This document shows, one piece after another, positions 1 through 64,000 of a stretch of 64,000 bases of DNA; positions within the stretch are counted from its first letter, which is position 1, and each line of letters begins with the position of its first letter. The position numbers were made by a program, and so were the translations under genes. The stretch is from Nocardioides sp. HDW12B (lineage in GTDB: Bacteria; Actinomycetota; Actinomycetes; Propionibacteriales; Nocardioidaceae). The notes beneath the pieces were generated by a model. It was not told where the DNA came from, ran no database searches, and worked only from the letters and a program-made list of their open reading frames with translations. The stretch spans positions 1,736,001 through 1,800,000 of the forward strand of contig NZ_CP049867.1 in NCBI RefSeq assembly GCF_011299595.1. Direction: 5' to 3'.

Positions 1-590
1 CCGGAGTCGTCGGCCTTCGCGACCTCCTTGGTCTTCGGCGGCAGCCCGGACTGGTCGGCGCCGCGGGTGCCGACCGCCCACGGCGGCAGCATCCCGCGCG
101 CCTCGGGGTCGACCGAGAAGATCCGGTTGGCCAGGCGTACGCCGCCCACGCCGTCGATCTGGGAGTGGTGGACCTTCATGTACATCGACCACTGGCGCTC
201 GGCGACGCCCTCGATGACGTGGCACTCCCACAGCGGGTAGGTCCGGTCAAGACGCGCGGAGTGCAGGCGGGACACCAGGACGCCGAGCTCGCGCTCGCCG
301 CCGGGGGAGGGCACCGCGGAGTGACGCAGGTGGTAGTCGAGGTCGATGTCCTCGTCGGCGAGCTGCTCCCACCGCGGCAGGCCGACGCCGCGCACCAGCC
401 CGCGCAGCTTGTAGTTGAACGGCGGCTGGAAGGTGGCGTGCTCGCGCCAGCGCGTGACGAGGTCCTCGAGGTAGTCCTCACCGGCGTCGTCGGGCATCGT
501 GAAGGTCGCCAGCACCCCGACGTGCGCGGGGGTCCGCGACGTCTCGGCCAGCAACCAGCCGGCGTCGTTGATCTTGAGAACCTTGGCCAC
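1..590 (-). CDS. Wax ester synthase/diacylglycerol acyltransferase (WS/DGAT), N-terminal part, cut by window edge
   Basis: About 196 N-terminal codons are present; the rest lies beyond position 1. Enzymes of this family join an acyl-CoA to diacylglycerol or a fatty alcohol, making storage triacylglycerol or wax ester at the membrane. The family's catalytic HHxxxDG motif is visible as HHSQIDG at residues 141-147, preceded by the typical PLWE segment at 119-122. The GTG start at 590 was chosen because a strong GGAGGAGG ribosome site lies just upstream in the mRNA and the product begins VAKVLKIND, as family members do. It is transcribed away from the flavin reductase gene at 702. The family is certain; the acceptor substrate cannot be told from this part. 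Confidence 0.9.
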   Translation of the reverse strand, partial: MAKVLKINDAGWLLAETSRTPAHVGVLATFTMPDDAGEDYLEDLVTRWREHATFQPPFNYKLRGLVRGVGLPRWEQLADEDIDLDYHLRHSAVPSPGGERELGVLVSRLHSARLDRTYPLWECHVIEGVAERQWSMYMKVHHSQIDGVGGVRLANRIFSVDPEARGMLPPWAVGTRGADQSGLPPKTKEVAKADDS

Positions 591-701
591 CCGCCCCGCC
601 TCCTCCGGCCCCGGCGGACCGCTCGCGCCAGTGTCCCCGAACCCCGCTCCGCCCGCTCGCCGTTCTCCGAACCCGTCCACCCCGCGGGCATGATGGGAGC
701 C

Positions 702-1247
702 ATGACCATCCACCGGTCCCACCCCTTCGAGCCCGCTCGTGAGGACCGCGACGCCCTGCGCCGGTTCCGGGGCCGGCTCGCCTCCGGCGTCACCCTCTGG
801 ACCGCCGGCTCGGGGCCCGAGCCCGCCGGTGGGGCCTGGGCCGGGCTGACGGTGTCGTCGATGATGGTGGCGGCGGGCGAGCCCGCGCGCGTGCTGGCGC
901 TGCTCGACCCCGACAGCGACGTGGTCGGGGTGCTGCGGGACACCGGCGTCGCGACGGTCCAGGTGCTGGCCTGGTCGCACCGCCAGCTGGCCGAGATGTT
1001 CGCCGGCACCGCTCCCGCCCCCGGCGGGGCGTTCACCCACGCCGGGTTCGAGCAGACGCCGTGGGGGCCTGGCCTCGTCGACGCACCGGCCCGGCTCGGC
1101 GTACGCCTGGAGTCGGAGCGGGAGGTGGGTTGGTCGGTCGAGGTGACCTGCGTGGTCGAGCACGCCGAGGTCTCCGACGCCGACCTCGGCGACGAGCCTC
1201 TGGTCCACCAGCGCGGCCGCTGGTGGCGGATCGGCACCGGCGCCTGA
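702..1247 (+). CDS. Flavin reductase-like, FMN-binding split-barrel protein
   Basis: The 181-residue product resembles the flavin reductase domain (DIM6/NTAB type): an N-terminal region ending in FRGRLASGVTLWTA, then a segment like the FMN-binding AGLTVSSM motif (about residues 47-54), then the EPARVLALLD strand. Such proteins reduce FMN with NAD(P)H for a partner monooxygenase or bind flavin themselves. No partner monooxygenase lies next to it. Three in-frame ATGs occur at 690, 693 and 702. I chose 702 because CATGAT at 689-694 would then be a -10 box seven bases upstream, the leaderless layout common in this window. Exact substrate and role are unknown. Confidence 0.8.
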   Translation: MTIHRSHPFEPAREDRDALRRFRGRLASGVTLWTAGSGPEPAGGAWAGLTVSSMMVAAGEPARVLALLDPDSDVVGVLRDTGVATVQVLAWSHRQLAEMFAGTAPAPGGAFTHAGFEQTPWGPGLVDAPARLGVRLESEREVGWSVEVTCVVEHAEVSDADLGDEPLVHQRGRWWRIGTGA

Positions 1248-1288
1248 AACCGGTTGCCGTCGCGGCGGCGCCCGGTGAGGATCGCGGC

Positions 1289-2284
1289 ATGCCCGTCGAT
1301 CTGTGGACCTCGCCCGCCTTCGTCGACGAGGCTCGCGCGTGGACCGCCGCCCACCTGGGCGAGGGCTCGCTGACGGGGGAGTGGGAGCAGCCGCACGCCC
1401 GTGCGTGGTCCAGCGCGATCCGGTTCGGCACGACCCGGGGGAGCGTGTGGTTCAAGGTCAACGGCCCGGGCACCCGGCACGAGTCCCGCCTGACACGGCT
1501 GATGAGCGAGCTCGTGCCCGACCTGGTGCCGGAGCTGCTGGCCGCCGACGACGCCCGCGGCTGGACGCTGATGCGCGACGCCGGGCCGACGCTGCGCTCG
1601 GTCCGGCCGCCGGAGGAGCTGTGGGGACGCTGGGAGCTGCTGCTCCCGCGGTACGCCGAGGCGCAGCGGGTCCTGAGCGGCCACGAGCACGACGTGCTGG
1701 CGGCCCGCGTCCCGGACCAGCGGCCGTCCCTCCTGCCCGGTCACCTCGCCGACACCACGGCTCGGCTGGCCGGCACACCCGTCGAGGACGGAGGGCTGTC
1801 CGTCGAGGAGACCCACCGGCTCGAGGCCGTCGCCGCCGACCACGCCGACTGGTGCGCGGAGCTCGCCGCCTCGGGGGTGGTGCCGTCGGTCAACCACGAC
1901 GACCTGCACTCTTCGAACGTGTGCCTCCCGTCCGGCGGCGACGTCGACGCCGCGCGGGTCATCGACTGGGGTGACGCAGTCTGGTCGCACCCCTTCGCGA
2001 CCCTGCTCGCCACGCTCAACTCGATCGCATGGCACGCCGGCACCGAGGTCACCGACCCCCGCGTCCGGCGAGTGCGCGACGCCTACCTCGAGGTGTACGC
2101 CGACCACGGCTCGGCCACCGAGAGGGAGCGCTGGGTCCGGCTGGCCCGACGGACCGGCTGCGTCACGAAGGCGCTCTCCTACGTGCGCGCGTTCGAGGGC
2201 GAGCCGCGGTCGGCCGAGGCCGCGGAGGACTGGCCGGTCCGCGCGTGGCTGCTGGAGACGCTCGACCCGGCCGTGGCGGGCTGA
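1289..2284 (+). CDS. Aminoglycoside phosphotransferase/choline kinase-family kinase
   Basis: The 331-residue protein has the protein-kinase-like APH fold: a candidate ATP-binding lysine in FKVN (residue 57), a catalytic loop HDDLHSSN at 203-210 (the HxDxxxxN pattern) and a metal-binding DWGDA at 226-230. The family phosphorylates small molecules such as aminoglycosides, choline, homoserine or sugars. Sequence alone does not pick the substrate, and chromosomal actinobacterial members are usually not resistance enzymes. The ATG at 1289 has GGTGAGG eight bases upstream. Its 3' end overlaps the end of the convergent HEAT-repeat gene by about 106 bp. Confidence 0.85.
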   Translation: MPVDLWTSPAFVDEARAWTAAHLGEGSLTGEWEQPHARAWSSAIRFGTTRGSVWFKVNGPGTRHESRLTRLMSELVPDLVPELLAADDARGWTLMRDAGPTLRSVRPPEELWGRWELLLPRYAEAQRVLSGHEHDVLAARVPDQRPSLLPGHLADTTARLAGTPVEDGGLSVEETHRLEAVAADHADWCAELAASGVVPSVNHDDLHSSNVCLPSGGDVDAARVIDWGDAVWSHPFATLLATLNSIAWHAGTEVTDPRVRRVRDAYLEVYADHGSATERERWVRLARRTGCVTKALSYVRAFEGEPRSAEAAEDWPVRAWLLETLDPAVAG

Positions 2285-2721
2285 CGGTCCGCCGCCTCGA
2301 TCCGGGCCAGGGCGCGGCCGGCGGCGGCGCGGACACGGGCGACCGGGTCGTCCTGCCGGTCGGCGACCCGCTGGAGGTCGTGGTCGAGGCGGCGACGGGC
2401 CACCACCCGCAGGGCGCCCTCACGGACCCGCCACTGCTGGTGGTCGAGAGCCGCCAGCACGGGACCCACCGCGTCGGGGTGCCAGGCGTGGAGGAGGCCG
2501 CGGGCACCCCAGACCTGCCACCACCAGGCATGGTCGCCGCCCGGGTCGGCGAGCAGGGCGACGCCGTGCCGGCCGCCGAGGACGAGCGCTCCCTCGCGGG
2601 GCACGCCGTGCGGACCGGACCCGCGGAGCAGCTCGGTGCACCAGCCCACGACCGCGGCCTCGCCGTGCTCGCGGACCGCCGCGTGGACGCGGGACCGCGG
2701 CGGGTCGGAGACCGGGACCAC
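2179..2721 (-). CDS. HEAT-repeat-like small protein
   Basis: This is a 180-residue protein with helical repeats of HEAT type. Paired segments rich in Val, Ala and Arg (PDAVGPVLAALDHQQWRVREGALRVV, given here as the span of roughly residues 81-106, and the following VARVRAAAGRALARI) carry the usual D-x-x-x-x-V-R pattern. HEAT proteins are protein-binding scaffolds; no catalytic residue is seen. Its GTG start is only 10 nt downstream of the FkbM gene stop, so the two are probably cotranscribed. The last ~37 codons lie antisense to the end of the kinase gene; that tail is Ser/Ala-rich and may be disordered. Function is unknown. Confidence 0.65.
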   Translation of the reverse strand: MVPVSDPPRSRVHAAVREHGEAAVVGWCTELLRGSGPHGVPREGALVLGGRHGVALLADPGGDHAWWWQVWGARGLLHAWHPDAVGPVLAALDHQQWRVREGALRVVARRRLDHDLQRVADRQDDPVARVRAAAGRALARIEAADRQPATAGSSVSSSHARTGQSSAASADRGSPSNART

Positions 2722-2731
2722 CGCTGGCGCC

Positions 2732-3781
2732 TCAGTCGCCCGCCGCGGGAGCGCGGACCATCATCGCGTCGAACTCGATGATCCTCATCGTCCTGCCGTC
2801 GCGGACGACCGGGAAGATGCCGGTGAGCCCGAACCCCGCCCGCTCGTAGGTCGCGAGCTGCTCGGTCACGTGCGGCATGCTCTCGTAGAGCGGCACCAGC
2901 GAGACCTCGGACTGCATGGCCAGCACCTCGTCGATGCGGTCCCCGGCGCCGGCGAAGGCCTGGAGGTCGAACCCCTGCGTGTCGAGCTTGAGGTAGATCC
3001 GGGGATCCTCGACGCCCGCCAGCACCTCGTCCAGGAGGCCGTCGAGGCGCCGTACCGGGACCGCGAGCGTGGTCGTGGTGTCGATGCGCGGGTTCCACTC
3101 CCGGCCGAAGTCGGACGCCGGCAGCAGCGAGCTGAGTCGTCCCTGGCCCTTGCCGACGTGGATGTCCAGCGTGGTCTCCTCGGCGCCCAGCGCGCAGCGG
3201 TGCACCTGCCAGTCGGGATCGTCCGCGGTCCGCTCCTCCAGCACCTCGGCGCTCGCCGGCACCGGCTCGAAGGAGACGATGCGTCCGGCGTAACCCGCGG
3301 CGCGCAGCGCACGACCGTACTGACCGCGGTTGGCGCCCACGTCGAGCACGACGTTGATGCCGAGCCGGCGCAGGACGATGCCGACGTGCTGCTCGCCGAG
3401 GTGACGCAGCAGCTGGAGCTCGTGGACGAGGGGGTGGCGGCGCACCTCCTGCGGGTCGACGAGCAGCCCGGTCCGCAGCGAGTCCGGCCCGAGCGGGCGG
3501 AGCACCCGGCCAGCGCCGCGTCGGCGTACCAGCCAGGTGTCCTCGTCGACCTGCTCCACGACCAGCCGCCGGCCCCGGGGCGCGGGTCCTCGGAGCAGCC
3601 AGCCTCCCGACCCGAGCGGGGTGACGTCCGGGGGGCCTGCGCCGCTGCGGAGGAGGAGGTCGTCGCCGAGCGGTGTCCCACCGCCGCGGCGCCGGTCACG
3701 GACCGCGCGCAGCCGTGCCAGGCTGGGAGGCAGCCGACGACGTCCTGCAGCCCCCGCCACCTGGATCGTTCGCATGTTCAT
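2732..3781 (-). CDS. FkbM-family SAM-dependent methyltransferase
   Basis: The C-terminal two thirds hold a FkbM methyltransferase domain: the SAM-binding motif VLDVGANRGQYGRALR, the acidic end of strand 2 in IVSFEPVPAS, and the conserved YLKLDTQGFD motif, ending in a strand typical of the fold. FkbM enzymes O-methylate sugars, polyketides or lipids. No biosynthetic cluster surrounds it, so the acceptor is unknown. The N-terminal ~110 residues are Arg-rich and not recognisable. Start codon choice (3781, product MNMRTIQVAG) is uncertain; 3775 is an alternative and neither has a good ribosome site. It is followed at 10 nt by the HEAT-repeat gene. Confidence 0.8.
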   Translation of the reverse strand: MNMRTIQVAGAAGRRRLPPSLARLRAVRDRRRGGGTPLGDDLLLRSGAGPPDVTPLGSGGWLLRGPAPRGRRLVVEQVDEDTWLVRRRGAGRVLRPLGPDSLRTGLLVDPQEVRRHPLVHELQLLRHLGEQHVGIVLRRLGINVVLDVGANRGQYGRALRAAGYAGRIVSFEPVPASAEVLEERTADDPDWQVHRCALGAEETTLDIHVGKGQGRLSSLLPASDFGREWNPRIDTTTTLAVPVRRLDGLLDEVLAGVEDPRIYLKLDTQGFDLQAFAGAGDRIDEVLAMQSEVSLVPLYESMPHVTEQLATYERAGFGLTGIFPVVRDGRTMRIIEFDAMMVRAPAAGD

Positions 3782-3965
3782 GGATAGCACGCGCGGAGGC
3801 TGCCGCACCCTGTTGTCAACGGCGTCCGTGAGCGGTTCTGCCGAGGGGTGACCAGCGGCTGCCACCACCGGCCCTGCCGTGCTGGACCGGCCCGTCACCG
3901 CCTCTAGACCAGCGGCCCGGCCGGGGTGGCGCCGGGACTAACCTGCAGAGCAGGAGGGAAGCCCC

Positions 3966-4154
3966 ATGCCTCTGTTCCACCTGCGTCACACCTGGGTCCT
4001 CGTCAGCGCACCCGGTGGCAACCCGCGGCGTCGATGCGCCAGGTGCGGCAAGACGCAGACCTGGGTCGACCAGAGTGCGGTCAACGAGGCCAAGGGACGC
4101 TACGGCAGCGACGGCCGCGAGGGTTTCGGCGGCCCGGGCGCGATGGTCGGCTGA
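3966..4154 (+). CDS. Small hypothetical protein with one CxxC knuckle
   Basis: The 62-residue product starts MPLFHLRHTW and contains CARCGK near residue 24, a single zinc-knuckle-like CxxC, then a Gly-rich end. A strong ribosome site (AGGAGGG, 3952-3958) sits eight bases before the ATG, and a TAACCT -10-like box lies at 3939-3944, which argues for a real gene despite its size. With only two cysteines it could bind metal only with other ligands (the nearby His residues) or as a dimer. I do not recognise the family. It stands alone between divergent or convergent neighbours. Confidence 0.65.
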   Translation: MPLFHLRHTWVLVSAPGGNPRRRCARCGKTQTWVDQSAVNEAKGRYGSDGREGFGGPGAMVG

Positions 4155-4181
4155 GCCGACCGCCTCCGCGCAGTCGCTTGC

Positions 4182-4838
4182 CTACCAACCGCGCTCGCGC
4201 CACTCCGGGATCTTGGGCCGCTCGGCGCCGAGGACCGAGTCGTCGCCGTGGCCGGGGTAGAACCAGGTCTCGTCGGGGAGCCGGTCGAACAGCTTGGTCG
4301 TGACGTCGTGCAGCAGCGAGTCGAAGTTCTCCTTGCTACCGAAGGTGTTGCCGACCCCGCCCGGGAACAGGCAGTCGCCGGTGAACAGGTGCGGGGTGCC
4401 GTCGGGGTCGTCGTAGAGCAGCGCGATCGAGCCGGGGGTGTGGCCGACCAGGTGGATCGCGGTGAGGGTGCAGTCGCCGACGGTGATGGTGTCGCCGTCC
4501 TCGACGAGGACGTCGGTCGGCACCGGGATCCCCTCGGCGTCGTGCGCCCCGGCGTACGTCGTCGCGCCGGTCGCCTCGACGACGTCGGCCAGCGCGCCCC
4601 AGTGGTCGCCGTGCTGGTGGGTGGTGACGACCTTCGCGAGCCCGCCGCGGCCGACGAGGGAGAGGATGCGCTCGGGCTCGGCGGCGGCGTCGACCAGCAC
4701 CTGCTCGTCGGTCCGGCGGCAGCGCAGCAGGTAGGTGTTGTTGCCGAAGTCGCCGACCACCATCTTCGTGATCATCAGCCGTGACAGCTCACGGACGTCG
4801 GCGGGACCGCCTTCGGTGACCTTGCCGGTGTAGCTCAT
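4182..4838 (-). CDS. MBL-fold metallo-hydrolase (glyoxalase II-like)
   Basis: The 218-residue protein has the metallo-beta-lactamase fold with the HxHxDH motif as HQHGDH at residues 74-79, a later metal-ligand His in HLVGHTPGS, the bridging Asp in FTGDCLFPGG and a final His in YPGHGDD. This pattern fits hydroxyacylglutathione hydrolase-like thioesterases that bind two metal ions. Actinobacteria lack glutathione, so the real substrate may be another thioester or lactone. The ATG at 4838 (product MSYTGKV) has a GGAGG site upstream in the mRNA. It is divergent from uvrA with about 250 bp between. Confidence 0.88.
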   Translation of the reverse strand: MSYTGKVTEGGPADVRELSRLMITKMVVGDFGNNTYLLRCRRTDEQVLVDAAAEPERILSLVGRGGLAKVVTTHQHGDHWGALADVVEATGATTYAGAHDAEGIPVPTDVLVEDGDTITVGDCTLTAIHLVGHTPGSIALLYDDPDGTPHLFTGDCLFPGGVGNTFGSKENFDSLLHDVTTKLFDRLPDETWFYPGHGDDSVLGAERPKIPEWRERGW

Positions 4839-5026
4839 GGGTGGGTTCGCCTCCACTTCCCGCCGCTGCCGCGACGCTCGGACCGGTGTCCCGCCCGAGC
4901 ATGTCAGGACGACGAGGCACCTGCCCACCGCCCTGCCCACCACCCTGCGGACCGGCGGGTGCCCGGGTTGCCCGGGACACGTACTGTTTCGTGGGGCGTG
5001 CACCCCGACCTGTCGGTCCCCGGCGC

Positions 5027-5048
5027 TAGCATGACGAACATGTGTTCG
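5027..5048 (+). promoter_or_regulatory. uvrA promoter with perfect LexA (SOS) box
   Basis: CGAACATGTGTTCG at 5035-5048 matches the Gram-positive/actinobacterial SOS-box consensus CGAACNNNNGTTCG at every position and is palindromic at its arms. A TAGCAT -10 box lies at 5027-5032, so the expected transcription start (about 5039) falls inside the box, where bound LexA would block the promoter. It lies 42 bp before the uvrA start. It also shows that the GTG at 5042, inside the box, is not the likely translation start. Confidence 0.85.
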
Positions 5049-5089
5049 AAGCCGGACCGTGCTCCCACCTGCCGACCCCGAGGACCTTC

Positions 5090-8125
<3,036 letters not shown>

Positions 8126-8158
8126 CCGGCGCGACCGTCCGGGTTCAGGGGACCTGAT

Positions 8159-8164
8159 TACGCT
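8159..8164 (+). promoter_or_regulatory. -10 box for leaderless Rieske lipoprotein gene
   Basis: TACGCT matches the actinobacterial TANNNT -10 and lies six bases before the ATG at 8171. No ribosome site precedes that ATG, so the transcript probably begins at the start codon. Confidence 0.5.
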
Positions 8165-8170
8165 GGCGCC

Positions 8171-8638
8171 ATGGCCGACCTCGTCCCCCTCCGTGACCTG
8201 CCGCTCGATCGGCGCCGCCTCATCGGGTGCGCCGCGCTCTTCGGGGTCAGCGGGCCGCTGCTGGCCGCGTGCTCGAGCGGCTCCTCCTCCGAGGACTCCG
8301 AGGACTCCGAGGACGCTGCGGCCAGCACGTCGGCCGGGGCGGCGCTCGTCGCCGCGGCGGACGTCCCGGTCGGCGGCGGCGTGGTCCTCAGCGACCTGAA
8401 CATCGTGGTGACGCAGCCGAAGAAGGGGGAGTTCCGTGCCTTCGACTCCCGGTGCACCCACCAGAACGGCACGCTGAGCGAGCCGCAGGACGGCATCATG
8501 ACGTGCCCGCTGCACGGCAGCCAGTTCTCCGTCGAGGGCGAGAACCTCGTCGGTCCCAACGGCGAGCCCGCCGGCAGCACGCCCGACCTCGACACGGTCG
8601 ACGTCGAGGTGCAGGGCGGCGACGTGGTGCGCGCCTGA
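8171..8638 (+). CDS. Rieske [2Fe-2S] lipoprotein, Tat-type signal
   Basis: The 155-residue protein begins with a twin-arginine-like RRRLIG (residues 14-19), a hydrophobic stretch and a lipobox LAAC (Cys34), so it should be exported folded and anchored outside the membrane. A Ser/Asp/Glu linker (35-48) precedes a Rieske domain with ligand pairs CTH at 95-97 and CPLH at 112-115; this arrangement binds a [2Fe-2S] cluster through two Cys and two His. It lacks the size of a cytochrome bc1 Rieske subunit and resembles small electron-transfer Rieske lipoproteins. The redox partner is not encoded next to it. Confidence 0.9.
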   Translation: MADLVPLRDLPLDRRRLIGCAALFGVSGPLLAACSSGSSSEDSEDSEDAAASTSAGAALVAAADVPVGGGVVLSDLNIVVTQPKKGEFRAFDSRCTHQNGTLSEPQDGIMTCPLHGSQFSVEGENLVGPNGEPAGSTPDLDTVDVEVQGGDVVRA

Positions 8639-8673
8639 CCTCGCCCGACCCCCTCCACGCCGGGCACCGACCC

Positions 8674-8712
8674 CGGCCCTGACCCACGGCCCTGACCCAC
8701 GCCCCTGACGCA
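8674..8712. repeat. 13-bp tandem repeat, about three copies
   Basis: CGGCCCTGACCCA occurs twice in a row (8674-8686, 8687-8699), followed by a two-mismatch third copy (8700-8712), between the Rieske gene and the next gene. No coding or hairpin potential is evident. Confidence 0.7.
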
Positions 8713-8848
8713 CTGGTCTGAACCGGTTCGCGCCGCAGGTGGCCACCCGGGACCGGGCCTTGTCATGGTGGTGGTGAGACAGGTGGTGTCCTTCGGGCGG
8801 GGGACGACCGCTCGACCCGCCCCCGGACGACGCCGGAGAGGGACGGGC

Positions 8849-9304
8849 GTGCGCGAGGTGCTGGTCTTCGCCGAGGCGGAGCTGGACCGGCAGCGGCAGG
8901 AGTGGCTGCTGGAGCGCCTGCACGACCTCCGGCACCGTCCCGTGATCTGTCAGGTCCATCTGCGGCCCCTGCGTCACACGTCCGCGAGCGCCCTGCCCGC
9001 GCAGACCCCGCGGGCGGCCGAGGAGCGCGACGTCGAGCTCGCCCGGGCCCGCCGGCGGCTCGGTGACCTCGTCGAGCTGGTGCGCGGCGCCGGCCACGTC
9101 GCCCACGGCGAGCTCCTCGTCGGGCCACTGGTGCGCGCGCTCGCCCGCGGGATCGCGGAGCGCTCGCCCGAGGAGGTCGTCCTGGTGACCGCCGACCGTC
9201 GCCTGGAGCTCCTGCTGAGGCGTGACCTGGAGCGCCGGCCGCACCACGTCGCCGCCGTCCCCGTGCGCGTCCTGGACGGCTCCTCGGGGCTCCCGCGCGG
9301 CTGA
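8849..9304 (+). CDS. Hypothetical protein, possible Rossmann-like fold
   Basis: I do not recognise this 151-residue product ([17 protein letters not shown]...). It has alternating hydrophobic strands and Arg/Glu/Leu-rich helices, including [24 protein letters not shown] and [12 protein letters not shown], loosely like a nucleotide-binding alpha/beta fold, but no diagnostic motif. The GTG at 8849 was chosen for the GAGAGGGA site upstream. The frame is open further upstream to an ATG at 8765, which would add a low-complexity Arg-rich segment. It lies 79 bp before uvrC, which has its own promoter. Confidence 0.55.
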
Positions 9305-9370
9305 GCCCGGCCGGGACGCGAGGCCGGGGGAGCGCCCGGGTGGCCCCCGGGGACTGTCGCACCCGGACAG

Positions 9371-9376
9371 TAGGGT
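9371..9376 (+). promoter_or_regulatory. -10 box for leaderless uvrC
   Basis: TAGGGT sits seven bases before the GTG at 9384, with no purine-rich ribosome site between them. This matches the leaderless pattern seen throughout the window and fixes the uvrC start. Confidence 0.55.
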
Positions 9377-9383
9377 TGCCGAC

Positions 9384-11354
<1,971 letters not shown>

Positions 11355-11356
11355 CA

Positions 11357-12247
11357 GTGGCGTTCACCTCACCCGGGGGCGACCCGGACAGCCGCGGCGA
11401 GCTCGTGGTCGTGACCGGCATGACCGGCGCGGGCCGGAGCACGGCGGCCAAGGAGCTGGAGGACCTCGGCTACTTCGTCGTCGACAACCTCCCGCCGCGC
11501 CTGGTCCCCGACGTGGTCCGCATGGTCGACGACACCCACGGGGTCGCGCAGTCGATCGCGGTCGTCGTCGACGTCCGCTCGGGCTCGTTCTTCGACTCGC
11601 TGCGCGAGGTCGTGAACGCCGGGGTCGAGGACCGTCGGACGACGCTGCTCTACCTCGAGGCCGACGACGACGTGCTCGTACGCCGCCAGGAGGCGGCCCG
11701 GCGTCCCCACCCCCTGCAGGAGGGCGGCCGGCTCCTCGACGGCCTCCAGCGCGAGCGGGAGGTGGTGGCCGACCTGCGCGGCGACGCCGACCTCGTGATC
11801 GACACCAGCAACCTCAACGTCCACCAGCTCACGGCGCAGATCGCACGCAACTTCGGCACCGAGAAGCGCCTCGCCCTGACCGTCACGGTGGTGAGCTTCG
11901 GCTTCAAGTACGGCATCCCGGTCGACTCCGACTACGTCGCCGACATGCGCTTCCTGCCGAACCCGTTCTGGGTGCCCGAGCTGCGTTCGCACACCGGTCG
12001 GGAGAGCGGGGTCTCGGACTACGTGCTGAGCCAGCCCGGCGCCGGGGCGTTCCTCGAGCACTTCGTGCCGCTGGTCACCGCCGTCGGGGAGGGCTACCTG
12101 CGCGAGGGCAAGCGCTTCATGACGATCGCCGTCGGGTGCACCGGCGGCAAGCACCGCAGCGTCGCCATGTCCGAGGAGCTCGCGGCGCGGCTGCGCGGGC
12201 AGGGCCTCGACGCGCTGGCCGCCCACCGCGACCTGGGTCGCGAGTGA
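11357..12247 (+). CDS. rapZ: RapZ-family RNase adapter/nucleotide-binding protein
   Basis: The 296-residue protein starts at GTG 11357 behind a GGAGGGG site in the end of uvrC. It has the P-loop GMTGAGRS (21-28), where Arg replaces the usual Lys, as is common in actinobacterial members, and the C-terminal domain with VSFGFKYGIP and the conserved GCTGGKHRS motif that senses small metabolites. In E. coli RapZ controls GlcN-6-P synthase mRNA decay; in actinobacteria the role is unproven, but linkage to yvcK and whiA is nearly universal and points to a cell envelope or carbon-flow control function. It overlaps yvcK by 4 nt. Confidence 0.95.
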   Translation: MAFTSPGGDPDSRGELVVVTGMTGAGRSTAAKELEDLGYFVVDNLPPRLVPDVVRMVDDTHGVAQSIAVVVDVRSGSFFDSLREVVNAGVEDRRTTLLYLEADDDVLVRRQEAARRPHPLQEGGRLLDGLQREREVVADLRGDADLVIDTSNLNVHQLTAQIARNFGTEKRLALTVTVVSFGFKYGIPVDSDYVADMRFLPNPFWVPELRSHTGRESGVSDYVLSQPGAGAFLEHFVPLVTAVGEGYLREGKRFMTIAVGCTGGKHRSVAMSEELAARLRGQGLDALAAHRDLGRE

Positions 12248-13200
12248 CCGCGCACCCGGACGGCGTGCGGGTGGTCGCGCTCGGGGGCGGGCACGGGCTG
12301 TCGGCCTCGTTGTCGGCGCTGCGCCGGGTCACGGGCCGGCTCACCGCCGTCGTCACGGTCGCCGACGACGGCGGGTCGTCGGGGCGGCTGCGGCGCGAGT
12401 TCGGCTGCCTGCCGCCCGGCGACCTGCGGCAGGCGCTGTCGGCGCTGTGCGGCGACGACGAGTGGGGCGTGACCTGGGCGCGAGCGCTGCAGCACCGCTT
12501 CGCCAGCACCGGCGACCTCGACCAGCACGCGCTGGGCAACCTGCTCATCGTCACCCTCTGGGACCTGCTCGACGACCACGTCGCCGGCCTCGACTGGGTC
12601 GGGCGGCTGCTCGGCGCCCAGGGCCGGGTGCTGCCGATGGCGCTGGCCCCCCTCCACATCACCGCCCAGGTCCGGGGCGAGGATCCCGAGGCACCCGAGG
12701 CCGTCTCCACGGTCCGCGGCCAGGCCGAGGTGGCCGTCACCCCGGGGCAGGTGCTGTCGGTGGCGCTGGACCCGGCCGACGCGCCCGCCTGCCCCGAGGC
12801 GGTGGCTGCGGTCCTCGAGGCCGACTGGGTGGTGCTGGGACCCGGGTCGTGGTTCACCAGCGTGATCCCGCACCTGCTCATCCCGGACCTGCGTCGCGCC
12901 CTCGAGACGACGTCGGCGCGGATCCTGGTCGCCCTCAACCTCAGCGCCCAGACCGGCGAGACCGAGGGCTTCACCCCCGAGGCCCACCTGGAGGTGCTGG
13001 CGGCGCACGCGCCCGGCCTGAGCGTGGCCACGGTGCTGGCCGACAGCACCGCCGTCACCGACCTCGACGGGCTCCAGCAGGCCGCCGAGCGGCTCGGAGC
13101 CCGCCTCGTGAGCGAGGACGTGGCCCGGGCCGACGGCTCGCCGCGCCACGACCCCGAGAAACTGGCAGCCGCCTATGCGCGGGCATTGGGAGCGACGTAG
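12244..13200 (+). CDS. yvcK: YvcK/CofD-like gluconeogenesis and envelope factor
   Basis: The 318-residue product belongs to the CofD/YvcK fold: the N-terminal GGGHGLSASLSALR, the DDGGSSGRLR loop and the PPGDLRQALSAL segment that bind a UDP-sugar in studied homologues, followed by GPGSWFTSVIPHLL. In Bacillus and mycobacteria (CuvA) the protein is needed for growth on gluconeogenic carbon and for cell shape. The GTG start overlaps the rapZ stop (GTGA, 12244-12247), so translation is coupled. It is not the F420 enzyme CofD itself, judging from its linkage to rapZ and whiA. Confidence 0.93.
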   Translation: MTAHPDGVRVVALGGGHGLSASLSALRRVTGRLTAVVTVADDGGSSGRLRREFGCLPPGDLRQALSALCGDDEWGVTWARALQHRFASTGDLDQHALGNLLIVTLWDLLDDHVAGLDWVGRLLGAQGRVLPMALAPLHITAQVRGEDPEAPEAVSTVRGQAEVAVTPGQVLSVALDPADAPACPEAVAAVLEADWVVLGPGSWFTSVIPHLLIPDLRRALETTSARILVALNLSAQTGETEGFTPEAHLEVLAAHAPGLSVATVLADSTAVTDLDGLQQAAERLGARLVSEDVARADGSPRHDPEKLAAAYARALGAT

Positions 13201-13326
13201 GGTGGCCCCTTCCTCACCTGCCGCCGACCTCCTGGGTCGGCTGCCGCACGACTGCACGAGCACCGCCCCACCGTCCACCCAGGACCGGGGCAGAAGAGGG
13301 GACCGAGGCGTGACAGGATCGGACGA

Positions 13327-14313
13327 ATGGCGATGACGGCTCAGGTCAAGGCAGAGCTGGCCAGCACCCCCGTGACGCGCACCTGCTGCCGCAAGGCGGA
13401 GGTCTCCTCGATGCTCCGCTTCGCCGGCGGTCTCCACATCGTCAGCGGCCAGATCGTCGTCGAGGCCGAGCTCGACACCGGGGCGGCGGCCCGCCGCCTC
13501 CGGCGCGACATCTCCGAGATCTACGGCCACGCCTCCGACGTCGCGATGGTGACCGGCCACGGCATTCGCAAGCACAGCCGGTACGTCGTCCGCGTCGTCC
13601 GCGACGGCGAGGCCCTGGCCCGCCAGACCGGCCTCCTCGACGGCCGTGGCCGCCCCGTGCGCGGCCTCCCGCCGCAGGTCGTGTCCGGCGGCAACTGCGA
13701 CGCCGTGGCGGCCTGGCGCGGCGCGTTCCTGGCCCACGGCTCGCTGACCGAGCCGGGCCGCTCCTCCGCCCTGGAGGTCACCTGTCCCGGCCCCGAGGCC
13801 GCCCTCGCGCTCGTCGGCGCCGCCCGACGCCTCGGCATCAGCGCCAAGGCCCGCGAGGTGCGCGGCGTCGACCGCGTCGTGATCCGCGACGGCGACGCCA
13901 TCGGCGCGCTGCTGACCCGGCTGGGCGCCCACGAGTCGCTCATGGCCTGGGAGGAGCGCCGGATGCGTCGCGAGGTCCGTGCCACGGCCAACCGCCTCGC
14001 CAACTTCGACGACGCCAACCTGCGCCGCTCCGCCCGCGCCGCCGTCGCGGCCGGCGCTCGTGTCGAGCGCGCGCTCGAGATCCTCGGCGAGGAGGTCCCC
14101 GACCACCTCCGTCAGGCCGGCAGCCTCCGGCTCGAGCACAAGCAGGCCTCCCTCGAGGAGCTCGGCCAGCTGCACGACCCGGTGCTGACCAAGGACGCCA
14201 TCGCCGGACGCATCCGCCGTCTGCTGGCGATGGCGGACAAGAAGGCCCAGGAGACCGGCATCCCGGACACCGAGGCCTCCCTCACCCCGGAGATGTTGGC
14301 CGAGGATGAATGA
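13327..14313 (+). CDS. whiA: Sporulation/division regulator WhiA
   Basis: WhiA is a DNA-binding protein derived from a LAGLIDADG homing endonuclease fused to a helix-turn-helix domain; with WhiB it turns on division genes in Streptomyces. The 328-residue protein shows the N-terminal TAQVKAELA start, the [14 protein letters not shown] homing-endonuclease-like region near residue 137, and a C-terminal HTH ([26 protein letters not shown]). The rapZ-yvcK-whiA order is as in most Gram-positives. The organism need not sporulate, since whiA is also present in non-sporulating relatives. ATG at 13327 or 13333 could be the start. Confidence 0.96.
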
Positions 14314-14353
14314 CCATCCGCTGCGCGAAGGATGAGCGCAGCGGATCAGGTCA
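14311..14353. terminator. Hairpin after whiA
   Basis: ATCCGCTGCGC (14316-14326) and GCGCAGCGGAT (14336-14346) form a perfect 11-bp stem with a 9-nt loop, extended by TGACC/GGTCA at the base. It begins at the whiA stop codon. There is no T tract, as is usual in GC-rich actinobacteria. Confidence 0.75.
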
Positions 14354-14470
14354 TCAGGTCGAGCAAGCCCCGCGGCCGAGCCCGCGAGGCCGCGACGGGC
14401 GTGCCGAGACCCGGTGACGTAGGCACCACCCCCGCCCGTGTCCTCACACATCGTCCGCGTCGACCGGTCG

Positions 14471-15577
<1,107 letters not shown>

Positions 15578-15597
15578 GTCGCCGCGAGGACCCGCCG

Positions 15598-16815
15598 ATG
15601 ACCACGATCGACGACCTCGGGGACCTCCGGGGCCGCACCGTCCTGGTGCGCTCGGACCTCAACGTGCCGCTGGACGACGACCGCATCACCGACGACGGAC
15701 GCATCCGCGCCAGCCTGCCCACGCTGCGCCGGCTCACCGACGCGGGGGCGCGGGTCGCCGTGGTCGCCCACCTCGGCCGTCCGAAGGGGGCGCCCGACCC
15801 GGCGTACTCCCTGCGGCCGGTCGCGGCCCGTCTCGGCGAGCTGCTGGGCACCGACGTCGCCTTCGCCGACGACACGGTGGGCGACAGCGCCCGCGCCACG
15901 GTGGCGGCGCTCGGGGACGGCCAGGTGGCGGTGCTCGAGAACGTCCGCTTCAACGCGGGCGAGACCAGCAAGGACGAAGGCGAGCGCCAGGCGTTCGCCC
16001 GCGACCTCGCTGCCCTCGCCGACGTCTTCGTCTCCGACGGCTTCGGCGTCGTGCACCGCAAGCAGGCCAGCGTGTACGACGTGGCCCGGTTGCTGCCGCA
16101 CGCGATGGGCGGCCTGGTGCAGACCGAGATCGAGGTGCTGCGCCGGCTCACCGAGGACCCGGAGCGTCCCTACGTCGTCGTGCTCGGCGGGTCCAAGGTC
16201 TCCGACAAGCTCGGCGTCATCGACAACCTGCTCGGCAAGGCCGACCGGCTCCTCATCGGCGGCGGGATGGTCTTCACGTTCCTGGTCGCCCAGGGCCACG
16301 CGGTGGGCAAGAGCCTGCTCGAGCAGGACCAGGTCGAGGTGTGCCGCGAGTACCTCCGCCGCGCGGAGGAGTCGGGCGTGCAGATCCTGCTGCCGACCGA
16401 CGTCGTGGTGGCCCCGGAGTTCGCCGCCGACGCACCGGCGACGGTCGTGCCCGCCGACGCCATCCCCGACGACCAGCTCGGGCTGGACATCGGCCCCGAT
16501 TCCCAGCGTGCGTTCGCGGCTGCCCTGGCCGACGCCCGCACGGTCTTCTGGAACGGGCCCATGGGCGTCTTCGAGTTCCCCGCCTTCGCCGAGGGCACCC
16601 GGGCCGTGGCCCAGGCGCTCACCGAGCTCGACGGGCTGTCGGTCGTCGGGGGAGGGGACTCCGCCGCCGCCGTGCGCACGCTCGGCTTCGACGAGGCCGC
16701 CTTCGGCCACATCTCGACCGGGGGCGGTGCCAGCCTGGAGTACCTCGAGGGCAAGGACCTCCCCGGCATCGACGTCCTGGACGACCCGGTCGACTCCGTC
16801 GACCGCGACCACTGA
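15598..16815 (+). CDS. pgk: Phosphoglycerate kinase
   Basis: The enzyme transfers the phosphate of 1,3-bisphosphoglycerate to ADP. The 405-residue product has the N-terminal substrate site ([30 protein letters not shown]), the hinge ([11 protein letters not shown]) and the C-terminal nucleotide site ([28 protein letters not shown]). ATG at 15598 is 20 nt after the gap stop, with CGAGGA as ribosome site. The acidic C-terminal tail ([14 protein letters not shown]) is a small extension. Confidence 0.98.
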
Positions 16816-16829
16816 AACGAGAGAGACCG

Positions 16830-17618
16830 ATGTCCCGCACCCCCTTGATGGCCGGCAACTGGAAGATGAACCTCACGCACTCCGAGGCGGTGGTGCTGGT
16901 CCAGAAGCTGGCCGCGGTCCTGGCCGACAAGAAGCACGACCACGCCAAGGCCGAGGTCGTCGTCATCCCGCCGTTCACCGACCTGCGCAGCGTGCAGACC
17001 TGCGTCGACGGCGACAAGCTCGCGATCAGGTACGGCGCCCAGGACGTCTCCGCGCACGAGAAGGGCGCCTACACCGGCGAGATCTCGGCCGGGATGCTCG
17101 CCAAGCTCGGCGTGTCCTACGTCCTGGCCGGTCACTCCGAGCGCCGTGAGTACCACGCCGAGGGCGACGACCTCGTCAACGCCAAGGCCAAGGCCACGAT
17201 CGCCGCCGGCATGACCCCGCTGGTCTGCGTCGGGGAGGGCCTGGAGGTCCGCAAGGAGGGCCGCCAGGTCGAGCACACCCTCGCCCAGGTCGACGGCTCG
17301 CTCGCCGGTCTCGACGCCGCGCAGGTGGGCGCGCTGGTCGTCGCCTACGAGCCGGTCTGGGCCATCGGCACCGGCGAGGTGGCGACGCCCGACGACGCCC
17401 AGGAGGTGTGCGCGGCCATCCGCGGTCGCGTCCGCGAGGTGTGGGGCGACCAGGCGGCGGACGCCGTGCGCGTGCTCTACGGCGGCTCCGTGAAGGCCGC
17501 CAACGTCGCGGGGATCATGGACAAGGCCGACGTCGACGGCTGCCTCGTCGGAGGGGCGAGCCTCGACGCCGACGAGTTCGGCGGCATCGCGCGTTTCTAC
17601 GACATGCCGAAGCTCTGA
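16830..17618 (+). CDS. tpiA: Triosephosphate isomerase
   Basis: It interconverts dihydroxyacetone phosphate and glyceraldehyde-3-phosphate. The 262-residue TIM barrel has NWKMN near the start, the catalytic His loop GHSERR, the catalytic Glu in [11 protein letters not shown] and the phosphate-binding YGGSV and GGASL motifs. It follows pgk by 14 nt, completing the gap-pgk-tpiA unit. Confidence 0.98.
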
Positions 17619-17661
17619 CCGCCGTCCTCAACCCCCACCCCGTGAGTTAGGCTGTCCCACC

Positions 17662-17901
17662 GTGATCATCGCACTCACCGTCGTGCTCGTCCTGACGAGC
17701 CTGTTGCTGATTCTCCTCATCCTGCTCCACAAGGGCAGGGGCGGAGGTCTCTCGGACATGTTCGGAGGCGGCATGTCCAGTGGCCTCGGTGGGTCCTCGG
17801 TTGCCGAACGCAACCTGGACCGCATCACCGTGGGAGCCGGATTCATCTGGTTCGCCAGCGTGATCGCCCTGGGACTGCTGCTGAAGGCCAACAACTCCTA
17901 G
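17662..17901 (+). CDS. secG: Preprotein translocase subunit SecG
   Basis: The 79-residue membrane protein has two hydrophobic helices (about 2-22 and 57-75) around a Gly/Ser-rich loop with the typical GLSDMFGGG and ERNLDRIT, as in actinobacterial SecG. It helps SecYE move proteins across the membrane. TAGGCT at 17648-17653, eight bases before the GTG, suggests a near-leaderless promoter of its own despite the closeness of tpiA. Confidence 0.95.
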   Translation: MIIALTVVLVLTSLLLILLILLHKGRGGGLSDMFGGGMSSGLGGSSVAERNLDRITVGAGFIWFASVIALGLLLKANNS

Positions 17902-17942
17902 CAGTCGCCCCTCTTCATCCCCCCGAACAAGGAGAAGTGAGC

Positions 17943-18302
17943 GTGGCAGGTGGTGCAAGCGCCATCCGCGGCAGCCGAGTCGGCGCCGGTCCGATGGGAG
18001 AGGCCGAGCGCGGGGAGTCCGCTCCTCGCCAGCGAGTCGTCTACTACTGTGCCCACCGGCACACGTCCGAGGTCTTCTTCGCCGTCGAGGTGACAGCGCC
18101 CGAGTCGTGGGACTGCCCGCGCTGCGGCCTGCCGGCCAACCAGGACTCGGAGAACCCTCCGCCGCCGCCGAAGATCGAGCCGTACAAGACGCACCTCGCC
18201 TACGTGAAGGAGCGTCGCAGCGACACCGAGGCGGCCGACATCCTCGACGAGGCGCTCAAGACGCTCCGAGACCGCCGCAAGCGCGGCGAGATCGGTTTCT
18301 GA
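17943..18302 (+). CDS. rbpA: RNA polymerase-binding protein RbpA
   Basis: RbpA is an actinobacteria-specific factor that binds principal sigma factors and stabilises the open promoter complex. The 119-residue protein has an N-terminal flexible arm (AIRGSRVGAG), a core with a zinc-type Cys-x-His and CPRC pair, and the sigma-interaction helices at the end (THLAYVKERRS, EALKTLRDRRKRGE). GTG at 17943 was preferred to 17937 because AAGGAG at 17929-17934 is eight bases away and the product then starts VAGGASAIRGSR. It is the last gene before a bidirectional hairpin. Confidence 0.95.
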   Translation: MAGGASAIRGSRVGAGPMGEAERGESAPRQRVVYYCAHRHTSEVFFAVEVTAPESWDCPRCGLPANQDSENPPPPPKIEPYKTHLAYVKERRSDTEAADILDEALKTLRDRRKRGEIGF

Positions 18303-18323
18303 GCACTCGACAATTTCTGCCAG

Positions 18324-18357
18324 CCAGCCGTCGACCGGATCCCCGGTCGGCGGCTGG
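18324..18357. terminator. Bidirectional hairpin between rbpA and pgl
   Basis: CCAGCCGTCGACCGG and CCGGTCGGCGGCTGG form a 15-bp stem (one G-T wobble) with an ATCC loop, in the gap between two convergent genes, followed by TCTGTCTC. It can serve both transcripts. Confidence 0.8.
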
Positions 18358-18382
18358 TCTGTCTCTGCCCGGCAGGACGCGG

Positions 18383-19141
18383 TCAGCGCTCCAGCTGACC
18401 GGCAGCGGTCTCGTCGAGGAACCACAACGTGCGGCGCAGCCCCCGTGGTCCGGCCGCCGGAGTCTCCGACACGTCCCCACCGCCGACCGACCGCGCCACC
18501 GCGTCGGCCTTCTCGTCGCCGGCGGCCACGAACCAGACCTGGTCGGCACGCTGCAGGGTCGACAGGCCGAGACTGATGCGCACGGGCGGCGGCTTGGGCG
18601 AGTCGTGGACGGCCAGCGCCACGGCCTGCTCGTGCACCTCGGGGCGTCCGGGGAACAGCGACGCGCAGTGGCCGTCCGGACCGATCCCCAGCAGCAGCAC
18701 GTGGAACCAGGCGTGTCCCTCGGGCACGTGACCGCGCGCGATCCGCAGGTCCTCGACGTACGCCGCGGCAGCGTCCTCCGGGCTCGCGTGGCCCTCGTCG
18801 GACGCCGCCATGGGGTGCACGCGGTCGCGGTTCAGCGGCAGCCTGCGCAGCCCGTCCTGCAGCGCCTGCCCGGCGTTGCGCTCGTCGTCGTCGGACGCGA
18901 CGTAGCGCTCGTCGCCCCACCACAGCGACACCCGGGCCCAGTCGATGTCCTCCCGCTCGGCCGACAGGTCGGCCAGGCGGGTGTGAAGCCGTCGGGACAG
19001 CGACCCTCCGGTCAGCACGACATGGGGGTCCTCGCCGAGGGCCGAGAGCTCGGCCAGGTGGTCGAGCAGGCGGACCGCCACCGTCTCGGCCACCTCCTCC
19101 GAGCTGGACCGCACCACGAGCTGGTCGGAAGAGGCTGACAC
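18383..19141 (-). CDS. pgl: 6-phosphogluconolactonase
   Basis: The enzyme hydrolyses 6-phosphogluconolactone, the second step of the oxidative pentose phosphate route. The 252-residue product has the NagB/SIS-like fold: VVLTGGSLSRRL, SLWWGDERYV, LLLGIGPDGHCASLFPG with the conserved GPDGH, and a C-terminal helix. It is the last gene of tkt-tal-pgi-zwf-opcA-pgl, starting with GTG 14 nt after the opcA stop. Confidence 0.95.
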   Translation of the reverse strand: MSASSDQLVVRSSSEEVAETVAVRLLDHLAELSALGEDPHVVLTGGSLSRRLHTRLADLSAEREDIDWARVSLWWGDERYVASDDDERNAGQALQDGLRRLPLNRDRVHPMAASDEGHASPEDAAAAYVEDLRIARGHVPEGHAWFHVLLLGIGPDGHCASLFPGRPEVHEQAVALAVHDSPKPPPVRISLGLSTLQRADQVWFVAAGDEKADAVARSVGGGDVSETPAAGPRGLRRTLWFLDETAAGQLER

Positions 19142-19155
19142 CAGGGCACCTGCTT

Positions 19156-20292
19156 TCAGGACGCGGACTTCTTCGCCGCGGTCTTCTTGGTCGCGGTCTT
19201 CTTGGTCGCGGTCTTCTTGGTCGCGGTCTTCTTGGTCGCGGTCTTCTTGGTCGCGGTCTTCTTGGTCGCGGTCTTCTTGGTCGCGGTCTTCTTGGTCGAC
19301 TTCTTCGCCGCGGGCCTCTTCGCCGCGGGCTTCTTCGCAGCCTGGGCGGCGCCACCCTTGCGGCCCGCGCTCATCCGGGTGAGCCGCTTGACGGTCCGGG
19401 CGTAGACGTCGTCGGGGTCGAGCCGGCGCAGCTCCTCGGTCAGAAGCGCGGGGATCTCACGACGGACGAGCGCCACCGGACGGTCGGGCTGCCCCGGCAC
19501 CGAGAGCACCGCGTGCCGGCCGTCGTCCCGGGCGAGCCGCACGTCGCCGTCGCTGGTGGTGAGCACCACCTCGGTGATGCCGGGACCGTCGGACTGCCGG
19601 CGCGTGGCGGTCACGCGCAGCCGGTCGCCGAGCCAGGCGGCCAGCAGGTCGGCGCTCGGGCTGACCCGCTCGGAGGTCACGCTCACCGCGCTCACCCGGC
19701 CGTCGGTCTGGTCGAGCGCCGCCGCGAGGAAGGCCCGCCACGGCGTGATGCGGGTCCAGGCGAGGTCGGTGTTGCCGGGTGCGTAGGAGCGGCACTGGTC
19801 GAGCATCGCCCGGGCGCGCGCCGTCGGGGCCCGGGCGGCGTCGGTGATGCGGCGCGTCCCGAGCTGCCCGACCGGGTCGGCGGCCGGGTCGGCGGGGGAG
19901 CCGCAGGGCCACCAGACCACCACGGGGGAGTCGGGCAGCAGCAGCGGCAGCAGCACCGAGTCGGGGTGCTTGGTGACCGGTCCCTCGAGCGTGATCAGGG
20001 CCTGCTCGCCGGCGGTGCCGCTGCCGGTGCGGATCTCGGCCGTGATCCGCGAGGAGCCGCGGCCCGATCCGGTCACGAGGCCCAGCAGGCGCGAGGGGTG
20101 CTCCCGGGCGGCGTCGCGCGCAGCGTCGAGGGCGGCGTCGGCGTCCTCCTGGTCGACCACCACGATCATCGTCATCACCATGCCCATGGCGGGGCTGCCG
20201 GCGTTGCGCCGGGCCTTGACGATGGCCGAGGCGATCTCGCTGGCGTTGGTGTCCTCCAGGACGGTGCCGCGTCGGCCCGACTGCGTGCTCAT
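19156..20292 (-). CDS. opcA: Glucose-6-phosphate dehydrogenase assembly factor OpcA with Lys-rich repeat tail
   Basis: OpcA is needed for full G6PDH activity in cyanobacteria and actinobacteria. The 378-residue product from ATG 20292 has a conserved core (TNASEIASAIVKARR, VVVWWPC, CRSYAPGNTDLAWTRITPWR). The last ~70 residues are very different: AAKKPAAKR followed by seven perfect TATKK pentapeptides and TAAKKSAS. This tail resembles eukaryotic H1-like or actinobacterial HupB tails and is highly basic, so it may bind nucleic acid or simply be a disordered extension. The start overlaps the zwf stop by 4 nt (ATGA), so translation is coupled. Confidence 0.93.
   Translation of the reverse strand: MSTQSGRRGTVLEDTNASEIASAIVKARRNAGSPAMGMVMTMIVVVDQEDADAALDAARDAAREHPSRLLGLVTGSGRGSSRITAEIRTGSGTAGEQALITLEGPVTKHPDSVLLPLLLPDSPVVVWWPCGSPADPAADPVGQLGTRRITDAARAPTARARAMLDQCRSYAPGNTDLAWTRITPWRAFLAAALDQTDGRVSAVSVTSERVSPSADLLAAWLGDRLRVTATRRQSDGPGITEVVLTTSDGDVRLARDDGRHAVLSVPGQPDRPVALVRREIPALLTEELRRLDPDDVYARTVKRLTRMSAGRKGGAAQAAKKPAAKRPAAKKSTKKTATKKTATKKTATKKTATKKTATKKTATKKTATKKTAAKKSAS
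19181..19300. repeat. 15-bp coding microsatellite in opcA
   Basis: GTCTTCTTGGTCGCG on the plus strand is repeated seven times without mismatch (19181-19285), then once with one change (19286-19300). Each unit encodes five residues (ATKKT register) on the minus strand, so copy-number change keeps the frame. Confidence 0.97.
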
Positions 20293-21824
20293 GGTCGCCT
20301 CCAGGCGCGTCCCTCGCGGGCGAGCATGGCGTCGGCCGAGGCCGGGCCCCACGTGCCGCTGGGGTACTGCTCGGGCCGGCCGTGGTCGGCCCAGTAGTCG
20401 ATGATCGGGTCGAGGATGCGCCAGGACTGCTCGACCTCCTCGTGCCGGGGGAAGAGCGGTGGCTCGCCCAGCAGCACGTCGAGGATCAGGCGCTCGTAGG
20501 CCTCCGGGGAGGCCTCGGTGAAGCTGCCGCCGTAGGCGAAGTCCATGTTGACGTCGCGGATCTCCATCTGGGTGCCGGGCACCTTGGAGCCGAAACGCAG
20601 CGTGACGCCCTCGTCGGGCTGCACCCGGATCACGAGCGCGTTGTGGCTGAGGTCCTCGACCGCCGCCTGCGAGAAGGGCAGGTGGGGAGCGCGCTTGAAC
20701 GACACGGCCACCTCCGTGACGCGGCGTCCGAGCCGCTTGCCGGTGCGCAGGTAGAACGGCACGCCGGACCAGCGGCGGTTGTCGACGCCGAGGCGGATGG
20801 CGGCGTACGTCTCGGTCGTCGAGGTGGCCGCGATGTCGGGCTCGTCGAGGTAGCCGCCGACCTGGACGCCACCCGCCCAGCCGGCGGCGTACTGGCCGCG
20901 GGCGGTGGTCAGGTCGAGGCGCCGCGGCAGCACGACCGAGTCGAGCACCTTCTGCTTCTCCAGGTGCAGGCTGCGGGCGTCGAAGGAGGTGGGCTCCTCC
21001 ATCGCGGTCAGGGCCATCAGCTGGATGAGGTGGTTCTGGATGACGTCGCGGGCGGCGCCGATGCCGTCGTAGTAGCCCGCGCGACCGCCGATGCCGATGT
21101 CCTCGGCCATGGTGATCTGCACGTGGTCGACGTAGTTGCTGTTCCAGATCGGCTCGAAGAGCATGTTGGCGAAGCGCATCGCGAGGATGTTCTGCACCGT
21201 CTCCTTGCCGAGGTAGTGGTCGATGCGGAAGACCGACTCGGGGGAGAAGACGCCGCTGAGGGTCTCGTTGAGCTTCTGCGCGGTCGCCAGGTCGGACCCG
21301 AAGGGCTTCTCGACCACCACGCGGCGCCAGGTGTCGGGCCGGTCCTCGGTGAGGCCGTGCTCCTGCAGCTGACCGACCACGTCGCCGAAGTAGCGCGGCG
21401 GGATCGACAGGTAGAACGCGTGGTTGCCGCCCGTGCCGCGCACCCGGTCGAGGTCCTCGATGGTCTGCTTCAGCTGGGCGAAGGCCTGGTCGTCGTCGAA
21501 CTCGCCGGGCACGAAGCGGAAGCCCTCGGCGAGCTGGTGCCAGACCTCCTCGCGGAACTCGGTGCGCGCGTGCTCGCGCACCGAGTCGTGCACGACCTTC
21601 GCGAAGTCCTGGTCGGCCCAGTCCCGCCGCGCGAAGCCGACGAGCGAGAAGCCCGGCGGCAGCAGCCCCCGGTTGGCGAGGTCGTAGATCGCCGGCATCA
21701 GCTTCTTGCGGGCGAGGTCGCCGGTGACGCCGAAGATGACCATGCCGCAGGGGCCGGCCACCTTGGGCAGGCGGCGGTCCTGCGGGTCCCGCAGGGGGTT
21801 GGTCCGCGCGCGGGACGGGCTCAC
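20289..21824 (-). CDS. zwf: Glucose-6-phosphate 1-dehydrogenase
   Basis: It oxidises glucose-6-phosphate with NADP as the entry to the pentose phosphate pathway. The 511-residue protein has the nucleotide motif IFGVTGDLARKK, the active-site RIDHYLGKETVQN with the catalytic His, the VVEKPFGSD segment and the C-terminal substrate region. GTG start at 21824; 11 nt separate it from the pgi stop. It is coupled downstream to opcA, whose product assists it. Confidence 0.98.
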   Translation of the reverse strand: MSPSRARTNPLRDPQDRRLPKVAGPCGMVIFGVTGDLARKKLMPAIYDLANRGLLPPGFSLVGFARRDWADQDFAKVVHDSVREHARTEFREEVWHQLAEGFRFVPGEFDDDQAFAQLKQTIEDLDRVRGTGGNHAFYLSIPPRYFGDVVGQLQEHGLTEDRPDTWRRVVVEKPFGSDLATAQKLNETLSGVFSPESVFRIDHYLGKETVQNILAMRFANMLFEPIWNSNYVDHVQITMAEDIGIGGRAGYYDGIGAARDVIQNHLIQLMALTAMEEPTSFDARSLHLEKQKVLDSVVLPRRLDLTTARGQYAAGWAGGVQVGGYLDEPDIAATSTTETYAAIRLGVDNRRWSGVPFYLRTGKRLGRRVTEVAVSFKRAPHLPFSQAAVEDLSHNALVIRVQPDEGVTLRFGSKVPGTQMEIRDVNMDFAYGGSFTEASPEAYERLILDVLLGEPPLFPRHEEVEQSWRILDPIIDYWADHGRPEQYPSGTWGPASADAMLAREGRAWRRP

Positions 21825-21835
21825 GTGGTCCTCTC

Positions 21836-23467
21836 TCAGTCCTGCGTGCCGGTCAGCGCCGCGCGTACGGCGGCCAGGCCGGTGTCGAGGTCGTGCAGGT
21901 GCAGGCGGAGGACCGGGCGGCCGTGGTCGGCCAGGACCGTGGCGTCACCGGCCGCCTGGGCGGCGATCAGGGTGCCGAAGCCGAAGTCGCGGCCCGGGAC
22001 CGCGAGGTCGTCGGCCGGGGTGTCGGTGATCTGCACGTAGACGCCGGTGGCCGGACCGCCCTTGTGGAACTGCCCGGTCGAGTGCAGGAACCGCGGACCC
22101 CAGCCGAAGGTGACCGGGCGCCCGGCCCGGCGGGCCAGGGGAGCGCGTACCTGCTCCTCGAGCGCGGCGTGCGCCCAGCGGTCCAGGTAGGCCATCACGG
22201 CCACATAGCCGTGCTCGGGGTCGAGCTGGGCCAGCAGGGCGCTGACGGCGTCGTCGAGCGAGCCGGAGCCGTCGTACCAGTCGCCGCCGAGGGTGGTGAC
22301 CTCCACCGCCTCGGACGACCCGGACTGCTCCGAGCTCGGCGGGTCGTCGAGCATGCTGCGGGCGGCGGTCTTGGCGCTCTCGACGTCGGGCTGGTCGAAG
22401 GGGTTGATGCCGAGGAGACGACCCGCGACGGCGGTGGCGACCTCCCAGAGCATCAGCTGGCCACCGAGGGTGCCGCTCACGGCCAGGTGGGCACCGTCGT
22501 CAGGGAGCGATGCCGCAGAGGCGTCCGCGACGAGGTGGGCCACGGTCACGTCCCCGGCCGGCCCCTGCACCTCCGGCGCCTCGGGGCCATCGACGACGAC
22601 GGGCAGCACGCCCGTGCCCTGCTTGCCGGTGCTCTCGGCGATGAGCTGCTCGGCCCAGGCCGGGAGCCCGTCGATGCCCGAGCCCTCGTCGACGAGGACG
22701 AGCTTGTCGCGCCGTGCCTGCTCCAGGCCGGCCATCGCCGCACCCAGGACGAGCCCCGGGTTGCCCTCGGCGTCGACCGACAGCAGCGCGGAGGCGTTCG
22801 CGGCGTCCGAGAGCAGCGCGCCCACGTCGACGCCCGCCAGGGCGCTGGGCACCAGGCCGAAGGCCGTGAGCGCCGAGTAGCGGCCGCCCACGTCGGGGTC
22901 GGCCGCGACCACGCGCAGCCCGGCCTGGTCGCTCTGCTCCTGCAGGGGCGAGCCGGGGTCGGTCACGATCACGACGTGGTCGGAGGGCTCGAGCCCGGCC
23001 TCGACGAAGGCGTGCTCGAAGGCGCGCCGCTGCGAGTCGGTCTCGACCGTGGAGCCGGACTTCGAGGAGACGACGACGACGGTGGTGCCGAGGTCGCCGG
23101 CGAGCGCGGTGCGGACCTGGTCGGGGTGGCTGGAGTCCAGCACCACCAGGTCGACGCCCTCCGTGGCGCAGATGACCTCGGGGGCCAGCGAGGATCCGCC
23201 CATGCCGCACAGCACGACGCGGGTCAGTCCCTCCTCGCGGCAGGCGTCCACGATCGGCCGGAAGACCGACAGCAGGGGGCGGGACGCCTCGGGGAGCCCC
23301 ACCCACGCCAGGCGCTTGGACGCCTCGTCCTCGGCCTCGGGACCCCACAGCGTGTGGTCGCGGGAGAAGAGCCGGCTGGCGAACTTCTCCTCGACGAGGG
23401 TGGGCACGTGCGCGGCGACGGCCCGCTGGGCCTCACCCGACGTCTGGACCGTCACCTGCGTGCTCAT
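21836..23467 (-). CDS. pgi: Glucose-6-phosphate isomerase
   Basis: It interconverts glucose-6-phosphate and fructose-6-phosphate, linking glycolysis to the pentose phosphate genes around it. The 543-residue SIS-fold protein shows [11 protein letters not shown], the sugar-phosphate site [11 protein letters not shown], and [12 protein letters not shown]. It resembles the actinobacterial Pgi found in this operon rather than the E. coli type. The ATG overlaps the tal stop by 4 nt (ATGA, 23464-23467), which fixes the start. Confidence 0.93.
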
Positions 23468-24588
23468 GACTTCGACGACTCCATCTGCTTCTCGACGGTC
23501 TCGGTGAGCTCGTGCCAGGAGGCGACGAACTTGTCGACGCCCTCCTTCTCGAGGGCGGTGATGACCTCGTCGTAGCCGATGCCCTGCTCGGCGAGCGCCT
23601 CGAAGACCCGGCGGGCGTCGTCGTACGTGCCACGCACGGTGTCGCCGGTGACGACGCCGTGGTCGGCGAACGCGTCCATGGTCTTCTCCGGCATGGTGTT
23701 GACCACGCCGGAGGTGACGAGGTCGGCGACGTACATCGTGTCGTCGTAGTCGGGGTTCTTGACCCCGGTGGAGGCCCACAGCGGACGCTGGGGGAGCGCG
23801 CCGTGCTCGGCGAGCGCGGCGAACCGGTCGCCCGAGAAGACCTCCTCGTACTTCTCGAACGCGAGGCGGGCGTTGGCCACCGCGGCCTTGCCGCGCAGCG
23901 CGAGGGCCTCGTCGGTGCCGATCTCCTCGAGGCGCTTGTCGACCTCGCTGTCGACGCGGGAGACGAAGAACGAGGCGACCGAGTGCAGCTGGGCGAGGTC
24001 CCAGCCGTTGCGGTGCGCCTGCTCGAGCCCGGCGAGGTAGGCGTCCATGACGGCCTCGTAGCGCTCCAGGCCGAAGATCAGCGTCACGTTGACGCTGATG
24101 CCCTCACCCAGGGTCTGGGTGATCGCGGGCAGGCCCTCGTCGGTCGCGGGGATCTTGATGAGGAGGTTCTGCCGGTCGACCTTGCGCCACAGCTGCTGGG
24201 CCGACTCGATGGTGCCCTCGGTGTCGAAGGCCAGCGTCGGGGCGACCTCGATCGATACCCGGCCGTCCTTGCCGCCGGTGGCGTGCGAGACGTCGGTCAG
24301 CTCGTCGCAGGCGTTGCGCACGTCGTCGGTGGTGAGCTCGAGGATGACGTCCTCGACCGTCGCCCCGCCGCGGGTCAGGCCGGCGACCTGGTCGTCGTAC
24401 CGCTCGCCGTCGGCGACCGCCGCCGCGAAGATGGTGGGGTTCGTCGTCACGCCGACGACGTGCTTGTCCTTGACCAGCTCGGCCAGGTTGCCCGACTCGA
24501 TGCGCTCGCGCGACAGGTCGTCGAGCCAGATGCTCACCCCGGCGGACGAGAGCTTCTCGAGCCGGTCGGTGCCTGCGTCGGATGTCAT
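23464..24588 (-). CDS. tal: Transaldolase
   Basis: Transaldolase moves a three-carbon dihydroxyacetone unit between sugar phosphates. The 374-residue TIM barrel has the family start [24 protein letters not shown], and [10 protein letters not shown], which carries the Schiff-base lysine. Length fits the longer actinobacterial class. It is separated from tkt by 94 nt, in which I see no clear terminator. Confidence 0.97.
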
Positions 24589-24682
24589 GGTTTCCCTCCA
24601 CGGTTGCGGTGCGGTGGCTCGTTCCGGGCCACCCGGTCCGGAGCCGGCCCGGGTCGGGACGGTCCGGGACGTTCTCTGATGG

Positions 24683-26782
24683 CTACACGCCGCGGGCGGC
24701 GTCGTCGATGCTCTCCTTGGCCGCCGAGACCACGGCCGCGGCGGTGAGCCCGAACTTCTCGTACAGCTCCTGGTACTGCGCGCTGGCCCCGAAGTGGTCG
24801 AGCGAGACGGCGCGCCCGTGGTCGCCCACGACCTCGCGCCAGCCCTGGGCGACGCCGGCCTCGATGCTGACGCGGGACTTGACCTCGGGCAGCAGCACGC
24901 TGTCGCGGTAGCTCGCGTCCTGGGCGTCGAACCACTCGCGGCACGGCATCGACACCACGCGGGCGGCGATGTCGAGCGCGGCGAGCTGCTCGCGGGCCTC
25001 GACGGCGATCGCCACCTCGGAGCCGGTGGCCACGAGGATGACGTCGGGGGTCGAGGGCGTGTCGATCAGGACGTAGGCGCCCTTGGCGACGCCGTCGACG
25101 GTCGCGTAGCCGTCGGTCCCTCGCGGGAACGTCGGGACGTCCTGGCGGGTCAGGGCCAGGGCCGAGGGACCGCTGGTGTCCTCGAGCACGGCTCGCCACG
25201 CGGCGACGGTCTCGTTGGCGTCGGCCGGCCGCACGACCGCGAGACCCGGGATCGCGCGCAGCGCAGCCAGGTGCTCGACGGGCTGGTGCGTGGGACCGTC
25301 CTCGCCCAGACCGATGGAGTCGTGGGTCCAGACGTAGGTCACGGGCAGGTGCATCAGCGCCGCGAGGCGGACCGCGGGACGCATGTAGTCGGAGAAGACG
25401 AGGAACGTGCCGCCGTACACGCGAGTGCCGCCGTGCAGGGCGATGCCGTTCATCACCGAGCCCATGGCGTGCTCGCGGATGCCGAAGTGCAGGACGCGGC
25501 CGTACTCGTTGCCGGTGAACTTCTTGGTCGAGTGCTCGGCCGGGAGGAACGACGGCTCGCCCTTGGGCGTGGTGTTGTTCGAGCCGGCCAGGTCGGCCGA
25601 GCCGCCCCACAGCTCGGGCAGCACCGGGGCGATGGCACTGAGCACCTCGCCGGAGGCCTTGCGGGTGGCCACGCCCTTGGCGTCGGGCTCGAAGGTCGGC
25701 AGGGCGTCGGCCCAGCCGTCGGGCAGGCGGCGCTCCACGAAGACCCGCTTCAGCAGCTCGGCGCGCTCGGGGTTCTTCGTCTGCCAGGCGGTGAACTGCT
25801 CGTCCCACGCCGCGCCGGCCTCGCTGCCGCGCTCGAGCAGGCCGCGGGTGTGCGCGATGACCTCGTCGCTGACCTCGAAGGACTTCTCCGGGTCGAAGCC
25901 CATCAGCTTCTTGGTGGCCGCCACCTCGTCGTCGCCGAGGGCGGAGCCGTGCGAGCCGCCGGTGTTCTGCGCGTTCGGCGCGGGCCAGGCGATGACCGTG
26001 CGGAGGTTGATGAAGCTGGGACGGCCGGTCTCCTTCTGGGCCCGCTGGATCGCGCGCCACAGGGCCGGGACGTCCTCGGCGTACTCCGCGCCGCCGTTGG
26101 TCCAGTCCACGTTCTGCACGTGCCAGCCGTAGGCGGCGTACCGGGCGGAGACGTCCTCGCTGAACGCGACCGCGGTGTCGTCCTCGATCGAGATCTTGTT
26201 GTCGTCGTAGATGAGCACGAGGTTGCCGAGCTGCTGGTGCCCGGCGAGGGACGAGGCCTCGGCGCTCACGCCCTCCTGCAGGTCGCCGTCGGAGCAGATC
26301 GCGTAGACCATGTGGTCGAAGGGGCTCTCGCCGGCCTTCGCGTCGGGGTCGAGCAGACCGCGCTCGCGGCGGGCCGCCATCGCCATGCCGACGGCGTTCG
26401 CGACGCCCTGGCCCAGCGGGCCCGTGGTGGTCTCGACGCCCGCGGTGTGGCCGTGCTCGGGGTGGCCCGGGGTGCGGCTGCCCCACGTGCGCAGGGCCTT
26501 GAGGTCGTCGAGGGCGAGACCGAAGCCGCCGAGGTAGAGCTGGATGTAGAGGGTCAGGCTGGAGTGGCCGCAGGACAGCACGAAGCGGTCGCGCGCGATC
26601 CACTGCGGGTCGGCGGGGTCGTGACGCATGACCTTCTGGAACAGCAGGTACGCCGCCGGCGCCAGGCTCATGGCCGTGCCGGGGTGGCCGTTGCCGACCT
26701 TCTGCACGGCGTCCATGGCCAGCGCCCGGGCCGTGTCGACCGCCCGGTCGTCCAGCTCGTTCCAGTCGAGGGAGGGGCTCAC
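24683..26782 (-). CDS. tkt: Transketolase
   Basis: This thiamine diphosphate enzyme transfers two-carbon units between ketoses and aldoses. The 699-residue protein has the substrate His in [10 protein letters not shown], the TPP motif GDGDLQEG-like [13 protein letters not shown] ending in [12 protein letters not shown], the pyrimidine domain ([49 protein letters not shown]) and a normal C-terminal domain. It is the first gene of the pentose phosphate operon; TAGGCT on the minus strand at 26842-26847 is a likely -10, giving a leader of about 50 nt with a GAGAGGAC ribosome site. Confidence 0.98.
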
Positions 26783-26971
26783 GAACGGGGTCCTCTCGTT
26801 GTCTGAGACCGGGGCGAGCGGTGGCTGTCCCGGCGGAGCCGAGCCTACCCACGCCCCCTGTGGGCATGCACACCCCCGCGGGTGCTCGGCCGGCGGCCCC
26901 GGGCGACTACACTCGCACTGCCGGCGGCCTGCGTCGGCATGTCAGCCGCCATCTCGAGGACGCGAGGACAC

Positions 26972-27922
26972 GTGACCGCCGTCGACCCCCAGGTGCGCCT
27001 CTCCCCGAGCGCGGGGGGATCCAGCCCTCTCGGCCGGTTCCGCGACGTCGTGGGCGCCTACGTCGGGCTGACCAAGCCGCGGATCATCGAGCTGCTGCTG
27101 CTGACCACCGTCCCGGTCATGTTCCTGGCCTCGCGCGGCGTGCCCGAGCTCGGCCTCGTGGTGGCCACGGTGGTCGGCGGGACGCTGTCGGCCGGCAGTG
27201 CCAACGCCCTCAACTGCGTCTACGACCGCGACATCGACGAGCGGATGCGCCGTACGCGGCGCCGCGCGCTGCCGCGCCACGCGGTCTCGCCGCGCGCCGC
27301 CCTGGTCTTCGGCCTCGTCCTCGGCGTGGTCTCGACCGTGCTGCTGTGGACGCTGGTCAACCCGCTCTCGGCCCTGCTGTCCCTGGCGGCGAACGTCTTC
27401 TACGTCGTGGGCTACACGATGCTGCTCAAGCGACGCACCAGCCAGAACATCGTGTGGGGCGGCGCCGCCGGGTGCTTCCCGGCCCTCATCGGCTGGACCG
27501 CGGTCACCGGCTCGCTGTCGTGGGTGCCGGTCGTGCTCTTCGCGGTCGTGTTCTTCTGGACGCCGCCGCACTTCTGGGCCCTCGCGCTGCGCTACCGCGA
27601 GGACTACGCCGCGGCCGACGTGCCGATGCTGCCGTCGGTCTCCCCGGCCCCCGTCGTGGGACGCCAGATCGTCGCCTACGCCTGGGTGACGGTCGCGACC
27701 TCGCTGCTGCTGTGGCCGGTCGCCGGGACCTCGTGGTTCTACCCGACGGTCGCCGGGATCCTCGGAGCGGTGTTCATCGTGGAGTCGCACCGGCTCTCGG
27801 CCCGCACCCGCGCCACCGACGACGTCGTCGCCATGCGCCCGATGCGGCTCTTCCACTGGTCGAACATCTACCTGTCGCTGCTGTTCGTGGGCGTCGCCCT
27901 CGAGCCCCTCGTCGCCGGCTGA
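26972..27922 (+). CDS. ctaB: Protoheme IX farnesyltransferase (haem O synthase)
   Basis: CtaB adds a farnesyl group to haem B, making haem O for cytochrome oxidase. The 316-residue membrane protein (about eight helices) belongs to the UbiA family, with the first Asp motif N81-x3-D85-x3-D89 followed by RRTRRRALP and the conserved [13 protein letters not shown] loop. GTG at 26972 was chosen for the GAGG site upstream and family length; an ATG at 26939 is the alternative. A TACACT -10-like box is at 26908-26913. It is divergent from tkt and convergent with ctaA. Confidence 0.95.
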
Positions 27923-27944
27923 CCCCGCTCACTCGGGGGCCGTC

Positions 27945-28212
27945 GGTTTCCCACGGTATGCAGCCGAACATGCACTCCCCACGGCGTCCGGAGCACGGGG
28001 AGCGCCAGTTTTCCATGGGGAGTCGGCCGAGCGCCTGACCCACGACCTCCGGACGTACGACGTACGCGCGTCGGCGGGGCACTGGGTCCTGCGAGCCGTC
28101 GCTCGTCGCCGGTCGACGGGATGGCGGCGGAGTTCTTCCCACGGCAACCCGGCACTCCCCACGGTGCGGACGCCGTGGGGAGTGCCAGTTCGCCTGCATA
28201 CCGTGGGAAACC
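27945..28212. repeat. 268-bp palindromic intergenic element (MITE- or REPIN-like)
   Basis: This fills the gap between the convergent ctaB and ctaA. The first 19 bases (27945-27963) are an exact reverse complement of the last 19 (28194-28212). The arms continue to about 78 bp each (27945-28022 and 28135-28212) with roughly 83% identity by hand count, including a second exact 19-bp block that contains CACTCCCCACGGCGTCCG. Each arm folds on itself too: in the right arm GGCACTCCCCACGG and CCGTGGGGAGTGCC form a perfect 14-bp stem. The ~112-bp core shows no gene. I see no clear target-site duplication. It may be a non-autonomous mobile element that now acts as a terminator. Confidence 0.85.
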
Positions 28213-28232
28213 AGCACCCCACCCGGCCGAGG

Positions 28233-29201
28233 TCAGAGCGGGCTGGGGGCGGCGGAGCGGGAGGGGACGGTCCGGTCCCGGGCGGCCAGGAGCAGCCACG
28301 TCATGGCGGCGGCGAAGAGCGCGGCGCCGAGCAGGTGGATCGCGACGAGGACGACCGGCAGGTCGGTGAAGTACTGCACGAACCCGACGGTGCCCTGCGC
28401 GAGCACCACCACGAGCAGGATCCGCGCAGCGCGCACGACCTCGAGGGTGCGGTCCAGGCTGCGCACGGCGACCACCACGGCCACGAGCAGCCCGAGCAGC
28501 AGGAAGACCGCGTCGGTGTGCAGCTGGCTCACCGACCGCGGGTCGAGCCCGTTGCGCGGGGCGTCGGCGTCCCCGGCGTGGGGGCCGCTGCCGGTCACGA
28601 CCGTGCCGAGGTAGAGCACGGCCCAGCCGACGACGAACACGGCGACGGACAGGCGCTCGACGACCGTCCCGACCGTGGGCGCGACCACGGCATCGGCGGC
28701 CACGAGCGGCTCGGCCCGGTCGGCGGGCGAGCCGACCACCACCGAGCGCACCAGCAGCACGGCCACGCAGATCATCACCATCGACACGACCAGGTGCATC
28801 GACACGGTCCACGGGTTGAGGCCGGTCAGCACCGTGACCCCGCCCAGGGCGGCCTGCGCGGGCACGCCGACGGCCAGCACGACCGCCGGCAGCCGCAGGT
28901 CGCGGCGGCTCGAGCGCCACACCGCAACGAGGGTCGCGATCGCGACCGCCGCGATGAGGAAGGTGACCATCCGGTTGCCGAACTCGATCGCGGTGTGGAT
29001 CGTCATCGCGCCGTGCGGCCGGAACGACTCCTCGGTGCAGCGCGGCCACGTCGGGCAGCCCAGCCCGGAGCCGGTCAGGCGCACCACGCCACCGGTCACC
29101 ACGATCGCGATGTTGACCACCAGCGAGGCGACCGCCGCACGCCGCAGCCACGCGGGCGACGTACGCCGGGGCGGGGCGTCGAGGGCGCGGGGCGGGCTCA
29201 C
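28233..29201 (-). CDS. ctaA: Haem A synthase CtaA
   Basis: CtaA oxidises haem O to haem A for the cytochrome aa3 oxidase. The 322-residue membrane protein has about eight helices and the conserved haem-ligand histidines in IHTAIEFGNRM, SMHLVVSMV, SQLHTDAVF and AIHLLGAAL, plus the Cys pair in GSGLGCPTWPRC. GTG at 29201 lies 2 nt after the stop of the ABC permease, so translation is coupled. An upstream GTG in the permease frame was rejected because it would overlap that gene. Confidence 0.95.
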   Translation of the reverse strand: MSPPRALDAPPRRTSPAWLRRAAVASLVVNIAIVVTGGVVRLTGSGLGCPTWPRCTEESFRPHGAMTIHTAIEFGNRMVTFLIAAVAIATLVAVWRSSRRDLRLPAVVLAVGVPAQAALGGVTVLTGLNPWTVSMHLVVSMVMICVAVLLVRSVVVGSPADRAEPLVAADAVVAPTVGTVVERLSVAVFVVGWAVLYLGTVVTGSGPHAGDADAPRNGLDPRSVSQLHTDAVFLLLGLLVAVVVAVRSLDRTLEVVRAARILLVVVLAQGTVGFVQYFTDLPVVLVAIHLLGAALFAAAMTWLLLAARDRTVPSRSAAPSPL

Positions 29202-29203
29202 GT

Positions 29204-29979
29204 CTACTCCCACCGGAAGGTCCTCGCCGTCAGCGCCGTCGCGACGACCGCCCACACGAGCAGCACGAGCGACTGGTCGAGCGGGAACGTGCCGGCCACG
29301 AGGCTCTCGCGCATCCCGCTGCCGAGCGCGCCGGAGGGCAGGTAGGCCAGCACCTCGCCGAACCCGCCGTACGTCGACAGCGGCAGGACCACGCCACCGC
29401 CGGCCGCCAGCAGGATGTAGACGAGGTTGGCCGCCGCCAGCGTGGCCTCGGCCCGCAGCGAGCCGGCGATCAGCAGCCCGAGCGAGGCGAACGCGGCCGT
29501 TCCGAGGGCGACCATGACGAGCAGACCGGCCAGCGCCCGCAGTGTCGTCGCGGGCTCCCAGCCGAGCCCGAAGGCGACGGCGGAGAGCACCAGGACCTGC
29601 ACCGCCTCGACGAGCAGCAGGGCCAGCACCTTGCCGAGCAGCAGGCCGTGCCGCGGCAGGGGCGAGGCGCCGAGCCGCTTGAGGACGCCGTAGCGGCGCT
29701 CGAAGCCAGTGGCGATCGCCAGCGAGGTGAAGGCGGTCGACATGATCGCCAGCGCGAGCACGCCGGGCGTCAGGTCGTCGATGGCGGTGGACGACAGGGA
29801 CAGGTCGAGCTGGCGCGCGGCCAGCACGCCGCCGGTGAGGACCAGCACCGGGATCACCAGCGCCAGCAGCAGCTGCTCGCCGTTGCGCAGCAGCAGCACG
29901 GTCTCCATGCGGGCCTGGGCGACGACCTGGCGCGCCAGGGGCGCCGAGCCGGGTCGCGGGGCGAAGGTGCCGGTCGCGC

Positions 29980-29983
<4 letters not shown>
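29204..29983 (-). CDS. ABC-2-type exporter permease
   Basis: The 259-residue protein has six hydrophobic segments of the ABC-2 family, including the ERRYGVLKRLGASPLPRH segment typical of DrrB-like permeases. It partners the ATPase gene just upstream, with which it overlaps by 4 nt (ATGA). Position directly before ctaA is conserved in actinobacteria and suggests a link with haem or oxidase biogenesis, but the cargo is not known. Confidence 0.9.
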
Positions 29984-30924
<941 letters not shown>

Positions 30925-30981
30925 ACCCGCCAGTCTAGGGACGCCGGGCTCCCGGACCGACCTCGCCGCGGGTGGAGTGCC

Positions 30982-32010
30982 TCACGCGTCGCGCACCGCG
31001 GCCTGCCCGGTCGCGGGGATGACGACGTGGAGGGCGTTGCGGTCGACCGACAGCTCGACGGGCGTCGCCAGCGCGGGCTCGCCGTCGAGGTTGAGCGGTC
31101 GCGGGGTGTCCGTGGTCAGCCGCACCCGCCGGCTGGTCAGGTGCACGACCCGCTCGTGCTCGACCACGCTGCCGTCGCGCAGCCGTCGCGCCCAGGTCGC
31201 GTGGTCGCGCAGCGACCCCCGCACGATCACCGACACGTCGAGGGCGCCGTCGTCGACCGAGGCGCCGGGCGCCACGGTGCGGCCGCCGCCGTAGTGGCGG
31301 CCGTTGCCGACCGAGACCTGCAGCACGTGGTCGAGCCGCAGGGTGTCGTGGTCGCCGTCGGGGAACTCCAGGACCGCCGAGAAGTCGACGTGGCGACGGT
31401 ACGCGCGCAGCGTCGCGACCGGGTAGGCCAGCGGGCCCAGGTGCCGCTTGAGGCGCGGCGACAGCATCTCGGTCACGACCGACGACAGGCCGCAGGAGGC
31501 GACGTTGAGGAAGGCCTGCGCGTCCGGACGGGCGTCCCCGCCGCCGTCGCCGCGCGTCAGCGTCTCCACCCGACCGAGGTCGACGTCGACCACCCGGCCG
31601 GTCACCAGTGCCTCGACCGCCGTGGACATGCTGTCGAGCTCGAGGGTGCGGGCGAAGTCGTTGGCCGTGCCGGCGGGCAGCACACCGAGGACCGTGCCGG
31701 TGCCCGCGACCCGGTCGGCCGCCGCGCACAGGGTGCCGTCGCCGCCGGCGACGACCAGCGGCGGGGGAGCGGTCGCCACCGCGCGGTCCAGCGCCTCGAG
31801 GAGCTCGGCGCCGGACGAGACCTCGACGACGTCGCCGAGCTCGAGCGCCCGGCCGCCTGTCCGGTCGTCTGACTGGCCGTCTGACCGGCCGTCCAGGCGC
31901 GCCTCGAGCAGCCGGCGCAGCTCGGCCGCGGCCCCGGCGCCGCGCCGGGCCCCGACGTTGAGCACGACGGGGACGGGGGTGGACGCGGTGACCGGGGCGG
32001 GGGACGGCAT
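30982..32010 (-). CDS. Diacylglycerol kinase-family lipid kinase
   Basis: The 342-residue protein has the DAGK catalytic signature: VVAGGDGTLCAAADRV with the GGDGT motif, then LPAGTANDFARTLEL, and the C-terminal beta domain with SVGNGRHYGGG and DDGALDVSVI. Homologues phosphorylate diacylglycerol, ceramide-like or phosphatidylinositol-linked lipids with ATP. TACGGT at 32018-32023 (minus strand) lies seven bases before ATG 32010, a leaderless layout. It stands between the ABC/ctaA operon and sufR and is divergent from sufR. Confidence 0.9.
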   Translation of the reverse strand: MPSPAPVTASTPVPVVLNVGARRGAGAAAELRRLLEARLDGRSDGQSDDRTGGRALELGDVVEVSSGAELLEALDRAVATAPPPLVVAGGDGTLCAAADRVAGTGTVLGVLPAGTANDFARTLELDSMSTAVEALVTGRVVDVDLGRVETLTRGDGGGDARPDAQAFLNVASCGLSSVVTEMLSPRLKRHLGPLAYPVATLRAYRRHVDFSAVLEFPDGDHDTLRLDHVLQVSVGNGRHYGGGRTVAPGASVDDGALDVSVIVRGSLRDHATWARRLRDGSVVEHERVVHLTSRRVRLTTDTPRPLNLDGEPALATPVELSVDRNALHVVIPATGQAAVRDA

Positions 32011-32111
32011 GCTGACGACCGTAGGTCCACCGACTGGCCCGGACCTGCGAGAGCGCTGAGAGCCCGCTGTGAGGGGCTGGATGCTCGTGGCCACCGCCGG
32101 GGCGGCCCTGG

Positions 32112-32167
32112 GTAAGGGCTGCCTTACTTGAAGCGGCAAGATCAATAACGGCACACTGGTGTTGTGG
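32112..32167 (+). promoter_or_regulatory. sufR promoter with two inverted repeats
   Basis: TTGAAG (32128-32133) and CACACT (32152-32157), 18 bp apart, look like -35 and -10 elements, with the GTG of sufR six bases after the -10, so the transcript is leaderless. ACACT-GGTGT-TGTGG (32153-32167) overlaps both the -10 and the start codon and is close to the ACACT-N5-TGTGA site I recall as reported for mycobacterial SufR. A separate perfect palindrome GTAAGG-GCTG-CCTTAC (32112-32127) abuts the -35 and may bind a second regulator, possibly iron-responsive. Confidence 0.6.
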
Positions 32168-32892
32168 AAATCAACGACACCCTCGATGTCGGCGCCGACG
32201 CGCCGACGCGCGAGCGCGTCGCGAGGACCATCCTCGAGCGTGGTCCGAGCAGTGCCTCGGTCCTCGCGGAGCAGCTCCTGCTGACCCCCGCCGCCGTACG
32301 CCGCCACCTCGACCACATGCTCGAGACCGGTCTCGTCGAGCTGCGCGAGCCGCGCCCGCACGAGGCGCGCACCCGGGGACGCGGCCGACCGGCGAAGGTC
32401 TTCGCGCTCACCGCCGCCGGCCACGACCTGTTCGAGCAGCAGTACGACGACCTGGCCGCCCAGGCCCTGCGCTTCCTGGCCGAGACGGCCGGCGACGAGG
32501 CCGTCACCGAGTTCGCCCGGCGTCGCTGGGCCGTCCTCGAGACCCGCGTCGAGGAGCTGCTCGCCCTCGACCCCGACCAGAGCCCCACCCGGGCCCTGGC
32601 GGCGGCCATGCGAGAGGCGGGGTTCGCCGCCTCGGTCAGCGAGAGCCCGATGGGGGAGCAGCTGTGCCAGCAGCACTGCCCCGTCGCGCACGTCGCGCAC
32701 GAGTTCCCCCAGCTGTGCGAGGCCGAGACCGAGGCGATCTCCCGGGTCCTCGGCCGCCACGTCCAGCGTCTGGCCACCATCGCCCACGGCGACGGCGTCT
32801 GCACGACCAGCATCCCGCACACCCGCACGAGCACCACGCGCACCACCAGCACCCCCACCCTGTCGGCAACCAACGAGAGGCGGTCCTCATGA
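32164..32892 (+). CDS. sufR: SufR-type Fe-S sensing repressor of the suf operon
   Basis: The 242-residue protein has an N-terminal winged helix ([23 protein letters not shown], within residues 38-60) with the [12 protein letters not shown] wing. Four cysteines sit at 168, 172, 185 and 213 and could bind a [4Fe-4S] cluster. SufR represses suf when its cluster is intact and releases it under iron or oxidative stress. The last ~25 residues are Thr/Ser-rich and probably disordered. Its stop overlaps the sufB ATG (ATGA), so regulator and operon are one unit. Confidence 0.93.
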
Positions 32893-34331
32893 CCACCCAT
32901 CCCGACGCACCCCTCACCTCCGTCGAGGAGATGAACCCCGAGCTCCAGGGCCTCGGCCGCTACCAGTACGGCTGGGCCGACTCCGACGTCGCCGGCTCGA
33001 CCGCCAAGCGCGGTCTCAACGAGGACGTCGTGCGCAACATCTCGGCGCTCAAGAGCGAGCCGCAGTGGATGCTCGACCTGCGTCTGAAGGGCCTCAAGCT
33101 CTTCCACCGCAAGCCGATGCCGACCTGGGGCTCCGACCTCGGCGCGATCGACTTCGACAACATCAAGTACTTCGTCCGCTCCAGCGAGAAGCAGGCCACC
33201 ACCTGGGACGAGCTGCCCGAGGACATCAAGAACACCTACGACAAGCTCGGCATCCCGGAGGCGGAGAAGCAGCGCCTCGTCTCGGGCGTCGCCGCGCAGT
33301 ACGAGTCGGAGGTCGTCTACCACTCCATCCGCGAGGACCTCGAGGCCCAGGGCGTGCTGTTCCTGGACACCGACACCGCGCTGAAGGAGCACCCGGAGCT
33401 GTTCCGGGAGTACTTCGGCACCGTCATCCCCGTCGGTGACAACAAGTTCGCCGCGCTCAACACCTCGGTGTGGTCGGGCGGCTCGTTCATCTACGTCCCG
33501 AAGGGTGTCCACGTCGACATCCCGCTGCAGGCCTACTTCCGGATCAACACCGAGAACATGGGCCAGTTCGAGCGGACGCTGATCATCGTCGACGAGGACG
33601 CCTACGTGCACTACGTCGAGGGCTGCACCGCGCCGATCTACAAGTCCGACTCGCTGCACTCCGCGGTCGTCGAGATCATCGTGAAGAAGGGCGGCCGCTG
33701 CCGCTACACGACGATCCAGAACTGGTCGAACAACGTCTACAACCTGGTGACCAAGCGCGCGACCTGCGAGGCCGGCGCCACCATGGAGTGGGTCGACGGC
33801 AACATCGGCTCCAAGGTCACGATGAAGTACCCGGCCATCTACCTCATGGGCGAGCACGCCAAGGGCGAGACGCTGTCCATCGCCTTCGCCGGCGAGGGCC
33901 AGCACCAGGACGCGGGCGCCAAGATGGTGCACGCCGCCCCGAACACCTCGAGCTCCATCCTCAGCAAGTCGGTCGCCCGCGGCGGTGGACGTACGTCGTA
34001 CCGCGGACTGATCCAGATCAACGAGGGTGCCCACGGCTCGAAGTCGAACGTCCTGTGCGACGCGCTGCTGGTCGACCAGATCAGCCGCTCCGACACCTAC
34101 CCCTACGTCGACATCCGCGAGGACGACGTCTCCATGGGCCACGAGGCGAGCGTCTCGAAGGTCTCCGAGGACCAGCTCTTCTACCTGATGAGCCGCGGCA
34201 TGGAGCAGGACGAGGCCATGGCCATGATCGTGCGCGGATTCGTCGAGCCGATCGCGAAGGAGCTCCCGATGGAGTACGCCCTCGAGCTCAACCGGCTCAT
34301 CGAGCTGCAGATGGAAGGAGCCGTCGGCTGA
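32889..34331 (+). CDS. sufB: Fe-S assembly scaffold subunit SufB
   Basis: SufB forms the SufBCD scaffold on which Fe-S clusters are built. The 480-residue protein has the right-handed beta-helix core with [36 protein letters not shown], the [14 protein letters not shown] strand and the final ARGIPEEEA-like region [14 protein letters not shown] that contacts SufC. Length is normal with no intein, which some actinobacterial sufB genes carry. The ATG overlaps the sufR stop; its own stop shares one base with the sufD start. Confidence 0.98.
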
Positions 34332-35482
34332 TGGGCCTCGAGATCTCTTCCCACCTGCACCCGGTGGGCTCGTTCGACCTCGCCGACCACGGCGTCCCCA
34401 CGGGGCGCGAGGAGGTGTGGCGCTTCACGCCGCTCAAGCGGCTGCGGGGCCTGCACGCCGAGGCGCCCCTGGGCGCCGGTGAGCTCAAGGTCGACGTCGA
34501 CGCCGGCGACGGCGTCACCGTCGAGGTCGTCGGCTCCGACCACGAGAGCCGCGGCACCTCCGGCCTCGTGCCGCCCGACCGCGTCTCGGCGCGGGCCTGG
34601 GCCGCGGCCGAGCAGGTCTTCCTGGTCGACGTGCCGGCCGAGACGGTCGTCGAGAAGGCGTCGACGATCACGCTGACCGGCCTCGGGGTCGAGGACGCCG
34701 CCGCCGGCCACGTCGTGGTCCGCATCGGCGCCTTCTCCAAGGCCACCGTCGTCCTGCGTTTCGAGGGCTCGGCCACGCTGGCCGAGAACGTCGAGATCGT
34801 GGTCGGCGACAGCGCGAGCCTCACCCTGGTGTCCATCCAGGACTGGGCCGACGACGCCGTCCACCACTCCACCCAGCACGCCAGGATCGGCAGGGACGCG
34901 ACCCTGAAGCACGTCGCGATCTCGTTCGGCGGCGACGTGGTCCGCCACGACCTCACCGCCGACTACGCCGGCCCCGGCGGCCGCGCGGAGCTGCTCGGGC
35001 TGTACTTCGCCGACGCCGGCCAGCACCTCGAGCACCGGCTCTTCGTCGACCACAACGCCCCCAAGACCACGAGCAACGTGGTCTACAAGGGTGCGCTGCA
35101 GGGCCAAGGCGCGCACGCGGTGTGGATCGGCAACGTCCTCATCCGCAAGGAGGCCGAGGGCATCGAGACCTACGAGGAGAACCGCAACCTCGTGCTCACC
35201 GACGGCTGCCAGGCCGACTCGGTGCCGAACCTCGAGATCGAGACCGGCGAGATCGAGGGCGCCGGTCACGCCTCGGCCACCGGTCGCTTCGACGACCAGC
35301 AGCTGTTCTACCTGCAGGCGCGCGGCATCCCCGAGGAGGAGGCCCGCCGCCTCGTCGTGCACGGCTTCTTCAACGACATCGTGCGCAAGATCGGCGTACC
35401 GGAGCTCGAGGACAGCCTGATGGCCGCCGTCGAGGCCGAGCTGGAGAAGAACGTGACCCAGGGCGTCGGAGGCGCGGCGTGA
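34331..35482 (+). CDS. sufD: Fe-S assembly subunit SufD
   Basis: SufD pairs with SufB and SufC and aids iron entry. The 383-residue protein has the N-terminal helical region (EEVWRFTPLKRL) and the beta-helix core shared with SufB, with HNAPKTTSNVVYKGAL, the ETYEENRNLVLTDGCQADSVPNLEI region (residues about 277-300) and the SufC-binding end FYLQARGIPEEEAR. TGATG junction with sufB, and GTGA overlap with the following Rieske gene. Confidence 0.97.
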   Translation: MGLEISSHLHPVGSFDLADHGVPTGREEVWRFTPLKRLRGLHAEAPLGAGELKVDVDAGDGVTVEVVGSDHESRGTSGLVPPDRVSARAWAAAEQVFLVDVPAETVVEKASTITLTGLGVEDAAAGHVVVRIGAFSKATVVLRFEGSATLAENVEIVVGDSASLTLVSIQDWADDAVHHSTQHARIGRDATLKHVAISFGGDVVRHDLTADYAGPGGRAELLGLYFADAGQHLEHRLFVDHNAPKTTSNVVYKGALQGQGAHAVWIGNVLIRKEAEGIETYEENRNLVLTDGCQADSVPNLEIETGEIEGAGHASATGRFDDQQLFYLQARGIPEEEARRLVVHGFFNDIVRKIGVPELEDSLMAAVEAELEKNVTQGVGGAA

Positions 35483-35813
35483 CCTTCACCCGAGCCTGCG
35501 CGCTCGCCGACCTCGAGACCGGTACGCCGTACGCGGCGACCGTCGAGGACGTCGACGTGGCCATCGTGCGCGACGGCGAGGAGCTCTTCGCCATCCGTGA
35601 CGAGTGCAGCCACGCCAACATCGCGCTGTCCGAGGGTGACGTCGAGGGCTGCCTCATCGAGTGCTGGCTGCACGGGTCGACCTTCGACCTGCGCACCGGC
35701 AAGCCCACCACCCTGCCGGCCTTCGAGCCGGTCCCTGTCTACCCCGTCCGGGTCGACGGCGACGACGTGCTCGTCGACGTCGCGAGCCCCCTGAACACCG
35801 AGGAATTGAGCGC

Positions 35814-35817
<4 letters not shown>
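35479..35817 (+). CDS. Rieske-type [2Fe-2S] ferredoxin of the suf operon
   Basis: This 112-residue soluble protein is a Rieske domain with ligand pairs C-x-H in DECSHANI and C-x2-H in ECWLHGSTF. It resembles the ferredoxin subunits of non-haem iron oxygenases, but here it lies between sufD and sufC with 4-nt overlaps on both sides (GTGA and ATGA). That placement is usual in actinobacterial suf operons and suggests electron supply for cluster assembly or repair; the exact role is not established. Confidence 0.93.
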
Positions 35818-36602
<785 letters not shown>

Positions 36603-36603
36603 C

Positions 36604-37881
36604 ATGCCCCTGGAGGGACTGCTCGACGACCTGGACCTGATCCGGGCCGACTTCCCCATCCTGTCGCGGGTGTTCCCCGACGGGAGCCCGCTGGTCTACC
36701 TCGACAGCGCCAACACCTCGCAGAAGCCGCAGGTCGTCATCGACTCGATGGTCGACCACCTCGAGCGCCACAACGCCAACGTCGCCCGCGCCGTGCACCA
36801 GCTCGGGGCGGAGTCGACGGAGGCGTTCGAGGGCGGTCGCGACAAGGTGGCCGCCTTCATCGGTGCCCCGTCGCGTGACGAGGTGATCTTCACCAAGAAC
36901 GCCTCCGAGGCGCTCAACCTGGTGGCGAACACCCTCGCGTGGGCCGGCACGTCCGGCTCCGACCCGGCGCTGCGCGTCGGGCCGGGCGACGAGGTCGTCA
37001 TCACCGAGATGGAGCACCACTCCAACATCGTGCCGTGGCAGCTGCTGTGCGAGCGGACCGGCGCGACGCTGCGCTGGTTCGGCCTGACCGACGACGGCCG
37101 CCTCGACCTGTCCGACGTCGACTCGCTGATCAACGAGCGCACCAAGGTCGTCTCGCTGATCTGGGTGTCGAACATGCTCGGAACCATCAACCCGGTCGCC
37201 GACATCGCCGCCCGGGCCAAGGCGGTCGGCGCGCTCGTCGTGGTCGACGCCTCCCAGGCCGTGCCCCAGATGCCCGTGGACGTGTCCACGCTGGGCGCGG
37301 ACTTCGTGGCCTTCACCGGCCACAAGGTCGTCGGCCCGACCGGCATCGGCGTGCTCTGGGGCCGCCGCGAGGTGCTGGAGAAGCTGCCGCCGTTCCTCGG
37401 TGGGGGCGAGATGATCCGCACCGTGTCGATGGAGTCCACGACCTTCGCCGACATCCCCAGCAAGTTCGAGGCCGGCACCCCGCCGATCGTCGAGGCCGTC
37501 GGCCTGGGCGCTGCGGTGGAGTACCTCGGACACGTCGGCATGGACCGCGTGCGCAAGCACGAGGAGGCCATCACCGGCTACCTGCTCGACGGGCTCGCGT
37601 CCGTCGGCGGGATCTCGGTGCTCGGCCCCACGACCATGGCCGACCGCGGGGGAGCGGTCAGCTTCGAGCTCGCCGGCGTGCACCCCCACGACGTCAGCCA
37701 GCTGCTCGACAGCCGCGGCGTCGCCGTACGGGCGGGCCACCACTGCGCCAAGCCGGCGCACGCGCGGTTCGGCGTGCAGTCGAGCGCGCGCGCGTCGACG
37801 TACCTCTACACGACGCCGGCGGAAATCGATGCGCTGGTCGAGGCGTTGGAGTACACGAAGAAGTACTTCCGGGTGGACTGA
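36604..37881 (+). CDS. sufS: Cysteine desulfurase SufS
   Basis: SufS takes sulfur from cysteine, leaving alanine, and passes a persulfide to SufU. The 425-residue PLP enzyme has the HHSN motif at 138-141 region, the Schiff-base Lys241 in TGHKVVGPTG, and the persulfide Cys381 in RAGHHCAKP. It is class II (short loop around the Cys), as needed for transfer to SufU. Confidence 0.97.
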   Translation: MPLEGLLDDLDLIRADFPILSRVFPDGSPLVYLDSANTSQKPQVVIDSMVDHLERHNANVARAVHQLGAESTEAFEGGRDKVAAFIGAPSRDEVIFTKNASEALNLVANTLAWAGTSGSDPALRVGPGDEVVITEMEHHSNIVPWQLLCERTGATLRWFGLTDDGRLDLSDVDSLINERTKVVSLIWVSNMLGTINPVADIAARAKAVGALVVVDASQAVPQMPVDVSTLGADFVAFTGHKVVGPTGIGVLWGRREVLEKLPPFLGGGEMIRTVSMESTTFADIPSKFEAGTPPIVEAVGLGAAVEYLGHVGMDRVRKHEEAITGYLLDGLASVGGISVLGPTTMADRGGAVSFELAGVHPHDVSQLLDSRGVAVRAGHHCAKPAHARFGVQSSARASTYLYTTPAEIDALVEALEYTKKYFRVD

Positions 37882-37890
37882 GCGGAGACC

Positions 37891-38394
37891 ATGAGCGACC
37901 TCGATGCGATGTACCAGGAGATCATCCTGGACCACTACAAGAACCCTCTGAACGCGGGGCTGCGTGAGCCCTTCGAGGCGGAGGTGCACCACGTCAACCC
38001 CACCTGCGGCGACGAGGTGACCCTGCGCGTGCACCTCGCGGACGGCGTCGTCAGCGACGTGTCGTACGACGCCCTGGGGTGCTCGATCAGCCAGGCCAGC
38101 GTCAGCGTGATGAGCGACCTCGTGATCGGCAAGAAGGTCGACGAGGCGCTCGAGATCCACGAGGAGTTCCTGCGGCTCATGCAGAGCCGGGGCGCCGTGG
38201 AGCCCGACGAGGAGGTCCTGGAGGACGGGATCGCCTTCGCCGGCGTCGCCAAGTTCCCCGCGCGCGTGAAGTGCGCGCTGCTGGGATGGATGGCGTGGAA
38301 GGACGCGACCGCCCAGGTGGTCGCGAGCAGCACCGACACATCGAGCCAGACCGACGAGACCAGCCCGACCGACGAGACCGAGGAGTCCCGATGA
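37891..38394 (+). CDS. sufU: Zinc-dependent sulfur acceptor SufU
   Basis: The 167-residue IscU-like protein carries Cys39, Asp41, Cys64 and Cys128, the zinc and sulfur ligands of SufU, in NPTCGDE, ALGCSIS and VKCALLGW. In Gram-positives SufU accepts the persulfide from SufS rather than acting as a scaffold. The C-terminal ~25 residues are a Ser/Thr/Asp/Glu tail. It is 9 nt after sufS and overlaps the next gene by 4 nt. Confidence 0.95.
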   Translation: MSDLDAMYQEIILDHYKNPLNAGLREPFEAEVHHVNPTCGDEVTLRVHLADGVVSDVSYDALGCSISQASVSVMSDLVIGKKVDEALEIHEEFLRLMQSRGAVEPDEEVLEDGIAFAGVAKFPARVKCALLGWMAWKDATAQVVASSTDTSSQTDETSPTDETEESR

Positions 38395-38777
38395 CGGACG
38401 CACCCGAGCGCACCACCACCGACGACGACCTGCCCGAGGTCCCCACCGCCCCGGCGGCCGGCACCACGACGCTCTCCGAGGACGAGGTCGAGGAGGCGAT
38501 GAAGGACGTCGTCGACCCCGAGCTCGGCATCAACATCGTCGACCTGGGCCTGCTCTACGGCGTCAACATCGACGCCTCCCACAACGTCACCCTCGACATG
38601 ACCCTGACCTCGGCGGCCTGCCCGCTGACCGACGTCATCGAGGACCAGACCAACCGCGCGCTCGAGGGCATGGCCAACGACGTCGCCATCAACTGGGTCT
38701 GGATGCCCCCGTGGGGCCCGGACAAGATCACCCCCGACGGCCGCGAGATGCTGCGCGCCCTCGGCTTCAACGTCTGA
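38391..38777 (+). CDS. sufT: SufT/MIP18-family Fe-S maturation protein
   Basis: The 128-residue protein has an acidic Thr-rich start and a MIP18 (DUF59) domain: EEAMKDVVDPELGINIVDLGLLYG, MTLTSAACPLTD with the conserved Cys, and VWMPPWGPDKIT. Such proteins help deliver Fe-S clusters to target enzymes. The gene closes the suf operon, coupled to sufU by ATGA. Confidence 0.95.
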   Translation: MTDAPERTTTDDDLPEVPTAPAAGTTTLSEDEVEEAMKDVVDPELGINIVDLGLLYGVNIDASHNVTLDMTLTSAACPLTDVIEDQTNRALEGMANDVAINWVWMPPWGPDKITPDGREMLRALGFNV

Positions 38778-38780
38778 CGG

Positions 38781-38882
38781 TGGTCGAGCAGGTCGCGCAG
38801 CGACCGTCGTCAAGACCCGGCGGGCTTCGCGCTCGCCTCGCCACGGGCCTCGACACGCTCGCTGCCGCTCGCTGCTCGACCA
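38781..38882. repeat. Dispersed inverted-repeat element after sufT
   Basis: TGGTCGAGCAG (38781-38791) and CTGCTCGACCA (38872-38882) are exact reverse complements bounding 102 bp rich in GCTCGC and CGAC words, just after the suf operon. I recognise this TGGTCGAG...CTCGACCA type as an abundant intergenic repeat in Nocardioides-like genomes. It could terminate the suf transcript. Confidence 0.6.
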
Positions 38883-38895
38883 ACGGCCGGTCGGG

Positions 38896-39513
38896 ATGAC
38901 CGCGCTGCTCGTGCCGGCCGGGCGGGTGGTCCGGTGGTGCGCCAACTTCGCCGACCGCCACGGGCCGACGTCGTACGCCGTGGTGGCGGGTGCCCTGACG
39001 CTGACCGCGGAGGACGGCTCCACGGCCGGGCTGCGCCTGCCCCTCGACGAGGTGTTCGCCGGCGAGCCGACCCCCGAGGCGCTGGCGGACGCCGTCACCC
39101 CGCCCGCGGCCTGGGGCGTGCTGCTGGTCCGCAAGGGCGGCTTCGCCGTGGCCCGGCTGGCGGGGGAGAGGCTCGTCGAGCACAAGATCGGGCAGCGCCA
39201 CGTCCAGGGCCGCACCAAGGCCGGCGGGCAGAGCCAGCAGCGCTTCGCCCGGCGCCGCGACAACCAGGCCCGGGCGGCCTACGAGGCCGCGGCCGAGCAC
39301 GCCGCGCGCATCCTCGGCGGGCACCGACTCGACGCCCTCGTGGTCGGGGGAGACGCGGGCGCGGTCGACACGGTCCTGGAGGACACCCGCCTGGCCCGCG
39401 CCGCGGCTCGTCGTACGACGCTCTGGCTGCCGGTGGGCGACCCCAAGCGGGCCGTCCTCGACCAGGCCGTCCAGGACGCGCTCGCTGTCCGGGTGGACGT
39501 CACCAACGCCTGA
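38896..39513 (+). CDS. acVLRF1 family peptidyl-tRNA hydrolase
   Basis: The 205-residue protein is the actinobacterial VLRF1 type, related to eukaryotic Vms1/ANKZF1 and eRF1. The catalytic loop is visible as GRTKAGGQSQQRFARRRDNQ (106-125), with GGQ at 110-112 and the Gln/Arg-rich stretch after it. Relatives release nascent chains from tRNA on stalled ribosomes in ribosome quality control. No ankyrin or zinc-finger domain is attached. The ATG at 38896 has no strong ribosome site. It is convergent with the zinc peptidase gene. Confidence 0.85.
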   Translation: MTALLVPAGRVVRWCANFADRHGPTSYAVVAGALTLTAEDGSTAGLRLPLDEVFAGEPTPEALADAVTPPAAWGVLLVRKGGFAVARLAGERLVEHKIGQRHVQGRTKAGGQSQQRFARRRDNQARAAYEAAAEHAARILGGHRLDALVVGGDAGAVDTVLEDTRLARAAARRTTLWLPVGDPKRAVLDQAVQDALAVRVDVTNA

Positions 39514-39534
39514 GCCGGCCCCTGCTCGCGGCGA

Positions 39535-40512
39535 TCAGCTCGGGTAGAGCTCGTCGGCCTCGAAGGTGTCGCAGGCCTCGAAGGAGCCCTGCTCGTAGCC
39601 GACGTTGAACCACATCTCACGAGCGGCCGCGCTGCCGTGTGTCCAGGTCTCGGGGTTGGTCCGCCCCGAGGACCGCTCCTGGATCCGGTCGTCGCCGACG
39701 GCCGCGGCGGCGTCGAGGGCCTCGGAGATGTCCTCGTCCGTGAGCTCGAGGATGAGGACGTTGCCGTCGGTGTCCTCGGTCGTGGTGGCGTACTTCGCCC
39801 ACATGCCGCCCAGGCAGTCGGCCATCAGCTCCACGCGCACGGCGTCGCTGTTCGGCCCCTGCTGGGTGCGCGTGCGTCCGAGGTAGCCGAGCAGGTTCTC
39901 GACGTGGTGGCCGTACTCGTGGGCGAGCACGTAGGCCTCCGCGAAGTCGCCGCCCTTGGCGCCGAGCTGGTCCTCCAGCATCGCGGAGAAGAACGAGGTG
40001 TCGAGGTAGACCTTCATGTCGTCGCGGGTCGGGCAGTAGAACGGCCCGACCGAGGAGTCGGCCGCCCCGCAGCCGGTGTCCACCGTGCCGGTGAAGATCA
40101 CCGTGTCGGCGTCGACGTACTGCTCGCCGGTCTGCTCCGGCAGCGCCTCGCGCCAGAACGACTGGATGGAGTTCACGACGGCCAGGCGTGCGCAGTCGGG
40201 GTTCTCGTTGGCGTCCTCGCCGGTCTCGCACTCGGTCAGCTCGCTGGTCGCGACCGCCTCCTCGTCGGAGCGCGGCGTGACCGCGCCGCTGCCGGTGCTG
40301 CCACCGCCACCCAGGAGGCCGCCCAGCCCGCCGGTGAGCCCGAGCACCACCAGCACGATGACGACGAGGACCACCATGCCGACCCCGCCGCCCTTGCCGC
40401 CGGTGGGGATCGGCAGGGACATGCCCGAGCCGCGACCGCCGGAGCCCCGGCCGCCCCCGCGTCGGACCTGCACCTGGCTGCGGTCGAGCCGCGCCTTGGG
40501 GTTGAACCTCAT
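39535..40512 (-). CDS. YpfJ-type neutral zinc metallopeptidase, membrane anchored
   Basis: The 325-residue protein has a basic Gly-rich N-terminus, one membrane helix (about 45-67) and an outer catalytic domain with the zinc motif HEYGHH at 198-203 and the third ligand region in VELMADCLGG. Cysteine pairs (95/107, 148/160 and others) probably form disulfides outside the cell. Substrates of this family are not known. A GGAGG site precedes the ATG at 40512. It is divergent from the ABC-F gene. Confidence 0.93.
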   Translation of the reverse strand: MRFNPKARLDRSQVQVRRGGGRGSGGRGSGMSLPIPTGGKGGGVGMVVLVVIVLVVLGLTGGLGGLLGGGGSTGSGAVTPRSDEEAVATSELTECETGEDANENPDCARLAVVNSIQSFWREALPEQTGEQYVDADTVIFTGTVDTGCGAADSSVGPFYCPTRDDMKVYLDTSFFSAMLEDQLGAKGGDFAEAYVLAHEYGHHVENLLGYLGRTRTQQGPNSDAVRVELMADCLGGMWAKYATTTEDTDGNVLILELTDEDISEALDAAAAVGDDRIQERSSGRTNPETWTHGSAAAREMWFNVGYEQGSFEACDTFEADELYPS

Positions 40513-40579
40513 CCGTGACCTCCGCCGCCGAGAGCGGTGCGTGGACCGCAGCGCGTCACGAGGCTATCCGCCGGGGCCG

Positions 40580-40609
40580 TAGAATGGACCCATGCGGTGC
40601 GCTCACTAG
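40580..40609 (+). promoter_or_regulatory. Leaderless five-codon leader frame (MRCAH) before ABC-F gene
   Basis: TAGAAT (40580-40585) is a near-ideal -10 box, and six bases later begins ATG CGG TGC GCT CAC TAG (40592-40609), so the mRNA very probably starts at this ATG. The peptide MRCAH ends 46 nt before the GTG of the ABC-F gene. ABC-F genes are often controlled by short leader frames that sense stalled ribosomes, and leaderless Cys-containing leaders are known as attenuators in mycobacteria. Whether this one regulates is inference. Confidence 0.5.
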
Positions 40610-40655
40610 TCGGCGATCTGCCGTCCTGACCTCGCTCTCGAGCCGAAAGCCCACC

Positions 40656-42254
<1,599 letters not shown>

Positions 42255-42369
42255 CGCAGGCGAGCGGCGTACGAGCGGGGTCGGGAGCAGACCGGCAGCC
42301 GGGCCCGCGGGCATCCGACCGTGGAATAAGGACGCCTCGCGCGGGTTGTAACCGTTGTCACCCGTCCAT

Positions 42370-42392
42370 AACCCCGCGTTACATGCGGGGTT
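42370..42392. terminator. Hairpin between ABC-F and ABC exporter genes
   Basis: AACCCCGC (42370-42377) and GCGGGGTT (42385-42392) form a perfect 8-bp stem with a 7-nt loop, about 115 nt after the ABC-F stop. The rest of this ~190-bp gap shows only AT-richer sequence (around 42345-42370) that may hold the promoter of the following gene. Confidence 0.55.
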
Positions 42393-42444
42393 GGGCGTGA
42401 GACCAGCAGCAGCAGCATGAGCAGCAGCGAGAGGTGGTGGGTCG

Positions 42445-44352
42445 ATGGCGATGGGGCACGGCATGGGGCCGGTGTGGCGCCACATGCGCACCGACCGGAG
42501 CGCGACCGACACCCGCCTGCGTCGCGAGACGGTCCGACGGGTGCTGCGCTTCGCCCGGCCGCACCGTCGGCTCATCGGCACCTTCCTGACCCTCACCGTG
42601 CTCGACGCCGCCCTCGTGGTGGTGCTCCCGCTGCTGATCCAGCGGCTCGTCGACGACGGCATCGGGGCCGGCGACACGAGCCTGGTGTGGTGGCTGGCCG
42701 GCGCCATGGCGGCGGTGGCGGTCTTCGACGCCGTGCTGACGCTGCTCTCGGGCTACCTGTCGTCCCGCATCGGCGAGAGCCTGATCCTCGACCTGCGGTC
42801 GTCGGTGTTCGGCCACGTGCAGCGCCTGTCGCTCGCGTTCTTCACCCGCACCCAGACCGGTGCGCTGGTCAGCCGCCTCAACAACGACGTGATCGGCGCG
42901 CAGCGCGCCTTCACCTCGACGCTGTCGAGCACGGTCTCCAACTCGATCGCGGTCGTCTTCGTCGGCGTCGTGATGCTCAGGCTGTCGTGGCAGGTCACGC
43001 TGCTGTGCCTGCTGCTGTTCCCGATCCTGGTCGTGACGTCGCGCTGGGTCGGCACGCGCCTGGCCGGACTGACGCGCGAGCAGATGGACGGCAACGCCGC
43101 GCTGGGCAACGCCATGACCGAGCGCTTCAACGTCGGCGGCGCGATGCTGCTGAAGCTGTTCGGCCGCCGCGAGCACGAGGACGAGGCCTTCGTGCAGCGC
43201 GCCTCGCTGGTGCGTGACCTCGGGGTGCGCATCGCGCTCATCACCAACGTCTTCCGCGCCGCCCTCACCCTGATCCCGGCCCTGGCCACGGCCATCGTGT
43301 ACGGCGTCGGCGGCTACCTGGTCATCCAGGGCGACCTGTCCACCGGCACCTTGCTGGCACTGGCCACCCTGCTGCTGCGCCTCCTCGGCCCGCTGCAGGG
43401 CCTGTCCAACGTCCGCATCGACGTGATGACGGCGCTCGTCAGCTTCGAGCGCGTCTTCGAGGTGCTCGACCTGCCGACCACGGTGCCCGAGAAGGCCGAC
43501 GCCACCCCGCTGCCCGCCGGGTCCTCGCGCGTCGAGTTCGACCACGTCCGCTTCGGCTACCCGCGCGCCGAGGAGGTCTCGCTCGCGAGCCTCGAGGCGG
43601 TCGCCCGCAAGGACTCCAAGGACTCGGGCGAGGTGCTGCGCGACATCAGCTTCACCATCGAGCCGGGCCAGATGGTGGCCCTGGTCGGCCCGAGCGGTGC
43701 CGGCAAGACCACCGTGACCCACCTCGTCGCCCGCCTGTACGACGTGACCGGTGGCACCGTGCGCGTCGGCGGCACCGACGTCCGTGACCTGACCCTGCAG
43801 TCGCTCGAGGACGCGGTCGGCTACGTCACCCAGGACACGTTCATGTTCCACGACACGATCCGGGCCAACCTGGTCTACGCCCGGCCCGAGGCCGACGACC
43901 GCGACCTCTGGCGGGTGCTGCACGCCGCCCAGGTCGGCCGGCTCGTCGAGAGCCTGCCCGACGGCCTGGACACGGTCGTGGGGGACCGGGGCTACCGCCT
44001 CTCCGGCGGGGAGCGCCAGCGCCTGGCCATCGCGCGGCTGCTGCTCAAGGCACCCGACATCGTCGTGCTCGACGAGGCCACCGCCCACCTCGACTCCGAG
44101 TCGGAGGCCGCGGTCCAGCGCGCGCTGGACGAGGCGCTGACCGGGCGCACCTCGCTCGTCATCGCGCACCGGTTCTCCACCGTGCGCAACGCCGACAAGA
44201 TCCTGGTTCTCGACGAGGGCCGGATCGTGCAGTCCGGCACCCACGCCGAGCTGCTCGCCCAGGGCGGGCTGTACGCCGTGCTGTACCGCACGCAGTTCCG
44301 CGAGGACGCCGAGCCCACCGAGCCGACCGAGGACGTCGTCCCGGCGCTGTGA
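42445..44352 (+). CDS. ABC exporter, fused membrane and ATPase domains
   Basis: The 635-residue half-transporter has a six-helix exporter domain (about 40-330) and an ATPase domain with Walker A GPSGAGKT, signature YRLSGGERQRLAI, Walker B IVVLDEATAHLD and H-loop IAHRF. It would work as a homodimer, as MsbA/multidrug-type exporters do. An unusual insertion-like segment (SLASLEAVARKDSKDSGE) sits before the Walker A strand. A GAGAGGTGG site precedes the ATG. The substrate is unknown. Confidence 0.93.
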   Translation: MAMGHGMGPVWRHMRTDRSATDTRLRRETVRRVLRFARPHRRLIGTFLTLTVLDAALVVVLPLLIQRLVDDGIGAGDTSLVWWLAGAMAAVAVFDAVLTLLSGYLSSRIGESLILDLRSSVFGHVQRLSLAFFTRTQTGALVSRLNNDVIGAQRAFTSTLSSTVSNSIAVVFVGVVMLRLSWQVTLLCLLLFPILVVTSRWVGTRLAGLTREQMDGNAALGNAMTERFNVGGAMLLKLFGRREHEDEAFVQRASLVRDLGVRIALITNVFRAALTLIPALATAIVYGVGGYLVIQGDLSTGTLLALATLLLRLLGPLQGLSNVRIDVMTALVSFERVFEVLDLPTTVPEKADATPLPAGSSRVEFDHVRFGYPRAEEVSLASLEAVARKDSKDSGEVLRDISFTIEPGQMVALVGPSGAGKTTVTHLVARLYDVTGGTVRVGGTDVRDLTLQSLEDAVGYVTQDTFMFHDTIRANLVYARPEADDRDLWRVLHAAQVGRLVESLPDGLDTVVGDRGYRLSGGERQRLAIARLLLKAPDIVVLDEATAHLDSESEAAVQRALDEALTGRTSLVIAHRFSTVRNADKILVLDEGRIVQSGTHAELLAQGGLYAVLYRTQFREDAEPTEPTEDVVPAL

Positions 44353-44365
44353 CCCGCCGGCGTCC

Positions 44366-44773
44366 TCAGCTCTGCTTCTTCGCGCCCCAGCCGTGGTAGC
44401 GCTCGACCTCGACCCAGGCGCTGACGCGCGGGCTCTGCTGGTCGGGGTAGTCCTGGCCCCGGTAGTGCTGGGAGAGCCGGTTGATGTCGCTCAGACCTTC
44501 ATCATCCTTCATCTCCACGACCGTCCCGACGACGCTGACGTGGGTGTACCAGTCGTCCTTGTCGGTCACGGTGAGCGCCACCCGGGGGTCGTGCCGCAGG
44601 TGCTCCAGGCGCTTGCGGGTGGCGTCCATGTTCACCAGCACGCGGTCGCCGTCGAGCAGGTACCACGTCGCCACGGACACGGGTTGGCCGTCAGCGCGGA
44701 GCGTGGTGATGACCGCCGGGTGCGGCTGCGCGAGGAACTCACGCACGTCGTCGGGCAGCGGGGGCTTGGGCAC
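44366..44773 (-). CDS. PPOX-class F420/FMN-dependent oxidoreductase
   Basis: The 135-residue split-barrel protein matches actinobacterial PPOX enzymes: PHPAVITTLRADGQPVSVATWY, VLVNMDATRKRLEHLRHDPRVALTV (roughly residues 45-70), ending in a short helix and WVEVERYHGWG. The family uses the deazaflavin F420, or FMN/haem, as cofactor; the type cannot be fixed by eye. GGAGG lies before the GTG start at 44773. It is convergent with the ABC exporter and 28 nt downstream of SURF1. Confidence 0.9.
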   Translation of the reverse strand: MPKPPLPDDVREFLAQPHPAVITTLRADGQPVSVATWYLLDGDRVLVNMDATRKRLEHLRHDPRVALTVTDKDDWYTHVSVVGTVVEMKDDEGLSDINRLSQHYRGQDYPDQQSPRVSAWVEVERYHGWGAKKQS

Positions 44774-44801
44774 AGGGACCTCCAGGGGTCGGTCGGGCGC
44801 G

Positions 44802-45569
44802 TCAGGGGGTGTTGACGCTCTCCTGGGAAGCCTTCCCCGGAGCCTGGCCGCGACGCATCCGGCGTCGCTCGTCCCAGACGAGGTAGCCGAAGCCGAAGAC
44901 GGCCAGCAGGCCGAAGAACCACCACTGGAGCCCGTAGAAGAAGTGCGGGCCGTTGCCGAGGTCGGGCAGCTCGGTGCGCACCAGCGTCGTGCCGGCGGCC
45001 GGGTCCTCGGTCTCGGCGTCGACGAAGCCCTCGTAGAGGGGGTAGTCGACGGTCTCGCCGATCGCCGCCGACGAGATGGCGCGGGTGGAGCCGTCCTCGA
45101 CCACGGTGGAGGAGCCCGACCCGTCGGCGCGCACCCAGCCGGTGACGGTGACCTCGCCGGACGGGGGAGCGGGCAGGTCGGTCGGGACGGTCCCGGTGTT
45201 CGGGGTCGAGAGCCAGCCGCGGTCGACGAGCACCGCGGCGCCGGCGTCGGTGCGCAGCGGGGTCACCAGGTCGACGCCGGGCTGGCCGTCGCGGGTCTGG
45301 TAGCGGACCACGACCGTCGCGGCGTCGTCGTACTCCCCGGTGGCGGTGACCCGCAGCCACTCCCGCTCGAGCGGCACGTCCTCGTCGGGGCTCAGCACCC
45401 GGTCGACCGGCACGGGGTCGGCGTCGATGTTCTGCGCGATGAACCCGTTGCGCTCCTCGCGGTCGGCGAGGCGGTGGAACTGCCACTCCCCGAGGCGCAC
45501 GGCGAGCACGGCGAGCAGCGCGACCGCGATCGCGAAGAGCACCCAGCGGCGGCTCAGCAGGAATCCCAC
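44802..45569 (-). CDS. SURF1-family cytochrome oxidase assembly protein
   Basis: SURF1 helps insert haem A into cytochrome oxidase. The 255-residue protein has membrane helices at both ends (about 8-25 and 212-232) around an extracellular domain, with the family marks LGEWQFHRLADREERN, VLVDRGWL and FFYGLQWWFFG. It complements the ctaA/ctaB genes elsewhere in the window. TAGATT on the minus strand (45576-45581) lies six bases before the GTG, indicating a leaderless mRNA. Confidence 0.93.
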   Translation of the reverse strand: MGFLLSRRWVLFAIAVALLAVLAVRLGEWQFHRLADREERNGFIAQNIDADPVPVDRVLSPDEDVPLEREWLRVTATGEYDDAATVVVRYQTRDGQPGVDLVTPLRTDAGAAVLVDRGWLSTPNTGTVPTDLPAPPSGEVTVTGWVRADGSGSSTVVEDGSTRAISSAAIGETVDYPLYEGFVDAETEDPAAGTTLVRTELPDLGNGPHFFYGLQWWFFGLLAVFGFGYLVWDERRRMRRGQAPGKASQESVNTP

Positions 45570-45659
45570 ACCCCGAATCTAGGCCCCCGGCGGCTGCCGG
45601 AACGAGCCCACCCCGTGGGACGTGGGCCACGCCACCGCCCGCGGCCTAGACTCACCCCT
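45570..45659. promoter_or_regulatory. Divergent leaderless promoters for SURF1 and moaA
   Basis: The 90-bp gap holds TAGATT (minus strand, 45576-45581), six bases from the SURF1 start, and TAGACT (plus strand, 45647-45652), seven bases from the moaA GTG at 45660. Neither start has a ribosome site. Confidence 0.65.
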
Positions 45660-46661
45660 GTGACCTCCACCTCGGGCCTCGTCGACAGGTACGGCCGGAC
45701 CGCCACGGACCTCCGGGTCTCGCTGACGGACCGCTGCAACCTGCGCTGCACCTACTGCATGCCCGCCGAGGGACTCGACTGGCTGCCGAACGACAAGATC
45801 CTCACCAACGACGAGATCGTGCGCCTGGTCGGCATCGCGGTGGAGCACCTCGGCATCGAGGAGGTGCGCTTCACCGGCGGCGAGCCGCTCGTGCGGCGCG
45901 GCGTGACCGACATCGTCGCGCGCTGCGCGCAGCTGTCCCCGCGCCCCGACCTGTCGGTCACCACCAACGCACTCGGGCTGGCCAAGCTGGCCGGGCCGCT
46001 GGCCGAGGCGGGCCTGGACCGGGTCAACGTCAGCCTGGACACGGTGCGCTCGGACACGTTCAAGGAGCTGACCCTGCGCGACCGCTTCCACGACGTGGTG
46101 GCGGGGCTGGCGGCCGCCGACGCGGCGGGCCTGCGGCCGGTGAAGGTCAACGCGGTGCTGATGCGCGGCGTCAACGACGACCAGGCGCCCGAGCTGCTGC
46201 AGTGGTGCCTCGACCGCGGCTACGAGCTGCGCTTCATCGAGCAGATGCCGCTCGACGCCCAGCACGGCTGGACGCGCGAGCAGATGATCACGGCCGACGA
46301 GATCTTCGAGAGCCTCGCCACCCGCTTCGTCCTCACGCCGGCGAAGGAGCCGCGGGGGAGTGCGCCGGCGGAGCTGTTCGCCGTCGACGGCGGACCGGCC
46401 ACCGTGGGCGTCATCGCCTCGGTCACGCGACCGTTCTGCGGCGACTGCGACCGGGTGCGGCTGACCGCGGACGGCCAGGTCCGCAACTGCCTGTTCGCCC
46501 GTGAGGAGTCCGACCTCATGACGGCCATGCGTGAGGGCGCCTCCGACGAGGAGCTGGCCGACCGGTGGCGCGTGGCCGTCCTCGGCAAGCGTCCCGGGCA
46601 CGGCATCGACGACGTCACGTTCCTGCAGCCGTCGCGGCCGATGTCGGCCATCGGCGGCTGA
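45660..46661 (+). CDS. moaA: GTP 3',8-cyclase MoaA
   Basis: MoaA starts molybdenum cofactor synthesis by a radical-SAM rearrangement of GTP. The 333-residue protein has the N-terminal cluster motif C26-x3-C30-x2-C33 (DRCNLRCTYC), FTGGEPLVRRG, the second cluster cysteines in FCGDCDRVRLTADGQVRNC and the conserved C-terminal GG. No other moa gene is nearby. The start is fixed by a leaderless -10 box seven bases upstream. Confidence 0.97.
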   Translation: MTSTSGLVDRYGRTATDLRVSLTDRCNLRCTYCMPAEGLDWLPNDKILTNDEIVRLVGIAVEHLGIEEVRFTGGEPLVRRGVTDIVARCAQLSPRPDLSVTTNALGLAKLAGPLAEAGLDRVNVSLDTVRSDTFKELTLRDRFHDVVAGLAAADAAGLRPVKVNAVLMRGVNDDQAPELLQWCLDRGYELRFIEQMPLDAQHGWTREQMITADEIFESLATRFVLTPAKEPRGSAPAELFAVDGGPATVGVIASVTRPFCGDCDRVRLTADGQVRNCLFAREESDLMTAMREGASDEELADRWRVAVLGKRPGHGIDDVTFLQPSRPMSAIGG

Positions 46662-46671
46662 CCGACGCACG

Positions 46672-46685
46672 GAGCCCGCGGGCTC
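46672..46685. terminator. Small palindrome between moaA and DUF3099
   Basis: GAGCCCGCGGGCTC is a perfect 14-bp palindrome in the 22-bp gap between two convergent genes, overlapping the DUF3099 stop. It may act as a weak two-way terminator. Confidence 0.4.
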
Positions 46686-46983
46686 AGACGTCGCGCGGGC
46701 CGCGCTCGATCATCGGCAGGTCGGGGTGGTACTCGTAGTCGTTGCGCGCCGGGTCGGGCGCCGAGCCACCGTTGGCCGCCACCACCGCGATGTAGGGCAG
46801 GAAGACCGCACCGGCGGCGAACAGCCACGTCCACCAGTGCCCGATCGAGAGCACGCAGGCGATCACGCACGTGGTGCGGATGGCCATGGAGATGAGGTAG
46901 CGGCGCATCCGCCCGCTCATGTCCTCGCTGTGGGACCGAGAGGCGGAGGTGATCCTCAGAGTGTCGTCCTGTTTCCTCGCCAC
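46684..46983 (-). CDS. DUF3099 membrane protein
   Basis: The 99-residue actinobacterial protein has two hydrophobic helices (about 28-46 and 50-68) after a polar start with the conserved RITSASRSHSEDMSGRMRRY, and a polar tail. Function is unknown. On the minus strand TAGTGT (46990-46995) is six bases before the GTG, a leaderless layout, and an inverted repeat ACCTCCAC-N5-GTGGAGGT (46984-47004) overlaps this box. Confidence 0.85.
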   Translation of the reverse strand: MARKQDDTLRITSASRSHSEDMSGRMRRYLISMAIRTTCVIACVLSIGHWWTWLFAAGAVFLPYIAVVAANGGSAPDPARNDYEYHPDLPMIERGPRDV

Positions 46984-47139
46984 ACCTCCACACTACGTGG
47001 AGGTTCCAAGACAGACCTGGGCGTCTCGTGAACCGGTCGGTGACGTCGCCGTACGCCGTGGTGGTGCCGGGTCTACGATCCGCAGGGCGGTGCACCACCG
47101 CCCGTCCCCGCCCCGCGTCCCCGACCTCTGGAGAGCCCC

Positions 47140-47352
47140 ATGAGCAACCGTACCTACCGCGTCACCGAGATCGTCGGCACCTCGCCGGAGGGCATCGACC
47201 AGGCCATCCGCAACGGCGTCGAGCGCGCCGCCTCGACGCTGCGCCACGTCGACTGGTTCGAGGTCACCCAGGTCCGCGGTCAGGTCCACGACGGCACGGT
47301 GGAGCACTTCCAGGTCGGCATCAAGCTCGGCTTCCGCCTCGAGGACGACTGA
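47140..47352 (+). CDS. Dodecin
   Basis: This 70-residue protein forms a hollow dodecamer that stores flavin (FMN/FAD) in bacteria. The family pattern is clear: YRVTEIVGTSPEGIDQAIRN, the flavin-stacking Trp in HVDWFEVTQVRG, and FQVGIKLGFRLE. TACGAT at 47074-47079 is a likely -10; the ATG has GGAGAG upstream. It is a single-gene unit ended by a small hairpin. Confidence 0.95.
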   Translation: MSNRTYRVTEIVGTSPEGIDQAIRNGVERAASTLRHVDWFEVTQVRGQVHDGTVEHFQVGIKLGFRLEDD

Positions 47353-47360
47353 ATCCCGTC

Positions 47361-47390
47361 GGTCGAGCTCGTCGAGACCCGATTTCGGGT
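47361..47390. terminator. Hairpin and repeat remnant after dodecin
   Basis: ACCCGA-TT-TCGGGT (47377-47390) can form a short hairpin. Just before it GGTCGAGCTCGTCGAGACC (from 47361) resembles the GGTCTCGACGAGCTCGACC family of intergenic repeats typical of Nocardioides-like genomes. Confidence 0.5.
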
Positions 47391-47453
47391 ACCCACAAGT
47401 AGCCCCTAGCGTCGAACGGGTCAGAGCATGTGACCTGCGCGAAAGGGGAACCC

Positions 47454-48170
47454 GTGTCCGACACGGCGTCCAGATCCGTCCTCGTGACCGGCGGCAACCG
47501 GGGCATCGGCAAGGCGATCGCCGAGGCCTTCGCGGCCCAGGGCGACGCTGTCGCCATCACCTACCGCTCCGGTGAGCCCCCCGAGGGCTTCCTCGCGGTG
47601 CAGTGCGACATCACGGTCCCCGAGCAGGTCGAGGCCGCCTTCGCCGAGATCGAGGAGAAGCAGGGCCCGGTCGAGGTGCTGGTGGCCAACGCCGGCATCA
47701 CCAAGGACACGCTGCTCCTCCGCATGGGCGAGGACGACTGGTCCGACGTCATCGAGACGAACCTGACCGGTTCCTTCCGGGTGGCCAAGCGGGCCGCCAA
47801 GGGCATGCTGCGCATGCGCCGCGGCCGCATCATCTTCGTCTCCTCCGTCGTGGGGCTGCTCGGCTCGGCCGGCCAGGCCAACTACGCGGCCAGCAAGTCC
47901 GGCCTCGTCGGCATGGCCCGCTCCATCGCGCGCGAGCTCGGCAGCCGCTCCATCACCGCCAACGTCGTCGCCCCCGGCTTCGTCGACACCGAGATGACCG
48001 CGGTGCTGCCCGAGGAGCAGAAGGCGCAGTACAAGGCGCAGATCCCGCTCGGCCGGTACGCCGAGCCCGCGGAGGTCGCCGGCGCCATCACGTGGCTGGC
48101 CTCCGACGCCGCCGGCTACGTCACCGGGGCCGTGATCCCGGTCGACGGCGGCCTCGGCATGGGTCACTGA
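47454..48170 (+). CDS. fabG: 3-oxoacyl-ACP reductase FabG
   Basis: FabG reduces 3-oxoacyl-ACP with NADPH in type II fatty acid (and mycolate-like) elongation. The 238-residue SDR protein has the cofactor motif GGNRGIG (13-19), NAG in LVANAGIT, catalytic Ser in VSSVVGLLG and YAASK, and the C-terminal YVTGAVIPVDGG. GTG 47454 was chosen over 47430 because AAAGGGG lies five bases upstream. TAGCGT at 47407-47412 may be the -10. It is followed by fabI, the order seen as mabA-inhA in mycobacteria. Confidence 0.95.
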   Translation: MSDTASRSVLVTGGNRGIGKAIAEAFAAQGDAVAITYRSGEPPEGFLAVQCDITVPEQVEAAFAEIEEKQGPVEVLVANAGITKDTLLLRMGEDDWSDVIETNLTGSFRVAKRAAKGMLRMRRGRIIFVSSVVGLLGSAGQANYAASKSGLVGMARSIARELGSRSITANVVAPGFVDTEMTAVLPEEQKAQYKAQIPLGRYAEPAEVAGAITWLASDAAGYVTGAVIPVDGGLGMGH

Positions 48171-48227
48171 GCCACCCCGGCCGACCCACCAGCTCACCCA
48201 CCCACCCCGCACACACCCAGGAGAACC

Positions 48228-48998
48228 ATGGGAATCCTCGACGGCAAGCGCATCCTCGTGGCCGGCGTCACGATGGACAGCTCGATCGGCTTCGCGGTCG
48301 CCCGCGTCGCCCAGGAGCAGGGCGCCACGGTGCTGGTCTCCAACTTCGGGCGCGCGCTCGGCATCACCAAGCGCATCGTCAAGCGGCTGCCGACCGAGCC
48401 TCCGGTCATCGAGCTCGACGTCACCGACCCCGAGCACCTCGAGCGGCTGCCCGGGCTGCTCTCGGAGCACGTCGACGGTCTCGACGGCGTCGTGCACTCG
48501 ATCGCCTACGGCAACCCCGAGACGCTGCTGGGCGGCAAGTTCCTCGACGGCCCGTGGGAGGACGTCGCGCAGGCGGTGCAGGTCTCGGCGTACTCGTTGA
48601 AGTCGCTGTCCACCGCGTGCCTGCCGCTGATGTCCGAGGGCGGCTCGGTGGTCGGCATGACCTTCGACGCCACGGTCGCGTGGCCGGCGTACGACTGGAT
48701 GGGCGTGGCGAAGGCCGGCCTCGAGTCGACCTCGCGCTACCTCGCGCGTGACCTGGGCCCGAAGGGCGTGCGGGTGAACCTGGTCTCGGCCGGTCCGCTC
48801 AAGACGCTGGCGGCGAAGGCGATCCCGGGCTTCGAGGACCTCGAGTCGTCGTGGAAGGACCGCGCTCCGCTGGGCTGGGACGAGTCCGACCACACCCCGA
48901 CCGCGAAGGCCGTCGTGGCGCTGCTGAGCGACTTCTTCCCGGCGACGACCGGCGAGATCGTCCACGTCGACGGCGGCTTCCACGCCATGGGACTCTGA
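48228..48998 (+). CDS. fabI: Enoyl-ACP reductase (InhA/FabI type)
   Basis: It reduces the enoyl-ACP double bond, the last step of each elongation round, and is the triclosan/isoniazid-type target. The 256-residue protein has the divergent SDR motif GVTMDSSIGFAVA, catalytic Tyr155 and Lys162 (Y-x6-K, AYDWMGVAK) and IVHVDGGFHAMGL at the end, close to mycobacterial InhA. It is 57 nt after fabG and 4 nt before the SixA-like gene. Confidence 0.96.
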   Translation: MGILDGKRILVAGVTMDSSIGFAVARVAQEQGATVLVSNFGRALGITKRIVKRLPTEPPVIELDVTDPEHLERLPGLLSEHVDGLDGVVHSIAYGNPETLLGGKFLDGPWEDVAQAVQVSAYSLKSLSTACLPLMSEGGSVVGMTFDATVAWPAYDWMGVAKAGLESTSRYLARDLGPKGVRVNLVSAGPLKTLAAKAIPGFEDLESSWKDRAPLGWDESDHTPTAKAVVALLSDFFPATTGEIVHVDGGFHAMGL

Positions 48999-49002
48999 GG
49001 CG

Positions 49003-49533
49003 GTGACCGCAGACCGCCCCCGCACGCTCGTCCTCATGCGCCACGCCAAGGCCGAGAGCACGCCCAGCGGGCCGATCGGCGGTGACATCGGCCGGCGGCT
49101 CACCCCGACCGGCCACGCGGACGCGGAGGCGGCCGGCCGGTGGCTGGCCGGCGTCGGCTGCGTGCCCGACCACGCCGTGGTCTCCGCCGCCGAGCGGACC
49201 CAGCAGACGTGGGCCGCGGTGGCGGCCGGGTCGGGGTCGTCGGCGCGCGCGGAGGTCTCGCGCTCGATGTACGGCGCCTCCGCCGACTCGATCCTCGAGA
49301 GCCTCCGGCTCGTGCCGGACGCGGCCGAGGTCGTGATCTTCGTGGGCCACAACCCCGACACCGAGGTCCTGGCCGGCTCGCTCGGCGACGGCGCGGGACC
49401 GGACGAGGCCGAGGCCGGTCTCGCCGGCGGCTTCCCCACCGCCACCCTGGCCGTCTACGACGTGCCGACGGCGTGGGAGGACCTCACCCCCGGCGGCGTG
49501 ACCGTCCGCCACGTCCACACCGCCCGCGCCTGA
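49003..49533 (+). CDS. SixA-like histidine phosphatase
   Basis: The 176-residue protein belongs to the histidine phosphatase branch with the RHAK motif at 13-16, the second Arg in SAAERTQQTW and a second His in VGHNPDTEV. SixA removes phosphate from phosphohistidine in proteins. The gene starts 4 nt after fabI, so it is probably cotranscribed with fabG-fabI, a linkage also seen in related genomes, though no functional tie is proven. Confidence 0.9.
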   Translation: MTADRPRTLVLMRHAKAESTPSGPIGGDIGRRLTPTGHADAEAAGRWLAGVGCVPDHAVVSAAERTQQTWAAVAAGSGSSARAEVSRSMYGASADSILESLRLVPDAAEVVIFVGHNPDTEVLAGSLGDGAGPDEAEAGLAGGFPTATLAVYDVPTAWEDLTPGGVTVRHVHTARA

Positions 49534-49561
49534 CCGGCCGCGGCCGGACGCGGGGTGCCCG

Positions 49562-50086
49562 TCAACCGCGCGGGATCCAGTCGGACGCCCGGACGGCGGC
49601 GCCGGGCGCGTAGTCGGTGTCGCGGCGGCGCTCGGTGAGCACGGCGAACCGGACGGCTCCGTAGTCGCCGCCGGCGAGGCAGCTCGAGGGCATGGTCATG
49701 CGCGCCATCCCACGGTCGGCGAACCAGCGCACCCGCAGCCCGTCGCAGCGCGGCGCCGAGGCCACCTGACGTCCGGTGAAGGCCCCCGGGACGACGTAGC
49801 TCCTGGTCTCGCCGTCGGGACGGTGCTCGCTGACCAGCCGCACGCCCCTGCCGCGCCGCGGCTCGACGCTCACGATCAGGTCGCCGCGGACCGCATCGAC
49901 GACGCTGACGCGCGCCACGAGCCGGTCCCGGCCGTTGTCGACCGAGGCGGCGACGATGTCGAGCCCCCGCCCGTGAGCGTCCCCGCGCCGGTCGGTGACC
50001 CTGCCCTCCTGGGCCGCCACCGGAGCGACCGAGACGGCCACGGTCCCCACTGCTGCGACGACTGCGCTCCAGCCCCTGTTCCTCAT
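49562..50086 (-). CDS. Secreted hypothetical protein
   Basis: The 174-residue product starts with a Sec signal peptide (MRNRGWSAVVAAVGTVAVSVAPVAAQ, about 26 residues in total, cleavage near AAQ) and continues as a soluble beta-rich domain with two cysteines (in PRCDG and SSCLAG). Repeated VSVV, RLVSEH, RSYVVP strands suggest a small beta sandwich. I do not recognise a family. It is convergent with the phosphatase gene and divergent from the next small gene. Confidence 0.7.
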   Translation of the reverse strand: MRNRGWSAVVAAVGTVAVSVAPVAAQEGRVTDRRGDAHGRGLDIVAASVDNGRDRLVARVSVVDAVRGDLIVSVEPRRGRGVRLVSEHRPDGETRSYVVPGAFTGRQVASAPRCDGLRVRWFADRGMARMTMPSSCLAGGDYGAVRFAVLTERRRDTDYAPGAAVRASDWIPRG

Positions 50087-50209
50087 CCGCCCATCCTGCC
50101 CCAGGAGTCCCGTGCGCCCCGGCACGTCACCGGCGAGGCGGTCGAGTGTCGCGGGGGAGGCGCCCGCGAATCCCGTTGCCCCGGCGGGGAGGCCTTGGGA
50201 CGCTGGGGC

Positions 50210-50542
50210 ATGGTGACGAGCGACCGAGGACCCGCGTTCGAGCGCTTCATGGCGACGGCGGAGGCGGTCGCGCGGGAGCGCCCCGAGGTCGACCCGGACC
50301 TGGCGCGCGAGGTGTTCGAGGAGGCCGCGACCCTGCTCCACGACGGCCTCGCCCTCGACGGTCTCGACTCCCACGACACCGACGCCGTCGTCACGGGTCT
50401 GTGCGCCGACCTGGTCTCGCCGGACCCCGGCGCCGCCGTACGCGCACGGTCGCAGGCGGCCGCGGCGGGCGCGAACGACCTGCACGACCCCGCCGCGGTG
50501 TCGGCGGCGTACCTCAGCGCGGCGTCGGTGCTGCAGCTGTGA
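50210..50542 (+). CDS. Small helical hypothetical protein
   Basis: The 110-residue product is Ala/Asp/Glu-rich and mostly helical (AFERFMATAEAVARE, LAREVFEEAATLLHDG, AAVSAAYLSAASVLQL). No motif is recognised. The start is ATG 50210 or GTG 50213; GGGGAGG lies some 20 bases upstream, farther than ideal. A strong hairpin follows its stop, which supports a real transcript. Confidence 0.5.
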   Translation: MVTSDRGPAFERFMATAEAVARERPEVDPDLAREVFEEAATLLHDGLALDGLDSHDTDAVVTGLCADLVSPDPGAAVRARSQAAAAGANDLHDPAAVSAAYLSAASVLQL

Positions 50543-50567
50543 CGGGCAGACACGGCCCGTGACGTGC

Positions 50568-50602
50568 GAAGGGCCCCGACCGCAGTGCGGTCGGGGCCCT
50601 TC
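50568..50602. terminator. Strong bidirectional terminator before cold-shock gene
   Basis: GAAGGGCCCCGACCGC (50568-50583) and its exact reverse complement (50587-50602) form a 16-bp stem with loop AGT between two convergent genes. This is one of the two strongest hairpins in the window. Confidence 0.9.
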
Positions 50603-50611
50603 GGCGTCAGA

Positions 50612-50815
50612 TCAGGAGACGCGGACGTTCTCGGCCTGGGGACCCTTGGGGCCCTGGGCGAGGTCGAACTCGACCTTCTGGTTCTCGTCGAGCGACTTGT
50701 AGCCGCTGGACTGGATCGCGGAGAAGTGGACGAACACGTCCTCGCCGCCGCCGTCCTGCGAGATGAAGCCGAAGCCCTTCTCAGCGTTGAACCACTTGAC
50801 GGTGCCCTGAGCCAT
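50612..50815 (-). CDS. Cold-shock protein (CspA family)
   Basis: The 67-residue single cold-shock domain has the RNA-binding motifs KGFGFI and VFVHFSAI and starts [14 protein letters not shown]. These proteins melt mRNA structure in cold or stress. The ATG has an AAAGGA site upstream. The nearest good -10 (TATCGT, minus strand, 50977-50982) would give a leader of about 155 nt, the long leader typical of cold-shock genes. Confidence 0.96.
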
Positions 50816-51053
50816 GATCTTTTCCTTTGGTCTGCCGAGGGCGGTGTGCCCTCGAGCTGCTGAAGACATCGAAGCTGTGCTGATGTCCAGCGAACCGAAG
50901 ATCAGAAGTACGAAATACCAGCCGCGACTAGGTGCGCGGCGAGGACGGCCCGTGAGCCTTCCCTTCAACAACGTCGACGATAGTGCATGGAGCCCGGATC
51001 GCGGCATCGGCACCTCCGCGTCGGCCTGTCGCCGACCTCGGGGATACCGTGAA

Positions 51054-51068
51054 CCCCCCCCCCCCCCC
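51054..51068. repeat. C15 homopolymer tract upstream of the hydrolase gene
   Basis: Fifteen consecutive C bases are followed by GT and five more C. The tract is about 28 bp before the hydrolase ATG (51097) and just after a TACCGT -10-like box (51045-51050), so it lies at the expected transcript start. The remainder of this gap (50816-51053) holds the cold-shock leader and promoter. Confidence 0.9.
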
Positions 51069-51096
51069 GTCCCCCGAGTGCAACGAGGACACCACC

Positions 51097-51954
51097 ATGG
51101 TCCGCCTGGTCCCCGACACGGTCGTGCTGCACGGTCACGAGCTGTCGTACGTCGACAGCGGCTCCGGTCCGGTCGTGCTGTTCATCCACGGCATCCTCGG
51201 TTCGCAGCGGCAGTGGGCGCACCTCGTCGACGCGATGGACGACGACCACCGGCTCGTCGTACCGGACCTCTTCGGTCACGGCGAGTCCGCGAAGCCGCTC
51301 GGCGACTACTCGCTCAGCTCGCACGCCGCGACCATGCGCGACCTCCTCGACCACCTCGGGGTCGAGCGCGTCACGCTGGTCGGGCACTCGCTCGGCGGCG
51401 GCATCGCGATGCAGTTCTTCTACCTGTTCCCCGAGCGGGTCGAGCGCATCGTGCTGGTCTCCAGCGGCGGGCTGGGGCGCGAGGTCAACCTCGTGCTGCG
51501 CTCCGCCACGCTTCCCGGTGCCGCCCAGGTCCTGGGCGTCGTCGCCTCGCGTCGTGTGCTCGGCAAGGTCGAGGCCCTCGGACGCGGGGCGTCCCGGACC
51601 GGCTGGCGGCCCGGCGCCGACCTCGGCGCGATCTGGCACGGCTTCAGCTCGCTGGGCGACCGCGAGAGCCGACGCGCCTTCCTGTCGACCACCCGGGCCG
51701 TGATCGACATCGGCGGGCAGAGCATCAGCGCCCACGACCACCTCGAGGGCGCGCTCCCGGTGCCGACGCTCATCGTGTGGGGCACCAAGGACCGGATGAT
51801 CCCGGTGGCGCACGCGCGGAGCGTGCAGCAGGCGCTGCCCGACTGCCAGGTCGAGCTCTTCGAGGGCGCCGGCCACTTCCCCCACCTCGAGGACCCGGAC
51901 CGCTTCGCCCGCCTGCTCCGCGACTTCGTGGCCTCCGCACCGTCCGTGGACTAG
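51097..51954 (+). CDS. Alpha/beta hydrolase
   Basis: The 285-residue protein has the oxyanion motif FIHGILGS, nucleophile elbow GHSLGGG (catalytic Ser), acid in WGTKDRMIP and final His in GAGHFPHLE. It resembles epoxide hydrolases or meta-cleavage-type esterases; substrate unknown. ATG 51097 has GAGG upstream. An in-frame GTG at 51049 would add a poly-Pro stretch encoded by the C15 tract. Its TAG stop shares the bases CTAG with the stop of the convergent FAD gene. Confidence 0.9.
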
Positions 51955-53345
51955 CCCGCGGCCCCCGTCGTGACGCCGGCGAGCTCGGCCAGGCGCGCCA
52001 CGCCGGGCCCGGTGTGCTCCTGCAGGCGCCCCAGCGCGTCGTCGAGGGCGGCGGAGCCGGGGTGCTCGGGCGGGACCCGGGCCGGGTTGAGCGCGACGCG
52101 GTTCGACCAGTCCTTGACGTCGGGCTCGGAGCCGAAGGACGCCGCGTTGCGCATGCCGAGCACGTTCATCGTCGCCCAGTCGACGAGGCTGTTGCCGAAG
52201 GACGACGGGGGACACAGCCGGTTCTTCTCGGCGTCGTCCGCGCGCGTCGCCTCGACGTACCCGGCCAGCGCGCCGCCGAAGCAGGGGAAGCCGGCCCGGA
52301 TCGCCTGCAGGGTGATGACGTCGGGCTGCCAGATCGGCACGCGGGTCGGGTTCTTGAGCCCGTCGGCGGCGCAGTTGACGACGAGGGCGTCGTCGGCCAC
52401 CGCGACCGAGCCGTCGGCGAACGTCAGCCGGCCCCGCTCCACCGACGTCAGGTGCCCGCGACGCACCACGTTGCCGATGGTGCGGAGCAGCTCGAGCTCC
52501 CAGACACCGAGGGTGGGGGCCTTGGCCATCGACGGGGTGCGCGTCCGGTCGATGCGCAGCATGATCCCGAGCTCCTCCAGGCGCAGGAAGAGCGCGTCGA
52601 GCGAGGTCGCGGACCCGGCGGCCTGCATCATGTCGGCGACCATGGCGAGGTAGATCTCGGGGTCGGGCTGGATGAGGGCGCGGTTCAGCATCCACGGCTC
52701 CCGCGGGCGCACCCAGCAGATCGCGTCCGGGTCGACGCCGCTGCCCAGCAGCCACACGCAGGCGTCGGTGGCCGTCTTGCCCGAGCCGACGACGACGTAC
52801 TGGCTGGGGGAGGACTGCTCCGCGACGAGGTCGTTGACCGGGATCACCCGCACCCCCTCGCCGACCGCGAACCGCGGAGGTGTCTCGGCGGGGATCTCGG
52901 GCGCGAGGTAGCGGGCGTCGACGACCCGGCAGCGCTCGGGCACCTCGTACTGCTCCCCGGTGTCGTGGGACGCGAAGGAGCGGCCGCCGAGGTGGTCGGC
53001 GGAGGTGAAGAGCTCCACGCGTCCGGGGCCCACCATCCGCTCGGCGAGCACCTGGTCGTAGTAGGCGCAGATGGTGCCCTGGTCGGCACGCTCGTGCAGC
53101 CCGGCCTCCGGGCCCTCGGTCTGGATGCGGCCGCCGCCGAGCAGCGTCGAGGGCACGCCGTAGAACGTGGAGGACTGGTGCAGGCGGACGAAGGGGTACG
53201 CGCCGCGCCAGTGCCCGCCCGGTCCGGACCGGCGGTCGACCATCACCACGTGGGCGTCGCTGTGGTCGATCAGGGCGTCGGTGAAGGCCATGCCCATGGC
53301 TCCGGCGCCGACCACCAGGTAGTCGGCCTCGACTGTTCGTGTCAC
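51951..53345 (-). CDS. FAD/NAD(P)-binding oxidoreductase
   Basis: The 464-residue protein has an N-terminal FAD motif (YLVVGAGAMGMA, residues about 9-20) followed by DRRSGPGGHW, a second dinucleotide motif YVVVGSGKTATD and the ATG-like strand LVVNCAADG. This resembles flavin monooxygenase-type or lysine/ornithine hydroxylase-like proteins. No cluster suggests its substrate. The GTG at 53345 was chosen because the family motif starts soon after; no clear ribosome site is visible. It is divergent from the kelch gene. Confidence 0.85.
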   Translation of the reverse strand: MTRTVEADYLVVGAGAMGMAFTDALIDHSDAHVVMVDRRSGPGGHWRGAYPFVRLHQSSTFYGVPSTLLGGGRIQTEGPEAGLHERADQGTICAYYDQVLAERMVGPGRVELFTSADHLGGRSFASHDTGEQYEVPERCRVVDARYLAPEIPAETPPRFAVGEGVRVIPVNDLVAEQSSPSQYVVVGSGKTATDACVWLLGSGVDPDAICWVRPREPWMLNRALIQPDPEIYLAMVADMMQAAGSATSLDALFLRLEELGIMLRIDRTRTPSMAKAPTLGVWELELLRTIGNVVRRGHLTSVERGRLTFADGSVAVADDALVVNCAADGLKNPTRVPIWQPDVITLQAIRAGFPCFGGALAGYVEATRADDAEKNRLCPPSSFGNSLVDWATMNVLGMRNAASFGSEPDVKDWSNRVALNPARVPPEHPGSAALDDALGRLQEHTGPGVARLAELAGVTTGAAG

Positions 53346-53634
53346 CGTGCCAACCAACCACGCGGTGACGGGCGCCGCCACCACCACGGCGCGCGGAACT
53401 TCCGATGACGGGCCCGGTGGTGCCGAGGACCCCTGCACGCCCGGGGTGCCGCCCGCAGCCTCCTGACCGTTCGGCCAGCATGTGGGGACGTTGGTCCCCG
53501 GTCGTCCCGGGTCGGACCTTCCGGACGATCCGCAGTGCAACGCTTCTCGCGCGACACCCGTCGCCGTCACCTCCGAGTCTCCACCGTCGCCCGCTCTCGG
53601 TGCCGGGTGCGGGCTCCGCGTCGAGAGGCTCTCC
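53346..53634. other. 289-bp divergent intergenic region
   Basis: It separates the FAD oxidoreductase and kelch genes. I see a small GGGGAC-GTTG-GTCCCC hairpin near 53484-53499 and no further gene; promoters for both neighbours must lie here, but no box is convincing. Confidence 0.5.
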
Positions 53635-55224
53635 ATGCCCGTGTCCCATCGCCCTGCCCGGTTGCGGCGGATCGCCGTGCCGCTGACGGCCGCGGCCCTG
53701 CTGGCCTCGGCCGGCGGGCTCGTCGCCGCCCAGGCCACGACCGCCGCGACCGCGTCCATGTCCGCGCCCCGGATGCTGCACGACGCCACGGTGCTGCCCG
53801 GCGGCTCGGTGCTGATGTCGGGCGGGAAGAACGCCGCCAGCCCCTACGGACTGCGAGCGGCCGAGGTCTTCCAGCCGTCGACCCGGACCTGGGCGACGGT
53901 CGGCTCCCTCGCCCTCGGTCGCACCGCCTCCGCGACCGCGGCGCTGGCCGGCGGTCGGGTGATCGTGACCGGCGGCATCGACGACGGTCCCTCCGGCGAG
54001 GTGACCGGCACCACCGAGGTGTACGACGACGACACGCGCACCTGGTCGGCCGGTGCCCCGCTGCTGCACGCCCGCTACGAGCACGTCGCCACCACGTTGC
54101 AGGGCGGCCGGGTGCTCGTCACCGGCGGCAGCGGGATCGTGGGGGACGAGTGGCAGGACCTGGCCAGCAGCGAGGTCTACGACCCGACCCTGGGCGACGC
54201 GGGCACGTGGTCGACCACCGGCTCCCTCGCCACCCCGCGTCTCTCCCACACCGCGACGCTGCTGGGCGACGGCACCGTGCTCGTCGTCGGCGGCAGCGAC
54301 GGCACCGAGGGCAGCGGCTACCTCAAGCGGACGGAGACCTTCGACCCCGCCACCGGGCTCTGGACCAACGCAGGCCCCCTGAGCGTCGGCCGGGCCGGCC
54401 ACACCGCCACCCTCATGGGCGACGGGAAGGTGCTCGTCACCGGCGGGTTCACGGACAGTGGGACGCTGGCCACGAGCGAGGTCTACGACCCCGCCACCCG
54501 CACCTGGAGCAGGACGGCCTCGCTGAGCGCCCCCCGCAAGTGGCACGACGCGACCGCGCTGAGCGACGGCCGCGTGCTCGTCGCCGGTGGTCAGTCGAAC
54601 ACCGGCACCGAGGTCTACAGCCCGGTCACGAAGACGTGGCGCGCGGCCGGCGCGCTGGCGACGGTGCGGCAGTACCCCAGCGTCACGGCACTCCCGAACG
54701 GCACCGCCCTCGTCGCCGGCGGCTACAAGGCCGGCTACCTGAGGTCCGCCGAGATCGTCACGCCTCCGGCCGAGCCCGCGCCGGTCGTCGACGCCGACGG
54801 CGACAGCGTGGCCGACAGCCGGGACAACTGCCCGACGGTCGCCAACAAGTCGCAGGTCGACACCGACGCCGACGGCACGGGCGACCCGTGCGAGGCCACC
54901 CACGCCCGGCGCGTCACCCTGGCCGGTGTGCACCAGACGGTCTCCGGCGTACGACGTCTGGTGCTGTCGGGGCGCCTGACCGTCACCGACACCGTGACCG
55001 CCTGCCGTGCCAAGCGTCCGGTCGTGCTGGCCCGGCTCGACTCCGCCACCGGGCAGTGGACCCAGGTCGCGGCGCCGGTCACGACCGCCGAGGGCACCTT
55101 CCGCTCGGTGCTGCGTGACCAGGTCGGCCGCTACCGCGTCCAGGTCGCCGAGCAGACCGTGACCGCCGGCGGCTTCACCAGCACCTGCCTGGCCACCGAG
55201 GCGCTGCGCCAGCACAGCCACTGA
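53635..55224 (+). CDS. Secreted kelch-repeat protein with calcium-binding segment
   Basis: The 529-residue product has a signal peptide (about 1-40), then seven or so kelch-type blades (about 41-375). Each carries GGRVLVTGG-like strands and an E-V-Y-D-P...T-W pair. Residues 386-420 hold DADGDSVADSRDNCP and DTDADGTGDPCE, a thrombospondin type 3-like calcium-binding segment with two Cys. A C-terminal beta domain (421-529) follows, with Cys in TACRAKRP and STCLATE. The beta-propeller likely binds or modifies a cell-surface sugar or protein; galactose oxidase-like active residues are not evident. GAGAGG precedes the ATG. Confidence 0.88.
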   Translation: MPVSHRPARLRRIAVPLTAAALLASAGGLVAAQATTAATASMSAPRMLHDATVLPGGSVLMSGGKNAASPYGLRAAEVFQPSTRTWATVGSLALGRTASATAALAGGRVIVTGGIDDGPSGEVTGTTEVYDDDTRTWSAGAPLLHARYEHVATTLQGGRVLVTGGSGIVGDEWQDLASSEVYDPTLGDAGTWSTTGSLATPRLSHTATLLGDGTVLVVGGSDGTEGSGYLKRTETFDPATGLWTNAGPLSVGRAGHTATLMGDGKVLVTGGFTDSGTLATSEVYDPATRTWSRTASLSAPRKWHDATALSDGRVLVAGGQSNTGTEVYSPVTKTWRAAGALATVRQYPSVTALPNGTALVAGGYKAGYLRSAEIVTPPAEPAPVVDADGDSVADSRDNCPTVANKSQVDTDADGTGDPCEATHARRVTLAGVHQTVSGVRRLVLSGRLTVTDTVTACRAKRPVVLARLDSATGQWTQVAAPVTTAEGTFRSVLRDQVGRYRVQVAEQTVTAGGFTSTCLATEALRQHSH

Positions 55225-55243
55225 CGGGTCCCGTCGACCTGTC

Positions 55244-55279
55244 GCTGGGCGGGACGGACCCCGGTCCGTCCCGCCCAGC
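55244..55279. terminator. Strong hairpin after the kelch gene
   Basis: GCTGGGCGGGACGGAC (55244-55259) and its exact reverse complement (55264-55279) form a 16-bp stem with loop CCCG, 19 nt after the stop codon. Confidence 0.9.
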
Positions 55280-55412
55280 GCGGACCGAGGTCCCGGGGGC
55301 ACCCGCCCGACGGCCCTCGCCACGCCGAGGTCGGGGCGCCACCCTGGGGTCACCTCCCGTGATCCGGTGGGAACCGGTCCCGCGGCGCCCGGGGGAGACA
55401 AGGGGACACGCC

Positions 55413-55688
55413 ATGAGCTCACGCACCGCCACCCTGTCCGCCACCCTGGCCGCCACCGTCCTGCTCGCCGGGTCCGTCGCGCTCGCCGCGCCGGCCTCCG
55501 CAGCACCGACGGGCCCTGCCGTTCAGTCGCGCGTCAGCGACAGCGCCTCCTGCGTCGGCAAGGTCTTCGTGCCGCAGGCGCTCGATGACCCCGGGACGGT
55601 CGCCCGCCGGATCGCCGAGATCAAGGGCTTCATCGACGTCCCCTTCGGCACCCCCATCAGCGGCCTCGCGCGCACGACCGACTGCTGA
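55413..55688 (+). CDS. Small secreted hypothetical protein
   Basis: The 91-residue product has a clear Sec signal peptide (MSSRTATLSATLAATVLLAG..., cleaved near APASA-AP) and a short mature part of about 60 residues with two cysteines (SASCVGK and the C-terminal TTDC), which could pair. AAGGGGA precedes the ATG at 55413. No family is recognised. It sits alone after a strong terminator. Confidence 0.65.
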   Translation: MSSRTATLSATLAATVLLAGSVALAAPASAAPTGPAVQSRVSDSASCVGKVFVPQALDDPGTVARRIAEIKGFIDVPFGTPISGLARTTDC

Positions 55689-55738
55689 GCCACGCCGGCG
55701 CGGTGCCTGCGCGGTGCCGGCGCGGTGCCGGCGCCGGG

Positions 55739-56224
55739 CTACGAGACGACCAGGTGCTGGTGGCCGTCGACGGTCTCGCGCACGAGGTCGAGGTGACCGG
55801 CGTGCGTCGCGGTCTCGACGAGCACCCGGTAGACGCAGCCGCGCGCATCGGCGAAGCGGGGGAACGGGAACACCTCCGCGGGGGGCCACCAGCGGGGAGC
55901 TGCGTCGAGGTCGACCTCGGCCAGGACCGCGTCGCTGCGCTCCGCCCAGCGCCGGTACGTCGCGACCGCGTCGGCCCCGCTCGTGACGGGCACCGCCCAG
56001 CCGTTCTGCACGAGCCCGATCGCCTCCTCGTCGGCGCCGAGGATGGCGCTGACCCAGAAGATCTCGTCGTCGTAGGTCAGGTGCTGCAGCAGCTGGGCCA
56101 TCGACCACCCCGACGGCGCGACGGCGCGGGTGAGGTCCTCCTCGGAGAGTCCCTCGAGCGTGGCGAGCACGTGCGCGCGCTCGGACTGCAGGTGGGCGAC
56201 GAGGACGTCGCGTTCGCGTGACAT
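55739..56224 (-). CDS. DinB-family (DUF664) four-helix protein
   Basis: The 161-residue protein fits the DinB/mycothiol-dependent enzyme fold: SRERDVLVAHLQSERAHVLATLEG with GWSMAQLLQHLTYDDEIF carrying the first metal-type His, and VYRVLVETATHAGHLDLVRE with the last two. Some relatives use mycothiol or bacillithiol in detoxification. The ATG at 56224 is fixed by TACCGT on the minus strand (56232-56237), seven bases upstream, a leaderless layout. Confidence 0.85.
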   Translation of the reverse strand: MSRERDVLVAHLQSERAHVLATLEGLSEEDLTRAVAPSGWSMAQLLQHLTYDDEIFWVSAILGADEEAIGLVQNGWAVPVTSGADAVATYRRWAERSDAVLAEVDLDAAPRWWPPAEVFPFPRFADARGCVYRVLVETATHAGHLDLVRETVDGHQHLVVS

Positions 56225-56250
56225 GGCGGCCACGGTAGGCCGCTCGCCCC

Positions 56251-57471
56251 TCAGACGGGGGGAGCGGGGGTGGTGAAGCCGGCCGCGGCGTCGGCCGCCT
56301 CGACCTCCTCGCGGCTGATGCCCAGCAGGTAGATGACGGCGTCGAGGAACGGCACGTTGACCGAGGTGTCCGCCGCCTTCTGCACCACCGGCTTGGCGTT
56401 GAAGGCGATCCCCAGGCCGGCCGCACCGAGCATGTCGAGGTCGTTGGCGCCGTCGCCGACGGCCACGGTCGCGGCCTGGCTGACGCCGGCCTCGGCGGCG
56501 AAGCGGCGCAGCGCGTCGGCCTTGCCCGCCCGGTCGACGACCGCGCCGACGATCCGACCGGTGAGCCTGCCGTCGACGACCTCGAGCTCGTTGGCGGCGG
56601 CGAAGTCGATGCCGAGATCCTCGGCCAGCCGGTCGGTGACCTGGCTGAAGCCGCCCGACACGATGGCGAAGCGGTAGCCGAGTCGCTTGAGGGTCCGCAC
56701 CAGGGTGCGCGCCCCCGGGGTCAGCACCAGCCCGTCGTACACCTTGTCGAGGGCCCCGGCGTCCAGGCCCTCGAGCAGCTCGACGCGGGCCCGCAGCGAC
56801 TCCTCGAAGTCGAGCTCGCCGCGCATCGCCTCCTCGGTGACCCGCTTGACCTCGTCGAGGCAGCCGGCATGCTCGGCGAGCATCTCGATCACCTCGCCCT
56901 GCACGAGGGTGGAGTCGACGTCCATGACGATCAGCCGCACGCCGTGGCGCAGCAGGTTGGCCGGCTGCACGGCGACGTCGACCTGCTGGCGGGCGGCCTC
57001 CTCGGCCAGCACCAGCCGCAGCCGGTCGGGGTCGGCGCCGGAGACGTGCAGGTCCAGCGCGGTGACGGGGTAGCGCGCCATGCGCTCGATGCGGTCGATG
57101 TTCGCGCCGATGTCGGCGATCCGGCCCGTGATGGCCGACACCGCGGTCGCCTTCAGCGGGCTGCCGAGCACGGTGACGTGGCTGCGGCCCGCGCCCCGGG
57201 CCCGGTTGTCACCGGTGCCCTTGTCGACGGTGACCTCGAGGTCGAGCGCCGCACCGGCGGCGGTCACCGCGTCGCGCAGCTGCTTCCAGCCGCGTGGCGC
57301 GGTCACGAGCACGCCGAGCACGAGGCGGCCGCGCAGCACGATCTGCTCGATGTCGAGCACGTCGACACCGAAGCCGGCCAACGTGCGGAGGACCTCGGTG
57401 GTGACACCGGGCCGGTCCACGCCGGTGAGGGTGATGAGCAGTGTCGTGGGGGCGTCCTGCTCGTCGTCCAT
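56251..57471 (-). CDS. serB: Phosphoserine phosphatase with ACT domains
   Basis: SerB carries out the last step of serine synthesis. The 406-residue protein has two N-terminal ACT domains (about 10-85 and 98-170) that may sense serine, then a HAD domain with DVDST at 184-188 (nucleophile Asp), motif II in VSGGFS, the motif III Lys and GDGANDLDM as motif IV. The layout matches actinobacterial and mycobacterial SerB2. Confidence 0.95.
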   Translation of the reverse strand: MDDEQDAPTTLLITLTGVDRPGVTTEVLRTLAGFGVDVLDIEQIVLRGRLVLGVLVTAPRGWKQLRDAVTAAGAALDLEVTVDKGTGDNRARGAGRSHVTVLGSPLKATAVSAITGRIADIGANIDRIERMARYPVTALDLHVSGADPDRLRLVLAEEAARQQVDVAVQPANLLRHGVRLIVMDVDSTLVQGEVIEMLAEHAGCLDEVKRVTEEAMRGELDFEESLRARVELLEGLDAGALDKVYDGLVLTPGARTLVRTLKRLGYRFAIVSGGFSQVTDRLAEDLGIDFAAANELEVVDGRLTGRIVGAVVDRAGKADALRRFAAEAGVSQAATVAVGDGANDLDMLGAAGLGIAFNAKPVVQKAADTSVNVPFLDAVIYLLGISREEVEAADAAAGFTTPAPPV

Positions 57472-57500
57472 AGGGCGCCAACGCTACCGCTCCGGTGCGC

Positions 57501-57908
57501 TCACGGCAGCACCGCCGTCGCTTCCACCTCCACGAGCAGGTCGGGCTCGCCCAGCCCGGACACGCCGATGAGGGTGACCGCCTTGGTGGGGTCGGTGCCG
57601 ACGGCGGCGGCGAAGCGTCCGATGCCCTCGCCGAGCGCGCCCAGCTTGTCCGGCGTCCAGTCCACGACGTACATCGTCAGCTTGGCGACGTCGGCGAAGG
57701 TGCCGCCGGCCGCCTCGACGGCGGTCGCGACGTTGCGGAAGGCCTGCTCGACCTGGGCCGCGAGGTCCCCGTCACCGACGGGGGAGCCGTCGGCGTCGCG
57801 GGCGACCTGCCCGGAGACGAGGACGAGGCGGGTGCCGGTGGCGACGGCGACCTGGCTGTAGTGCTCGGGCCGGGGGAGTCCCGGCGGGTTGATCAGCTCG
57901 ACGGACAT
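57501..57908 (-). CDS. RidA/YjgF-family protein
   Basis: The 135-residue protein has the YjgF fold: PEHYSQVAVATGTRLVLVSGQVARDADG, VEQAFRNVATAVEAAGGTFADVAKLTMYV and the final GEPDLLVEVEATAVLP. It lacks the full RidA substrate-Arg pattern (residue Asp/Trp at VVDWTPD), so it may belong to the wider Rid family rather than the 2-aminoacrylate deaminase itself. It is divergent from a TetR gene with two operator-like palindromes between them, so that regulator probably controls it. Confidence 0.9.
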   Translation of the reverse strand: MSVELINPPGLPRPEHYSQVAVATGTRLVLVSGQVARDADGSPVGDGDLAAQVEQAFRNVATAVEAAGGTFADVAKLTMYVVDWTPDKLGALGEGIGRFAAAVGTDPTKAVTLIGVSGLGEPDLLVEVEATAVLP

Positions 57909-57923
57909 GGGGCGCTCCTGGTG

Positions 57924-57961
57924 ATAGCAGTGCTATGGCTTCCCATTCATAGCACTGCTAT
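57924..57961. promoter_or_regulatory. Two TetR operator-like palindromes
   Basis: ATAGCAGTGCTAT (57924-57936) and ATAGCACTGCTAT (57949-57961) are 13-bp palindromes that differ only at the centre base (each is the reverse complement of the other) and lie 25 bp apart, centre to centre. They fill the 67-bp gap between the RidA-family and TetR genes. CACACT (57964-57969), six bases before the TetR GTG, is a likely -10. Confidence 0.8.
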
Positions 57962-57975
57962 GCCACACTGGGCAA

Positions 57976-58614
57976 GTGCCTCGCCCCGCCCCGGAGTCCG
58001 TCCGCACCATGCTCGTGGAGCGCGCCGCCACCATGCTGGCCGCGCGCGAGCCGGTGAGCCTCCGCTCGCTCGTCGCGGGCACGGGGGTGTCGACGATGGC
58101 CGTCTACACCCACTTCGACGGGATGGCCGGGCTGTGGGCCGAGGTACGCCGTGAGGGGTTCCTCCGGCTCGGCGACCGGCTCGCACAGGTCCCGTCGACC
58201 GACGACCCGGTCCACGACCTCGCCGCCCTCGGGGCGGCGTACCAGCGCAGCGCGGCCGAGCACCCGGACCTCTACCGGGCGATGTTCGACGCCGCGCACG
58301 ACCTGGTCGACCCGGCGGTGGCCTCACGCTCCTTCGACCTGCTCGTCGACGCGGCCGCCCGCGCCCGCGAGGCCGGGCGCTTCGCCCCGGACACCGACCC
58401 GCTCGGCGTCGCGACCCGCTTCTGGGCCAGTGGCCACGGTCTCGCGATGCTCGGCCTCACCGGCGTGCTGCCCGCCGAGGTGGTCCAGGACCAGGCCCGC
58501 CAGGTGTCGGTCGCGTTCTGCGTCCACGCCGGTGACGACCGGGAGCGCGCCGAGAGGTCGGTCAGCGCCGGCTGGCCGGTCGGGCCCACGGCCGGACCCG
58601 GAGGACGGTCCTAG
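57976..58614 (+). CDS. TetR-family transcriptional regulator
   Basis: The 212-residue protein has an N-terminal helix-turn-helix (VERAATMLAAREPVSLRSLV then GTGVSTMAVYTHFDGMAGLW, residues about 14-55) and a C-terminal ligand domain of the TetR/WHG type (FWASGHGLAMLGLTGVLP). It very probably binds the two palindromes in front of it and controls itself and the RidA-family gene. Its TAG stop lies in CTAG at 58611-58614, which is also the stop of the convergent gene. Confidence 0.92.
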   Translation: MPRPAPESVRTMLVERAATMLAAREPVSLRSLVAGTGVSTMAVYTHFDGMAGLWAEVRREGFLRLGDRLAQVPSTDDPVHDLAALGAAYQRSAAEHPDLYRAMFDAAHDLVDPAVASRSFDLLVDAAARAREAGRFAPDTDPLGVATRFWASGHGLAMLGLTGVLPAEVVQDQARQVSVAFCVHAGDDRERAERSVSAGWPVGPTAGPGGRS

Positions 58615-59405
58615 CGCTCGGCGTCGGGGTCGCACGCGGCGACCACGGCGCGCCGGGCGGCGCCGTCCAACGGCTGCAGCGCCTCGCGTCGTACGGCGAT
58701 CTCGCGCGCGGTGACGGCGTTGCCGTCGTCCTCGCGCGCCAGCGCCACGATCCGGCGGCACCGCGTGGCCAGCGCCAGCAGGGCCTGGGTGCGTCCCGAC
58801 AGGGACGCCGGGACCGGCATTGCCAGCGGTCGGCGCAGGTCCATGATCTCGTCGGCGACCTCGGGCCGCCAGCGCGCGACGTCGAGGTCGACCAGAGCGT
58901 CCGCCGTGGTCGTCAGCGTGCGGCGCAGGACCCGCTCCGCGTCGGCCACCCCGTGCGTCGGCGGCGGGGGAGTCGCGGGCAGGCACCGCCACACCACGCC
59001 GGCTCCCGCCCGCACCGGCACCAGCCCGACCCCGGTGCCGCGCACGACGACGGCCTGCTCGGCCTCGAACGCCTCGGCGTTGAACGCCGGCGGTCCCGCC
59101 AGTCCCAGGGGATCGCCCGGCTCGGGCAGCGCGAGCGACGCCCCGGTCGCCCCGGCCGCACGGAGCCGTCCGAGCGCCAGGATGAGCGGGGTCGACGTAC
59201 CGGCGTCGCCCGGGTCACCGGGCAGGTCCAGCACGTCGTGCGCGGCGTCGCCCCCGACGACCGCGTCGCGGGCGTCGTCGAGGCTGACCTCGCCCCGCAG
59301 CCAGGCCGTCAGCCACAGCGCGAGCACGGTCGCGTCGTCGAGCTCCTCGCTCACCGGGGCACCCGCGCCGACCCCTCGGCGGAGCGCGCGTGCGTCGTCG
59401 TCCAC
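58611..59405 (-). CDS. Conserved hypothetical protein
   Basis: The 264-residue product starts MDDDARALRRGVG and has a Leu/Ala/Asp-rich N-terminal helical part, a middle beta region (AVVVRGTGVGLVPVRAGAGVVWRC, about 115-138) and a C-terminal helical region with RLVAL-like Arg repeats. It looks like an ordinary soluble actinobacterial protein of unknown function. TAGGCT on the minus strand (59413-59418), seven bases before the GTG, supports the start. Confidence 0.75.
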   Translation of the reverse strand: MDDDARALRRGVGAGAPVSEELDDATVLALWLTAWLRGEVSLDDARDAVVGGDAAHDVLDLPGDPGDAGTSTPLILALGRLRAAGATGASLALPEPGDPLGLAGPPAFNAEAFEAEQAVVVRGTGVGLVPVRAGAGVVWRCLPATPPPPTHGVADAERVLRRTLTTTADALVDLDVARWRPEVADEIMDLRRPLAMPVPASLSGRTQALLALATRCRRIVALAREDDGNAVTAREIAVRREALQPLDGAARRAVVAACDPDAER

Positions 59406-59457
59406 GCCGAGGAGCCTACGACCAGGACACCACCGCCGGTGTCATAGGTTGAGGCCC

Positions 59458-60243
59458 ATGGATCCGGTGCTGCAGTTCGCGGGCGTGACGGTGCGGCGGG
59501 GCGAGGCGACGCTCCTCGACGACGTCGACTGGACCGTCGAGGAGGACGAGCGCTGGGTCATCCTCGGCCCCAACGGCGCGGGCAAGACGACGCTGGTGCA
59601 GGTCGCCTCCGCGAACATCCACCCCAGCGACGGGGTGGCCGGCGTCCTCAACGAGGTGCTGGGCGCCGTCGACGTCTTCGAGCTCCGCCCGCGCATCGGC
59701 CTGACCAGCGCGGCGCTGGCCGAGCGCATCCCGCGCCACGAGCTGGTCCGCGACGTCGTCGTCTCCGCCTCCTACAGCGTGCTCGGCCGCTGGCGCGAGG
59801 TGTACGACGACCTCGACCACGACCGTGCCGCCGAGCTGCTGGCCGACCTGGGGGTGGCCCGGCTGGCCGAGCGCACCTTCGGCACCCTGAGCGAGGGCGA
59901 GCGCAAGCGCGTGCAGATCGCTCGTGCCCTCATGACCGACCCGGAGCTGCTCATCCTCGACGAGCCCGCCGCCGGGCTCGACCTCGGCGGCCGTGAGGAC
60001 CTCGTCGTCACCCTCTCCGGGCTCGCGATGGACGAGGAGGCGCCGGCGATGATCATGGTGTCGCACCACGTCGAGGAGATCCCGCCCGGCTTCACCCACG
60101 CGCTGATGCTGCGCGAGGGCCGTGTCGTGGTGGCCGGACCGCTCGAGCACGTGATGACCGCGGAGAACCTGTCGGAGACCTTCGGGCTCCCGCTGGCGCT
60201 GGAGCAGCACGACGAGCGCTGGGCCGCGCGCCGCGCCACCTGA
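59458..60243 (+). CDS. ABC transporter-like ATP-binding protein
   Basis: The 261-residue protein has Walker A GPNGAGKT (about 38-45), signature LSEGERKRVQIA with SE in place of SG, Walker B LLILDEPAAGLDLGG and H-loop VSHHVEEIP. No permease gene is adjacent, and the sequence resembles the soluble YlmA-like ATPases of actinobacteria. TAGGTT (59445-59450) lies seven bases before the ATG, a leaderless start. NfeD follows with its own promoter. Confidence 0.88.
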   Translation: MDPVLQFAGVTVRRGEATLLDDVDWTVEEDERWVILGPNGAGKTTLVQVASANIHPSDGVAGVLNEVLGAVDVFELRPRIGLTSAALAERIPRHELVRDVVVSASYSVLGRWREVYDDLDHDRAAELLADLGVARLAERTFGTLSEGERKRVQIARALMTDPELLILDEPAAGLDLGGREDLVVTLSGLAMDEEAPAMIMVSHHVEEIPPGFTHALMLREGRVVVAGPLEHVMTAENLSETFGLPLALEQHDERWAARRAT

Positions 60244-60278
60244 GCCCCGACTGTCCCACCTGACTCGTCCCTGACCCG

Positions 60279-60284
60279 TAGAGT
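60279..60284 (+). promoter_or_regulatory. -10 box for leaderless NfeD gene
   Basis: TAGAGT lies six bases before the ATG at 60291, with no ribosome site between, so the NfeD-SPFH-TSUP transcript probably starts at this ATG. Confidence 0.6.
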
Positions 60285-60290
60285 CGGGTC

Positions 60291-60755
60291 ATGGACTGGG
60301 ACTGGGTGCGTGAGAACGCCTGGGCCGCGTGGCTGGTGGCCGCGATGGTGCTCGGGGGCGCGGAGATGCTCTCGCTCGACCTCGTCCTGCTCATGCTGGC
60401 CGTCGGCGCGCTGGGCGGCATGACCGCCGACCTCGTCGGCCTGGGTCTCGGCGTCCAGGTCGTGGTCGCCCTCGTCACCTCGGTCGGGCTGCTCGCGCTC
60501 GTGCGTCCCGGCGTCGTCAAGAAGCTCCACCACGGCCCCGACCTGGTGCAGGGCCACGACGCCCTGATCGGCATGGAGGGCTTCGCCGTCGCCGAGATCA
60601 CCGAGCAGTCGGGCCAGGCCAAGATCCGCGGCGAGGTCTGGACGGTCCGGCCCTACGACCCGCACGAGGTCATCGCGTCGGGCGCGAAGGTGCAGGTCCT
60701 CGAGATCCGCGGCGCCACGGCGTACGTCCACGAGATCCCTCAGCTGGGGTCCTGA
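60291..60755 (+). CDS. NfeD-like membrane protein
   Basis: The 154-residue protein has two or three N-terminal membrane helices (about 14-34, 40-65) and a C-terminal OB-fold (EGFAVAEITEQSGQAKIRGEVWTVRP, about 98-123). Short NfeD proteins pair with SPFH proteins, encoded right after it here, in membrane microdomains. Confidence 0.9.
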   Translation: MDWDWVRENAWAAWLVAAMVLGGAEMLSLDLVLLMLAVGALGGMTADLVGLGLGVQVVVALVTSVGLLALVRPGVVKKLHHGPDLVQGHDALIGMEGFAVAEITEQSGQAKIRGEVWTVRPYDPHEVIASGAKVQVLEIRGATAYVHEIPQLGS

Positions 60756-60782
60756 CCCCCGAACCGGAAAGGCTGGACCCCC

Positions 60783-61967
60783 ATGGAAGTCCTCATCGTC
60801 TTCGTCGTCCTGCTGCTGCTGGTCGTGCTCGGTCTGTCCAAGACCGTCAAGATCGTGCCGCAGGCGCGCGCCGGCATCGTCGAGCGCTTCGGCAAGTACC
60901 GCACCACCCTGTCGGCCGGCCTCAACATCGTGGTGCCGTTCGTCGACAAGGTCCGCTACACCATCGACCTGCGCGAGCAGGTCGTGTCGTTCCCGCCGCA
61001 GCCGGTGATCACCGAGGACAACCTCGTGGTCTCCATCGACACCGTCATCTACTTCCAGGTGACCGACGCGGTCAGCGCGACGTACGAGATCGCCAACTAC
61101 ATCCAGGCCGTCGAGCAGCTCACGATGACCACGCTGCGCAACATCGTCGGCGGCATGGACCTCGAGCAGACGCTGACCAGCCGCGAGGACATCAACGCCG
61201 GCCTGCGCACCGTCCTCGACGAGGCGACCGGCAAGTGGGGCATCCGCGTCAACCGCGTCGAGATCAAGGGCATCGACCCGCCGCCGTCGATCAAGGACGC
61301 GATGGAGAAGCAGATGCGCGCCGACCGCGACAAGCGCGCCGTCGTCCTCACCGCCGAGGGTGGTCGGCAGTCGGCCATCCTCACCGCCGAGGGCAACAAG
61401 CAGTCCGCCATCCTCAACGCCCAGGGCGAGCGGGAGGCCGCGATCCTGCGGGCCGAGGCCGAGCGGCAGTCGGCGATCCTCCGCGCCCAGGGTGAGGGGC
61501 AGGCCATCCAGACGGTCTTCCAGGCCATCCACGACGGTCAGCCCGACCAGTCGCTGCTGGCCTACCAGTACCTCCAGATGCTGCCGAAGATCGCCGAGGG
61601 CGGCGCCAACAAGGTGTGGGTCGTGCCGTCGGAGATCACCAAGGCGCTCGAGGGCCTCGGCTCGGCCATCGGCGGCTCCGAGGGCATCCCGCAGAGCAGC
61701 GGCGGCCCGCGCACGCGCGTCAGCCTCGACGCCCCCGTGGAGGCCACGGAGACCGACCCGGCGGTCAAGGCGGCCGAGGCCGACGTGCAGGCCGCCATCG
61801 CGGCCGCCCGCGCGGACGCCTCGCCCTCCTCGCGCCGTGCCGACGCGCGGTCGCTGGGCACCGGCGCCACCCCCACCGCGGGGACCGCCCCGGAGGCCGC
61901 GACCGCGCCGTCGGTCGACGTGCCCCCGAACACCCCGCCCACCGGTGAGGAGCCCCCGGCTTCGTGA
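60783..61967 (+). CDS. SPFH/band 7 (stomatin-like) membrane protein
   Basis: The 394-residue protein has one N-terminal helix (about 3-18), an SPFH domain (VPQARAGIVERFGKYRTTL onward to VEIKGIDPP), then a coiled coil with repeated QSAIL/EAAIL heptads (about 190-245). A disordered Pro/Ala-rich tail ends it. It resembles the YbbK/QmcA branch that forms large rings and scaffolds. GGAAAGG precedes the ATG. Its stop overlaps the TSUP GTG by 4 nt. Confidence 0.93.
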   Translation: MEVLIVFVVLLLLVVLGLSKTVKIVPQARAGIVERFGKYRTTLSAGLNIVVPFVDKVRYTIDLREQVVSFPPQPVITEDNLVVSIDTVIYFQVTDAVSATYEIANYIQAVEQLTMTTLRNIVGGMDLEQTLTSREDINAGLRTVLDEATGKWGIRVNRVEIKGIDPPPSIKDAMEKQMRADRDKRAVVLTAEGGRQSAILTAEGNKQSAILNAQGEREAAILRAEAERQSAILRAQGEGQAIQTVFQAIHDGQPDQSLLAYQYLQMLPKIAEGGANKVWVVPSEITKALEGLGSAIGGSEGIPQSSGGPRTRVSLDAPVEATETDPAVKAAEADVQAAIAAARADASPSSRRADARSLGTGATPTAGTAPEAATAPSVDVPPNTPPTGEEPPAS

Positions 61968-62722
61968 CCTGGCTCGAGCTCGCCGCGATCGCGCTGGCGG
62001 GGATCGGGGCAGGGTTCGTCAACACGCTGGCCGGGTCGGGGACGCTGCTGACGTTCCCGACCCTGCTGGCGTTCGGCGTGCCCCCGGTCACCGCCAACGT
62101 CTCCAACAACATCGGTCTGGTCCCCGGCGCGCTCAGCGCCGCCTGGGGCTGGCGCGCCGAGCTGCGCCACCAGAAGCGGCGGCTGCTCCGCCTGGCACCG
62201 GCCTCCCTGGTCGGCGGCCTGGTCGGCGCGGTGCTGCTGCTCGTGCTGCCGGCCGAGGCCTTCGAGGCCGTGGTGCCGGTGCTGGTCGCGCTCGGGCTCG
62301 TGCTGGTGGCGGTGCAGCCCTGGATCAACCGGCGCATCAACGCCCGGGCCCAGGAGGGGATCGAGCCCCGCGACCACTGGACGACGATCCCCGCGGTCGC
62401 CGCGACCGGGGTGTACGGCGGCTACTTCGGCGCCGCCCAGGGCATCCTGCTCGTCGGGGCGCTCGGGATCACCACCGGCGAGCCGGTGCACGCCACCAAC
62501 GCGATGAAGAACGCCCTGTCCGCGGTGGTCAACTCCGTCGCAGCCGCCGTGTTCGTCCTGGTGGCCGAGGTCGACTGGCTGATCGTGCTGGTGATCGGCG
62601 TCGGGTCGGTCGTCGGCTCGCTCGTCGGCTCTCGGGTGGGACGCCGGCTGCCCGCCGCGCTGCTGCGGGGGTTCATCCTCGTCATGGGGACGACCGCGCT
62701 GGTCGTCTTCCTCACCCGCTGA
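61964..62722 (+). CDS. TSUP-family (TauE/SafE) membrane permease
   Basis: The 252-residue protein has about seven hydrophobic helices and the two family repeats, each with a Gly-rich start (GAGFVNTLAGSGTLLTFPTLL; GVYGGYFGAAQGILLVGALG). TSUP proteins move sulfur-containing or organic anions such as sulfite, sulfoacetate or taurine; the cargo here is unknown. GTG overlaps the SPFH stop (GTGA), and the end overlaps the convergent hydrolase gene by 11 nt. Confidence 0.9.
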   Translation: MTWLELAAIALAGIGAGFVNTLAGSGTLLTFPTLLAFGVPPVTANVSNNIGLVPGALSAAWGWRAELRHQKRRLLRLAPASLVGGLVGAVLLLVLPAEAFEAVVPVLVALGLVLVAVQPWINRRINARAQEGIEPRDHWTTIPAVAATGVYGGYFGAAQGILLVGALGITTGEPVHATNAMKNALSAVVNSVAAAVFVLVAEVDWLIVLVIGVGSVVGSLVGSRVGRRLPAALLRGFILVMGTTALVVFLTR

Positions 62723-63704
62723 CGTAGGCCCCGAGCCACCGGTCGAGCTCGGCGTAGACCCGGTCGCGGGCCGGCTGGCGCGACAGCGTCACGTCGTGCA
62801 GCGCCCCGGGGACCTGCACGAGCGTCACGTGGCGGGAGAGCTTGTGCACCCACTTCGCCATGAGCGCCACGTCGAGCACGGTGTCGGACTCGTCGACCGC
62901 CGGCTCCCACTCCTGCGGCTGCAGGCTGGTGGCCGAGCTGAGCACGAGGGTGGGCACCGTCAGGCCCAGGCCCTTGTGGATGGCGGCGTGGCCGCGGCGC
63001 ACCGCCCGCAACCAGCCGGCGTACACCGGCCAGCTCTCGATCGGCTTCCAGGCCAGGTCGTAGTCCCACTCGCCGTCGAAGTCGGCGTGCAGGCTGCGTC
63101 CGTAGAGCCCGGACACGTGCCGCGGGATGGACTGGTAGGGCCGTCGCGCCCCGACCTGGTTGATGGCCTGAGTGCCGGCGGTGCGCAGCAGGAAGGAGCC
63201 CTGCATGTCGAGCCAGGGCGAGTTCAGCACGACCGCCTCGAGCGGCACCTCGTGCCGGGCCGCCCACAGCGACCCGATCATGCCGCCGGTGGAGTGCCCG
63301 GTCAGCAGCACCCGGTCGTGGCCGTCCCGCTCGGTGATGATCCGGAACGCGGCGGTCAGCTCCTCGGCGTACTCGTCGAGGTCGCGCGCGAAGTTGGGGG
63401 TCTGGTGCGGGCGCAGGGAGCGGCCGTACTTGCGCAGGTCGAGGGCGTAGAAGGCGTAGCCGCGCTCGGTCCACCAGTCGGCCGCCCCGGTCTGGAAGAA
63501 GTAGTCGCAGAAGCCGTGCAGGTGCAGCACGGCCGGACCGGTCGCCGGGGCGTCGGAGCGGGAGACGAGCGTGGCGACGACCTCGCCCTCGTCGTCGGGC
63601 TCGAGGGGGATCGTCTCGCGGAGGTACGGCGCGCCGAGGACGTCGGCCTGACGGTCGGGGGCGTCGTCGACGCCGGGGCCCTCGGGGGTCACAACGGCAG
63701 GCAT
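62712..63704 (-). CDS. Alpha/beta hydrolase (serine aminopeptidase/lysophospholipase-like)
   Basis: The 330-residue protein has the HGFCDYFFQ oxyanion loop, nucleophile elbow GHSTGGM, and a candidate acid and His near DESDTVLDV and ALHDV. It belongs to the Hydrolase_4 group (monoacylglycerol lipase-like). Start: ATG 63704 is preferred because GAGAAT lies seven bases upstream in the mRNA; ATG 63713 is an alternative. Confidence 0.85.
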   Translation of the reverse strand: MPAVVTPEGPGVDDAPDRQADVLGAPYLRETIPLEPDDEGEVVATLVSRSDAPATGPAVLHLHGFCDYFFQTGAADWWTERGYAFYALDLRKYGRSLRPHQTPNFARDLDEYAEELTAAFRIITERDGHDRVLLTGHSTGGMIGSLWAARHEVPLEAVVLNSPWLDMQGSFLLRTAGTQAINQVGARRPYQSIPRHVSGLYGRSLHADFDGEWDYDLAWKPIESWPVYAGWLRAVRRGHAAIHKGLGLTVPTLVLSSATSLQPQEWEPAVDESDTVLDVALMAKWVHKLSRHVTLVQVPGALHDVTLSRQPARDRVYAELDRWLGAYVSG

Positions 63705-63747
63705 GTCGAGCATTCTCACCCACCGGCCCTGAGGCAGAGTGGCCCGG

Positions 63748-64000
63748 GTGGGCCCCACGCCGCCCGTCGATCCCGACCACCTGCTGCCCTGCGCCCGACG
63801 CTCGTGCGACGTCGCAGGCGTCTTCCTCGTCGACGCGCGCGGGTGGGTGCTGCTGCAGGAGCGTGACGAGGGCGCCCCGGTCGCTGCGAACCAGTGGGGC
63901 ATCGTCGGCGGCCACGTGGAGCCGGGGGAGGAGTGGCCCGCGGCGATGCGTCGCGAGCTGCTCGAGGAGACCGGGCTGACACTGCCCGAGGGGGTCCTCG
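63748..64000 (+). CDS. NUDIX hydrolase, N-terminal part, cut by window edge
   Basis: About 84 codons are visible. The product starts VGPTPPVDPDH and has the complete NUDIX box (G-x5-E-x7-RELLEETG) from GGHVEPGEE to EETGL, so the catalytic helix is present. Such enzymes hydrolyse nucleoside diphosphate-linked compounds. GTG at 63748 follows CAGAGT (63735-63740) by seven bases. The gene continues past 64000. Confidence 0.88.
   Translation, partial: MGPTPPVDPDHLLPCARRSCDVAGVFLVDARGWVLLQERDEGAPVAANQWGIVGGHVEPGEEWPAAMRRELLEETGLTLPEGVL

Follow-up and report, generated by a model that had tools for sequence, protein, structure and literature searches.

The 268-bp element at positions 27945-28212 of the window, by which we mean the whole 64,000-nucleotide stretch of DNA analyzed here, raises the question of what a long nested palindrome is doing between two convergent genes, and whether it stands alone. 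The analysis confirmed the architecture described in the first-pass annotation (a nested palindrome with exact 19-bp ends, ~78-bp arms of ~83% identity, and a core of ~112 bp). The element consists of two palindromic units of ~78 bp that face outward around a ~112-bp core; its arms (27945-28022 and 28135-28212, 78 nt each) are 83% complementary and lie 112 nt apart, and its termini are exact 19-nt inverted repeats (GGTTTCCCACGGTATGCAG / CTGCATACCGTGGGAAACC). The stop codons bear out its position between convergent ctaB and ctaA, the ctaB-like stop (27920-27922) falling 22 bp before the element and the ctaA-like stop (28233-28235) 20 bp beyond it. The annotation had also given each arm a hairpin of its own; one was indeed found in the right arm (28143-28164 / 28173-28194), but each arm is better read as a single asymmetric unit made of an outer end, an inner hairpin, and then an extra inner site, CCRTGGGGAG. 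The component parts are collected in Table 1, where the terminal extensions correspond to outward columns 1-4, conserved across 41 ends.

Table 1. Features of the palindromic element and its immediate surroundings (window coordinates).
Feature	Position	Strand	Remark
ctaB-like gene (protoheme IX farnesyltransferase)	26882..27922	+	convergent; named from the first-pass annotation and the translation
Left terminal extension	27941..27944	.	weakly conserved (consensus TGYC), just outside the outer end
Left type-B palindromic unit	27945..28023	+	~25 genome loci carry the same unit
Left unit, outer end	27945-27963
Left unit, inner hairpin	27972-27984 / 27994-28005
Left unit, extra inner site	28013-28023		CCATGGGGAGT
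Core between units	28024..28134	.	encodes nothing convincing; not similar to the nuclease gene
Inner-flank motif, example	28053-28066		GTACGNCG; type-B inner flank
Right type-B palindromic unit	28135..28212	-	inverted
Right unit, extra inner site	28136-28144		TTCCCACGG
Right unit, inner hairpin	28151-28164 / 28173-28186
Right unit, outer end	28194-28212
Right terminal extension	28213..28216	.	AGCA (consensus RGCA), weakly conserved, outside the outer end
ctaA-like gene	28233..29255	-	convergent; named from the first-pass annotation and the translation

The fold of the element is exceptionally stable on both strands (z of -10.4 and -11.2 against dinucleotide shuffles, with 0 of 200 shuffles as stable), and a structured RNA had been among the readings first proposed. 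An Rfam search of the element returned only chance microRNA matches, and every measure of covariation among 15 symmetric copies stayed at shuffle level; an RNA family is therefore unsupported. A resemblance to the half-sites of CIRCE/HrcA (GCACTC..GAGTGC) was considered and set aside, the half-sites here being spaced much further apart than in CIRCE.

A search of the host genome (4,192,138 bp, or 4.19 Mb, in one contig) with one unit of the element matched ~25 other loci, and copies of the same family were present in other genera too, the opposite of the single copy in all relatives that the first-pass annotation had named as counting against a mobile or RNA role. The CACTCCCC motif is likewise repetitive genome-wide, beyond the window locus. 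Units of this family (family 1) are 78-96 bp long, have ends reading TGYCGGTTT, and come in two types: a symmetric type A of ~96 bp, with outer ends GGTTTCCCACGGTATGCAGG on both sides of a central hairpin (GGCACTCCCCAYGG/CCRTGGGGAGTGCC), and a type B, with a single outer end and the type-A hairpin, in which the extra inner site CCRTGGGGAG replaces the second outer end. At 28 of 38 type-B flanks of the host genome, the motif GTACGNCG or its complement lies no more than 80 bp from the inner end, compared with 12% of random windows. The gene-less forms comprise single symmetric units, single asymmetric units, and doublets with a core of ~70-215 bp. Outward-facing type-B pairs occur at 1763973+/1764153- (the window element), 3805126+/3806410- (1.28 kb), and 3009230+/3016749- (7.5 kb); three such neighbor pairs among 11 random positions have a probability of ~0.001. 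As to their distribution, ~13 of 25 family-1 loci are no more than ~0.5 Mb away from the start or end of the contig, which may be the replication origin, and family 2, introduced below, looks more evenly spread.

The 1.28-kb pair connects the palindromes to a protein. The ORFs that it surrounds lie in two frames and represent a single frameshifted gene: the first covers the N-terminal part of the protein and matches Pfam AbiEi_4, and the second covers the C-terminal part and matches an intact homologue from another genus of the same taxonomic family. There, a 1.2-kb pair of palindromes of the same kind surrounds this intact homologue (genome G059). In a first set of 30 loci, long inverted repeats flank the nuclease gene, as we shall call it from its predicted fold, at ~27. 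This linkage was further strengthened in a second set, restricted to loci with enough flank, where 58 of 73 homologues had long inverted, mostly palindromic flanking repeats scoring >40, as opposed to 0 of 133 control windows shifted by 2.6 kb at the same loci (Fisher p ~1e-37); no repeat pair was detectable at the other 15 of the 73. The sequences of these repeats vary widely from locus to locus while the architecture recurs, with an outer hairpin or nested palindrome, an inner hairpin, and an extra inner site. A complete element is ~1.2-1.3 kb long (most loci 1.13-1.36 kb) and holds a single gene of ~940 bp. Of the 80 homologues retained, 78 passed a simple check of reading-frame integrity.

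Relatives of the G059 protein were found in 107 of the 121 Nocardioidaceae genomes searched, and a scan of GTDB contigs with the same protein returned >550, the best 80 of which come from Nocardioides, Marmoricola, Jiangella, Pseudonocardia, Geodermatophilus, Blastococcus, Nakamurella, Rhodococcus, Aeromicrobium, and others. The genes number about 1-6 per genome and are divergent, unlike those of an active insertion sequence and more in the manner of RAYTs; no homologue was present in the plasmids, phages, and viral contigs searched. Of the transposase with matching ends that the first-pass annotation proposed looking for, the gene with matching ends was found, but what it encodes is an AbiEi-like/Vsr-like protein and no known transposase.

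Structure prediction divides this protein of ~313 aa into an N-terminal half resembling AbiEi antitoxins and a C-terminal domain of the Vsr / I-Bth0305I type (AlphaFold mean pLDDT 94.8, pTM 0.89). Residues 201-313 of the model superimpose on the catalytic domain of I-Bth0305I with a Z of 11.9 (rmsd 2.3 over 96 residues) and on Vsr with a Z of 9.8, and residues 1-196 on the AbiEi antitoxin 6y8q with a Z of 8.7 (rmsd 6.1). The predicted Vsr-like fold comes with conserved acidic residues of a putative active site, and E204, D237, E248, D250, and K254 are invariant among 74 homologues. Sequence profiles recognize the N-terminal part only, through Pfam AbiEi_4 (weakly) and the AbiEi models of PADLOC; sequence searches gave no match beyond these models and no convincing relative in the PDB. 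Taken together, the model points to a putative nuclease whose AbiEi-like half, a winged helix, probably reads the dyad sites of the units and whose Vsr-like domain probably cleaves DNA at the outer end or next to it. Matches to DUF559 occur elsewhere in the genome, one of them 3 kb from a family-1 unit, and show a weak, local resemblance to the protein flanked by palindromes.

Two more nuclease genes of the host genome, at 999710 and 3478903, have flanking palindromes of their own, so that each of its three nuclease genes has its own dispersed palindrome family. The family of gene 999710 (family 2; intact nuclease at 999710-1000606) comprises ~28 type-B and 15 type-A dispersed units (about 40), including seven outward type-B pairs of 252-1275 bp, where 0.23 would be expected within 1.3 kb; among these pairs, four of the gene-less ones measure 252-265 bp, comparable to the 268 bp of the window element. 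The third family, that of gene 3478903, has ~35 dispersed units and includes a 224-bp doublet. A relic of this third family lies in the window itself at 42363-42388 (probably 42330-42388), downstream of an ABC-F-like ATPase gene, and matches 25 of 26 bases of the outer end. In genome G157, from another genus, the palindrome of one nuclease has ~20 dispersed copies. Gene-less doublets of the two other host families measure 224-371 bp and are built like the window element, and from their presence in other nuclease-linked families we conclude that the layout seen in the window is a recurrent class and no accident.

No similarity to the nuclease gene was found in the core of the window element, which leaves an origin of the element by internal deletion unsupported. 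This core is weakly similar to that of the family-2 doublet G000:C1:347019-347270 (p ~0.0007 against real genomic segments, one among several comparisons), a resemblance that is suggestive only; three family-2 doublet cores are clearly related to one another. Mean pairwise identity among type-B units is 90.0% in family 2, which has an intact nuclease (27 units), versus 80.2% in the window family, whose nuclease is frameshifted (11 units), and this single comparison of sequences fits a loss of activity in the latter. Since the only nuclease gene with matching ends found in the host genome is frameshifted, the window family is probably no longer spreading. A further family-2 outward type-B pair (L247, G000:C1:736495-737581) surrounds an intact gene with a methyltransferase domain and no nuclease, this gene being either cargo or enclosed by two independent insertions. 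Given this pair and the 7.5-kb family-1 pair, which surrounds ordinary genes, some pairs may be independent insertions.

The first-pass annotation had also proposed looking for empty sites and target-site duplications. The ctaB-ctaA gap is without the element in 4 of 4 congeners, their intergenic DNA being too diverged for an exact junction. Among the six loci taken into the search, clean empty sites were recovered in several species at a locus of G157, where relatives at 81-87% identity have a short stop-to-stop gap in place of the unit; in G164, the orthologous gap carries a palindrome similar to the one belonging to another nuclease family. The convergent stop-to-stop gap followed across genus g7 (L286-L303) is an insertion hot spot: its occupant is a nuclease palindrome in G157 and a different type in G164, the remaining species having other GC-rich repeats or, in several cases, no repeat at all. 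No target-site duplication was detected at the many offsets tried for 15 single units and 3 pairs, the ends of which are uncertain by a few bases. In the host genome, 15 of 26 family-1 units lie in convergent-gene gaps, mostly <50 bp from a stop codon as judged with a crude gene caller, a class that makes up at most 30% of intergenic DNA (p ~0.003 against the most generous background). At three G157 loci (L271, L274, and L283), the outer end starts right at an apparent stop codon (TGA C GGTTC), so that the upstream gene seems either to take its stop from the element end or to finish directly against it.

We consider it likely that the window element is a non-autonomous doublet belonging to a small mobile family with an AbiEi-Vsr nuclease, by which it is, or formerly was, mobilized. 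In complete form, a member of such a family would have two inverted palindromic units with a single gene, coding for a protein of ~313 aa, in between. The AbiEi-like half would recognize the dyad sites of the units, and the cognate nuclease, acting in trans, would cut the DNA with its Vsr-like domain, after which the sequence between or within units, gene-less doublets included, would be copied or pasted to a new site, mostly where convergent genes leave little space between their stop codons. In this scheme we infer DNA binding, cleavage, trans-mobilization, and target choice from the anatomy, dispersal, nuclease linkage, predicted fold, conserved acidic residues, and empty sites described above. 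Against a mobile reading stand the failure to detect target-site duplications, the small number and divergence of the nuclease genes, and their absence from the plasmids, phages, and viral contigs searched, as well as the 15 of 73 homologues with no detectable repeat pair, the dissimilarity of the window core to the nuclease gene, and the pairs that surround other genes. The MITE- or REPIN-like shape recognized in the first-pass annotation accords with what was found, namely a dispersed, multi-copy outward doublet with related gene-bearing elements.

The same observations can be given other readings. The lack of detected target-site duplications, a chromosomal location in few copies per genome, and a nuclease domain closest to the homing endonuclease I-Bth0305I and to Vsr would also suit a homing-like drive, in which the nuclease cuts element-free alleles, recombination copies the element across, and the dispersed units arise on the side through ectopic repair, not through transposition. 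We regard this as unlikely: each family has tens of copies at loci unrelated to one another, which takes more than allele-for-allele homing, and the terminal palindromes are conserved here. To our knowledge, conserved terminal palindromes are no feature of known homing genes. Similarly unlikely is a view of the units as bidirectional terminators or 3'-end stabilizers of convergent genes, maintained by selection, with the similarity of copies explained by constraint and gene conversion. Strong hairpins and the placement of 15 of 26 family-1 units between convergent genes, mostly <50 bp from the stop, speak for such a role, but presence varies among species at the same gene pair, identity of ~80-90% extends over 78-96 bp including the parts outside the stems, each family matches the repeats of one particular nuclease gene, and within-family covariation is absent. 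A terminator function may have been adopted after insertion and is compatible with mobility.

Inverted repeats are bound by AbiEi antitoxins and PADLOC AbiEi models match the N-terminal part of the protein, from which one could picture an AbiEi-nuclease that cleaves foreign DNA and keeps its own expression down by way of operator palindromes on either side, the dispersed palindromes acting as decoys or self-markers. This role in defense or regulation appears very improbable, as the palindromes flank the gene on both sides as near-perfect inverted copies and disperse without it, and the ~1.2-kb element holds a single gene with no AbiEii toxin partner. Hardly credible, lastly, is a classic MITE of a DDE transposase with the nuclease gene as a frequent passenger; terminal inverted repeats and gene-less copies are what it would produce, but the same gene family recurs in these elements across many genera with differing palindromes, no target-site duplication is seen, and the only other short gene-enclosing pair found here holds a methyltransferase and no transposase.

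Returning to a nuclease-linked mobile family, we advance, as a tentative and by no means assured generalization, that a single nuclease of homing-endonuclease fold, without a transposase or recombinase, moves its own gene together with dozens of gene-less palindromes, and that such elements form a distinct class of mobile DNA in Actinomycetes with several families per genome. In the open PMC literature searched, outside which most subscription papers lie, no account of palindromes accompanying AbiEi-Vsr nuclease genes came to light. The protein family is widespread in Actinomycetes, and sequence profiles see in it only an AbiEi-type antitoxin domain. If the proposal is true, it accounts for one class of the palindromes found between genes in high-GC genomes, makes the role of the enzyme directly testable, and may be a source of sequence-specific nucleases, each with a target that its own flanks reveal.

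Several known systems share parts of this organization. Like MITEs, the window element is small, non-coding, intergenic, and multi-copy, with terminal inverted repeats in common with a gene-bearing element; it differs from them in that no target-site duplication was found, its arms are themselves palindromes, and its gene-bearing relative encodes an AbiEi-Vsr-like nuclease and no known transposase. The EDxHD / Vsr-like homing endonucleases (I-Bth0305I) and Vsr have the same predicted C-terminal fold and conserved acidic residues, whereas the AbiEi-like N-terminal half, the palindromes around the gene, and the gene-less copies set the present elements apart, as do the phages searched, which contained no homologue. 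With the AbiEi antitoxins of type IV toxin-antitoxin systems, the protein shares the architecture of residues 1-196, in line with the PADLOC matches and the weak one to Pfam AbiEi_4, but a nuclease domain is fused to it, and between the palindromes of the ~1.2-1.3-kb elements, the only interval covered, there is no gene for an AbiEii nucleotidyltransferase toxin.

The closest parallel is provided by REP/REPIN sequences and their RAYT enzymes (PMC3116915, PMC3733652). Extragenic palindromes are dispersed there as single units or inverted doublets, gene-less doublets included, and every enzyme, encoded by a gene of few copies, has a palindrome family of its own, copies of which flank that gene. 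All of these traits recur here: inverted doublets of a dispersed extragenic palindrome, an enzyme gene flanked by its own palindrome, a separate family for each enzyme, and doublets without the gene. REP units span 20-40 bp, with GTAG (or CGTC) as an unpaired tag on one side (PMC3733652), whereas the units described here are double hairpins of ~78-96 bp rather than single ones, with neither GTAG nor CGTC at the unit boundary. The enzyme is an AbiEi-like/Vsr-like nuclease instead of a Y1 HUH transposase, and AbiEi-Vsr elements are spread over genera of the Actinomycetes. A search for the Y1 HUH tyrosine transposase (RAYT, PF01797), positive in 10 of 14 control genomes, gave no match at E<=10 in the host genome; the window element therefore resembles REP/RAYT without being a member. 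If the linkage to the nuclease reflects mobilization, the arrangement would represent a second, independently built REP/RAYT-like way of life, with a nuclease fold of the repair and homing type replacing the HUH transposase. Overall, the organization resembles that of REP/RAYT, with a different enzyme and different units.
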